A stretch of DNA of 39,354 nt, from positions 1-39,354 of the forward strand of contig WFXF01000074.1 in the NCBI GenBank assembly GCA_015490755.1, read 5' to 3'. The stretch is from Gammaproteobacteria bacterium (lineage in GTDB: Bacteria > Pseudomonadota > Gammaproteobacteria > JAADGQ01). The notes beneath the pieces were generated by a model. The model was not told where the DNA came from, did not search any database, and was given only the letters and a program-made list of their open reading frames with translations. Position numbers and translations under genes: made by a program. Positions 1 to 39,354 of this stretch are shown in pieces. How positions within the stretch are numbered: the stretch's first letter is position 1; the number at the start of each line of letters is the position of its first letter.

Positions 1-367
1 CCGTATCGAGACGCAAACCACCATTGGGGCAATTCACTCCAGCGGGCTCAGGGATTGTATTAATAAGAGCCTGGAGCCCATTCTCACCATTGGTGCCATC
101 AGCTCCCGGAGCACCATTACAAACTTTTTTGGTTGTATCAACTTCACTAGCATCTAATACACCATTACTATTTTCATCAATGCCTGTCTCTATCAATACA
201 CCCCCATAAAGACATTCATTATCACCTGTAAAAATTGTTTGAGTTCTTGTTGCAACAGAAGGATCAGTACCGACAGGTGGACCCTGTTTTTTTTCACCAA
301 TACAGGCAGCAAGGCTGGGGATTAAAAGGAGTAATACTACTGATTTAATAATGGTTTTCATGATCAT
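1..367 (-). CDS. Partial lipoprotein with a Cys/Asp-rich repeat and collagen-like turn (3' end missing)
   Basis: This frame is open to the left edge, so about 122 N-terminal residues are visible and the C-terminus is lost. The ATG at 367 is preferred over the one at 361 because a GGAGGG ribosome site (375-380) lies 7 bases upstream of it. The protein starts with a short basic segment, a hydrophobic stretch and the lipobox LAAC, so it should be lipidated and membrane-anchored. After a linker comes a module with the pattern C-L-Y-G-G, G-x-D-x-N-x-N-G-x-L-D-x-x-E-V and V-C-N-G, followed by short Gly-rich repeats. Such modules recur in tandem in large surface lipoproteins of environmental proteobacteria (DUF7151-like, from memory). 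The function is unknown. Its right neighbour, the radical SAM gene, is on the same strand 160 bases upstream, so a shared transcript is possible but unproven. Confidence 0.75.
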   Translation of the reverse strand, partial: MIMKTIIKSVVLLLLIPSLAACIGEKKQGPPVGTDPSVATRTQTIFTGDNECLYGGVLIETGIDENSNGVLDASEVDTTKKVCNGAPGADGTNGENGLQALINTIPEPAGVNCPNGGLRLDT

Positions 368-527
368 GATAAAACCCTCCATTAAATTGGGTTGTTGTGA
401 TCAGTATATGCTCCATCCACTAGAAAGAAAACAACAATCAGTTTTTAAAAATTGCCAGACACCTTCTGATGAACCTTGGTTATCCGCAGATTTCAACAGC
501 CTCCTATGCCAACCCCTTTCTATTTTA

Positions 528-1613
528 CTACCTGAAATCACTCAATTTGACGGGTTGGCTCCTGGCTCCCCACGTTCCCATCTGCTCCTCAAACACTCCA
601 CTGCACTGGGTTCCACATTTTTTGCAAGTGCCGTTATGCTCTATATTCCAGTCACTTAAAACATACCAGTCGCGGCCAATGAGTCGCTCTCCACACTCAT
701 GACAATAAGTACTTTCACCTTTTTTATCGTGAACATTGCCTGTGTAAACATAACGAACCCCATTTTTCAGTGCGATTTCCCGAGCCTGTATGAGGGTGTT
801 CATTGGTGTAGAAGGGTAATTTTTCATTTTCCAGTCTGGATGAAATGCAGTAAAGTGCATGGGCACATCCGGTCCCAGTTTTTCAGCCACCCATTGGGTC
901 ATTTTCTCGATCTCTTGAGGGGAATCATTTTCACCAGGAATCAATAAAGTGGTGAGCTCCAGCCACACATCCGTTTCATGTTTTACATACTGCAACGTAT
1001 CGAGAATATTATTGAGGTGTGAGCCGGTTAACTTGTGGTAGAATCTCTCGGTAAACGCCTTAAGATCAATATTTGTCGCATCCATATGAGCAAAAAACTC
1101 TTTGCGGGGTTCTTCGCAAATATAGCCAGCGGTAACGGCAACCGACTTTATATATTTCTCTCTGCAGGCGATGGCGGTATCAATTGCATATTCAAGGAAG
1201 ATGACCGGATCATTGTAGGTGTATGCAACACTGCGGCAACCCGTTTGCTCAGCGACTTGGGAAATGAGTTCTGGAGATGCTTGGTCTGCCAGGGTATTCA
1301 TTTCACGGGATTTGCTCATGTCCCAATTTTGACAATATTTACAGGCCAGATTGCAGCCCGCCGTACCGAATGAGAGAACGGGCGTACCCGGTAGAAAATG
1401 GTTGAGCGGCTTTTTTTCGATCGGGTCAATACAGTAACCGCTGGAACGGCCATAAGTCGTACTCACTATTTGCCCGCCATAATTTGCACGTACAAAGCAC
1501 AAACCTTGCTGGCCTTCATGTAGCTTGCAGTAGCGCGGGCATAAATCACATTGAGCTCGTTCTTTATCCAGTTTATGCCAATATTTGGTCATTTTGTATT
1601 CAGAATTCTTCAT
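528..1613 (-). CDS. amrS: AmmeMemoRadiSam system radical SAM enzyme
   Basis: A 361-residue radical S-adenosylmethionine protein. The iron-sulfur motif C-N-L-A-C-K-Y-C is at residues 87-94 (C87, C91, C94). An N-terminal Cys cluster (C22, C25, C29, C39) and a C-terminal rubredoxin-like set (Y-C-H-E-C-G, then C-K-K-C-G) suggest additional metal or iron-sulfur sites. Length and motif order match the radical SAM partner that co-occurs with MEMO and AMMECR1 proteins; both partner genes lie directly upstream on the opposite strand, which makes the assignment strong. The start at 1613 has a GGAGA ribosome site 7 bases upstream. The substrate of the bacterial system is not established to my knowledge; a protein or nucleic acid modification chemistry is only a guess. 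Confidence 0.93.
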   Translation of the reverse strand: MKNSEYKMTKYWHKLDKERAQCDLCPRYCKLHEGQQGLCFVRANYGGQIVSTTYGRSSGYCIDPIEKKPLNHFLPGTPVLSFGTAGCNLACKYCQNWDMSKSREMNTLADQASPELISQVAEQTGCRSVAYTYNDPVIFLEYAIDTAIACREKYIKSVAVTAGYICEEPRKEFFAHMDATNIDLKAFTERFYHKLTGSHLNNILDTLQYVKHETDVWLELTTLLIPGENDSPQEIEKMTQWVAEKLGPDVPMHFTAFHPDWKMKNYPSTPMNTLIQAREIALKNGVRYVYTGNVHDKKGESTYCHECGERLIGRDWYVLSDWNIEHNGTCKKCGTQCSGVFEEQMGTWGARSQPVKLSDFR

Positions 1614-1631
1614 GCACTTTCTCCGGTGACA

Positions 1632-1660
1632 TTGGATAATGGTCGTGTCGACCTTATACT
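1632..1660 (+). promoter_or_regulatory. Predicted sigma-70 type promoter of the MEMO/AMMECR1 genes
   Basis: TTGGAT (1632-1637) and TATACT (1655-1660) are separated by exactly 17 bases, 32 bases before the MEMO-like start codon. The -10 matches consensus at 5 of 6 positions, the -35 at only 3. The same 78-base gap must also hold the promoter of the divergent radical SAM gene. Confidence 0.4.
1641..1653. promoter_or_regulatory. Inverted repeat within the divergent promoter (possible operator)
   Basis: GGTCG-TGT-CGACC is a perfect 5-base dyad with a 3-base centre. It lies between the predicted -35 and -10 of the plus-strand promoter and in the gap shared with the divergent radical SAM gene. A repressor bound here could control both directions. 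The arms are short, so chance occurrence is not excluded. Confidence 0.3.
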
Positions 1661-1691
1661 TAATATGTAGTGCTTAACGGAGAAAATTACA

Positions 1692-2477
1692 ATGACGATT
1701 GTAAGAGAGCCTGCTGTTGCTGGGCTTTTTTATCCTGAGGATGCGTATGTATTGCAGCATTCGTTGAATGAGATGTTAAATAAAGTTCCTGTGACGGACC
1801 TTGAACCAAGAGCGATTATTGTACCCCATGCCGGTTATATTTATTCCGGTGAAGTTGCCGCAAGTGCTTACAAGCTTTTAGAGCCGATGAAAAATAAAAT
1901 TCATCGTGTTGTTCTGCTGGGCCCAGCACATCGAGTGGCCGTATCAGGCTGCGCTTTGAGCCGTGCGGAATATTTTCGGACACCGCTGGGTGATATCCCG
2001 ATTGATACTGAGGCGGTACAAAACCTATTGCAAAATTCCAATGCTCAATTGAGTGATCTTGCTCATCAGGAAGAGCACAGCCTGGAAGTTCAATTGCCTT
2101 TTTTGCAAACAGTATTGCATGAGTTTTGTCTGGTTCCTGTTGTTGTGGGGCAGATGGAAGCCAGTGCGATTATGGATGTATTAGAACTGTTTTGGGAAGA
2201 TCCGGCTACACTTTTTGTTGTCAGCTCTGATTTAAGCCATTTTCATGATTACCTTTCTGCACAAAAAATTGATCGGCAGACAACTTCGGCCATAGAGCAG
2301 TTGCAGTTTGATTACATTTCGGGTGAAATGGCGTGTGGTGCTTATCCGGTGAATGGACTGCTGAAGCTTGCTAAAAAGCATCATCTGCAATGTCAAACGC
2401 TTGATTTGAGAAATTCAGGTGATACCGCTGGTGATAAAAGTCGAGTCGTGGGGTATGGTGCTTATGCCTTCTACTAA
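1692..2477 (+). CDS. amrB: AmmeMemoRadiSam system protein B (MEMO-like)
   Basis: A 261-residue protein of the MEMO family, relatives of extradiol dioxygenases. Visible family landmarks are V-P-H-A-G-Y near residues 45-49, G-P-A-H at 77-80, E-E-H-S-L-E-V-Q-L-P-F at 127-137, S-S-D-L-S-H-F-H at 178-185 and M-A-C-G near 213-216. H46, H80 and C215 correspond by context to the metal-binding His/His/Cys set described for human MEMO1. The start has a GGAG site 8 bases upstream. The last 14 bases overlap the AMMECR1-like gene, so the two are probably translationally coupled. The biochemical role in bacteria is unknown; a redox or metal-dependent step together with the radical SAM enzyme is inference from gene linkage. 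Confidence 0.93.
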   Translation: MTIVREPAVAGLFYPEDAYVLQHSLNEMLNKVPVTDLEPRAIIVPHAGYIYSGEVAASAYKLLEPMKNKIHRVVLLGPAHRVAVSGCALSRAEYFRTPLGDIPIDTEAVQNLLQNSNAQLSDLAHQEEHSLEVQLPFLQTVLHEFCLVPVVVGQMEASAIMDVLELFWEDPATLFVVSSDLSHFHDYLSAQKIDRQTTSAIEQLQFDYISGEMACGAYPVNGLLKLAKKHHLQCQTLDLRNSGDTAGDKSRVVGYGAYAFY

Positions 2478-3048
2478 TGCTCCTTATACCGAAAAAGAGC
2501 AGGCACTGCTTCTATCCATCGCTGCAAAATCGATTCAATCCGGTTTGCAGAGTGGCGAACCGTTGCATGTTGAATTAAATAATTTCCCGCCATCGCTGAC
2601 GCAGATTGCCGCAACTTTTGTTACTTTAAAAATCAATAAAAAATTGCGAGGCTGTATTGGCCGATTAAGTGCAGACCGCCCGCTGGTTGAAGATGTTGCC
2701 AAAAATGCATTTGCTGCGGCATTCAGTGATCCACGCTTTCCAAGCCTATCGGAGAGTGAATACTCTCATCTCGACATTCATATCTCCATCTTGTCAAAGC
2801 CTGAACCGGTTTCATTTGAAAGCGAAGCCAATTTGCTGGAAAAAATCCGTCCAGGCATTGATGGCTTAATATTATCTGAATCTTGTCAACGAGGTACGTT
2901 TTTACCCAGCGTTTGGGAAAGTCTGCCAGACAAAGCCAGCTTTTTAAGTCACCTCAAACAGAAAGCAGGTTTGCCCGCAGATTACTGGTCAGACACTATC
3001 AGAGTTGAGCGTTATACGACCTTTTCATTTGAGGGGAGAACCCGATAA
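2464..3048 (+). CDS. amrA: AmmeMemoRadiSam system protein A (AMMECR1 domain)
   Basis: A 194-residue protein carrying the AMMECR1 signature L-R-G-C-I-G-R-L at residues 61-68, the most conserved stretch of the family. The start at 2464 is chosen because family members begin just before the helix containing the T-E-K-E-Q-A-L-L segment; in-frame ATGs at 2419 and 2455 would add residues encoded over the MEMO-like gene that look non-native. It overlaps the preceding gene by 14 bases. The AMMECR1 fold is small and globular, without signal peptide or membrane segment, so the protein is cytoplasmic. Its function is not known in detail; the three-way linkage with amrS and amrB says it works in the same pathway. 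Confidence 0.92.
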   Translation: MPSTNAPYTEKEQALLLSIAAKSIQSGLQSGEPLHVELNNFPPSLTQIAATFVTLKINKKLRGCIGRLSADRPLVEDVAKNAFAAAFSDPRFPSLSESEYSHLDIHISILSKPEPVSFESEANLLEKIRPGIDGLILSESCQRGTFLPSVWESLPDKASFLSHLKQKAGLPADYWSDTIRVERYTTFSFEGRTR

Positions 3049-3233
3049 AAAGAGGGCGGTATCCTTTAGTTTGTATTTTGCCGCTCTTTCCATAAGGTTC
3101 CGTTAAAAAATGTGGTATGAAATTGGCTGATGGTGAAATTACTATCTGAATGCGGAGATCATTAAACTCTTGAGTCAAGATGTTTTTAGCAGTTGTCGAT
3201 AGTCTATTGAACGGCTAATGGAGCAAAAAACAG

Positions 3234-4355
3234 ATGGAATTTGATGATTACTTAAAAATCATGGTAGAGCAAGATGCTTCGGATATTTATCTGACCACCG
3301 GAGCTCCCCCAAGTGCAAAGTTTCAGGGGCAAATGATGCCATTGAATAGTGAAAAGATGGCCCCTAATCGTGTCAAGGAGATTGCTTATGGCGCGATGAA
3401 TGCCGAACAGATTGCTGAATTTGAAACAAAGCCTGAGATGAATTTAGCACTTTCAGTCAAAGGTGTTGGGCGCTTTCGTATCAATATTTTTAAACAGCGA
3501 AATCAAGTAGGAATGGTGATTCGTAATATCAAAACAACCATTCCTACCATGAGTGATCTCCAGTTACCTCCTGTGTTAGCCAAGCTTGTCATGCAAAAAA
3601 GGGGTTTGATTCTTTTTGTTGGTGGCACAGGTTCGGGAAAGTCTACATCATTGGCCGCGTTACTCGATTATCGCAATGGGCATCATGCAGGACATATTAT
3701 TACGATTGAAGATCCCATTGAGTATGTTCATACGCATAAAAAAAGTATCGTGAATCAGCGCGAAGTGGGGGTGGATACGGATAGTTTTGAAGATGCTTTA
3801 AAAAATACACTGCGCCAGGCACCCGATGTTATTTTAATTGGTGAAATACGTGACCGTGAAACCATGGAGCATGCACTCGCTTTTGCTGAGACAGGGCATC
3901 TTGCCATTTCGACACTGCATGCCAATAATGCCAATCAGGCTTTTGACCGCATTATTAACTTTTTCCCAGAAGAGCGGCATAAACAGTTGTTGCTGGATTT
4001 ATCGTTGAACGTGCGTGGTTTTGTTTCACAGCGTTTGGTGCGAACGGTTGATAATAAACGAACGGCTGCGATTGAAATTCTTTTAGGTACACCATTAGTG
4101 GCGGATTTGATTCTCAAAAGTGAGATATCAAAAATTAAAGAGGTGATGGAAAAGTCAGAAAACCTGGGAATGCAGACCTTTGATACCGCGTTATACAGGT
4201 TATATCGAGAAGGGCGTATCAGTTTTGAAGAGGCATTGCGTAATGCAGATTCTCAAAATAATCTACGTTTACGGATCAGTCTGGATGAGAAAAAAGAGAG
4301 TAAGTCTGAACCATCTTTAGCTTTGGAGCTAGAAGATGACGGGGGGGAGGTTTAA
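3234..4355 (+). CDS. pilU: Type IV pilus retraction-type ATPase PilU
   Basis: A 373-residue PilT/PilU-family ATPase. The Walker A motif GGTGSGKS is at 130-137, the Asp-box region I-T-I-E-D-P-I-E at 157-164, the Walker B-type segment L-I-G-E-I-R-D at 202-208 and the His box H-L-A-I-S-T-L-H-A-N at 223-232. The N-terminus (M-E-F-D-D-Y-L-K, A-S-D-I-Y-L-T-T-G) and the acidic C-terminal extension resemble PilU rather than PilT. It would work in the cytoplasm at the pilus base, helping pilus retraction with PilT, which is not in this window. A GGAG site precedes the start. The gene ends at a strong terminator shared with groL; the pilMNOPQ complex is about 20 kb away. Confidence 0.92.
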   Translation: MEFDDYLKIMVEQDASDIYLTTGAPPSAKFQGQMMPLNSEKMAPNRVKEIAYGAMNAEQIAEFETKPEMNLALSVKGVGRFRINIFKQRNQVGMVIRNIKTTIPTMSDLQLPPVLAKLVMQKRGLILFVGGTGSGKSTSLAALLDYRNGHHAGHIITIEDPIEYVHTHKKSIVNQREVGVDTDSFEDALKNTLRQAPDVILIGEIRDRETMEHALAFAETGHLAISTLHANNANQAFDRIINFFPEERHKQLLLDLSLNVRGFVSQRLVRTVDNKRTAAIEILLGTPLVADLILKSEISKIKEVMEKSENLGMQTFDTALYRLYREGRISFEEALRNADSQNNLRLRISLDEKKESKSEPSLALELEDDGGEV

Positions 4356-4360
4356 AACAA

Positions 4361-4394
4361 AAAAGCCCTGCTGTTTCCAGCAGGGCTTTTTTTG
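4361..4394. terminator. Bidirectional rho-independent terminator between pilU and groL
   Basis: A perfect 13-base stem (4361-4373 with 4378-4390) has a 4-base loop, AAAA on the left and a T run on the right. It can therefore end transcription of pilU on plus and of groSL on minus. Confidence 0.92.
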
Positions 4395-4423
4395 GTCACA
4401 TGAATGCAGACCGGTATGATTTT

Positions 4424-6094
<1,671 letters not shown>

Positions 6095-6142
6095 TTAAAT
6101 TTTTAAGTAACTATTTATTAATTGAATGGAATCAGAAGCGGG

Positions 6143-6433
6143 TTAAGCTTCGATAACTGCCATGATGTCGTCTTCACGCATCACTAACAGCTCTTCACCA
6201 TCAACCTTGATTTCAGTGCCTGAGTATTTGCCGAATAAAACTGAATCGCCTTCTTTCAGGTCAAGTGGACGAACGTCGCCATTTTCCAGAATTTTACCGT
6301 TACCCACTGCAATGATTTCACCACGCATTGGTTTTTCTGTGGCTGAATCAGGAAGCACGATACCGCCCGCAGATGTTGTTTCTTCTTCCAGGCGACGGAC
6401 AATGACGCGATCATGTAAAGGACGTACCTTCAT
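6143..6433 (-). CDS. groS: Co-chaperonin GroES (10 kDa)
   Basis: A 96-residue co-chaperonin. It begins [14 protein letters not shown], has the mobile-loop region [12 protein letters not shown] near residues 16-27 and ends with the family's D-D-I-M-A-V segment. It caps the GroEL cavity. It is the first gene of groSL, and a GGAG ribosome site precedes the start. Upstream lie a sigma-32 type promoter and a short inverted repeat. Confidence 0.98.
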
Positions 6434-6496
6434 CAGTGATTCTCCTAATAGTTTGTTTCAAATTAAGTTTTTATGAATAACGAGCGCTTTTTTGCA

Positions 6497-6514
6497 CACT
6501 CTCAATAAAGAGTG
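6497..6514. repeat. CIRCE-like inverted repeat in the groS leader
   Basis: CACTCT-CAATAA-AGAGTG is a perfect 6-base dyad that would start near the transcription start site of groS. It resembles the core of the HrcA operator CIRCE (CACTC...GAGTG), but the gap between the CACTC and GAGTG cores is 8 instead of 9 bases and the outer TTAG/CTAA parts are missing. It is therefore only a weak operator candidate. Confidence 0.3.
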
Positions 6515-6520
6515 ATAAAG

Positions 6521-6551
6521 ATAATAGGGGTGATTGTTTTGTAATCAAGGG
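6521..6551 (-). promoter_or_regulatory. Sigma-32 heat-shock promoter of groSL
   Basis: On the minus strand, CCCTTGAT (6551-6544) is followed after 13 bases by CCCCTATTAT (6530-6521). This matches the heat-shock consensus CTTGAA, a 13-14 base spacer and CCCCATNT well, at an appropriate distance from groS. Confidence 0.8.
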
Positions 6552-6573
6552 ATAAAGGAAAAATTTTTACAGC

Positions 6574-6602
6574 TTACCTATATTCACTGCTTTCGTTATA
6601 AT
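6574..6602 (+). promoter_or_regulatory. Predicted argH promoter
   Basis: A perfect -10 hexamer TATAAT (6597-6602) lies 37 bases before the argH start. The best -35 at 17-base spacing is the poor TTACCT (6574-6579), so the promoter may need an activator or be weak. Confidence 0.4.
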
Positions 6603-6611
6603 TTTGCACCT

Positions 6612-6625
6612 TGAATAAAATTACA
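6612..6625 (+). promoter_or_regulatory. Possible arginine-repressor (ArgR) half site
   Basis: TGAATAAAATTACA resembles the ARG box TGAAT-W4-ATTCA, with a good left half and a partial right half. It lies just downstream of the predicted argH -10, a position suited to repression. This is a resemblance only. Confidence 0.2.
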
Positions 6626-6639
6626 GACAGGTAACAGCA

Positions 6640-8037
6640 ATGGCAGCAGGTGATACATCGAATAAACTTTGGGCTGGGCGGTTTACGGAGCCAACAGATG
6701 CTTTCGTAGAGGCATTTACCGCATCGGTCGAGTTTGACCAGAGAATGTATAAACAGGATATTGCGGGTTCGATGGCGCATGCCCGTATGCTGGCTCATAT
6801 CGGTGTGCTGAGTGATTCTGATCGTGATGCCATTGTTGGCGGCTTGCAGTCCATTGAGAAAGAGATTGAAACGGGTGAGTTTGAGTGGTCGGTGGCACTG
6901 GAAGATGTGCATATGAATATTGAAGCACGTCTGACAGAAAAAATTGGTATTGCAGGTAAAAAGCTGCATACCGGCCGTTCGCGTAATGATCAGGTGGCGA
7001 CCGATATGCGCCTCTATCTGCGTGATGCCATTGATCAGATTGCGATCGAATTACAGCGCTTGCAAAATGCTTTACTGGATGTGGCGGCTAACGAGGCTGA
7101 AACAGTCATGCCGGGCTTTACGCATCTACAAGTAGCGCAGCCCGTCACGCTTGGACATCACTTGATGGCGTGGTTTGAGATGTTGTCACGCGATTATGAT
7201 CGGTTGAAGGATTGTCGCAAACGAGTCAATGTGATGCCTCTGGGTTCAGCAGCACTGGCGGGAACCAGTTATCCGATTGATCGAGCCTATACCGCTGAGT
7301 TGCTTGGCTTTGATGCACCTACTGAAAATTCACTGGATTCTGTGAGTGATCGTGACTTTATTATCGAGTTCAATGCCGCTGCTGCACTGTTGATGACACA
7401 CTTGTCGCGTTTTTCTGAAGAGTTGGTTGTCTGGTCATCGGCTCAGTTTGGTTTTGTTGAATTGTCAGACAGCTTTTGTACCGGTTCATCCATCATGCCG
7501 CAAAAGAAAAACCCGGATGTGCCCGAACTGGTGCGTGGCAAAGCGGGACGTGTGACGGGTAATTTGATCTCGCTGCTGATGCTGATGAAAGCGCAGCCAC
7601 TGGCTTATAATAAAGATAATCAGGAAGATAAAGAGCCGCTGTTTGATACCATTGATACGCTTAGAGGTTCGCTGAAAGTTTTTGCTGACATGATTCCTGC
7701 AATGGCAATCAATCGGGAAAATATGGCGAAAGCGGCGCTCCAGGGCTTTTCAACAGCAACGGATCTTGCTGACTACCTCGTGCGTAAAGGCGTTGCTTTT
7801 CGTGATGCGCATGAAGTGGTGGGTAAGGCGGTGCGTCTGGGTGTTGAGCAGTCGAAAGATCTGAGTGAAATGACGCTGGATGAGCTACGTAGATTTTCTG
7901 ACGCGATTGAAAGTGATGTATTTGATGTTTTGACGCTGGAAGGTTCATTGGCAGCGCGCGACCATTTGGGGGGAACAGCACCTAATCAAGTGCGGGCTGC
8001 CATCAAGAGAGCGCGAGCGCGGATGCTGTCTGCGTGA
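6640..8037 (+). CDS. argH: Argininosuccinate lyase
   Basis: A 465-residue enzyme of the fumarase/aspartase superfamily. It splits argininosuccinate into arginine and fumarate, the last step of arginine synthesis, in the cytoplasm. The superfamily signature [12 protein letters not shown] is at residues 282-293, with the catalytic serine at 283. The T-G-R-S-R-N-D-Q segment near 111-118 and the T-H-L-Q segment near 161 are also present. Length is normal. No other arg gene is in the window. Its stop codon overlaps the GTG start of lptD by 4 bases, so an arginine gene is translationally coupled to an outer-membrane assembly gene. Confidence 0.97.
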
Positions 8038-10265
8038 AAAATATTCGGTGGAGCAAGTGGCTGAGCCTGTTTTGCATACTTGTGACACCACATTCGCTGT
8101 TTGCAGAATCGAAGTTGCTGGATTCGATTGATTTGACTCCTTTGCAGCAATGCCCACCGTGGCAGGGTATATATCGATCTGTCACGCCATGGAAAGGTGA
8201 TGAAGCATTAGCGCCACTCTATTTGACCGCTGATCGTGTAACGACGACTAATAACGGCGATTTTGTTCTTGATGGTGGTGTAGTGATTCAGAGAGCGGGT
8301 CAAACGCTTCGTTCAGACTCTGCGATATATCAACAAGAGAGATCTCAAGTGTTTGCTGAAGGTTCAATTAATTTTCAGCAAGATGCTTTTTTGTTAACCA
8401 GCCATGATGCAATATTTTCACTGGATCAAAAGCAGGGCGAGTTCAGTGATGCTGAATTTTTCATGACAGATATTAATGGGCGGGGTCGTGCTGAAATGAT
8501 ATCGATTGACACTCCTGAGAGGGTTCGTCTGAAAACAGCGCGTTATACCTCATGTCGCCCCGGCAATGATGATTGGTATTTGAGTTCACCTGAAATAAAG
8601 CTGGATAAAAAAAACTCGGTCGGCAGTGCGCGTCATGTTGTGCTGACCTTTAAACAGGTTCCTTTTTTTTATTTTCCATATATTTCATTCCCGATTGATG
8701 ATCAACGTAAATCGGGCTTGTTGCCACCCCGAATTATTAATTCGAGTCAGTCAGGCTTTCAAATCAGCATGCCTTATTATTGGAATATTGCACCACAGTA
8801 TGATGCGACTTTAACACCAGTCTATATGGCGGAGCGTGGTATACAATTAAAGAATGAATTTCGTTATTTAAGCCGTTTTGGTATGGGTACACTTCAAGCC
8901 GATTTTTTACCGAAAGATAAAATTTATGGTCAAAGTCGGGTGTTTTATAACTATAAACATGATGGTTCAATTGCTAAAAACTGGAATTTGGCACTGCGGT
9001 TTAAACAAGTTTCCGATAAGAACTATTTTGAAGATTTAGGTGGCAGCCTTGCCCGTTCTAGTGCGCGCTATGTTGAGCGTCGTTTAGATTTAAGTTACGG
9101 CGGTAATATAGGGCGCTTTAAAATACGACTGCAAAACCATCAGATTGTCGATAAAAACCTGGCGAATTCATCGCGCCCTTATCAACGCTTGCCACAGCTT
9201 ACTTATGATCTGCCACAGCAAAAATTGGGCCCTATACAATTTGATTTAAAAAGTGAGCTGGTACGTTTTGACCGCACAGGGCGTATCAATGCAGTTCGCG
9301 CAGATTTACAGCCTAAAATCAGTGCACCATTCAGCAAGCAAACGGGATTTTTTAAACCTCAATTGACATTGCGTCACACGACCTATGCGCTGAGTGGTGC
9401 AGTGGATGATGATGCTGAAAAGAAGCTTTTGCGTACGGTGCCGATTGTGAGTGTAGACAGTGGGCTGTTTTTTGAGCGGGATACATCGTGGGGTAAAAGG
9501 CCATTGCTGCATACGCTGGAGCCACGCCTTTTTTATCTTAATATACCTTTCAGGGATCAATCTGAATTGCCTCGTTTTGATGCAGGCATGCCCAGTTTGA
9601 ATTTTTCACGACTATTTCAGGAAAATCGTTTTAGCGGCAGTGATCGAGTGGGAGATGCTGATCAACTGACGGTCGCATTAACTTCACGTCTGTTGGATGG
9701 TAATAATGGACGGGAATATCTTCAGGTACGAATGGGTCAGATACAGTATTTTGAGGATCGCTTGGTTCAGTTATCTGGAACGGGTATGGAAACGGTAAGT
9801 CAATCAGATACTTTGGGTGAGATTAAATTTAGCTTGAATAATCATTGGAGTGGAAAAACAGAGCTTCGTTGGGAGTCGGAAGGCGACAATCTTTATAAAA
9901 AAACGATACAACTGCAATATAAACCGAGTCGTCGTCATATTTTAAATTTAGGTTACCGTTTTGAAAAAGAGCGACAAAAACAGGTTGATATCTCATTTTT
10001 CTGGCAGGTATCAAATGCATGGAGTGCTGTAGGGCGCTGGAACTATTCGCAGTACGACAGCCGTTTATTAGAGTCATTAGCTGGAATTGAATACAGTAGC
10101 TGTTGTTGGGCTGTGCGGTTGTTGTCACAGCGCTTTCTGGTGGATAGTGCAAAAGAGGAATATGATGAATCGGTGTCACTGCAACTGGAACTGAAAGGCT
10201 TGTCAGCAATCGGACATGATATTCGTGAAATTCTGGAGCGTGGTATTCTTGGCTATGATGAATAA
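8034..10265 (+). CDS. lptD: LPS-assembly outer-membrane protein LptD
   Basis: A 743-residue outer-membrane protein that inserts lipopolysaccharide into the outer leaflet together with LptE. A signal peptide (about residues 1-25, ending L-F-A-E-S) is followed by an OstA-type periplasmic domain (about 60-170) and a long beta-barrel. The four cysteines expected for the two interdomain disulfides are present at C40, C174 and the adjacent pair C690-C691. The start is GTG at 8034, overlapping the argH stop (GTGA), so translation is probably coupled. surA, which encodes a chaperone needed for LptD folding, follows 43 bases later, a conserved pairing. Confidence 0.96.
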
Positions 10266-10308
10266 TATAAATTTTTTCGTGAACACTCTTATAGTAATTA
10301 GATAAAAA

Positions 10309-11625
10309 ATGAAACAATTAAAAAAATTAGCACTGTTGGTGAGTTGGGTGGGAATTTCCTGTTTTTTTTCGGGTGCAGGAGTCTCTGCCGAAGAGCCTGC
10401 GATTGATGCGAAAGCTACATTGCTGAATTACATTGTTGCGGTGGTGAACAGCGAAGTGATTACAGCTGTTGAACTGGAAACCCAGATGAAAGCAATGAAG
10501 CGGCAGCTCTCCCAGCAAAAAGTGATTGCGCCACCAGACAGTATATTGCGCAAGCAGCTACTGGAGCAGCAGATTATGACACGGCTTCAGCTTCAGTTGG
10601 CAAAAGAGACGGGTATTCGAGTGGATGATGATCAGCTAAATAGTACGATCAGCAATATTGCATCACAAAACAACCTCTCCTTAGCTGAATTTCGTGATGT
10701 ACTGGAGCAAGATGGTTTTGAGTTTGAAAAGTTTCGGGAAGATATTCGCAATGAAATTATCATTACTCGTCTGCGTCAGCGCCAGATTGATAGCCGGGTG
10801 AATGTAACGGAGCAAGAGGTGAATGACTATCTTGCCCATTCTAAAGCACAGGGCAATTCAAAAAGTGAGTATCACCTGGGGCATATTCTGGTCGCTACAA
10901 GCGAAGCGGCTTCACCTGAAGAGGTTAAAGAGGCTTCGCTACGAGCAGAAAAAATTCTGAAAAAATTGAAGGATGGTGCTAATTTTAAAGAGGTAGCGAT
11001 GGCGGAATCGGATGGTCAACGTGCACTGGAAGGTGGTGATTTAGGGTGGCGAAAAGGTGGGCAGCTTCCTACGCTATTTTCTGAAATTGTAATTAAAATG
11101 AAAAAAGGTGAAATCAGCCCTGTTGTACGGAGTCCGAGTGGTTTTCATATTATCAAACTGCTTGATCAACGCAATGAGCAGCAACATTTGGTGACTCAAA
11201 CAAAAGCACGGCATATTTTAATTCGTGTTGATGGAATTGAGACTGAAGAGAGTGCCCTTAAACGTCTGAATGAACTGCGCGAGCGCATATTATTTGGTGA
11301 TGATTTTGCAGAGTTGGCGCGCTCTAATTCTGATGACAAAGGTTCCGCAGCTCATGGTGGTGAGTTGGGGTGGACAAGTCCCGGAGAGATGGTGCCACTA
11401 TTTGAGAAAGCGATGAACTCTTTGAAGCCAGGTGAGGTCAGTGAACCTTTTAAAACACGCTTTGGCTGGCATATCGTTCAGGTGCTGGATCGGCGTGCTC
11501 ATAATGATACCGAAGAGTTTAAACGCTCTCAGGCCCGGCGTTTGTTACAGCAGCGTAAAGCGGAAGAAGAGTACCAAACCTGGTTGCGCCGCTTGCGTGA
11601 TGAGGCGTATGTTGAGTTGCGGTAG
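10309..11625 (+). CDS. surA: Periplasmic chaperone / peptidyl-prolyl isomerase SurA
   Basis: A 438-residue periplasmic chaperone that escorts outer-membrane beta-barrel proteins to the BAM complex. An N-terminal signal peptide ends near V-S-A-E-E (about residue 28). The SurA N-terminal chaperone domain follows. Two parvulin domains come next: about 185-285 (with G-H-I-L-V, G-G-D-L-G-W, G-F-H-I-I) and about 298-392 (with R-H-I-L-I, G-G-E-L-G-W, G-W-H-I-V). Both keep the usual parvulin landmarks. The ribosome site is weak, as expected for a gene translated from an lptD-surA transcript. It ends 24 bases before the convergent phosphatase gene, with no strong terminator in between. Confidence 0.97.
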   Translation: MKQLKKLALLVSWVGISCFFSGAGVSAEEPAIDAKATLLNYIVAVVNSEVITAVELETQMKAMKRQLSQQKVIAPPDSILRKQLLEQQIMTRLQLQLAKETGIRVDDDQLNSTISNIASQNNLSLAEFRDVLEQDGFEFEKFREDIRNEIIITRLRQRQIDSRVNVTEQEVNDYLAHSKAQGNSKSEYHLGHILVATSEAASPEEVKEASLRAEKILKKLKDGANFKEVAMAESDGQRALEGGDLGWRKGGQLPTLFSEIVIKMKKGEISPVVRSPSGFHIIKLLDQRNEQQHLVTQTKARHILIRVDGIETEESALKRLNELRERILFGDDFAELARSNSDDKGSAAHGGELGWTSPGEMVPLFEKAMNSLKPGEVSEPFKTRFGWHIVQVLDRRAHNDTEEFKRSQARRLLQQRKAEEEYQTWLRRLRDEAYVELR

Positions 11626-11649
11626 GGGCGAATCTGTGTGTGTTCGTTT

Positions 11650-12279
11650 TTATAGTCTCATTCCCGCTGTAATATTCATATAGATAAAATTATTTTGTGT
11701 TGCGCCATAATCAACACGGCTAACAGAGGCGCAGTCAATGCGTAGCTGCCGGTAGCGTTCAACAGGTATTTTCATTGCCTGGGTCAGTGCCACCCTAATG
11801 GGGCCGACATGGCAAGCGACAATGACTTTTTCACCATGATGGTCTGCGATAATTTCATTAATGGCTTGCTGGATGCGGCGTTTCATATCATGAATCGATT
11901 CGCCACCTTCAGGGTTGAAATCAGCGGGGCTTTGTTTCCAGCGCTGGTAATCTTCAGGGTATTTATTCTCGATCTCATCAAAATAGAGCCCTTCCCAGAT
12001 TCCGAAATTTCGTTCTTTTAACTTGTCATGAGTGATAATAGGCAGATTTGTTGTTTCCATAATGGCTTTTGCAGTCATTTGGCTGCGCTTGAGTGGGCTT
12101 GAGTAAATAGCTGTCGCACCGCACTCTTTCAAAAGTTCAGCTGTGGTTTGAGCCTCTTTCAATCCTTTTTTATTCAGCACAGGGTCTTCTTTGCCGTCGC
12201 AGTAAATACGCTTTCCAGGAAAATCAGGCGTACCATGACGAACAAATAATAACTGGGTTGACTCTTCTGTTTCACGCAT
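11650..12279 (-). CDS. Histidine phosphatase family protein, CobC-like
   Basis: About 209 residues of the phosphoglycerate-mutase-like superfamily. The phosphohistidine motif L-F-V-R-H-G-T-P is near residues 11-18 (H15), with S-S-P-L-K-R-S, E-R-N-F-G-I-W-E-G, G-G-E-S-I and a C-terminal C-H-V-G-P-I-R carrying the second histidine. The start at 12279 overlaps the end of cbiO by 8 bases (ATGCGTGA). The longer reading from 12525 is rejected because its first 82 residues merely translate the His-rich tail of cbiO in another frame. Being last in a cobalt/nickel importer operon fits a CobC-type alpha-ribazole phosphatase of cobalamin assembly, but general phosphatases of this family look alike. Confidence 0.82.
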   Translation of the reverse strand: MRETEESTQLLFVRHGTPDFPGKRIYCDGKEDPVLNKKGLKEAQTTAELLKECGATAIYSSPLKRSQMTAKAIMETTNLPIITHDKLKERNFGIWEGLYFDEIENKYPEDYQRWKQSPADFNPEGGESIHDMKRRIQQAINEIIADHHGEKVIVACHVGPIRVALTQAMKIPVERYRQLRIDCASVSRVDYGATQNNFIYMNITAGMRL

Positions 12280-13273
12280 CTGACTGCTTTTTATTGCTTG
12301 TTGAATGTGAATGAGGTACTTGATCATCATGGCTGTGTTCATGGCCATCGTTATGTGAATGCCCAGCATCGGAGTGCTCATGAAGATGACCGTGCTCATG
12401 TGGATGGGCATGAATGTGATAATGTACATGGCCATCTGGGCCGTGAGCATGGCGATGAGAGTGTAAAAATTTGCCGATAATTGAGCGATGCTCCTCATCC
12501 ATCTCGGCAGAGTGCAGAATGTCATGCAGCAGTTCGTGTGTCATCAATGCCAGCGGTAGTTCCAGCTTGTTTTTTTCCAGCAGTTTCCGATCGTAAAGAA
12601 TTTCGGAAGCGGGGCCTTCTTTAATAAAGCGACCTTCCGAGAGTACCAGACAGCGATCACAAACTTCCAAAGCAATATCAAGGTCATGGGTACATAATAA
12701 AATAGTATTATCAGACTGCTTTAACCATTCAATCAATTTGCGCCTGTTGAGTGGGTCCATGTTGGTTGAAGGTTCATCGAAGACCAGGATCTCAGGCTGA
12801 TATGAGAGTACCGTCGCCAGTGCCAGGCGTTTGCGTTCACCAAAAGAGAGGTGAAATGATGAGCGCTCTTCAAAGCCACCCAGCCCGACGAGTTCGAGAG
12901 AGCTTGTGACACGCTGCCTCACTACCTCTTCAGATAAACCCAGGTTGAGCGGGCCAAAGGCCACGTCATCAAATACGGTGGGGCAGAAAAGTTGGTCGTC
13001 AGGATCCTGGAAAACAATACCGACTTTACGGCGAATCTGCATCAGGTTTTCTTTGATAACTTCCATGCCATCAATATAAACATCGCCTTCAGTGGCCAGG
13101 TTAATGCCATTGAGCAGATTCATAAATGTGGATTTGCCTGCCCCGTTGGGGCCGATCAACGCAACCTTTTCGCCGGGCTTTATATCACACGAGATTCCTT
13201 TTAGAACTTCATGGCCGTCTGGATAATTAAAAAAGGCATTTTTGACCAGTATGGAGGATCTATCGTCTGACAC
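12272..13273 (-). CDS. cbiO: Energy-coupling-factor ATPase for cobalt/nickel, with a His-rich tail
   Basis: A 333-residue ABC ATPase. Walker A is G-P-N-G-A-G-K-S-T, the signature is L-S-F-G-E-R-K-R, and Walker B is [10 protein letters not shown]. It would power uptake with CbiQ and CbiM. The start is GTG at 13273 with an AGAGAG site upstream. The ATPase domain ends near residue 250. Residues 271-323 are a tail with 21 histidines in 53 positions, alternating with Ala, Gly, Asp and Glu, which makes the protein some 50 residues longer than ordinary CbiO. A metal-buffering or metal-sensing role is likely. It is separated from cbiQ by the tacAT pair and overlaps the downstream phosphatase gene by 8 bases. 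Confidence 0.9.
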
Positions 13274-13309
13274 GTTTATCTCTCTTGCATAATTTATAAT
13301 AGAATATCA

Positions 13310-14112
<803 letters not shown>

Positions 14113-14142
14113 AATATGTTTCCCCTGTTTGTACGTATTAAA

Positions 14143-14171
14143 ATTGTACGGCAACTTAAAAGCTTATTCAA
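14143..14171 (-). promoter_or_regulatory. Predicted tacAT promoter with direct-repeat operator
   Basis: On the minus strand TTGAAT (14171-14166), a 17-base spacer and TACAAT (14148-14143) form a good sigma-70 promoter, 31 bases before the tacA start. Two copies of TTGTACG (plus strand 14129-14135 and 14144-14150), 15 bases apart, cover the -10 and the start-site region. This suits repression by a ribbon-helix-helix protein. Confidence 0.55.
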
Positions 14172-14210
14172 TACACACACCAAAACGAGCGCCATATAAC
14201 GAAATATTGA

Positions 14211-14999
14211 TTAAAACCAGCCTTGAATAGCCGGTGTAAAAAGTCCTGAAAAGTCACTGGAAACAAGGATTATGGTAATGCTTAATACGGCCACGGCTTT
14301 GATGTAATCTTTAGGCTCAGCCTGGAATTTTACTAAAGAGTGAAACTCACCTTGATAGCCTTTGGATAACATCGCTTTATAAACGCGTTCGGTACGTTCA
14401 AAGCTGCGTATGAGCAGAGTGCCTATAAAGTTACCGATCACTTTCAGCGTATAGAGGTTGGTTTTCATGACAAAACCTCGCGCTTGCATGGCGAGCTGCA
14501 TACTGCGCATCTCTTCGAGAAAGACAAAAGTATAGCGATACGTGAAAAGTAACATCTGGGTAATGATTTTAGGGCATTTCAAATGTTGCAATGCAATCAT
14601 GGAAATATCAAAGCGTGAGGTTCCAAAAACAGTAAAAGTACACATGACAATGGCCAGTGCCTTGATAAAAATAAGCGTGGCAAGGCGTAACCCCTCCCAG
14701 GCAAAAGGCAGACCAAGAACATGAAAAGCCGCTTCACCAGGGTAGCTGAAAGGCAAGATCAGAAAGAAAGGCAGTAAAAAGAAAATAATCCATTTAATTC
14801 CATGAGAAATAAAATGGTAGGGCAGCGCAGACGACCAAAGCAATACGCTGGCAAGGCAAAGCGCAATCACGGCCAGTGGCAGCGTCTTTAACAAAGCAAT
14901 GCCAAAAATCAAAATACCAAGGGATGCTATTTTCAGGCGTGGATCCCACTGTTGCAACGGGGATTGTATATGCGCAAAGCGATCAATATCGAGAGGCAC
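14211..14999 (-). CDS. cbiQ: Energy-coupling-factor transmembrane protein CbiQ
   Basis: A 262-residue EcfT-type membrane protein linking the ATPase to the substrate-binding component. It has several hydrophobic segments (about 25-60, 70-85, 105-128, 235-255). Two cytoplasmic coupling motifs are present: A-R-G at 173-175 and the related S-K-G at 212-214 within A-M-L-S-K-G-Y-Q-G. It lies 36 bases after cbiM on the same strand. The partner ATPase gene does not follow directly: a toxin-antitoxin pair sits between them. Confidence 0.92.
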   Translation of the reverse strand: MPLDIDRFAHIQSPLQQWDPRLKIASLGILIFGIALLKTLPLAVIALCLASVLLWSSALPYHFISHGIKWIIFFLLPFFLILPFSYPGEAAFHVLGLPFAWEGLRLATLIFIKALAIVMCTFTVFGTSRFDISMIALQHLKCPKIITQMLLFTYRYTFVFLEEMRSMQLAMQARGFVMKTNLYTLKVIGNFIGTLLIRSFERTERVYKAMLSKGYQGEFHSLVKFQAEPKDYIKAVAVLSITIILVSSDFSGLFTPAIQGWF

Positions 15000-15035
15000 T
15001 GTATAGTCGTCCGTTAGTTATATTGATTAAAACAG

Positions 15036-15686
15036 TCATGAATCAGCCGTGGCAGTGGTCTGAGGTACTGCTCGCTTAAGGGGTTGTTGTCCTGCCAGTA
15101 AGTCCGGTTTGGTTTTCAGCATGAAAGCGACGCAAAAGCCCGTTACAATCGCCTCAAGAACCATAACTGGAACATGTGCTCCGAGTGCGAGCCCTGCGGT
15201 GACAACAAACTCTTCACCAGTCGTCAGTAGTGCGATCGCAAGAATGATTCCGGATGAAATTGTAGCAGCTCCCCCGGCTAATCCACCAAACAAAATATCT
15301 TTGTTTTTGAATGAAAAGCGATGCCGTTGTTGCCAGACGAGGTAAGCAATTAATGCACCCCCACCGAGCATTAATGTGTTGACGCCGATAACGGTGACAC
15401 CACCATGACCAAAAAGAATGGTTTGTAAAATAATACCCAGCATGATGGCAGGAAATGCACGCCATCCAAGAACAACGCCAACCAAACCGTTCAGAATTAA
15501 ATGTACACTGCTTGGGCCTACGGGCACATGAATCAGTGATGCAATAAAAAAAACAGCCGTGATGACCGAAATTTTAGGAACTTCATCCATATCCATGTTG
15601 CGCATGGTGACATATGCCAAAGCGGCTGTGCCAACAAAGCCAGCAGCGAGAACAGGTGCGGAAAGAATACCGTCTGAAATGTGCAT
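15036..15686 (-). CDS. cbiM: Cobalt/nickel ECF importer substrate-binding protein CbiM/NikM
   Basis: A 216-residue integral membrane protein. It starts M-H-I-S-D-G, the N-terminus whose Met amine and His2 bind the metal ion in the CbiM/NikM family. A second conserved part, H-V-P-V-G-P-S-S-V-H-L-I-L-N-G, is near residues 53-67, and six or so hydrophobic segments follow. The sequence does not decide between cobalt and nickel. A GGGAG element lies upstream of the start. No small CbiN/NikN gene is found in the 36-base gap to cbiQ or elsewhere nearby. The adjacent hemL (a tetrapyrrole gene) and the CobC-like phosphatase gene favour cobalt for cobalamin, as inference. Confidence 0.92.
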   Translation of the reverse strand: MHISDGILSAPVLAAGFVGTAALAYVTMRNMDMDEVPKISVITAVFFIASLIHVPVGPSSVHLILNGLVGVVLGWRAFPAIMLGIILQTILFGHGGVTVIGVNTLMLGGGALIAYLVWQQRHRFSFKNKDILFGGLAGGAATISSGIILAIALLTTGEEFVVTAGLALGAHVPVMVLEAIVTGFCVAFMLKTKPDLLAGQQPLKRAVPQTTATADS

Positions 15687-15815
15687 CGAAGTGATTTCTC
15701 CCGAGGTTTAATGCGAGCGGGCTGTTTGTGCATACTAATCTTAATAAAGTAACACGATCACAGGTAAATCGCTACTCTTGCCCTGATGATGGGTGGAATT
15801 GTTCAACGCAATATG

Positions 15816-15855
15816 GATCAAAAAAGGCCGCATCATTAGTGTGGCCGCTTTTGAT
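15816..15855 (-). terminator. Terminator downstream of hemL
   Basis: On the minus strand an imperfect hairpin, GCGGCCACA paired with TGCGGCC through the GGCC core plus two inner pairs, is followed by TTTTTT. Flanking AAAA/TTTT extends the stem. It lies just after the hemL stop and would separate hemL from cbiM. Confidence 0.7.
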
Positions 15856-15867
15856 CTCTGAGTATTT

Positions 15868-17148
15868 TTACAGTGTTGTAAAAACTTTTTCAGCGGCTTG
15901 TAGTGTTACTTCGATTTCAGTATCACTATGCGATGCTGAAATAAATCCGGTTTCATAGGCCGAAGGAGCGAGATATACACCCTCTTGTAACATGCCATGG
16001 AAGAACAGTTTAAAGCGATCAATGTTGCATTGTGTCGCTTGGTAGAAATTTGTTACAGCTTTTTCTTCCGTAAAAAACAGGCCAAACATGCCACCGACCT
16101 GGTTATAGGTCATTGGGATACCTGCGGCTTTTGCGCGCTCTGTAATTCCGCTTGCAAGGCGCTGCGCTTGAGCCGAAAGCGTATCAAAAAATCCAGGATG
16201 CTCAATTTGAGAAAGCGTTGCCAGGCCTGCAGCCATGGCGAGAGGATTGCCTGAGAGCGTTCCTGCCTGGTAAATCGGCCCTAAGGGTGCAATCTGTTGC
16301 ATGATCTCTTTTTTTCCACCAAATGCACCGACTGGCAGCCCACCACCGATCACTTTGCCTAAAGTCGTCAGGTCGGGTTTTACGTTGTAATGCTGTTGGG
16401 CTCCGCCCAGTGACACACGAAAGCCGGTCATCACTTCATCAAAAATTAATACCGATTCGTATTGGTCGCAGATTTCGCGCAAGCCTTCCAGAAAGCCTGG
16501 AACGGGTGGAATGCAATTCATATTACCTGCAACAGGTTCAACAATAATGCCTGCAATTTGATTGCCGAGGTGTGCGAAGGTCTCTTTAACCTGATCAATA
16601 TTATTATAGTCCAGAGTGATCGTATGCTCAGCCAGCGCAACGGGTACACCGGGTGAGGTGGGAACACCTAGTGTGAGCGCTCCTGAACCGGCTTTAACCA
16701 ATAATGAGTCAGAGTGACCATGGTAGCAGCCTTCGAATTTGATGATCTTGTCACGGCCTGTAAAACCACGAGCCAAGCGGATGGCACTCATGGTGGCTTC
16801 GGTGCCGGAGTTGACCATGCGAACCAGCTCAATGGAAGGTACTAACTCGCATACTTTATCTGCCATTGTGGTTTCAATCGCGGTAGGCGCACCAAATCCG
16901 AGGCCATTTTTTATGCTGTTTTGTACGGCTTCGATGACTTTGGGGTTTGAGTGCCCTGCGATCATGGGGCCCCATGAAGCAACATAGTCGATGTAGCGCT
17001 TGTCATCTTCATCAAAAAGGTAGGCGCCTTCGCCGCGTTTGAAAAAAACCGGATCACCTCCTACCCCTTTAAACGCGCGTACAGGTGAGTTGACTCCACC
17101 AGGAATATGTTTCTGTGCTTGTTGAAACAGAGTGTGCGATTTGCTCAT
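15868..17148 (-). CDS. hemL: Glutamate-1-semialdehyde 2,1-aminomutase
   Basis: A 426-residue PLP enzyme of class III aminotransferase type. It converts glutamate-1-semialdehyde to 5-aminolevulinate in the C5 pathway to heme, siroheme and cobalamin. The PLP lysine is K265 in [10 protein letters not shown]. The F-D-E-V-M-T-G-F segment (236-243) and A-G-T-L-S-G-N-P are also present. Length is that of the family. It ends at a terminator and has its own 25-base gap from the upstream dgt gene, so it may be read from the aroK-aroB-dgt transcript. Confidence 0.97.
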
Positions 17149-17173
17149 GGTGTTTCCTTGTTAAATAATCTGT

Positions 17174-18316
17174 TCATGGGAAAAGTTTGTTGTATTCGGT
17201 GATGGCGTAACGGTCTGTCATGCCTGCAATATAGTCTGCAATGGTACGGGCACGGCCTGTCTCTCCCAAGTGTTTCTGAGTTTTATTGAGCATATTGTAA
17301 TGCTCTTGGGGAAGTAGGCGCGGATGATTCATAAATGCTTGAAACAGTGCAGAAATAATTTGCTGTGACTTGATCGTTTCACGATAGACTTTGTGGTGCT
17401 GATAAAGGTGTTGATGTAAAAACTGTTTTAAGGCGCGGTGCTGTTGTGCTATGGCATCACTGAATTTTATTAATGAATTATTATGTGTGCGGATATCGTC
17501 AATTGTTTTGGGTGATGCTTTATTAATCAAAGCGGTACTGGTGGTAATCAGGTCGGTGACCTGTCGATTAATCATGCGCCTCACAGTTTCGTGAATGGTG
17601 CGGCGTTTTGGCAGATCGGGATAGCTGTTTTTGACGACCGAATATTGTTCACTAAAAAAGGAGACTTCATTCAGTTGTTCAATGGTGATTAATCCCGCAC
17701 GTAAACCATCATCTACATCGTGATTGTTGTAAGTAATCGCATCAGCAAGGTTAGTGAGTTGTGCTTCCAGACTGGCTTGTTCATTATTTAAAAAACGTAA
17801 GCCAATATCACCCAGGAACTTTGCATTTTCTTTGGAGCAGTGTTTTAAAATTCCCTCACGGGTTTCATAAGTCAGGTTGAGGCCTGAGAATTCAGCATAT
17901 CTCTCTTCCAGCTCATCAACAACACGCAGTGATTGCAGGTTATGTTCGAAGCCGCCGTAGTCTGCCATGCACTGGTTCAGAGCTTCCTGACCAGCATGAC
18001 CAAAAGGTGTGTGGCCTAAATCATGAGCGAGTGCAATCGCTTCAACAAGATCCTCATTGAGTTTGAGCGCGCGTGCGATGGAGCGACCAATTTGTGCAAC
18101 TTCAATCGAATGGGTCAGGCGTGTGCGGTAGAGGTCGCCTTCATGGTTAACAAATACTTGGGTTTTATACTCTAAGCGCCGAAATGCAGCTGAGTGAACA
18201 ATGCGGTCACGGTCGCGCTGGTACTCTGTGCGATAGCCGGGTGCTGATTCAGAGTGATTGCGTCCCTTCGAGCAGGTCGGGCAGGCAGCATAGGGGGCGA
18301 GAGGTGAGCCATTCAT
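17174..18316 (-). CDS. dgt: dGTPase-like HD-domain triphosphohydrolase
   Basis: A 380-residue HD-domain protein of the dGTP triphosphohydrolase-like family, hydrolysing deoxynucleoside triphosphates to nucleosides plus tripolyphosphate. Metal-site landmarks are R-L-T-H-S (H69), [11 protein letters not shown] (H98-D99, H102) and the later [12 protein letters not shown] aspartate. The N-terminal C-P-T-C-S pair is noticeable. The ATG shares one base with the aroB stop (TGATG), so translation is coupled to aroB. The exact substrate preference of this shorter group differs among species. Confidence 0.93.
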
Positions 18317-19398
18317 CAGCTTTTACAGTAATAATTCAGAGTGGCTTGCAGGTCATCAGTACGATAATCATCACTTAACACAGCATGACCAATCGCTTTG
18401 AGCAAGATCAAGCGAATGCCACTATCTACATTTTTTTTATCTACAGACATCAAAGAGAGCATTTTGCTACTGGAAAGCTCTGGGGGCGACTCCGTGGGTA
18501 GTTGAGCATTTTTTATGATCTGTTGAATGCGTTTAACCTCTTTTTGGCCAAGGTCTCCATTTAATGCGGAGAGGTGAGCGGCCATGCATATGCCTGTTGC
18601 AACGCTCTCTCCATGTAGCCATTGGCCGTAACCCATACCGGTTTCTATTGCGTGGCCGAAGGTATGCCCCAGGTTGAGCAGTGCGCGTACACCCTGTTCA
18701 GTTTCATCCATCGCTACGATATCAGCTTTGTCCTGGCAGGAGCGTTTGACGGCATAGGTGAACGCGTCATGATCTCGCTGAAGCAGTTTGTCCATATTGG
18801 CTTCGAGCCAGCTGAAAAACTCATAATCGTTGATCAGGCCATACTTGATGACTTCTGCGATGCCTGATTTGAGCTGTCGATCTTCCAGAGTGTCGAGCGT
18901 ATTGGTATCTGCAATGACGCATTGGGGCTGATAAAAAGCGCCAATCATGTTTTTCCCAAGCGGGTGGTTTACGGCTGTTTTTCCACCGACGGATGAGTCG
19001 ACCTGAGCGAGCAGGGTGGTGGGAATCTGAATGAATGGAATACCGCGTTGATAAGCTGAAGCGGCAAAGCCTGTGATGTCTCCAATCACACCACCGCCCA
19101 GTGCAACCAGGGTTGCATGGCGATTAAAGCGGTGAATTAACAACGCATCAAAAATGGAATTTAAAGTGTCCAGGTTTTTATATTGCTCACCGTCCGGCAA
19201 AATGACAGATTCAACCTGAAAATCACTGAGCGCTGCTTTGCATGGCTCCAGGTAAAGCGGAGCAATGGTTTCATTGGTGACGATCATGACTTGATTGCCA
19301 TGAATGTAAGGCCGAATCAGTTCAGCTTGGCCCAAAATATCCGTGCCGATAAAAATAGGATAACTGCGTTCTTTGAGTTCGACAGTGAGCGTTTCCAT
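18316..19398 (-). CDS. aroB: 3-dehydroquinate synthase
   Basis: A 360-residue NAD- and metal-dependent enzyme that forms 3-dehydroquinate from DAHP, the second step of the shikimate pathway. Landmarks are D-G-E-Q-Y-K-N, the NAD-loop G-G-G-V-I-G-D, the [19 protein letters not shown] segment and the zinc-binding [11 protein letters not shown]. Its ATG directly follows the aroK stop without a gap, and its stop overlaps dgt, so the three genes form a tight operon. Confidence 0.97.
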
Positions 19399-19941
19399 TT
19401 AATTAACCTGGGAATGGAGTGGATTACGGGTTTCATCCATCTGTTGAATGATTTGCTTGACAACTTTATGGGGTGAACCTTGATTACTATGTACTACCAG
19501 GTCCGCCGTAGATTGATACAGCGGCTCACGCTCGATCATGATTTGTTCCAGCTGCTGACGTGGATCTTTGCTCTGTAGCAGTGGTCGGTTTGAGTCATGC
19601 GCTGTGCGTTTTAACAACTGTTCAATAGGGGCGCTTAAATAAACGACAAAACCACGCAAAGAGAGTAGTGAGCGGTTTTCAGGATCCAAAACAGCTCCTC
19701 CACCTGTCGCAAGAACAATGCCTTGGCGTTCCGTTAGCTCACTAATGATTGCTGATTCACGTTTGCGAAAACCTGCTTCACCTTCAATCTCGAAGATCAG
19801 AGGAATATCCACACCCGTACGGCGTTCAATTTCATGATCGCTATCGGTAAAGTCCAAACATAGCTGTTTAGCCAGTTGTCGCCCAATTGTTGTTTTTCCA
19901 ACACCCATGGGGCCAATAAGAAATATATTTTGTATTGCCAT
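19399..19941 (-). CDS. aroK: Shikimate kinase
   Basis: A 180-residue P-loop kinase that phosphorylates shikimate. Walker [10 protein letters not shown] is at 10-18, the shikimate-binding D-S-D-H-E-I-E at 33-39, and the T-G-G-G-A-V loop near residue 80. It is the first gene of aroK-aroB-dgt. In most gammaproteobacteria aroK directly follows pilQ; here a 2.2 kb lipoprotein gene and its terminator are in between, and aroK has its own predicted promoter. Confidence 0.97.
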
Positions 19942-19989
19942 AGATGGAAAATACTGGGGCGAGTGGGGTAAATCAAGTGGTTTTATAAA

Positions 19990-20018
19990 AATATAGTGAA
20001 AAGGGGGGGATATGCAAA
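19990..20018 (-). promoter_or_regulatory. Predicted promoter of aroK-aroB-dgt
   Basis: On the minus strand TTTGCA (20018-20013), a 17-base spacer and TATATT (19995-19990) lie 48 bases before the aroK start and just after the terminator of the upstream gene. Confidence 0.45.
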
Positions 20019-20026
20019 TTATGAAT

Positions 20027-20060
20027 GAAAAAAGCCCACTGTTTTGAATGCAGTGGGCTT
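20027..20060 (-). terminator. Terminator of the Ig-like lipoprotein gene
   Basis: A perfect 10-base stem (20032-20041 with 20051-20060) has a 9-base loop, followed on the minus strand by a run of T. It ends the transcript entering from 20086-22257 and isolates aroK from the pil cluster. Confidence 0.88.
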
Positions 20061-20085
20061 GCGATGGGGGATCTGTTGTTAAATT

Positions 20086-22257
20086 TTAATTTACAACAGT
20101 ATTAAGGCCACCTTCATTGTTTCCTGGATTGAGGTCTCTTACAACTGATGTTGCTGATGCTTTGTTTATAATGACTTCAGCCGTTGTTAATATTGCATTT
20201 ACGGTAACAGTGATTGACCCTCCGCTTGCAATATCACCTAAATTGCATATAAGAGGAGTACCAAAACAGTTGCCAGGTGCGCTATGAGATTGGTATATCG
20301 CTGAATTGGCAAGAGTGACAGTGGCGACAACACCTGTGGCATCGTTAGGGCCATTATTTGTTATTTGTACTGTATAGGTTTCTGTTGCGTTGAGTGTCGC
20401 TGTCGCTGGCCCCGTCATGCTAACAGCTAAATCGGCATGAGGCTTGGCTTCTTCTATGATAGGAATTGCAATACCACCTTCAACGCCTTTGGGTGTGGTG
20501 ACTGAAATAATAGCGACGCCACTGCCGCCATCATCTTCTCCTTGACCCTCTACGGAGATACCAAAGCCAATACCACCGTTGTAGTTAGTACTGTTAATTG
20601 AAAATGAGTCATCAGAAATTAAGGTTCCCGCCGTTGTTTCCACATTGACTGTGGTTCCCGCAGGCATGGGCTGGTTATGCAGGTCAGAGAGTTGAACCGT
20701 TGTTGATCCAACACCTCCATTAGGGATTGTTATGGTCGTTGGGTTAGCCGATAGATAGGCACCAGACCCCGACATCACCAGGACTAAAGAGTCTCGTACA
20801 TGGAGGGTCTGTTGTGTGCTGCATAGCGTCGAGTGTTTGCAGAGTACACCATTAAATTTGCCATCAGCGGCATTGTATTGGCCATCTTCATTAAAATCGA
20901 AAAAGATATCCATGCTTGAATTAAAAGCACCGTTTTCATTGATATCAAGGAATGCTTCAGGCAAGTCGGTAAAGCTTTCTCCATCGTCAAAGACAAAATT
21001 TCCATTTTCATCTGTAAAGCTCTCTTCTCCCACTGCTGTTGCGGTGATTGTGGCTCGCCCTCCGTAGGGTTGGCCAAGTGGTGCGAATCCTGATTGTGGG
21101 CCTGTATTTGGTGCGCCGGTTTCCATGCAGTTATTAAGTACTACATCTATATCAGCACCCACGATTGAGTTGGCACCCAGTGTTTGTCCACAAGGGCGAA
21201 CGTCCTGACTGGTCCAGGTAACGGAGCAGGCCCCTCCCGATGTTAAGCAAGATCCTTCAATGCTACCACCTTCTGTTGTAAATGTGATTGCAGTACCATC
21301 GGGTACAGGATTGTTAAAACGGTCAGCCAGGCGTGCAGTAATGACAACCTCTACACCATCATGATTCCATGCTTCTGGATTTAATGTGGTAGCGCTGAGT
21401 GAAAAGCTGTTTTGATCAGGCAGGCCCGTTGTGATAGTTAGTTGATCCGATTGGGTTTTTAGTTGCGGTGAAGAGCCTGTAACGGTTGCGGTGATTCTGA
21501 TGGACGTTGCTACGGTGCCTGACTGCACAACAGTTTGCACTTCGCCCTGTGAGTTTGTTGTTCCCGTTGTGGGTGTCAGGGCAAGGCCACCGATTGTTGT
21601 GTTTAGAGAGAATGCGACCTCTTCATCAGCTACGGGGCCACCAACCTCGTTGAGGACTTTGAAAATAACTGTGGAGGTCTCTTCAAGCCCGGCACCACCT
21701 GTCCCTTTTAGAGCTATATTTGTTGGTGTAGCTGAAATAAACTGAATGGAACCCAACGCTGCCGGGAGTACGTTAACAGTTCCTGTTGCTTGTAGCGGAA
21801 CGCCATTGACAACCGCTGTTGCAATAATTTTGTCATTACCTGAGCAACCTTTGGCAATATAAGTGCTGGAGGCTCTTCCTGCAAAAGTGAAGGCGGGTGA
21901 TGTGAGTTCTGCAAGCCCTGTTTTTTCACACTCGGAATTAAAAGTAACATCCGTAGGTGTGGTGTATAAATTGCCCGCTTCATCAACCAGGTCAACGGTA
22001 ATGCCTGTTGATGCACCGGCAGAAAGAGAGCTTAAGCCGATATCAAGTACGCCAGCAACAAACGAGCTGCCACTACCACTGCCAATTCTTATAATAGGGT
22101 CGGTGGTGGTACCATCGCCTGTTGAGGTGTTATCTCCGCCAGTTGAAGTAGTAGTGCCCCCTGATGAGTCATTAGCGGTATCACTATAAAAAGCATCATC
22201 ACTGCCACATGCTGTCAAGAGCAATAGTATGAGAGGAAACAATAATCGTTTTTTCAT
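20086..22257 (-). CDS. Large lipoprotein with Ig-like (Big_1-type) and DUF11 domains
   Basis: A 723-residue surface-type protein of unknown function. The signal peptide ends in the lipobox L-T-A-C (lipidated C17), followed by a Ser/Thr/Gly-rich linker (18-60). About three invasin-like Ig domains follow (roughly 62-165, 169-275, 283-410). The middle part (430-480) has Asp/Asn-Gly segments such as D-E-N-G-N-F and D-F-N-E-D-G-Q-Y that resemble calcium-binding loops. Residues 608-720 form a DUF11-like domain (T-Y-T-V-Q-I-T-N-N-G-P-N-D-A through to N-P-G-N-N-E). An AGAGG ribosome site lies 9 bases upstream. It occupies the place between pilQ and aroK where most relatives have nothing, has its own terminator, and could be an adhesin or a pilus- or secretin-associated protein; this last point is only inference from position. 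Confidence 0.85.
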   Translation of the reverse strand: MKKRLLFPLILLLLTACGSDDAFYSDTANDSSGGTTTSTGGDNTSTGDGTTTDPIIRIGSGSGSSFVAGVLDIGLSSLSAGASTGITVDLVDEAGNLYTTPTDVTFNSECEKTGLAELTSPAFTFAGRASSTYIAKGCSGNDKIIATAVVNGVPLQATGTVNVLPAALGSIQFISATPTNIALKGTGGAGLEETSTVIFKVLNEVGGPVADEEVAFSLNTTIGGLALTPTTGTTNSQGEVQTVVQSGTVATSIRITATVTGSSPQLKTQSDQLTITTGLPDQNSFSLSATTLNPEAWNHDGVEVVITARLADRFNNPVPDGTAITFTTEGGSIEGSCLTSGGACSVTWTSQDVRPCGQTLGANSIVGADIDVVLNNCMETGAPNTGPQSGFAPLGQPYGGRATITATAVGEESFTDENGNFVFDDGESFTDLPEAFLDINENGAFNSSMDIFFDFNEDGQYNAADGKFNGVLCKHSTLCSTQQTLHVRDSLVLVMSGSGAYLSANPTTITIPNGGVGSTTVQLSDLHNQPMPAGTTVNVETTAGTLISDDSFSINSTNYNGGIGFGISVEGQGEDDGGSGVAIISVTTPKGVEGGIAIPIIEEAKPHADLAVSMTGPATATLNATETYTVQITNNGPNDATGVVATVTLANSAIYQSHSAPGNCFGTPLICNLGDIASGGSITVTVNAILTTAEVIINKASATSVVRDLNPGNNEGGLNTVVN

Positions 22258-22305
22258 AGCGTAAGACCTCTATGTATTAAATCTGTGGAATGGTTCGCAA
22301 AACAA

Positions 22306-24492
22306 CTACTGCAAGCTATATGATTCTTTTAAAATTTTGGGTGTGACAAAAATGAGCAGCTCATCTTTTGTATCAACACGTTGAGTTCGGCGAAAAAGTG
22401 CACCAAGATATGGAATATCACCCAGGAGTGGTACTTGGCTTTTATCATTACGTTTTACCTGTTCATAAACACCACCGAGCACCACGGTATCACCATTTTC
22501 GATCAGTACTTGAGTGGTGACCTCTTTTGTGTCAATACTGGGAATTCCCTGAAACATCTGGCCGACACGATCTTTGTTGACTGTGATGTCGAGCAAAACT
22601 CTATCATCAGGAGTCACTTGTGGAGTAACTTTCAGGCTTAAAACTGCCTTTTTGAAAGCAACAGCGGGCACATTGCTTGCGCCAGATGCCGGTGTGATAT
22701 AAGGGATTTCTGTGCCTTGCTCAATCGTTGCTTCACGTTGATTTGATGTAATCACCCGTGGACTGGAGACAACTTCACCTCGGTTTTCTGCCTGCATTGC
22801 AGAAAGTTCCAGGTCCAATAGATAATCAGACCCGAGAATAGCCAAGGCTATTTGACCCGTAGGTGCCGTGACAGGTAAATTAACATTCAGTCTGTCAGAA
22901 AGACCTGGAAGTGCAACAGGGAATGGGCTTGATGAGGTTTGTAAATTAGTAGTAGCACTGTTAACAATGGTGTTTGTACCATTGGCAGATGCGGTTGTAG
23001 CAAAAACAGTACCTCCTTGCTGACGAGTCCCTGTTGCACCAAAACGAATGCCAAGGTCCTTGCTAAAACCATCGCTGGCAATAACGATGCGTGATTCAAT
23101 TAATACCTGGCGTACCGGAATATCCAGTTGAGAAATAAGTCGCCTTAACTCAGTCAGTTTTTCGGGGGTATCAAGTACCAGTAAAGTATTGGTGCGGATA
23201 TCAACACTGACAGAACCACGGGGTGAAAGTAAAGCGCTCTCTTTACCTTTAATCAGATCAGCCATATCCTGTGCTTTGGCGTAGTTAACCTGGATTAATT
23301 CTGATTGAAGGGCGGTGACTTCTTCAGCTTGCTTTTTGGCTTCCAGCTCCTGTTTTTCCTGCGCAATCACTTCACTACTAGGGGCGATCATGATGACGTT
23401 ACCATTTTCCCGCATGGCGAGCCCGTGTGATTTCAAAATGATTTCCAGAGCTTGATCCCAAGGTACATTTTTTAAGCGAAGTGTAATATTTCCTTTGACG
23501 GCATCAGCAGCAACAATATTGAGGCCTGAAAATTCAGCAATAATGTCAAGCACTGAACGAATTTCAATGTCTTGAAAGTTGAGGTCCAGTTTCTCCCCAC
23601 TATATTTTGCCTCTCGTTTTTCAGCCATCTCTTGTTGCTCTTGAGTCATGGGCATAACTTCAATAGTAAAGATGTCATCAGATTGATAAGCCAGGTATTC
23701 ACTATTTGATTGAGTGCTGATATGCATTTGAACGTTACTGCCTTGTTGACGCGTATCAATCGTATGTACCGGAGTGGCAAAATCGATGACATCAAGGCGT
23801 TGCTCCAGTTTTTTTGGTACCTCTGTCCCTATGAAGTCAATAACAAGTTTGTTACCCTTTTTCTGCATGTTGACGGGTGTTTTTTTGCTGGATAGAAAAA
23901 CTGTTACGCGACCTTCTCCTGATGTACCACGATGAAAGTCAATATTGCGAATAGTGTTTTCGTGAATGCTGGCAGTGAGTGCTGTTCCTGAACTATTGCT
24001 CAGATGCGGAGCGATTGTGTGTGTGGTTGTTACGCTGCCAGTTTTGCCACCGAGAGTGATATAGGCACGGTTATCGCGTACTGAGGTTTCATAAGGAACC
24101 ATTTCTGACAAATTGATTACAACACGTGTGCGTCCTTTGGATTCAACTGCATGAACATAACGTACAACGCCAGAGTTAATTTTTTTCTTTTTTCTTTTCA
24201 GGTTACTGTGAGTGTCTGGAAAATCCAGGGCAATACGTGCAGGGTTGTCAATCGTAAAACTGAGGGGCTCTGATGTCGGGCGCGATAGTACCAGCTCAAT
24301 TTGTACTCTGTTATTGGATAAATTGGATACATTGATATTTTCCAGAGTGTTTGTTGTTGCACTGGCAGAAAAGGCAGTGCCAGAAGCTGATAAAAATATC
24401 AGTAATGTCATTAGAAAAAATTTATTCTGCCATCCGTTTAAATTTGCCAATTTCATAAAAGCATACATACCTGTTTTGTTAATTGAAGCCAT
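22306..24492 (-). CDS. pilQ: Type IV pilus secretin PilQ
   Basis: A 728-residue outer-membrane secretin through which the pilus passes. Order: signal peptide (hydrophobic core 24-42), two AMIN peptidoglycan-binding domains (about 48-140 and 180-275), an STN domain (about 297-375), a NolW/N1 domain (about 398-465) and the C-terminal secretin domain (about 480-722, with V-S-S-P-R-V-I-T, E-Q-G-T-E-I-P-Y and V-P-L-L-G-D-I-P-Y-L-G-A-L-F). A GGTG element supports the start at 24492. In-frame ATGs at 24471 and 24456 would shorten the N-region and still leave a normal signal peptide. It is last in pilMNOPQ; the next gene downstream is the Ig-like lipoprotein rather than aroK. Confidence 0.97.
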   Translation of the reverse strand: MASINKTGMYAFMKLANLNGWQNKFFLMTLLIFLSASGTAFSASATTNTLENINVSNLSNNRVQIELVLSRPTSEPLSFTIDNPARIALDFPDTHSNLKRKKKKINSGVVRYVHAVESKGRTRVVINLSEMVPYETSVRDNRAYITLGGKTGSVTTTHTIAPHLSNSSGTALTASIHENTIRNIDFHRGTSGEGRVTVFLSSKKTPVNMQKKGNKLVIDFIGTEVPKKLEQRLDVIDFATPVHTIDTRQQGSNVQMHISTQSNSEYLAYQSDDIFTIEVMPMTQEQQEMAEKREAKYSGEKLDLNFQDIEIRSVLDIIAEFSGLNIVAADAVKGNITLRLKNVPWDQALEIILKSHGLAMRENGNVIMIAPSSEVIAQEKQELEAKKQAEEVTALQSELIQVNYAKAQDMADLIKGKESALLSPRGSVSVDIRTNTLLVLDTPEKLTELRRLISQLDIPVRQVLIESRIVIASDGFSKDLGIRFGATGTRQQGGTVFATTASANGTNTIVNSATTNLQTSSSPFPVALPGLSDRLNVNLPVTAPTGQIALAILGSDYLLDLELSAMQAENRGEVVSSPRVITSNQREATIEQGTEIPYITPASGASNVPAVAFKKAVLSLKVTPQVTPDDRVLLDITVNKDRVGQMFQGIPSIDTKEVTTQVLIENGDTVVLGGVYEQVKRNDKSQVPLLGDIPYLGALFRRTQRVDTKDELLIFVTPKILKESYSLQ

Positions 24493-24516
24493 TTTTTTGC
24501 ACCAATTATTTCATTG

Positions 24517-25053
24517 TTATTGATTAAACGGTAAATCTGTCAGCCGTTCTTGCCATCCATCCATTCCATCAGGAACGATCTCTTTTAAAACTATTTTTTC
24601 GTCATTGATTGCTGTTACAGTGCCAAAGTTTTGCCCAATGTGGGAGCCATGTTTAATTCGGGTTGTTTTGCCTTCAGGGGTTTTTATAAGTGCCCAAAGT
24701 ACGCCTTTGTATTTTATTGTGCCCACGGCCTGAAGCGTATCAAGAGGGAAGTTTTCAAGCTCCTCCTTTTTACGCTGTGTATCTGGCATTGGGCCAAGGC
24801 CTTTTGCACCCTTCTGTTGCTCTGTTGCCGTGATGGCGAACCAAGATTGGAAAGGGTCACGCAGATCAGCCACATCGTAACTAAAGCTATCAAAAGGTTT
24901 AACTTCAGGTAAAGGTTTGATGTCTCCACCGGGACGCGACTGTACTTCGGCCACGTAGGCCTGCAAGTCTTCAAGTTCATTATTGCTACAAGCGGAAATG
25001 AGTAAACAGCTTAAAAGCAATGAAATTTTGTAGTGAATATATTTGGAAGACAT
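24517..25053 (-). CDS. pilP: Type IV pilus assembly lipoprotein PilP
   Basis: A 178-residue inner-membrane lipoprotein. The lipobox is I-S-A-C (C22). The D-L-R-D-P-F segment and the C-terminal beta-domain (about 95-175, with I-K-Y-K-G-V-L-W-A-L-I and G-S-H-I-G-Q-N-F-G) are those of PilP. It bridges the PilN-PilO pair in the inner membrane to PilQ. It starts 2 bases after the pilO stop. Confidence 0.95.
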   Translation of the reverse strand: MSSKYIHYKISLLLSCLLISACSNNELEDLQAYVAEVQSRPGGDIKPLPEVKPFDSFSYDVADLRDPFQSWFAITATEQQKGAKGLGPMPDTQRKKEELENFPLDTLQAVGTIKYKGVLWALIKTPEGKTTRIKHGSHIGQNFGTVTAINDEKIVLKEIVPDGMDGWQERLTDLPFNQ

Positions 25054-25055
25054 GG

Positions 25056-25649
25056 CTAGTTATCCTCCTCTTCGACATAACGGAAGGTCTTGGCGGTAGC
25101 CCTCATGACTAAATCAGTATCTTTATCTGAATTCCGGGAAATTTCGATATTGTGCAGTGTCACTATGCGGGGCAGTGCTACAACATCGCTGGCAAATTTC
25201 CCAAACTGATGGTAGCTGCCTTTGACATTGATCTTAATAGGCAACTCGGCATAAAACTCTACGGGGCGCTCTTTTTCGGGTTTAAATAGCTCAAATTCCA
25301 GACCATTAGTTAAGCCTGCTTGAGAAATATCAACCAAAAGTTCAGCAACTTCTGTTTCTCCGGGAAGTTGACGCAGCATTGAGCCAAAAGACAATTTCAT
25401 ATCAACCAATTGCTGTTTATAAGCTTCCAGGTTCGCTGCTTTATGCTGCTTGGTTTCAAATGTCTGCTTCAGTTGGTTCTCTTTTTTTTGAGCACTCTCC
25501 AGTGTCTCCAGTTGGTTCATGGTGTTGAACCAGATTCCTGCTCCTAGCATAGCGATGCATAGCAAAATAACCATGAAAACTTTAACGGAAGTGGGCCAGT
25601 CACCGACTTCAGAAAAATCTAGGTTCTTAAAATCAGAAGAGATATCCAT
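25056..25649 (-). CDS. pilO: Type IV pilus alignment protein PilO
   Basis: A 197-residue bitopic inner-membrane protein: a short cytoplasmic part, a transmembrane helix at about 22-41, a coiled coil (about 48-75) and a periplasmic ferredoxin-like domain. The F-G-S-M-L-R-Q-L-P segment and the F-E-L-F-K-P-E stretch are typical. It pairs with PilN and lies between pilN (6 bases upstream) and pilP. Confidence 0.95.
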   Translation of the reverse strand: MDISSDFKNLDFSEVGDWPTSVKVFMVILLCIAMLGAGIWFNTMNQLETLESAQKKENQLKQTFETKQHKAANLEAYKQQLVDMKLSFGSMLRQLPGETEVAELLVDISQAGLTNGLEFELFKPEKERPVEFYAELPIKINVKGSYHQFGKFASDVVALPRIVTLHNIEISRNSDKDTDLVMRATAKTFRYVEEEDN

Positions 25650-25655
25650 TTTAGT

Positions 25656-27313
<1,658 letters not shown>

Positions 27314-27391
27314 TTATTTGTTAGTCGTTATAAAACATCAATATTACGTCACATTAGATACAAAACTTAACTTCATATCAATACGTAGTGA

Positions 27392-27421
27392 AGTATCTTT
27401 AGATGTTCATTGCGTTGTCAA
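27392..27421 (-). promoter_or_regulatory. Predicted proximal promoter of pilMNOPQ
   Basis: On the minus strand a perfect -35 TTGACA (27421-27416), an 18-base spacer and GATACT (27397-27392) lie about 97 bases before the pilM start. The -10 matches consensus at 4 of 6 positions. Confidence 0.4.
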
Positions 27422-27449
27422 TATGTTTCTATTCTAACAGTGATGTCAA
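27420..27449 (-). promoter_or_regulatory. Predicted distal promoter of pilMNOPQ
   Basis: A second perfect -35 TTGACA (27449-27444) with an 18-base spacer and CATATT (27425-27420). The -10 of this promoter overlaps the -35 of the proximal one, so the two would compete for polymerase. Confidence 0.35.
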
Positions 27450-27507
27450 TGTAACTGGGTTATACTGCGTCACTTTCGTCTCGTTACTTTAAATTTGTTG
27501 TCTGACT

Positions 27508-29994
27508 ATGAAGAAAAAACCAAATATTTTTCGTATTGCTTTGGCTCTGTTTGCTGGTTCAGCTTTGGCCATGATGGCTGTGGTATTCGGCATTTATATC
27601 TATTTGGCCCCCAAACTTCCCACTATAGACCATCTGAAAGAGACGCAACTACAAGTGCCTTTGCGGATTTATACCCAGGACGGCAAGCTAATAGGCGAGT
27701 TTGGTGAAATGAAGCGCATTCCTGTTCGTTATGCTGATCTGCCGGATATGATGGTAAAGGCTGTATTATCTGCTGAAGATGATCGGTTTTTTGAGCACCC
27801 CGGAGTTGATTATCAAGGTATTTTGCGTGCTGCATTTATGTTGATTACAACAGGTGAAAAAACCCAGGGTGGCAGTACTATTACAATGCAGGTCGCTCGT
27901 AACTTCTTCTTGAGTCCTGAAAAAACTTATTTGCGTAAATTAAATGAAATTTTACTCTCACTCAAAATCGAGCGCGAATTGAGCAAGAAAGAGATTCTCG
28001 AGCTTTATTTCAACAAAATCTATTTTGGTAATCGCGCCTATGGTATTGCATCTGCGTCACAAGCCTATTATGGCGTACCGCTAAATCAGTTAACCATTGC
28101 GCAAATGGCTATGCTGGCAGGTTTGCCTAAAGCTCCGTCATCAATGAACCCTATTGTAAATCCGTCACGAGCACTGATACGTCGCAATTATGTTCTTAAA
28201 CGCATGATGACATTGGGGCATATTGATCAAGCCACTTATCGACAGGCTTTGAATGAAGTGGATAATGCACAAAAATATGGCTCTTCAATTGATATAGAAG
28301 CTCCCTATGTGGCTGAAATGGTACGGTCATATATGGTCAAGCATTTTGGGAAGGAAGCTTATACAAAAGGTTACAAAGTATTTACAACACTGGACAGCCG
28401 TTTACAGCAATCTGCTAATATGGCTCTTCGTCAGGCACTGCTGGAGTATGATCGTCGTCATGGTTATCGTGGTGCAGAGGAGCGAATTGATCCTGATGAT
28501 CAATCCGCCTGGCAATATGCCCTTAAAAAGTATCGGCCATTTGGTCAGTTGACACCGGCTTTGGTAACCGAAGTTGAAAAACAATCAGTAGTTGTGCGAC
28601 TTCCGTCTAACGAGGAGACAGTTGTGACATGGGGCGGATTATCTTGGGCTCGGACTTATATTGATGTGGACTATCGTGGCCCTGCTCCAGAGATTGCGAG
28701 TGATATTTTGGGTGTTGGAGATATTATTTGGTTGCAAAAAGGAGAGAGTGCAGAGGTTCCGTGGTACTTGGCCCAGATGCCGGCTGTTAACGGTGCTTTG
28801 GTCTCTCTGGATCCGGAGAATGGACGTATTGTGAGTCTGGTCGGTGGCTTTCATTTTGCAAGAAGTAAATTTAATCGAGTGACTCAGGCACAGCGTCAAG
28901 CTGGCTCCAGTTTCAAACCATTTATTTATTCAGCGGCACTGGAGAAAGGTTTTACTACCGCGTCTTTGGTGAATGATGCACCTGTGGTGTTTGAAGATTC
29001 AAAGCTGGAAAGTGTATGGCGGCCTGAAAATTATAGCGGTAAGTTTTATGGTCCAACCCGTTTGCGTGAAGCACTGGCGAAATCACGCAATCTGGTTTCT
29101 ATTCGATTGTTGCGTAGTATTGGCATCGGTTATACAACGCGATATGTAGCGCAGTTTGGTTTTGAAAAAGCGCGACTGCCCCGAAATTTATCACTTGCCC
29201 TTGGTAGTGCGGCTGTTACGCCGCTGGAATTAGCAAACGCTTACACCGTGCTGGCCAATGGTGGCTATCGTGTTGAGTCCTATTTTATTTCACATATTGT
29301 TGATGCCTTTGGTGAAACTATTGAGCAAGCACAGCCAGCGACAGTTTGTCGTAAATGTGAGGCGAAGCAAAATTTTGATACTACAGATATTAACAGTGAT
29401 CTTGAAAGCGATGAAATAGTAATGCCCCCCCCAGAACAGGGCGGCCTGATTGTTCGTGAATCTGTCATCGAATCGAATGATGCCCCTGTGCCCGCTCCGC
29501 GGATTATTTCAGAGCAAAATGCCTGGTTAGTCACCAGCATGATGCGGGATGTGATTAAACGAGGTACGGGAAAACGAGCGATGGCTTTGGGGCGTAATGA
29601 TCTCTCTGGTAAAACGGGCACAACGAATGATCAGCTTGATGCGTGGTTTGCAGGCTTTAATTCAAGTGTTGTGACGGTGGCCTGGGTTGGGTTTGATCAG
29701 GTTGCAACACTTGGTGCCCGTGAAACAGGGGGTAAAGCGGCGTTACCCATGTGGATAAACTATATGCGGGATGCGTTGCAGGGTGTTCCTGAACCTGAAT
29801 TAGTTCAACCTGAGGGCTTGGTCTCTGTAAAAATCGATCCTGAAACAGGTATGTTGGCCAGTGTTGGTCAGCCCAACGCTATATTTGAAACATTCAGAGA
29901 AGAGAATGTGCCGACACAACAGGCTCAAAGTGATGCAGTGATTATAACGGGCGGGGAGGGTGGCCAGCCTGTTGTGGAAGAAGAGCTGTTTTAA
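27508..29994 (+). CDS. mrcA: Class A penicillin-binding protein 1A
   Basis: An 828-residue bifunctional peptidoglycan synthase. It has a short cytoplasmic N-terminus and a transmembrane helix (about 9-32). The glycosyltransferase GT51 domain (about 55-230) shows E-D-D-R-F-F-E-H-P-G and G-G-S-T-I-T-M-Q-V-A-R-N. An OB-like insert precedes the transpeptidase domain: S467-x-x-K470 in G-S-S-F-K-P-F, S526-R-N528 and K702-T-G704. All catalytic motifs are intact. It diverges from pilM, the usual gammaproteobacterial arrangement. Its stop codon overlaps that of murJ by 4 bases on the opposite strand. Confidence 0.97.
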   Translation: MKKKPNIFRIALALFAGSALAMMAVVFGIYIYLAPKLPTIDHLKETQLQVPLRIYTQDGKLIGEFGEMKRIPVRYADLPDMMVKAVLSAEDDRFFEHPGVDYQGILRAAFMLITTGEKTQGGSTITMQVARNFFLSPEKTYLRKLNEILLSLKIERELSKKEILELYFNKIYFGNRAYGIASASQAYYGVPLNQLTIAQMAMLAGLPKAPSSMNPIVNPSRALIRRNYVLKRMMTLGHIDQATYRQALNEVDNAQKYGSSIDIEAPYVAEMVRSYMVKHFGKEAYTKGYKVFTTLDSRLQQSANMALRQALLEYDRRHGYRGAEERIDPDDQSAWQYALKKYRPFGQLTPALVTEVEKQSVVVRLPSNEETVVTWGGLSWARTYIDVDYRGPAPEIASDILGVGDIIWLQKGESAEVPWYLAQMPAVNGALVSLDPENGRIVSLVGGFHFARSKFNRVTQAQRQAGSSFKPFIYSAALEKGFTTASLVNDAPVVFEDSKLESVWRPENYSGKFYGPTRLREALAKSRNLVSIRLLRSIGIGYTTRYVAQFGFEKARLPRNLSLALGSAAVTPLELANAYTVLANGGYRVESYFISHIVDAFGETIEQAQPATVCRKCEAKQNFDTTDINSDLESDEIVMPPPEQGGLIVRESVIESNDAPVPAPRIISEQNAWLVTSMMRDVIKRGTGKRAMALGRNDLSGKTGTTNDQLDAWFAGFNSSVVTVAWVGFDQVATLGARETGGKAALPMWINYMRDALQGVPEPELVQPEGLVSVKIDPETGMLASVGQPNAIFETFREENVPTQQAQSDAVIITGGEGGQPVVEEELF

Positions 29995-31535
29995 TGCTTT
30001 TGTGTCAGCAGTTGTTTGGGGTGGATGCCCATGAGCAATAGTGCAGTAAAATAAACAATGGCACCGATGGCGATCCATAAAAATAGCTGCCCTGCACGTT
30101 CATACCAGCTCCATTCAAGCCACTGGTTGAGCTCTCCTGCTCCCCACCAGATAACAGTGACCATTGCCGTTGTCGCGAGCATTACTTTCAGGGTCAGAAA
30201 CATCCAGCCCGGTTCAGACTGATATACACCTTCTCGACAAAGGGCCCGGTAAAGCAAAATAGCGTTTAGTAGTGCAGAGAGTGATGTAGCAAGAGCTAAC
30301 CCGGTATGTGCCAATGGAAATACCAGCGCGATGTTCATTCCCATATTAGCCACCATAGCAATGATGCCGATTTTAACCGGAGTTTTTGTATCCTGCCTCG
30401 CATAAAAACCGGTAGCCAACACTTTGATAGTAATAAAGCTTACCAAGCCCAGGGAGTAGGCCATCAAGCTCATTCGAGCCATTCTTACATCATCACCACT
30501 GAATTCACCATATTGAAAAAGTGTAGCAAGCATGGGGCCAGCCAGAACAGCTAATGCCGCAGCGGCAGGCACACTCAGTACAACCACTAAACGTAAAGCC
30601 CAATCCAGTGTATGAGAAAATTCTTGCGCAGATTTTTTAGCATGTTTGGTAGACAAGCTTGGCAAAATGACCGTTGCAACGGCAATCCCCAAAATACCTA
30701 ATGGAAATTCAACCAGGCGATCCGAAAAGTAGAGCCAGCTGACACTTCCTGCGACTAAAAAAGAAGCGATGAGTGTATCGAGTAACAAGTTGATCTGTGC
30801 TACTGAAGAGCCAAAGAGTGCGGGAATCATAAGCTTTATGATTCGCCCGACACCTTCATCATTTTTCTTGTAGCGGGGGCGAGGCAGCAGGCGCAAACGA
30901 TATAAAAAAGGAAGTTGAAACAACAGTTGAATCAAACCGCCAAAAAAGACTCCCCATGCTAGTGCCATGACAGGTTGATCAAGCAGTGGTGCCAGCCAGA
31001 TTGCACAGGCAATCAGCGACAAATTCAAAAACACTGGTGTGAAAGCTGGTGCTGCAAATTGACCATAGCTGTTTAATATTCCACCTGCAAAAGCGACCAG
31101 TGAAATAAAAAATATATAAGGAAAAGTAATACGTAACATATCCGTAGTGAGGCTGTATCGATCAGGTTCATCGAGAAAGCCAGGCGCGAAAATCATCACC
31201 AGTATAGGCGCAGCAATAACACCAATAAGTGTGATAAAAAACAGCACACCACCTAATACGCCACAGACATGATTGACCAATTGCTGAACATCATCATGTT
31301 CACGTTGTGTTTTGTATTCACTTAATACAGGTACAAATGCCAGTGAAAAAGCACCTTCAGCAAACAATCGCCGCATAAAATTGGGGATTTTGAATGCAAC
31401 AAAAAATGCATCAGCCGCAATACCAGCACCAAAAAGGCGAGCGATAACGATGTCGCGCACAAATCCCAGAATACGTGACAACATGGTCATACTGCCAACA
31501 CTGGCAATAGATTTTAATAGTGATTTTTTTTTCAT
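29991..31535 (-). CDS. murJ: Lipid II flippase MurJ
   Basis: A 514-residue MOP-superfamily membrane protein with about 14 helices that flips the peptidoglycan precursor lipid II across the inner membrane. It starts with a short basic end and has the family segments S-R-I-L-G-F-V-R-D, F-K-I-P-N-F-M-R-R-L-F-A-E-G-A-F and F-Y-A-R-Q-D-T-K-T-P. Length matches MurJ. It is convergent with mrcA, which makes the next enzyme of the same pathway; the coding regions overlap by 4 bases, leaving no room for a terminator outside the genes. Confidence 0.97.
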   Translation of the reverse strand: MKKKSLLKSIASVGSMTMLSRILGFVRDIVIARLFGAGIAADAFFVAFKIPNFMRRLFAEGAFSLAFVPVLSEYKTQREHDDVQQLVNHVCGVLGGVLFFITLIGVIAAPILVMIFAPGFLDEPDRYSLTTDMLRITFPYIFFISLVAFAGGILNSYGQFAAPAFTPVFLNLSLIACAIWLAPLLDQPVMALAWGVFFGGLIQLLFQLPFLYRLRLLPRPRYKKNDEGVGRIIKLMIPALFGSSVAQINLLLDTLIASFLVAGSVSWLYFSDRLVEFPLGILGIAVATVILPSLSTKHAKKSAQEFSHTLDWALRLVVVLSVPAAAALAVLAGPMLATLFQYGEFSGDDVRMARMSLMAYSLGLVSFITIKVLATGFYARQDTKTPVKIGIIAMVANMGMNIALVFPLAHTGLALATSLSALLNAILLYRALCREGVYQSEPGWMFLTLKVMLATTAMVTVIWWGAGELNQWLEWSWYERAGQLFLWIAIGAIVYFTALLLMGIHPKQLLTQKH

Positions 31536-31585
31536 AGGTTAATGGTGTGGGTTGGCTGGCACGGTGTTATTTTTTCTGGTGTGTG

Positions 31586-32794
31586 TTATCGACAAGCCTT
31601 CGGCAAATCCCCTTTATATCCCATTCCATATTTAACCAGGAAATTTTTAAGTGGTGTGGCTCTGTTTGTCATATTCAATCCCAGATGACGCATAAACTGA
31701 ACGGGTGCCGTTTGATTGCCAAACAGGCGTTTGAATCCATCCATTGCGGCGAGCATGGCGAGGTTGTCGCCTTTGCGCCAGCGTTCGAAGCGGCGTAATA
31801 TTTGATGCGAGCCGATATCTTGACCTGCTTGATGCGCTTCCAGAACTACTTCGGTGAGCGCTGCTGCATCAAGCAGTCCTAAATTAACCCCCTGACCTGC
31901 AAGTGGGTGAACTGCGTGAGCGGCATCACCAGCGAGTGCCAGACGTGGGCGGGTATAGTTTGTGGTGTGTTGCAGTTTTAACTGAAAAGCTCCGCGCTGC
32001 CCCACTTCCACAATCGTTCCCAATTTACTTTCAAATGCCTGTTCCAGGTCTTGTTTGAAGAGTTCAACATCCATGGCGACCAACTGATCAGCGAGTGATG
32101 GGGAGGTGGACCAGACGATGGAACTATAGCCATTTTCGAGTGGTAAAAATGCCAGTGGGCCTGTGGGTAAAAATCGTTGCCAGGCTGCATTTTGATGAGA
32201 TTTTTCTGTTTTAACCACCGTGACAACAGCCTTGTGATCATATTGCCAGCCCTTAACGGAAATTCCAGCAATTTGCCGGACGCGTGAATTGGCACCATCC
32301 GTGCCAATGATTAATTTGGCGGCCAGTTTTTTGCCATCATCAAGTTCTAGCCAGGCATGATCTTTTTCAAAGGCCAATCGGGTGAAATTGACGGGGCAGA
32401 TGAATTCAATGTTGTCAAAATCAGCAAAGCGTTCAACTAATGCGGATTGGATCACGCTGTTTTCGATGATGTGGCCTAAGTTAGGCTCATTGATTTCAGC
32501 GGCATCAAAGTGAATTTCGCCGTGGCCGCCCGTGCTGTCCCACACATGCATTTGATTGTAAGGGGTGACCCGGCGCTGCTCCATGCCATGCCAAACGCCA
32601 AGGTTTTCAAAGAATCGCTGTGATGCGCGTGTAATGGCAGAAACGCGGATATCAAAGTGCTCAGGTGGCCACTGCATTTGTGGCGTATGGTTTTCAATGA
32701 TGCCGATGGTCAAATCACTGCCATCCAAAGCATTGGCAATGGCCGCGCCGACCATGCCACTGCCTACAATCAAAACATCGTAATCGGTCTTCAT
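31586..32794 (-). CDS. ubiI: UbiH/UbiI-family FAD hydroxylase, probably UbiI
   Basis: A 402-residue class A flavin monooxygenase of ubiquinone synthesis. The FAD-binding G-S-G-M-V-G-A-A-I-A is at about 11-20. G-T-D-G-A-N-S-R-V-R lies in the middle, and G-D-A-A-H-A-V-H-P-L-A-G-Q-G-V-N-L-G is near residue 288. UbiI-like hydroxylases act on the C5 position of the ring; the assignment among UbiI, UbiF and UbiM is by resemblance and by its place after ubiH. The ATG overlaps the ubiH stop by 4 bases. Confidence 0.88.
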   Translation of the reverse strand: MKTDYDVLIVGSGMVGAAIANALDGSDLTIGIIENHTPQMQWPPEHFDIRVSAITRASQRFFENLGVWHGMEQRRVTPYNQMHVWDSTGGHGEIHFDAAEINEPNLGHIIENSVIQSALVERFADFDNIEFICPVNFTRLAFEKDHAWLELDDGKKLAAKLIIGTDGANSRVRQIAGISVKGWQYDHKAVVTVVKTEKSHQNAAWQRFLPTGPLAFLPLENGYSSIVWSTSPSLADQLVAMDVELFKQDLEQAFESKLGTIVEVGQRGAFQLKLQHTTNYTRPRLALAGDAAHAVHPLAGQGVNLGLLDAAALTEVVLEAHQAGQDIGSHQILRRFERWRKGDNLAMLAAMDGFKRLFGNQTAPVQFMRHLGLNMTNRATPLKNFLVKYGMGYKGDLPKACR

Positions 32795-34020
32795 AGCGAT
32801 AATCCTCGGGTGAGTCGTGACTGCCTGCCTGCAATGCCCATGGCGTGCCTGGCCAATAGATGTTTGGCGGGTGGCAACAGGTCCAGCAGTGTCAGCACCT
32901 TATTGCGTGCGATTGCCACGGGAATGGAGGGTTGAGTGAACAGGCGAACCAAAGTGTCGGTGGCTGTCAGAACATTGCGATGATCTTGTTTACGCGCCTC
33001 GGCATACTGCTTTAGAGTGTTGATATCACCGGGATCATCTCCCTTTTGAGTCGCGTCTGCGATGGTTTCTGCCAGAGCAGCGACATCACGCAGCCCAAGG
33101 TTAAAGCCTTGTCCGGCGAGTGGGTGCAGGGAGTGAGCTGCATTTCCAATAATGGCAACGCGTGGGCGAACCTGCTCCAGTGCCTGAATGAGTTTAAGTG
33201 GATAAGCGAAGCGTGAGCCTGCTTTTGTTAAGCGACCCAGGCGATAGCCAAAACGCTCTTGCAGCCTTTTGAGAAAGGTCTCATCATCCAGATCAAGAAT
33301 CTCTTGCTGTTGATCGGTGCGGGCTGTCCAGACAACGGAGCAGCGATTTTCAGTCATCGGCAGTATGGCCAGTGGCCCGGTTTCAGTGAAGCGTTCAAAG
33401 GCTCTGTTTTGGTGAGGCAGCTCGGGTGTTACGTTCGTGATGATGGCGCTCTGCTGGTAGTTGCTGGTTTTTGTCTGAATGCCGAGCTTTTTACGGATGG
33501 CAGATTGCCCACCATCTGCGGCAACGAGCAGGCGAGTGGTGAGTGTTTTTGGTTTTGTAACGGTCAGTGTGACCTGGTTTGAGTCTGATTCGAGCGCTGT
33601 CCAGTGAGCCGGGCAGATGAAATCGATGTTACTCTGTTTATCGATATGCGCATGGAGGGTCTGGCCAATGCTGCGACCAGGCACGACATAACCAAGCGCA
33701 TCAACCGATTCATCTTTAGCGCTTAAATGGGTAAAGCCACAATGCCCTCGGTCTGAAACATGAATATGATCAATCGGGCAGGCATCATGTTGAAGTTCGT
33801 TCCAAACCCCAATGGATTTAAGAATGCGGTGGCTGCCGTAAGAGAGTGCGATGACCCGGTCATCATAACTGGGCTGGGTTTTAGCTGTGAGCGGGGTGCT
33901 TTCTATGATGCCGATGCGTAGCGGCTGGTTAGAAAGTGCAGCAGCAAGGCTGGCCCCCACCATGCCGCCGCCAATGATGAGAATGTCGTAATCAGTATCT
34001 CTCTTTATTGAACTGGACAT
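32791..34020 (-). CDS. ubiH: 2-octaprenyl-6-methoxyphenol hydroxylase UbiH
   Basis: About 409 residues, an FAD monooxygenase that hydroxylates the C1 position in ubiquinone synthesis. Markers: [10 protein letters not shown], the UbiH-type [21 protein letters not shown], and [22 protein letters not shown], where GN in place of GD is usual for UbiH. The start at 34020 is preferred to 34038 because GGAGGAG (34023-34029) lies directly upstream of it. That ribosome site and the first 16 bases are inside the end of tsaD, so the two genes are coupled. Confidence 0.93.
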
Positions 34021-35024
34021 AACTCCTCCATGGGCCATCGAGCCCGGGCGTTAAATGCAAGCGACTCATGTTGACCGGCTTTGAGCCTTAAATAGCCCGC
34101 ATAGGCAATCATGGCACCATTATCGGTGCAAAATTCAAAGCGAGGATAATAAACTTCGCTTTGTAATTTTTCTGAAAGCAGGTTCAATCGTTCTCGTAAA
34201 CGTTTATTGGCTCCAACACCACCGGCAATCACCAGCCGTTTAATACCTGTTTGTTTGATCGCACGTTGGCACTTGATTGCGATTGTATCTGCCACCGCCT
34301 CCTGGAAGGCGCAGGCAATATCGGCTTTGGTCTGCTCATCGGGTGAATTAAACTGATGAAGCGTGTTCACCGAAAATGTTTTAAGGCCACTGAAGCTAAA
34401 ATCAAGCCCGGGACGATTAGTCATGGGGCGTGGAAAGTGAAAACGATCAGGGTTGCCTTGTTTGGCGGCCTCGGTAATCGCAGGGCCGCCGGGATAACTG
34501 AGACCGAGCATTTTAGCGGTTTTATCGAACGCTTCACCGGCGGCATCGTCCAGTGTTTCCCCTAACAGCTCATAGCGACCCACTCCTTCAACCTTAATCA
34601 GTTGAGTATGACCGCCGGAAACAAGCAGGGCAATAAAAGGAAATTGGGGCGGTTTATCTTCCAGCATGGAGGCCAGAAGATGACCTTCCATATGGTGAAC
34701 AGCAATCGCGGGCACTTGCCATGCCAATGCCAGACTTCGTCCGATGGATGTGCCGACCAACAATGCACCAACCAAACCAGGGCCAGAAGTGTAAGCAACG
34801 CCCTGGATCTCCCGGGCTGAGACATTAGCCTCTTTCATGACTTGTTTGATGAGTGGAATGGTTTTTCGAATATGGTCACGGGAAGCTAATTCAGGCACAA
34901 CGCCGCCATACTCCACATGAAGTGCAATCTGACTATGAAGCGCATGCGCCATGATGCCCTGTTCAGCATCATAGATGGCGATGCCCGTTTCATCACATGA
35001 AGTTTCAATTCCGAGTATTTTCAT
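34005..35024 (-). CDS. tsaD: tRNA threonylcarbamoyladenosine transferase TsaD
   Basis: A 339-residue ASKHA-fold protein that, with TsaB and TsaE, transfers threonylcarbamoyl to A37 of ANN-decoding tRNAs. It begins [13 protein letters not shown]. The metal ligands H111 and H115 are in H-H-M-E-G-H, and the C-terminal D-N-G-A-M-I-A aspartate completes the site. G-G-H-T-Q-L and [11 protein letters not shown] are also present. Length is normal. It leads tsaD-ubiH-ubiI and diverges from the large surface-protein gene across 99 bases. Confidence 0.97.
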
Positions 35025-35129
35025 GTGTGTATAGTACCTGAAATGGTCGTTTTTTGTGATTTTAGTTTTTTCGCCAATATCCGCTACCGTTCATGATAAA
35101 CACTAAAAAAGTAACTCAAGGGAATGAAA

Positions 35130-38100
35130 ATGAAGAATAATCTGTTAATCTTTCAACGTTACAAGTTTGCCGCCACTTTAACGGGAATACTGTTGTCATG
35201 TCTATTGGCGACCGCTGTTTGGGCCAAGGGGGAGGCGACCAACATATATTCCTCGCCAAGTAATGCGGAAGCTCAGGCGCAATATACAGGTGTTATAGAT
35301 AATAATGTCTATCGCTGGGGGCAGGGAAGCGATGGTCAGGGTACGGATGGTAATCGACTGATTGATGGGTTCTCGCTGGATGGTGGTACAACACGCTACG
35401 ACTATCAGAGCGTTGCAGGTGTGGTGAGAATTATTCGTTCGAATAGCGATACGCCCTGTGGATTATTTGCTGAAACAACCGGAGTTGCTTTTAACTATCA
35501 GCCTGACTTTCCGGGCGATTCCGATGGTAAAAATTGTGATATGGCAAAGGTGATGGCAGGTCGAGTCATAAATGTTGGTGCACTGGATCTATTTAACAAT
35601 GTTGGAGGCGAAGCTAAAAATATAGAGCGAGTGGATTTTATTTTTAATAGCGGGATTACTGTTACAGCAGCCTCTTTAAATGTTGCAGGTCATGTTGTGA
35701 CTGAAAAGTCAGGTAATAATAGCGTCAAAATTGCCGCCATAACTGCTCTTGATGGATCGGGAAACCCTTCTGTATACGGTGATTTATTAACCATTTATGC
35801 TGAGGGCGATGCGAGCTGTTTAGCCCCCACAAATAATATCTGCTATGGAACCCCGGGAGGCAATAGAGAGTATGAGTTTCTTCATACCGCTGATGCAGCG
35901 GTTCCATTAGAAAAAGTGGGTGGCAATACCGAACCGCTGGGATTGGCGTTTGTTTCACAGGCTGATCTGGGTTTGGCGCAAGGTACAACCTATTATGGCT
36001 TCTCCTATTTTGCACCGGATGTTGATCCGGTGAACAATAATCTTCATGACCTGACTGATCCAGGCACTTTTCCTTCAGATACGAGCAAAGCTGGGGTTGG
36101 CCTGGGGGATGCAGATATATTTGGTGGCACTGCCGGATATTTTGTTCTGAACAGCTTGATGAAAAATATTTCAGGAGATGTCGTTGATGCATCTGCGAAT
36201 GGTATTGAAAATGTGACGGTGAGCTTGTATCGAAATGATGGTAGCGATGCAAGTGGGTATGATGCGGCAGATACATTATTGGAATCCGTTGTAACAAATG
36301 CTGGTGGTGTCTATAGTTTTTCTCGTGTGATGCCAGATATCTATATCATTCGGGTGGATAGTAGTGATAGCGATTTGACCACTGATGGTTATACAACGAA
36401 TACAGAAAACCTGATGGTGACCGTTGCCAATTCTGACCTTGTCAGTCAGCGCTTTAACTTTGTGTTACCGCAAATTACTGGCAGCGTATTTAGTGATGCA
36501 GACAGCGACAATATCAGGGATGCAGGCGAAGGTGTTTCAGGTGTCACGGTTCGTTTATACAGTGACCAAAATATGACCAGTCAGGTGGGTACTGACAAGG
36601 TGACCGATGGGGATGGTCTGTTTACTTTTAGCGATGTGGTTAATGGTGCGTACTTCCTGTTCGTGGATCAAGGCAGTAGCCAGGGTTTGAACGGGCTTGT
36701 AACCAGTACCGCCAACCCACTGTCAGTGATGGTGCAAAACGGTATTAATATAACAACCAGTTTTCCGTTTGTGGCAGTCCCACCTACAACCTATTCGTTA
36801 ATGGGCACTGTATTTCAAGATGAGGATGGTGATGGTCTGTTAGCGGGTAGTGGAGAATCCGGTATTAGTGGCGTGACTGTGACTCTTTTCGACAATAACA
36901 TGGCTCAAAAAGGAACGACTGATACGGCTTCTGATGGTACTTATACCTTCAATAGCGTCGTAGCGGGTGACTATAGCGTGCAGGTCGATTCTACGGATGG
37001 GCCGGCCGGATATGCAATCGCTCAATCTGACAACCCGGAAACAATCACTCTTGGTGCGAACACAACAGTCAACTTTCCATTTGGTGTTGATACCGATGGT
37101 GATGCCATTCCTGATGGCAATGATATTGATGATGATAACGATGGAATTCTTGACAGCGTTGAGCAAAGTGGAGGCAATGATGTTGATACCGATGGTGACG
37201 GTATTTATGACCGACTGGATTTAGACAGTGACAACGACGGTATTTTGGACGCTGTTGAGTCCGGTGCCAGTGATATGACAGCAGTGACCGTTGCAAATGG
37301 CCGTGTCACTGGCGCAGTGGGAGCCAATGGCTTGCCTGATTCGGTTGAGAGTGGCAGCGAAACTGGTAACGTTGGTTATGCATTGCTTGATACAGATGGC
37401 GATACAAAATCAGATTTTCGTGATTTAGATTCGGATAATGATGGAATCTCTGATGCCGTTGAAGGTGGCAGTACAGACCCTGATGGTAATGGTTATATTG
37501 GTAGTGGCGATCCTCTGACACTGGCCAGTGGTGACGTAAATAGCCATGGTATTCCTTTGCTTGCTGGCAGCGCTGTAGTTTTAACTCCACCGAATACAGA
37601 TGGTGATTCGGTTCCCGATTACCGCGATCTGGACAGTGATAATGATGGTATTATTGATGTTGTCGAGGCCGGTGGCACAGATGCAGAACCCAACGGGTAT
37701 ATTGGCTCGGGTTCTCCTCCAGCAATTAATGAGTTGGGAGTTCCCCTTGTAGGGTTGCTTGTTGTTGCTACGGACACAGATGGCGATGGTTTGCCAGATT
37801 TTCTGGAGCTGGATTCTGATAATGATGGCATGAAAGACATTGTTGAAGCAGGTTATGTCGATAGTAATGGGGATGGTCGGGTCGATAACTTTTCCGATGC
37901 AGACGGTGATGGAGCGGGTAATCCGCTTGGGTTTTCCGCAGCAGCAGATTTTCCTGATATTGATTTCGATGGTATTCCAGATTATCAAGATAAAGTGAGT
38001 CAGCCGCCACGCTTGGAAACAGGGCTGGATGGTATGGGGTGTACACTTGGTGACAATCGTTCCGTTGACCCCATATTTCCACTGCTTATTTTATTTGCAT

Positions 38101-39200
38101 CCATATATCTGTTGCGCGGACGCTTTTTGAAAGGACGTGATAAAAAAAAAGAAGGGAGGTTAGCTGCCAAAAGACTCAGCGTGATGTTTGTCGGAATGGT
38201 ATTAATATTTCCCGTAACACTCTCTTCAGCCGATGAAGAAACAGAGTTTCAAAGCCGTTGGTATGGTGGTTTGGGAATTGGTATTTCTGAATTAGAGCCA
38301 GACCCTAACAGCACTTCATTTACTGTTGATGAAACGCGTAGCAAAGGCGGCAAACTGTTTCTGGGTTATGATTTGTTTAAACGCTTAAGCATTGAAGCCT
38401 ATTATTCAGATGTTGGTGAAGCAGAGATTGGCTCAACTTATCCTGGTATTTCTGACGGCACGATCGGTTATAAAGACTACGGTATCAGCGCTCTGTATTA
38501 TGTTTTTAAACAGCATGAAGCTCACGAAGGTTTTGGCTTGTTCGGTCGAGTGGGCTTGGGGCGAATGAACAATGATACCGAGCTGCCTTATGAGCGGCTC
38601 AATGATAATCATGCCATGCTTGGTGCAGGCTTGGAGTACGCTTTTGACAATGGTTTTGCTCTGCGCGCGGAGCTTGACTATTACGATACAGATTCCCGTT
38701 TGTATGCGCTGAGCTTTATGAAGCGTTTTGGCAGTAATAAACAGGAAAAACTTGTGCCCGAACCTCAATTAGAGCCAGAACCCATTGTAGCTGTAGTTCC
38801 AGTAGCACCTGTTGTTATGGAACCAGAGATCGTGCCAGCACCACCCATCGTGGAAGCGGTGACAATAGGTCAGCTTGGTATCGTCTACTTTGATACAGAC
38901 TCTTTCGCTCTCACCGCAACAGAGCGTGCCACTCTTGATGACGTGGCTGCTGAATTATTGCGTGTGCCAGAAGCTAGGATTGAAGTACTGGGACACACCG
39001 ACAGTCGAGGCTCAAATGCTTATAATCATCTTCTGTCAGAAAGGCGGGCGTATGCGGCTATCGACTACCTGAACAGTAAAGGAATTTCATATAGCCGCAT
39101 GAGAGCCCGAGCTCTTGGTGAAGATAGCCCCGTTGCGAGTAATCAAAATGGAGAGGGGCGTAGACTGAACCGTCGAGTGGAGTTTCGAGTGATCGAATAA
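35130..39200 (+). CDS. SdrD/thrombospondin-repeat surface protein fused to an OmpA-family protein
   Basis: 1356 residues. The ATG at 35130 is preferred to 35124 because AAGGG (35118-35122) is 7 bases from it. Order: signal peptide to about 32; an uncharacterised beta-rich region (33-345); three SdrD/Cna-B-like domains (about 349-448, 449-554, 555-653); thrombospondin type 3 Asp repeats (about 654-956). Next is a CTERM-like end: Cys971, V-D-P at 979-981, hydrophobic 982-995, then R-G-R. Basic loop 996-1015 follows. A second signal-like helix is at about 1016-1031 with S-S-A at 1032-1034. An 8-strand-type beta-barrel (about 1042-1205), a Pro/Glu linker and an OmpA peptidoglycan-binding domain (1246-1356, with G-H-T-D-S-R-G and L-S-E-R-R-A) end it. 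Each half looks like a whole exported protein. Role: probably surface display plus an outer-membrane anchor; function unknown. Confidence 0.9.
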   Translation: MKNNLLIFQRYKFAATLTGILLSCLLATAVWAKGEATNIYSSPSNAEAQAQYTGVIDNNVYRWGQGSDGQGTDGNRLIDGFSLDGGTTRYDYQSVAGVVRIIRSNSDTPCGLFAETTGVAFNYQPDFPGDSDGKNCDMAKVMAGRVINVGALDLFNNVGGEAKNIERVDFIFNSGITVTAASLNVAGHVVTEKSGNNSVKIAAITALDGSGNPSVYGDLLTIYAEGDASCLAPTNNICYGTPGGNREYEFLHTADAAVPLEKVGGNTEPLGLAFVSQADLGLAQGTTYYGFSYFAPDVDPVNNNLHDLTDPGTFPSDTSKAGVGLGDADIFGGTAGYFVLNSLMKNISGDVVDASANGIENVTVSLYRNDGSDASGYDAADTLLESVVTNAGGVYSFSRVMPDIYIIRVDSSDSDLTTDGYTTNTENLMVTVANSDLVSQRFNFVLPQITGSVFSDADSDNIRDAGEGVSGVTVRLYSDQNMTSQVGTDKVTDGDGLFTFSDVVNGAYFLFVDQGSSQGLNGLVTSTANPLSVMVQNGINITTSFPFVAVPPTTYSLMGTVFQDEDGDGLLAGSGESGISGVTVTLFDNNMAQKGTTDTASDGTYTFNSVVAGDYSVQVDSTDGPAGYAIAQSDNPETITLGANTTVNFPFGVDTDGDAIPDGNDIDDDNDGILDSVEQSGGNDVDTDGDGIYDRLDLDSDNDGILDAVESGASDMTAVTVANGRVTGAVGANGLPDSVESGSETGNVGYALLDTDGDTKSDFRDLDSDNDGISDAVEGGSTDPDGNGYIGSGDPLTLASGDVNSHGIPLLAGSAVVLTPPNTDGDSVPDYRDLDSDNDGIIDVVEAGGTDAEPNGYIGSGSPPAINELGVPLVGLLVVATDTDGDGLPDFLELDSDNDGMKDIVEAGYVDSNGDGRVDNFSDADGDGAGNPLGFSAAADFPDIDFDGIPDYQDKVSQPPRLETGLDGMGCTLGDNRSVDPIFPLLILFASIYLLRGRFLKGRDKKKEGRLAAKRLSVMFVGMVLIFPVTLSSADEETEFQSRWYGGLGIGISELEPDPNSTSFTVDETRSKGGKLFLGYDLFKRLSIEAYYSDVGEAEIGSTYPGISDGTIGYKDYGISALYYVFKQHEAHEGFGLFGRVGLGRMNNDTELPYERLNDNHAMLGAGLEYAFDNGFALRAELDYYDTDSRLYALSFMKRFGSNKQEKLVPEPQLEPEPIVAVVPVAPVVMEPEIVPAPPIVEAVTIGQLGIVYFDTDSFALTATERATLDDVAAELLRVPEARIEVLGHTDSRGSNAYNHLLSERRAYAAIDYLNSKGISYSRMRARALGEDSPVASNQNGEGRRLNRRVEFRVIE
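38142..38159 (+). other. A9 homopolymer at the fusion junction, followed by GGGAGG
   Basis: Nine A residues (38142-38150) encode three lysines in the basic loop between the two halves of the fused protein. With eight A residues the frame would end at TAG seven codons after the Asp codon at 38139. A GGGAGG element (38154-38159) follows. A9 runs are known sites of transcriptional slippage, of phase variation and of sequencing error. Confidence 0.6.
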
Positions 39201-39217
39201 ATAAGGAACGTTCACGA

Positions 39218-39353
39218 AATAACTTCTGCACTCTGGCTTGCCCTTTTACTCCGGCTCAAACGATCTCAATCGTTACATAGGCCAGCAGCTATGCGCCTCT
39301 TGAGATCGTTTGAGCCGAAGCAAAATTTCTACGCAATAGTTGCAGAAGTTATT
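39218..39353. repeat. Nested inverted repeat, MITE- or IS-end-like
   Basis: Outer arms AATAACTTCTGCA (39218-39230) and its perfect complement (39341-39353) enclose 18-base arms at 39252-39269 and 39300-39317, also perfect. These in turn enclose CATAG (39276-39280) and CTATG (39289-39293) around an 8-base loop. No reading frame of note lies inside. The element could fold into a long hairpin, and may end transcription of the preceding gene. It reaches within one base of the window edge, so a longer element cannot be excluded. Confidence 0.75.
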
Positions 39354-39354
39354 C

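Follow-up and report, generated by a model that had tools for sequence, protein, structure and literature searches.

CTERM sorting signals are processed by intramembrane proteases, which cut beside the hydrophobic helix, and the basic end of the signal is cytoplasmic. They are defined, and searched for, as the ends of proteins, whereas at the locus considered here one lies inside a chain and is followed by an OmpA-type protein. This raises the question of whether the gene encodes one very large envelope protein, two proteins joined by an error, or a precursor from which two surface proteins are cut. The window (the whole stretch of DNA analysed, 39,354 nucleotides from a gammaproteobacterium; GCA_015490755.1, WFXF01000074.1:1-39354) carries both halves in a single uninterrupted frame (Table 1), next to a divergent gene at 34005-35024 which we take to be tsaD-like. 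Residues are numbered from 35124; those of the original prediction, counted from the ATG at 35130, are two lower. A search of the window against Rfam returned no match.

Table 1. Features of the polyprotein gene (positions in the window)
Feature	Position	Strand	Basis or remark
Whole polyprotein ORF	35124..39200	+	1358 aa, one open frame
N-terminal signal peptide, residues 1-34, AVWA34/KGEA	35124..35225	+	inspection; hydrophobic peak 15-29; predicted cut site
SdrD B-like repeats of passenger	36177..37115	+	PF17210, three stretches; SdrD model match residues 352-664
DxDxDG (thrombospondin type-3-like) repeats, probable calcium-binding stalk	37086..38003	+	translation
JDVT-CTERM sorting signal, internal: Cys973 + VDP + helix 1	38037..38126	+	NF033191 31.8 bits, cutoff 27
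Loop, residues 998-1017, probably cytoplasmic	38115..38174	+	sequence; 10 Lys/Arg + 2 acidic
Nine-A run in loop, possible slippage or sequencing-error site	38142..38150	+	sequence; without counterpart in L208-L211
Internal signal peptide, h- and c-region, SSA1036/DEE	38175..38231	+	sequence; AxA-type site in 29/29 fused junctions
OmpA-like outer-membrane beta-barrel, residues 1045-1186	38256..38681	+	PF01389 OmpA_membrane 29.7 bits, cutoff 21
OmpA peptidoglycan-binding domain, residues 1255-1350	38886..39173	+	PF00691 69.7 bits, cutoff 27.2; solved relatives

The original prediction had described a CTERM-type signal (Cys plus V-D-P, a helix and an Arg cluster) with a long in-frame tail, a loop in which ten Lys/Arg outnumber two acidic residues, a second hydrophobic helix ending S-S-A before D-E-E, and an OmpA protein downstream. 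Every one of these elements is present. Cys973 and V-D-P directly precede helix 1 (about 983-997), and the signal scores above the NF033191 cutoff; 357 in-frame residues follow the match, so that a signal expected at the extreme C-terminus is internal here. The loop (RGRFLKGRDKKKEGRLAAKR) has the composition claimed for it, and helix 2 (~1018-1032) is followed by L-S-S-A1036/D-E-E, so that the OmpA half, recognised by PF01389 and PF00691, is preceded by the pattern of an internal n-, h- and c-region. The DxDxDG stretch of the passenger, which had no match to any curated model, is probably a calcium-binding stalk, as judged from its residues; such repeats are also present in a split homologue (L002). 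A structure model of the region from a five-sequence alignment (mean pLDDT 45.9) is reliable in the OmpA domain only; its order of helix, helix and strands is consistent with the proposal below but has no value as proof.

The nine-A run sits exactly between the halves. With eight A, the first half would end in GRDKKKGG and a stop, a normal-looking JDVT-CTERM end, and a paralogue in the same genome (L002) is split. An assembly or sequencing error at the run, making one gene out of two that the organism itself keeps apart, is nevertheless very unlikely: four close orthologues and more than 20 other fusions are open across the junction, the four of them without the run, and the second gene of the eight-A version would have no start codon followed by basic residues together with a good Shine-Dalgarno sequence. 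One refuting outcome named in the original prediction, a conserved stop in relatives and an extra base in this assembly, is contradicted by the close fused orthologues L208-L211, which have neither a stop at the junction nor an A9 run. Since fused orthologues exist without it, the run is not the cause of the architecture, and a frameshift or assembly artefact was rejected as its source. A scan for close barrels found the same fusion in WFVH01000099.1, JAJRUX010000148.1, DRMK01000129.1 and WFXP01000053.1, with barrels 72-75% identical, loops that differ in length and sequence, and no A9 run; all named records of close orthologues are metagenome assemblies. For this one contig the run remains a possible sequencing or slippage risk; the recurrent fusion elsewhere holds even if this locus was misread.

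Nine consecutive A are a known slippage site, and here the loss of one A leads to an immediate stop after GG. Transcriptional or translational slippage could thus yield a mixture, with some chains ending after the sorting signal and some continuing into OmpA, and dosage in this species would then not be one-to-one. We regard this as unlikely, as the run is not kept in the fused orthologues.

Chance extension of a sorting signal is likewise rejected. The JDVT-CTERM model has matches in 45 of 369 gammaproteobacterial genomes (profile search), and among 70 other signals examined 67 stop no more than 25 residues past the motif. The remaining three, from three other families (L054, L072 and L073), all run on in frame into the same module, in which another hydrophobic helix and a signal-peptidase-type site precede an OmpA barrel.

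The original prediction had asked whether relatives carry the halves as adjacent genes. A separate search of the halves found such pairs, including the paralogue in the same genome, and an identical in-frame fusion in other families too. In the paralogue (L002, contig C33) the halves are separate genes: the upstream protein ends in a CTERM-like tail, its stop lies a few bases 5' of the GTG start of the next gene, and this second gene has a Shine-Dalgarno-like GAAGGGA, a signal peptide, the barrel and the OmpA domain. Its orthologue in a genome of the same genus (G002) is fused. A barrel profile was then used to survey the 369 gammaproteobacterial genomes, and the best 80 loci were parsed. Among these 80, an in-frame fusion to a CTERM-type protein is present at 28 (including L142, whose hairpin lies further upstream, and L177, which is truncated at the end of its contig), a further 31 are genes of their own immediately downstream of a CTERM-type gene, and 21 are standalone or not assignable; fused gene and gene pair are equivalent arrangements of the same halves. 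Fused members with JDVT-CTERM signals are L130, L131, L134, L168 and L209-L211, while the others have Gly-Gly-type signals, four of ten tested scoring above the TIGR03501 cutoff. A tree of the barrels, in which L142 is unlabelled, requires 14 changes between the fused and split states, at least six of them forced by well-supported branches; the tree gives no direction of change. That the halves have been joined and separated so often argues strongly, on genetic grounds, for a joint function of the two products in fixed proportion. Outside the Gammaproteobacteria, a phylum-wide search yielded no strong members of the family.

The junction itself is conserved in character. Across 29 fused junctions the loop between the helices has a net charge of +2 to +8 (mean 4.1), and helix 2 is followed by an AxA-type site in every case, so the hairpin topology and signal-peptidase-type site foreseen for the window are kept, as far as sequence patterns can indicate, in all junctions measured. 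In several members the Arg cluster of the sorting signal directly forms the n-region of the second signal peptide (for example RRRR in L153, L154 and L164). The loop and helix 2 of L210 and L211 show fast amino-acid change (dN 0.19, dS 0.13), and selection there therefore looks like selection for hydrophobicity rather than for sequence; codon-level selection on the junction was set aside, this pair being uninformative for it.

The two halves might instead be translated separately, from an internal start in the loop or by re-initiation, with the in-frame fusion incidental. Split relatives have real starts with Shine-Dalgarno sequences, their genes overlapping or almost touching, and the window itself contains a GGGAGG (38154-38159) and a GTG-ATG pair (38181-38186). 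These two codons, however, lie inside helix 2, past the last basic residue, with the GGGAGG more than 20 nt upstream. In 14 of the 29 fused junctions the stretch between the helices contains no ATG, GTG or TTG, and a usable start with a Shine-Dalgarno sequence and a basic n-region occurs in one of 29, compared with 30 of 50 split genes (Fisher p ~2e-7, indicative only, because a longer stretch was scanned in split genes and the rows are related to one another). A start counted as usable when its Shine-Dalgarno energy was no higher than -4.5 and one or more basic residues followed, thresholds that we set ourselves. Because fused junctions mostly lack usable starts, internal initiation is not a general route to the OmpA product; the scan of start codons and Shine-Dalgarno sequences does not support it, and separate translation is quite unlikely. 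Among the new evidence for a true polyprotein, this loss of internal starts weighs most.

At the other extreme, the chain could remain a single uncleaved protein in which the hairpin holds passenger and barrel together. This is highly improbable: with an inner-membrane hairpin attached to it, the barrel would have little chance of arriving in the outer membrane, the AxA-type sites occur in all 29 fused junctions, and the split versions show the halves working as separate chains.

Cleavage of the precursor in the window would require an enzyme for each leg of the hairpin. The genome, which is 99.67% complete, contains one JDVT-CTERM signal, the internal one, and exactly one above-cutoff MrtJ (G000:C83:13225-13509; 108.7 bits, cutoff 75), encoded on another contig and not beside the fused gene. 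As signal and enzyme pair one-to-one, this MrtJ has no other recognised substrate here. MrtJ has been assigned to JDVT-CTERM by gene neighbourhood, and it is a close relative of the experimentally tested myxosortase MrtX (PMC11980579). In at least eight genomes a split JDVT-CTERM gene, an OmpA gene and MrtJ form a cluster in that order, with MrtJ directly behind the OmpA gene (G212:C79, G312:C54, G066:C44, G045:C8, G306:C34, G078:C115, G185:C37 and G317:C149). In G180 the fused gene runs to the end of its contig; contig C131, which overlaps it by 91 identical bases, supplies the rest of the OmpA protein, followed by the gene for MrtJ. Rhombosortase is found above cutoff (TIGR03902) in 24 of 25 genomes tested, and Gly-Gly-type fusions therefore also have a candidate enzyme.

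We consider it probable, on the strength of these sequence comparisons, that the product of the gene is an envelope polyprotein which yields two proteins, MrtJ cutting at helix 1 and signal peptidase I behind helix 2. The N-terminal signal peptide would export the adhesin-like passenger with its SdrD B and DxDxDG repeats until helix 1, the JDVT-CTERM signal, acts as a stop-transfer sequence in the inner membrane. The basic loop would stay in the cytoplasm and serve also as the n-region of the second, internal signal peptide, whose helix 2 would re-start export. Signal peptidase I may then cut after SSA1036 and release the OmpA-type protein to the outer membrane. On the other leg, following modification of Cys973, MrtJ would cut near this residue on the periplasmic side of helix 1; the passenger could then be anchored via its new C-terminus and the left-over hairpin discarded. 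Both partners would be produced one-to-one, as a pair of the TraA/TraB type. The polyprotein interpretation of the original prediction is thus supported, and the cognate MrtJ, the GlyGly-type fusions and the loss of internal starts are additions to it.

The TraA/TraB pair of Myxococcus xanthus consists of a MYXO-CTERM surface receptor and an OmpA-domain partner; the two ORFs overlap by four bases, the mutant phenotypes are identical and both proteins are needed for the same function (PMC3325183). As in the window, an OmpA-domain envelope protein immediately follows a Cys-type CTERM surface protein, but there are two ORFs and the passenger domains differ. Given this pair, with its overlapping ORFs and shared function, the OmpA protein is, by analogy, a likely partner of the passenger; cell-cell contact, adhesion and surface display are candidate functions of the pair. 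Membership of the TraB family was rejected, NF033763 giving 63.4 bits against a cutoff of 700, in the OmpA domain only. PdsO (TIGR03789) is likewise an OmpA-domain protein dedicated to surface-protein sorting, with a different sorting enzyme; membership was again rejected (63.7 bits against a cutoff of 152.2, OmpA domain only).

The JDVT-CTERM/MrtJ system (NF033191/NF033192) shares with the window both the signal and its cognate glutamic intramembrane protease, each above cutoff in the genome, but the window has the signal inside the chain, ahead of a second signal peptide and an OmpA protein. The published neighbourhood consists of two genes, MrtJ and one JDVT-CTERM protein (PMC11980579), whereas in the relatives described here an OmpA gene often lies between them. 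GlyGly-CTERM, a transferable rhombosortase signal (PMC13393428), is normally C-terminal and found in separate genes (TIGR03501/TIGR03902; PMC3237569, PMC13393428), in contrast to the many fused relatives with a Gly-Gly-type signal before helix 1. In a text search, the 2011 paper on GlyGly-CTERM and rhombosortase proved to refer neither to OmpA nor to signals that are fused or internal.

The separate parts of the proposed scheme are each known. A bacterial precedent for a polyprotein is FbcH, the cytochrome b/c1 precursor of Bradyrhizobium japonicum, in which signal peptidase cuts at an internal signal peptide. The gene in the window has the marks of this type, being one ORF with an internal signal peptide and with homologues encoded as separate genes; the products of FbcH, however, are subunits of a respiratory complex, and since it has no sorting signal it needs only one protease. 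A search of the open literature for bacterial signal-peptidase polyproteins found none, and neither an internal CTERM signal nor a CTERM-OmpA fusion was found described there.

It is fairly likely that these genes form a recurrent gammaproteobacterial class of polyprotein, in which each leg of a hairpin is cut by its own membrane protease, the two enzymes belonging to different families, the products arise one-to-one and a single Arg/Lys cluster serves both signals. The proteases of such a class would be an intramembrane protease of the MrtJ or rhombosortase type together with signal peptidase I; its products would be an anchored surface protein and an outer-membrane OmpA partner.

With a CTERM signal internal to the chain, automatic annotation reads one giant OmpA protein and misses both products. 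The fusion also offers a means of testing whether a free C-terminus is needed by MrtJ or rhombosortase. Finally, an OmpA-type outer-membrane partner is tied to two sorting systems, as in TraAB, and this link bears on how CTERM proteins reach the surface.

The gene order JDVT-CTERM protein, OmpA barrel, MrtJ (the protease paired with JDVT-CTERM) is found at loci L132, L133, L135, L138, L140, L141, L143 and L152 of related genomes, and these clusters extend the published two-gene neighbourhood of MrtJ and one JDVT-CTERM protein. In L142, L166 and L167, where a CTERM-type protein and the barrel share one frame, the second signal peptide is followed by a long, charged Ala/Glu/Lys-rich spacer that leads into the barrel. 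When the helix-1 segments of the fused proteins L147, L205 and L129 were searched, none passed any curated CTERM model, and they may be undescribed sorting-signal types.

Positions of two sequence features in the window
Feature	Position	Detail
Run of nine A	38142-38150	Inside loop of main gene
Palindromic repeat at contig end	39205-39354	13-base terminal inverted repeats and 37-base inner inverted repeat

The palindromic repeat, a MITE-like element, has more than 20 near-full copies of ~147-150 bases each in the same genome, several of them at contig ends, and it probably caused the assembly break here. With one A fewer in the nine-A run, the chain would stop shortly past the sorting signal; slippage at the run may act as a switch, yielding either the anchored protein alone or both products.

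Follow-up and report, generated by a model that had tools for sequence, protein, structure and literature searches.

What kind of element closes this stretch of DNA? The window, by which we mean the whole 39,354-nt stretch analysed here (contig WFXF01000074.1 of a Gammaproteobacteria bacterium), ends in a nested inverted repeat for which a first-pass annotation had considered a MITE-like or REP-like element or the end of an insertion sequence (IS).

A nested inverted repeat at the end of a contig

The annotated arms are all present and perfect: 13 bp at 39218-39230 and 39341-39353, 18 bp at 39252-39269 and 39300-39317, and 5 bp at 39276-39280 and 39289-39293. Together they exceed chance expectation, as no stem of at least 13 bp appeared in 2000 dinucleotide shuffles of the 136-nt region. 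Of the four perfect stems of at least 12 bp (maximum span 160) in the whole window, two are formed by these arms; five whole-window shuffles gave 0, 0, 0, 0 and 2 such stems. The window's other two perfect stems lie at 4359-4392 (15 bp, 4-base loop) and 22911-23039 (12 bp, 105-base spacer). What changes is the reading of the three levels. The 13-bp outer arm makes up just the inner half of a terminal repeat of 26 bp, which begins at 39205; the right partner of this repeat extends about 12 bases beyond the window end. The 18-bp and 5-bp arms are parts of a single imperfect stem of 37 nt. Folding of the region, proposed earlier as a check, gave strong structures for both the window minus strand (-73.9, z -9.4) and the plus strand (-57.7, z -6.6). 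The features are as follows.

35124..39200, plus strand: upstream gene, 1358 aa, with SdrD_B and OmpA domains
39202..39204, no strand: left target-site trinucleotide TAA, placed by the flanking 3-mers of sister copies
39205..39230, plus strand: left terminal inverted repeat GGAACGTTCACGAAATAACTTCTGCA, its first 21 bases near-identical on ISAzo13-family IS
39223..39347, minus strand: conserved hairpin core, matched by covariance model R2 with 83.9 bits
39244..39280, plus strand: left arm of the internal imperfect stem, 81% complementary
39289..39325, plus strand: right arm of the internal imperfect stem, partner of 39244..39280
39341..39354, minus strand: right terminal inverted repeat, cut by the contig end with about 12 bases missing

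The hairpin core thus overlaps the inner portion of both terminal repeats. In the 1358-aa protein encoded upstream, the OmpA domain is C-terminal and accompanied by SdrD_B-like domains.

The repeat is one copy of a dispersed MITE

The genome that contains the window (2.63 Mb in 94 contigs, 99.67% complete) gave 66 matches to a query of 155 bases from the window edge, a count in which one place can appear again as a reverse-palindrome match. These resolve into 23 long assembled copies, the window's among them, whose median pairwise identity is 0.970, so that the nested repeat is far from being single-copy. Ten of the long copies are half or cut copies at contig ends; identical ones pair up, which puts the number of physical copies at an estimated 18 or so. 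The window ends where assembly contig C74 ends, and the suspicion that this contig had broken at a repeat was borne out by the ten contig ends of the assembly that fall within copies. The element, GGAACGTTCACGAAATAACTTCTGCA ... TGCAGAAGTTATTCCGTGCACGTTCC, is 159 bp long (hereafter ~160 bp), and the window copy measures 162 bp owing to an extra AGC. This AGC duplication and a 139-nt perfect overlap are shared only with the end of contig C67 (L014), which therefore probably carries the missing right end.

The terminal repeats, GGAACGTKCACGRAATAACTTCTGCA, are 26 bp long and differ from each other at two positions. Allowing up to three mismatches, their pattern was found at 57 places in the same genome and the reversed-pattern control at none. 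Target duplications, which the first-pass annotation had proposed to look for, are present at the sister copies and measure 3 bp: identical 3-mers, mostly TTA or TAA, flank 11 of the 13 long copies of this genome for which both flanks are available, while the putative flanks of the window copy itself differ (TAA on the left, AAG on the right at the C67 end). When elements of all sizes were collected by the pattern, flanking 3-mers were equal in 13 of 18 cases in this genome, where shuffles averaged 6.3 and reached the observed count in 2 of 10000 runs, and in 52 of 65 cases in other genomes, where they averaged 26.7 and reached it in 0 of 10000.

None of 22 copies in the own genome lies inside an ORF of at least 150 aa. 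Five 59-bp derivatives with the same ends are also present in this genome; examples at C31:16376-16434, C61:918-976 and C86:23432-23490 retain both ends and have most of the interior deleted, perhaps through slippage at TTCT repeats. In a copy on contig C44 (L029 2070-2228) the apical half has become a near-perfect palindrome, likely by a template-switch event.

The end pattern is carried by Leucothrix, Thiotrichaceae, methanotroph, Cellvibrionaceae, Ectothiorhodospiraceae and other gammaproteobacterial records as well as one Burkholderiales genome, in at least 95 stretches in all, and the terminal repeat occurs with at most one mismatch in 9 of 369 sampled genomes of the class. Searches with the repeat gave no exact match in viral contigs, one weak 24-nt match in phages and six weak matches in plasmids. 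Among 64 paired elements, 44 scored at least 23 against the window interior in local alignments (typical background 14 to 18), and the remainder combine the same ends with different interiors. A second interior type, unlike the hairpin core and bounded by the same ends (GGCGCYCGGATTTAGTCCGT ... GAAGACGGGCTGAAGCCGGGATGC), was seen in SZUA-152, Ectothiorhodospiraceae and others (L075, L082, L086, L095, L098, L109 and L130).

The nested repeat is one copy of a non-autonomous MITE: it is short and non-coding, has dispersed near-identical copies and terminal inverted repeats, and its sister copies are flanked by target duplications. The first-pass suggestion of a MITE-like element was therefore right. 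Its REP-like alternative does not fit an element of ~160 bp with target duplications, given that REP/BIME sequences are palindromes of 20-40 bp in the accessible text of PMC3733652. Nor is the repeat the end of a full IS, as there is no linked transposase and transposase-bearing ISAzo13 relatives were found in other genomes only. The element starts at 39205, 4 nt past the stop codon of the 35124-39200 gene, and this position and the strong fold would suit a transcription terminator or REP/BIME-like element serving that gene. We consider this extremely improbable, since copies with target duplications are scattered over many sites instead of being conserved behind this one gene, the element is longer than REPs, and a search for intrinsic terminators (GC stem followed by a T run) returned no site in the sister copy L012.

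Ends shared with insertion sequences of the ISAzo13 family

Because 3-bp target duplications are associated with ISAzo13, we searched for its transposase (PF07592) in 24 genomes, namely the own genome, one of the same genus and 22 carrying the ends. Seven of the 24 contain PF07592; the own genome is not one of them and also gave no ISAzo13 transposase in a search with the G271 protein. Across the 369 sampled class genomes, PF07592 was found in 22.

Several of these transposase genes lie between ends like those of our element. In a Bathymodiolus japonicus symbiont (G054), such ends flank the gene on both sides at two loci (L166, L170), each with TTA on either side. The two-contig genome G271 carries four ISAzo13 copies with GGAACGAGCACGAAATAACTTGAGCA / GGAATGAGCACGAAATAACTTGAGCA ends, three of them (L190, L205, L216) flanked by TTA on either side and the fourth (L213) by TTA and TAA. 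The L213 copy (727-2461) is 1735 bp long and contains an open frame of 547 aa; its sisters are 1.33 kb. The 404-aa L190 transposase matches the ISAzo13 model NF033519 with 479 bits (NCBIfam cut-off 200), and the element interrupts an IS4-like gene whose flanks, joined minus one TTA, form a single open frame. The terminal repeats are thus common to our element and five transposase-carrying ISAzo13 IS (L190, L205, L216, L166 and L170), and across the ten ends of five IS, the pattern GG-N10-AAATAA keeps its GG and every A of AAATAA without change. Two further ISAzo13 elements (L181, L182) have related ends and are flanked by TAA on either side. In genome G308 an ISAzo13 remnant (L193) yielded one end, the left, and this matches the ends of the elements there (GGGCCGCGGAAAA...). 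Many other ISAzo13 loci, such as L159, L184 and L185, show no such ends in the stretch examined. The ends and TTA/TAA duplications of the sister copies are accordingly those of ISAzo13-family IS in other genomes.

Descent from an IS5-family element of the IS1031/IS427 type has to be weighed here, because a 3-bp duplication of TNA type would suit this group, which has a TNA target, and the own genome has one IS5-like gene (on C34). That gene, the only one recovered there with PF01609 and PF13586, lacks the terminal repeat. The repeat is likewise absent from all three PF13586 loci found in the 24 genomes (L178-L180), whereas several ISAzo13 loci carry it. IS5 parentage, which we judge very improbable, is largely refuted by the ISAzo13 ends.

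The search for a matching transposase, as proposed in the first-pass annotation, thus succeeded in part: an ISAzo13-family transposase with the same ends exists in other genomes, and none was found in the own genome, either alone or linked to the copies there. Open frames at 14 single-ended hits of the terminal repeat, read by eye for an autonomous element, included no visible transposase. One widely spaced pair of repeats (L074) was rejected as an autonomous element because it encloses other genes. Since the own genome yielded no ISAzo13 transposase, the element is either orphaned there or its transposase is missing from the draft; it is a non-autonomous and apparently orphaned MITE of ISAzo13 type. 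It resembles ISAzo13 IS (NF033519 / PF07592) in its GG-N10-AAATAACTT terminal repeats and 3-bp TTA/TAA duplications, and differs in being ~160 bp long without a transposase, compared with ~1.3 kb with one.

In the mechanism that we propose, an ISAzo13-family DDE transposase acting in trans would recognise the GG-N10-AAATAACTT ends, move the element together with the conserved hairpin core of ~120 nt between them, insert it at TNA-like targets and thereby duplicate 3 bp; the own genome would since have lost the transposase, or the contig carrying it would be absent from the draft. A MITE that has been mobilised by ISAzo13 and carries a conserved hairpin core is, in our view, very probably the best explanation overall, with mobilisation deduced from the shared ends and duplications.

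A hairpin core that recurs with different ends

Conserved boxes appear in the interior when 24 related elements of the own genus, S013_42, methanotrophs, Thiotrichaceae and Leucothrix are aligned. R1, a covariance model built on the full element, matched 21 of the 369 class genomes at E <=1e-4, with at most 8 candidates scored per genome. R2, which models only the core, had hits at E <=1e-5 in 34 of 398 genomes from the phylum, and 28 of these lie outside the class. In favour of the ISAzo13 explanation, five genomes are shared between the 21 with R1 matches and the 22 with PF07592 (expected 1.25, p 0.005); against it, just two of the nine genomes with the terminal repeat at one mismatch or fewer have a PF07592 match (G182, G202).

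Several elements matched by R1 have quite different ends. The clearest non-ISAzo13-like case is in G271, one of the five overlapping genomes, where the core elements have TACTTCGCGCGG ends with TA flanks; as these differ from the ends of the ISAzo13 copies of that genome, the two are not partners. Core elements also end in GGCGATTTCTGTCAAATGACAT in genome G219 and in GGAAGTTCCAAGCAATGATTTTACC in a Leucothrix MAG that carries the window type as well. Clear terminal repeats (score 13.5 or more) bound 14 of the 19 R2 loci inspected, and most of these 14 begin with GG and have an AAATAA-like stretch at the ISAzo13 position; the other five loci have no clear ends or only weak ones. Among 44 ISAzo13 loci, R2 matched a single core (L165 1259-1370), which lies some 480 bases past the PF07592 match in a decayed remnant. 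An imperfect hairpin core of ~120 nt therefore recurs inside and outside the class while its terminal repeats differ.

One core used as a query had no match in plasmids, and another had none in E. coli genomes. Rfam 15 gave no family match in the window at 39000-39354, and in nine relatives its hits (miRNA-type hairpins, a tRNA and a MicX fragment) all stayed under the gathering score. We found no published description of the core in the literature searched, which was thin on subscription journals and preprints.

Structure and possible function of the core

For structural comparisons we used 25 cores (A2), excluding decayed, truncated and partial ones, and a diverse subset of 22 (A3) that leaves out Leuco100, Leuco064b and G220. 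The core stems covary: in A3, 91.8% of cells pair, both sides have changed in 29 of 36 pairs, and the covariation score is 0.627, compared with 0.262 for shuffled and at most 0.180 for slid alignments. The consensus of A3 folds at -27.5 kcal/mol on the reverse strand and at -13.9 kcal/mol on the other, and because the three omitted cores fold better forward, A3 figures lean to the reverse strand. This omission does not affect the count over A2, in which 22 of 25 cores are more stable on one strand (the window minus strand) with RNA and DNA parameters alike. Wobble pairs, in turn, give conflicting counts on strand preference: G.U outnumbers A.C by 15 to 3 for the reverse strand, with 16 strand-neutral pairs, and structures derived from the forward strand favour forward G.U over A.C by 28 to 8 (A2) and by 39 to 27 (A1).

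Nearly all of 12 reverse-strand folds share an apical 2x2 loop in which GC stands opposite AA, beside GCAUAG/CUAUGU, although its conservation is inflated because the cores were picked by their apical signature. Closer to the base, part of the methanotroph, G219, G271 and G308 types have a second loop with GC opposite AA and a loop of GA type, both of which are absent from the window's own subtype.

These features can be read in two ways. The core may have no function, its conservation and covariation arising from common descent and from correction of the palindrome's arms by template switching, a reading that we regard as an even chance. Such correction seems to happen, judging by the near-perfect apical palindrome of the C44 copy, and the mixed G.U counts and inflated apical conservation point the same way. 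So does the orientation of the core relative to neighbouring genes, which were called by a simple longest-ORF rule: over 116 elements (22 of the 31 rows of one set and 94 of the 116 of the other), 58 versus 45 genes read in (p 0.24), with 25 versus 18 in tandem contexts (p 0.36), and the lack of bias counts against a simple read-through RNA. Two of the 116 elements lie inside ORFs of at least 150 aa. On the other hand, correction should erase the asymmetric apical loop, which instead reappears in elements whose ends differ and also beyond the class, and for 22 of 25 cores one strand gives the better fold.

Alternatively, and more tentatively, the core could act in cis as a structured RNA or single-stranded DNA hairpin that aids the persistence or movement of the element. 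Extended to the whole family, a similarly speculative proposal is that the core might be an undescribed, widespread cis-acting RNA/ssDNA module of ISAzo13-type MITEs, selected for its asymmetric loops (the apical one almost everywhere, the second in part of the family), with ends swapped to track different transposases. We consider a conserved palindrome without function somewhat more likely than a cis-acting core.

Discussion

The ERIC/IRU sequences of enterobacteria, like our element, are imperfect palindromes that occur between genes in many copies. They are also MITE-like and measure 127 bp in the accessible text of PMC2759123. The element described here differs from them in its sequence, its 3-bp duplications, its ISAzo13-type ends and the different ends found on a shared core, and the one core queried had no counterpart in E. 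coli genomes. A further comparison is offered by a sulfur bacterium, Candidatus Thiomargarita nelsonii, for which the accessible text of PMC4853749 reports abundant MITEs and PFAM07592 among the transposases of the genome. The repeat types given there set these MITEs apart from ours, with 10-bp direct and 19-bp inverted repeats for the hupL MITE and TATA-type ends for the dsrA MITE; that text names no parent IS family from ISfinder. ISAzo13 now provides a likely parent for a MITE group without a described parent in the literature searched.

The element departs from the usual MITE pattern through its conserved core, which is found between ends of more than one kind. MITEs are usually thought to be conserved at their ends, which are read by the transposase, and free to drift inside. 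Against this expectation, the interior recurs in and outside the class while the ends differ, which suggests that the interior hairpin may itself do something, as it is found in distant bacteria despite changed ends. The role of a MITE interior thereby becomes directly testable. If the core is indeed selected and its ends exchanged, these elements would be modular mobile hairpins with swappable ends.
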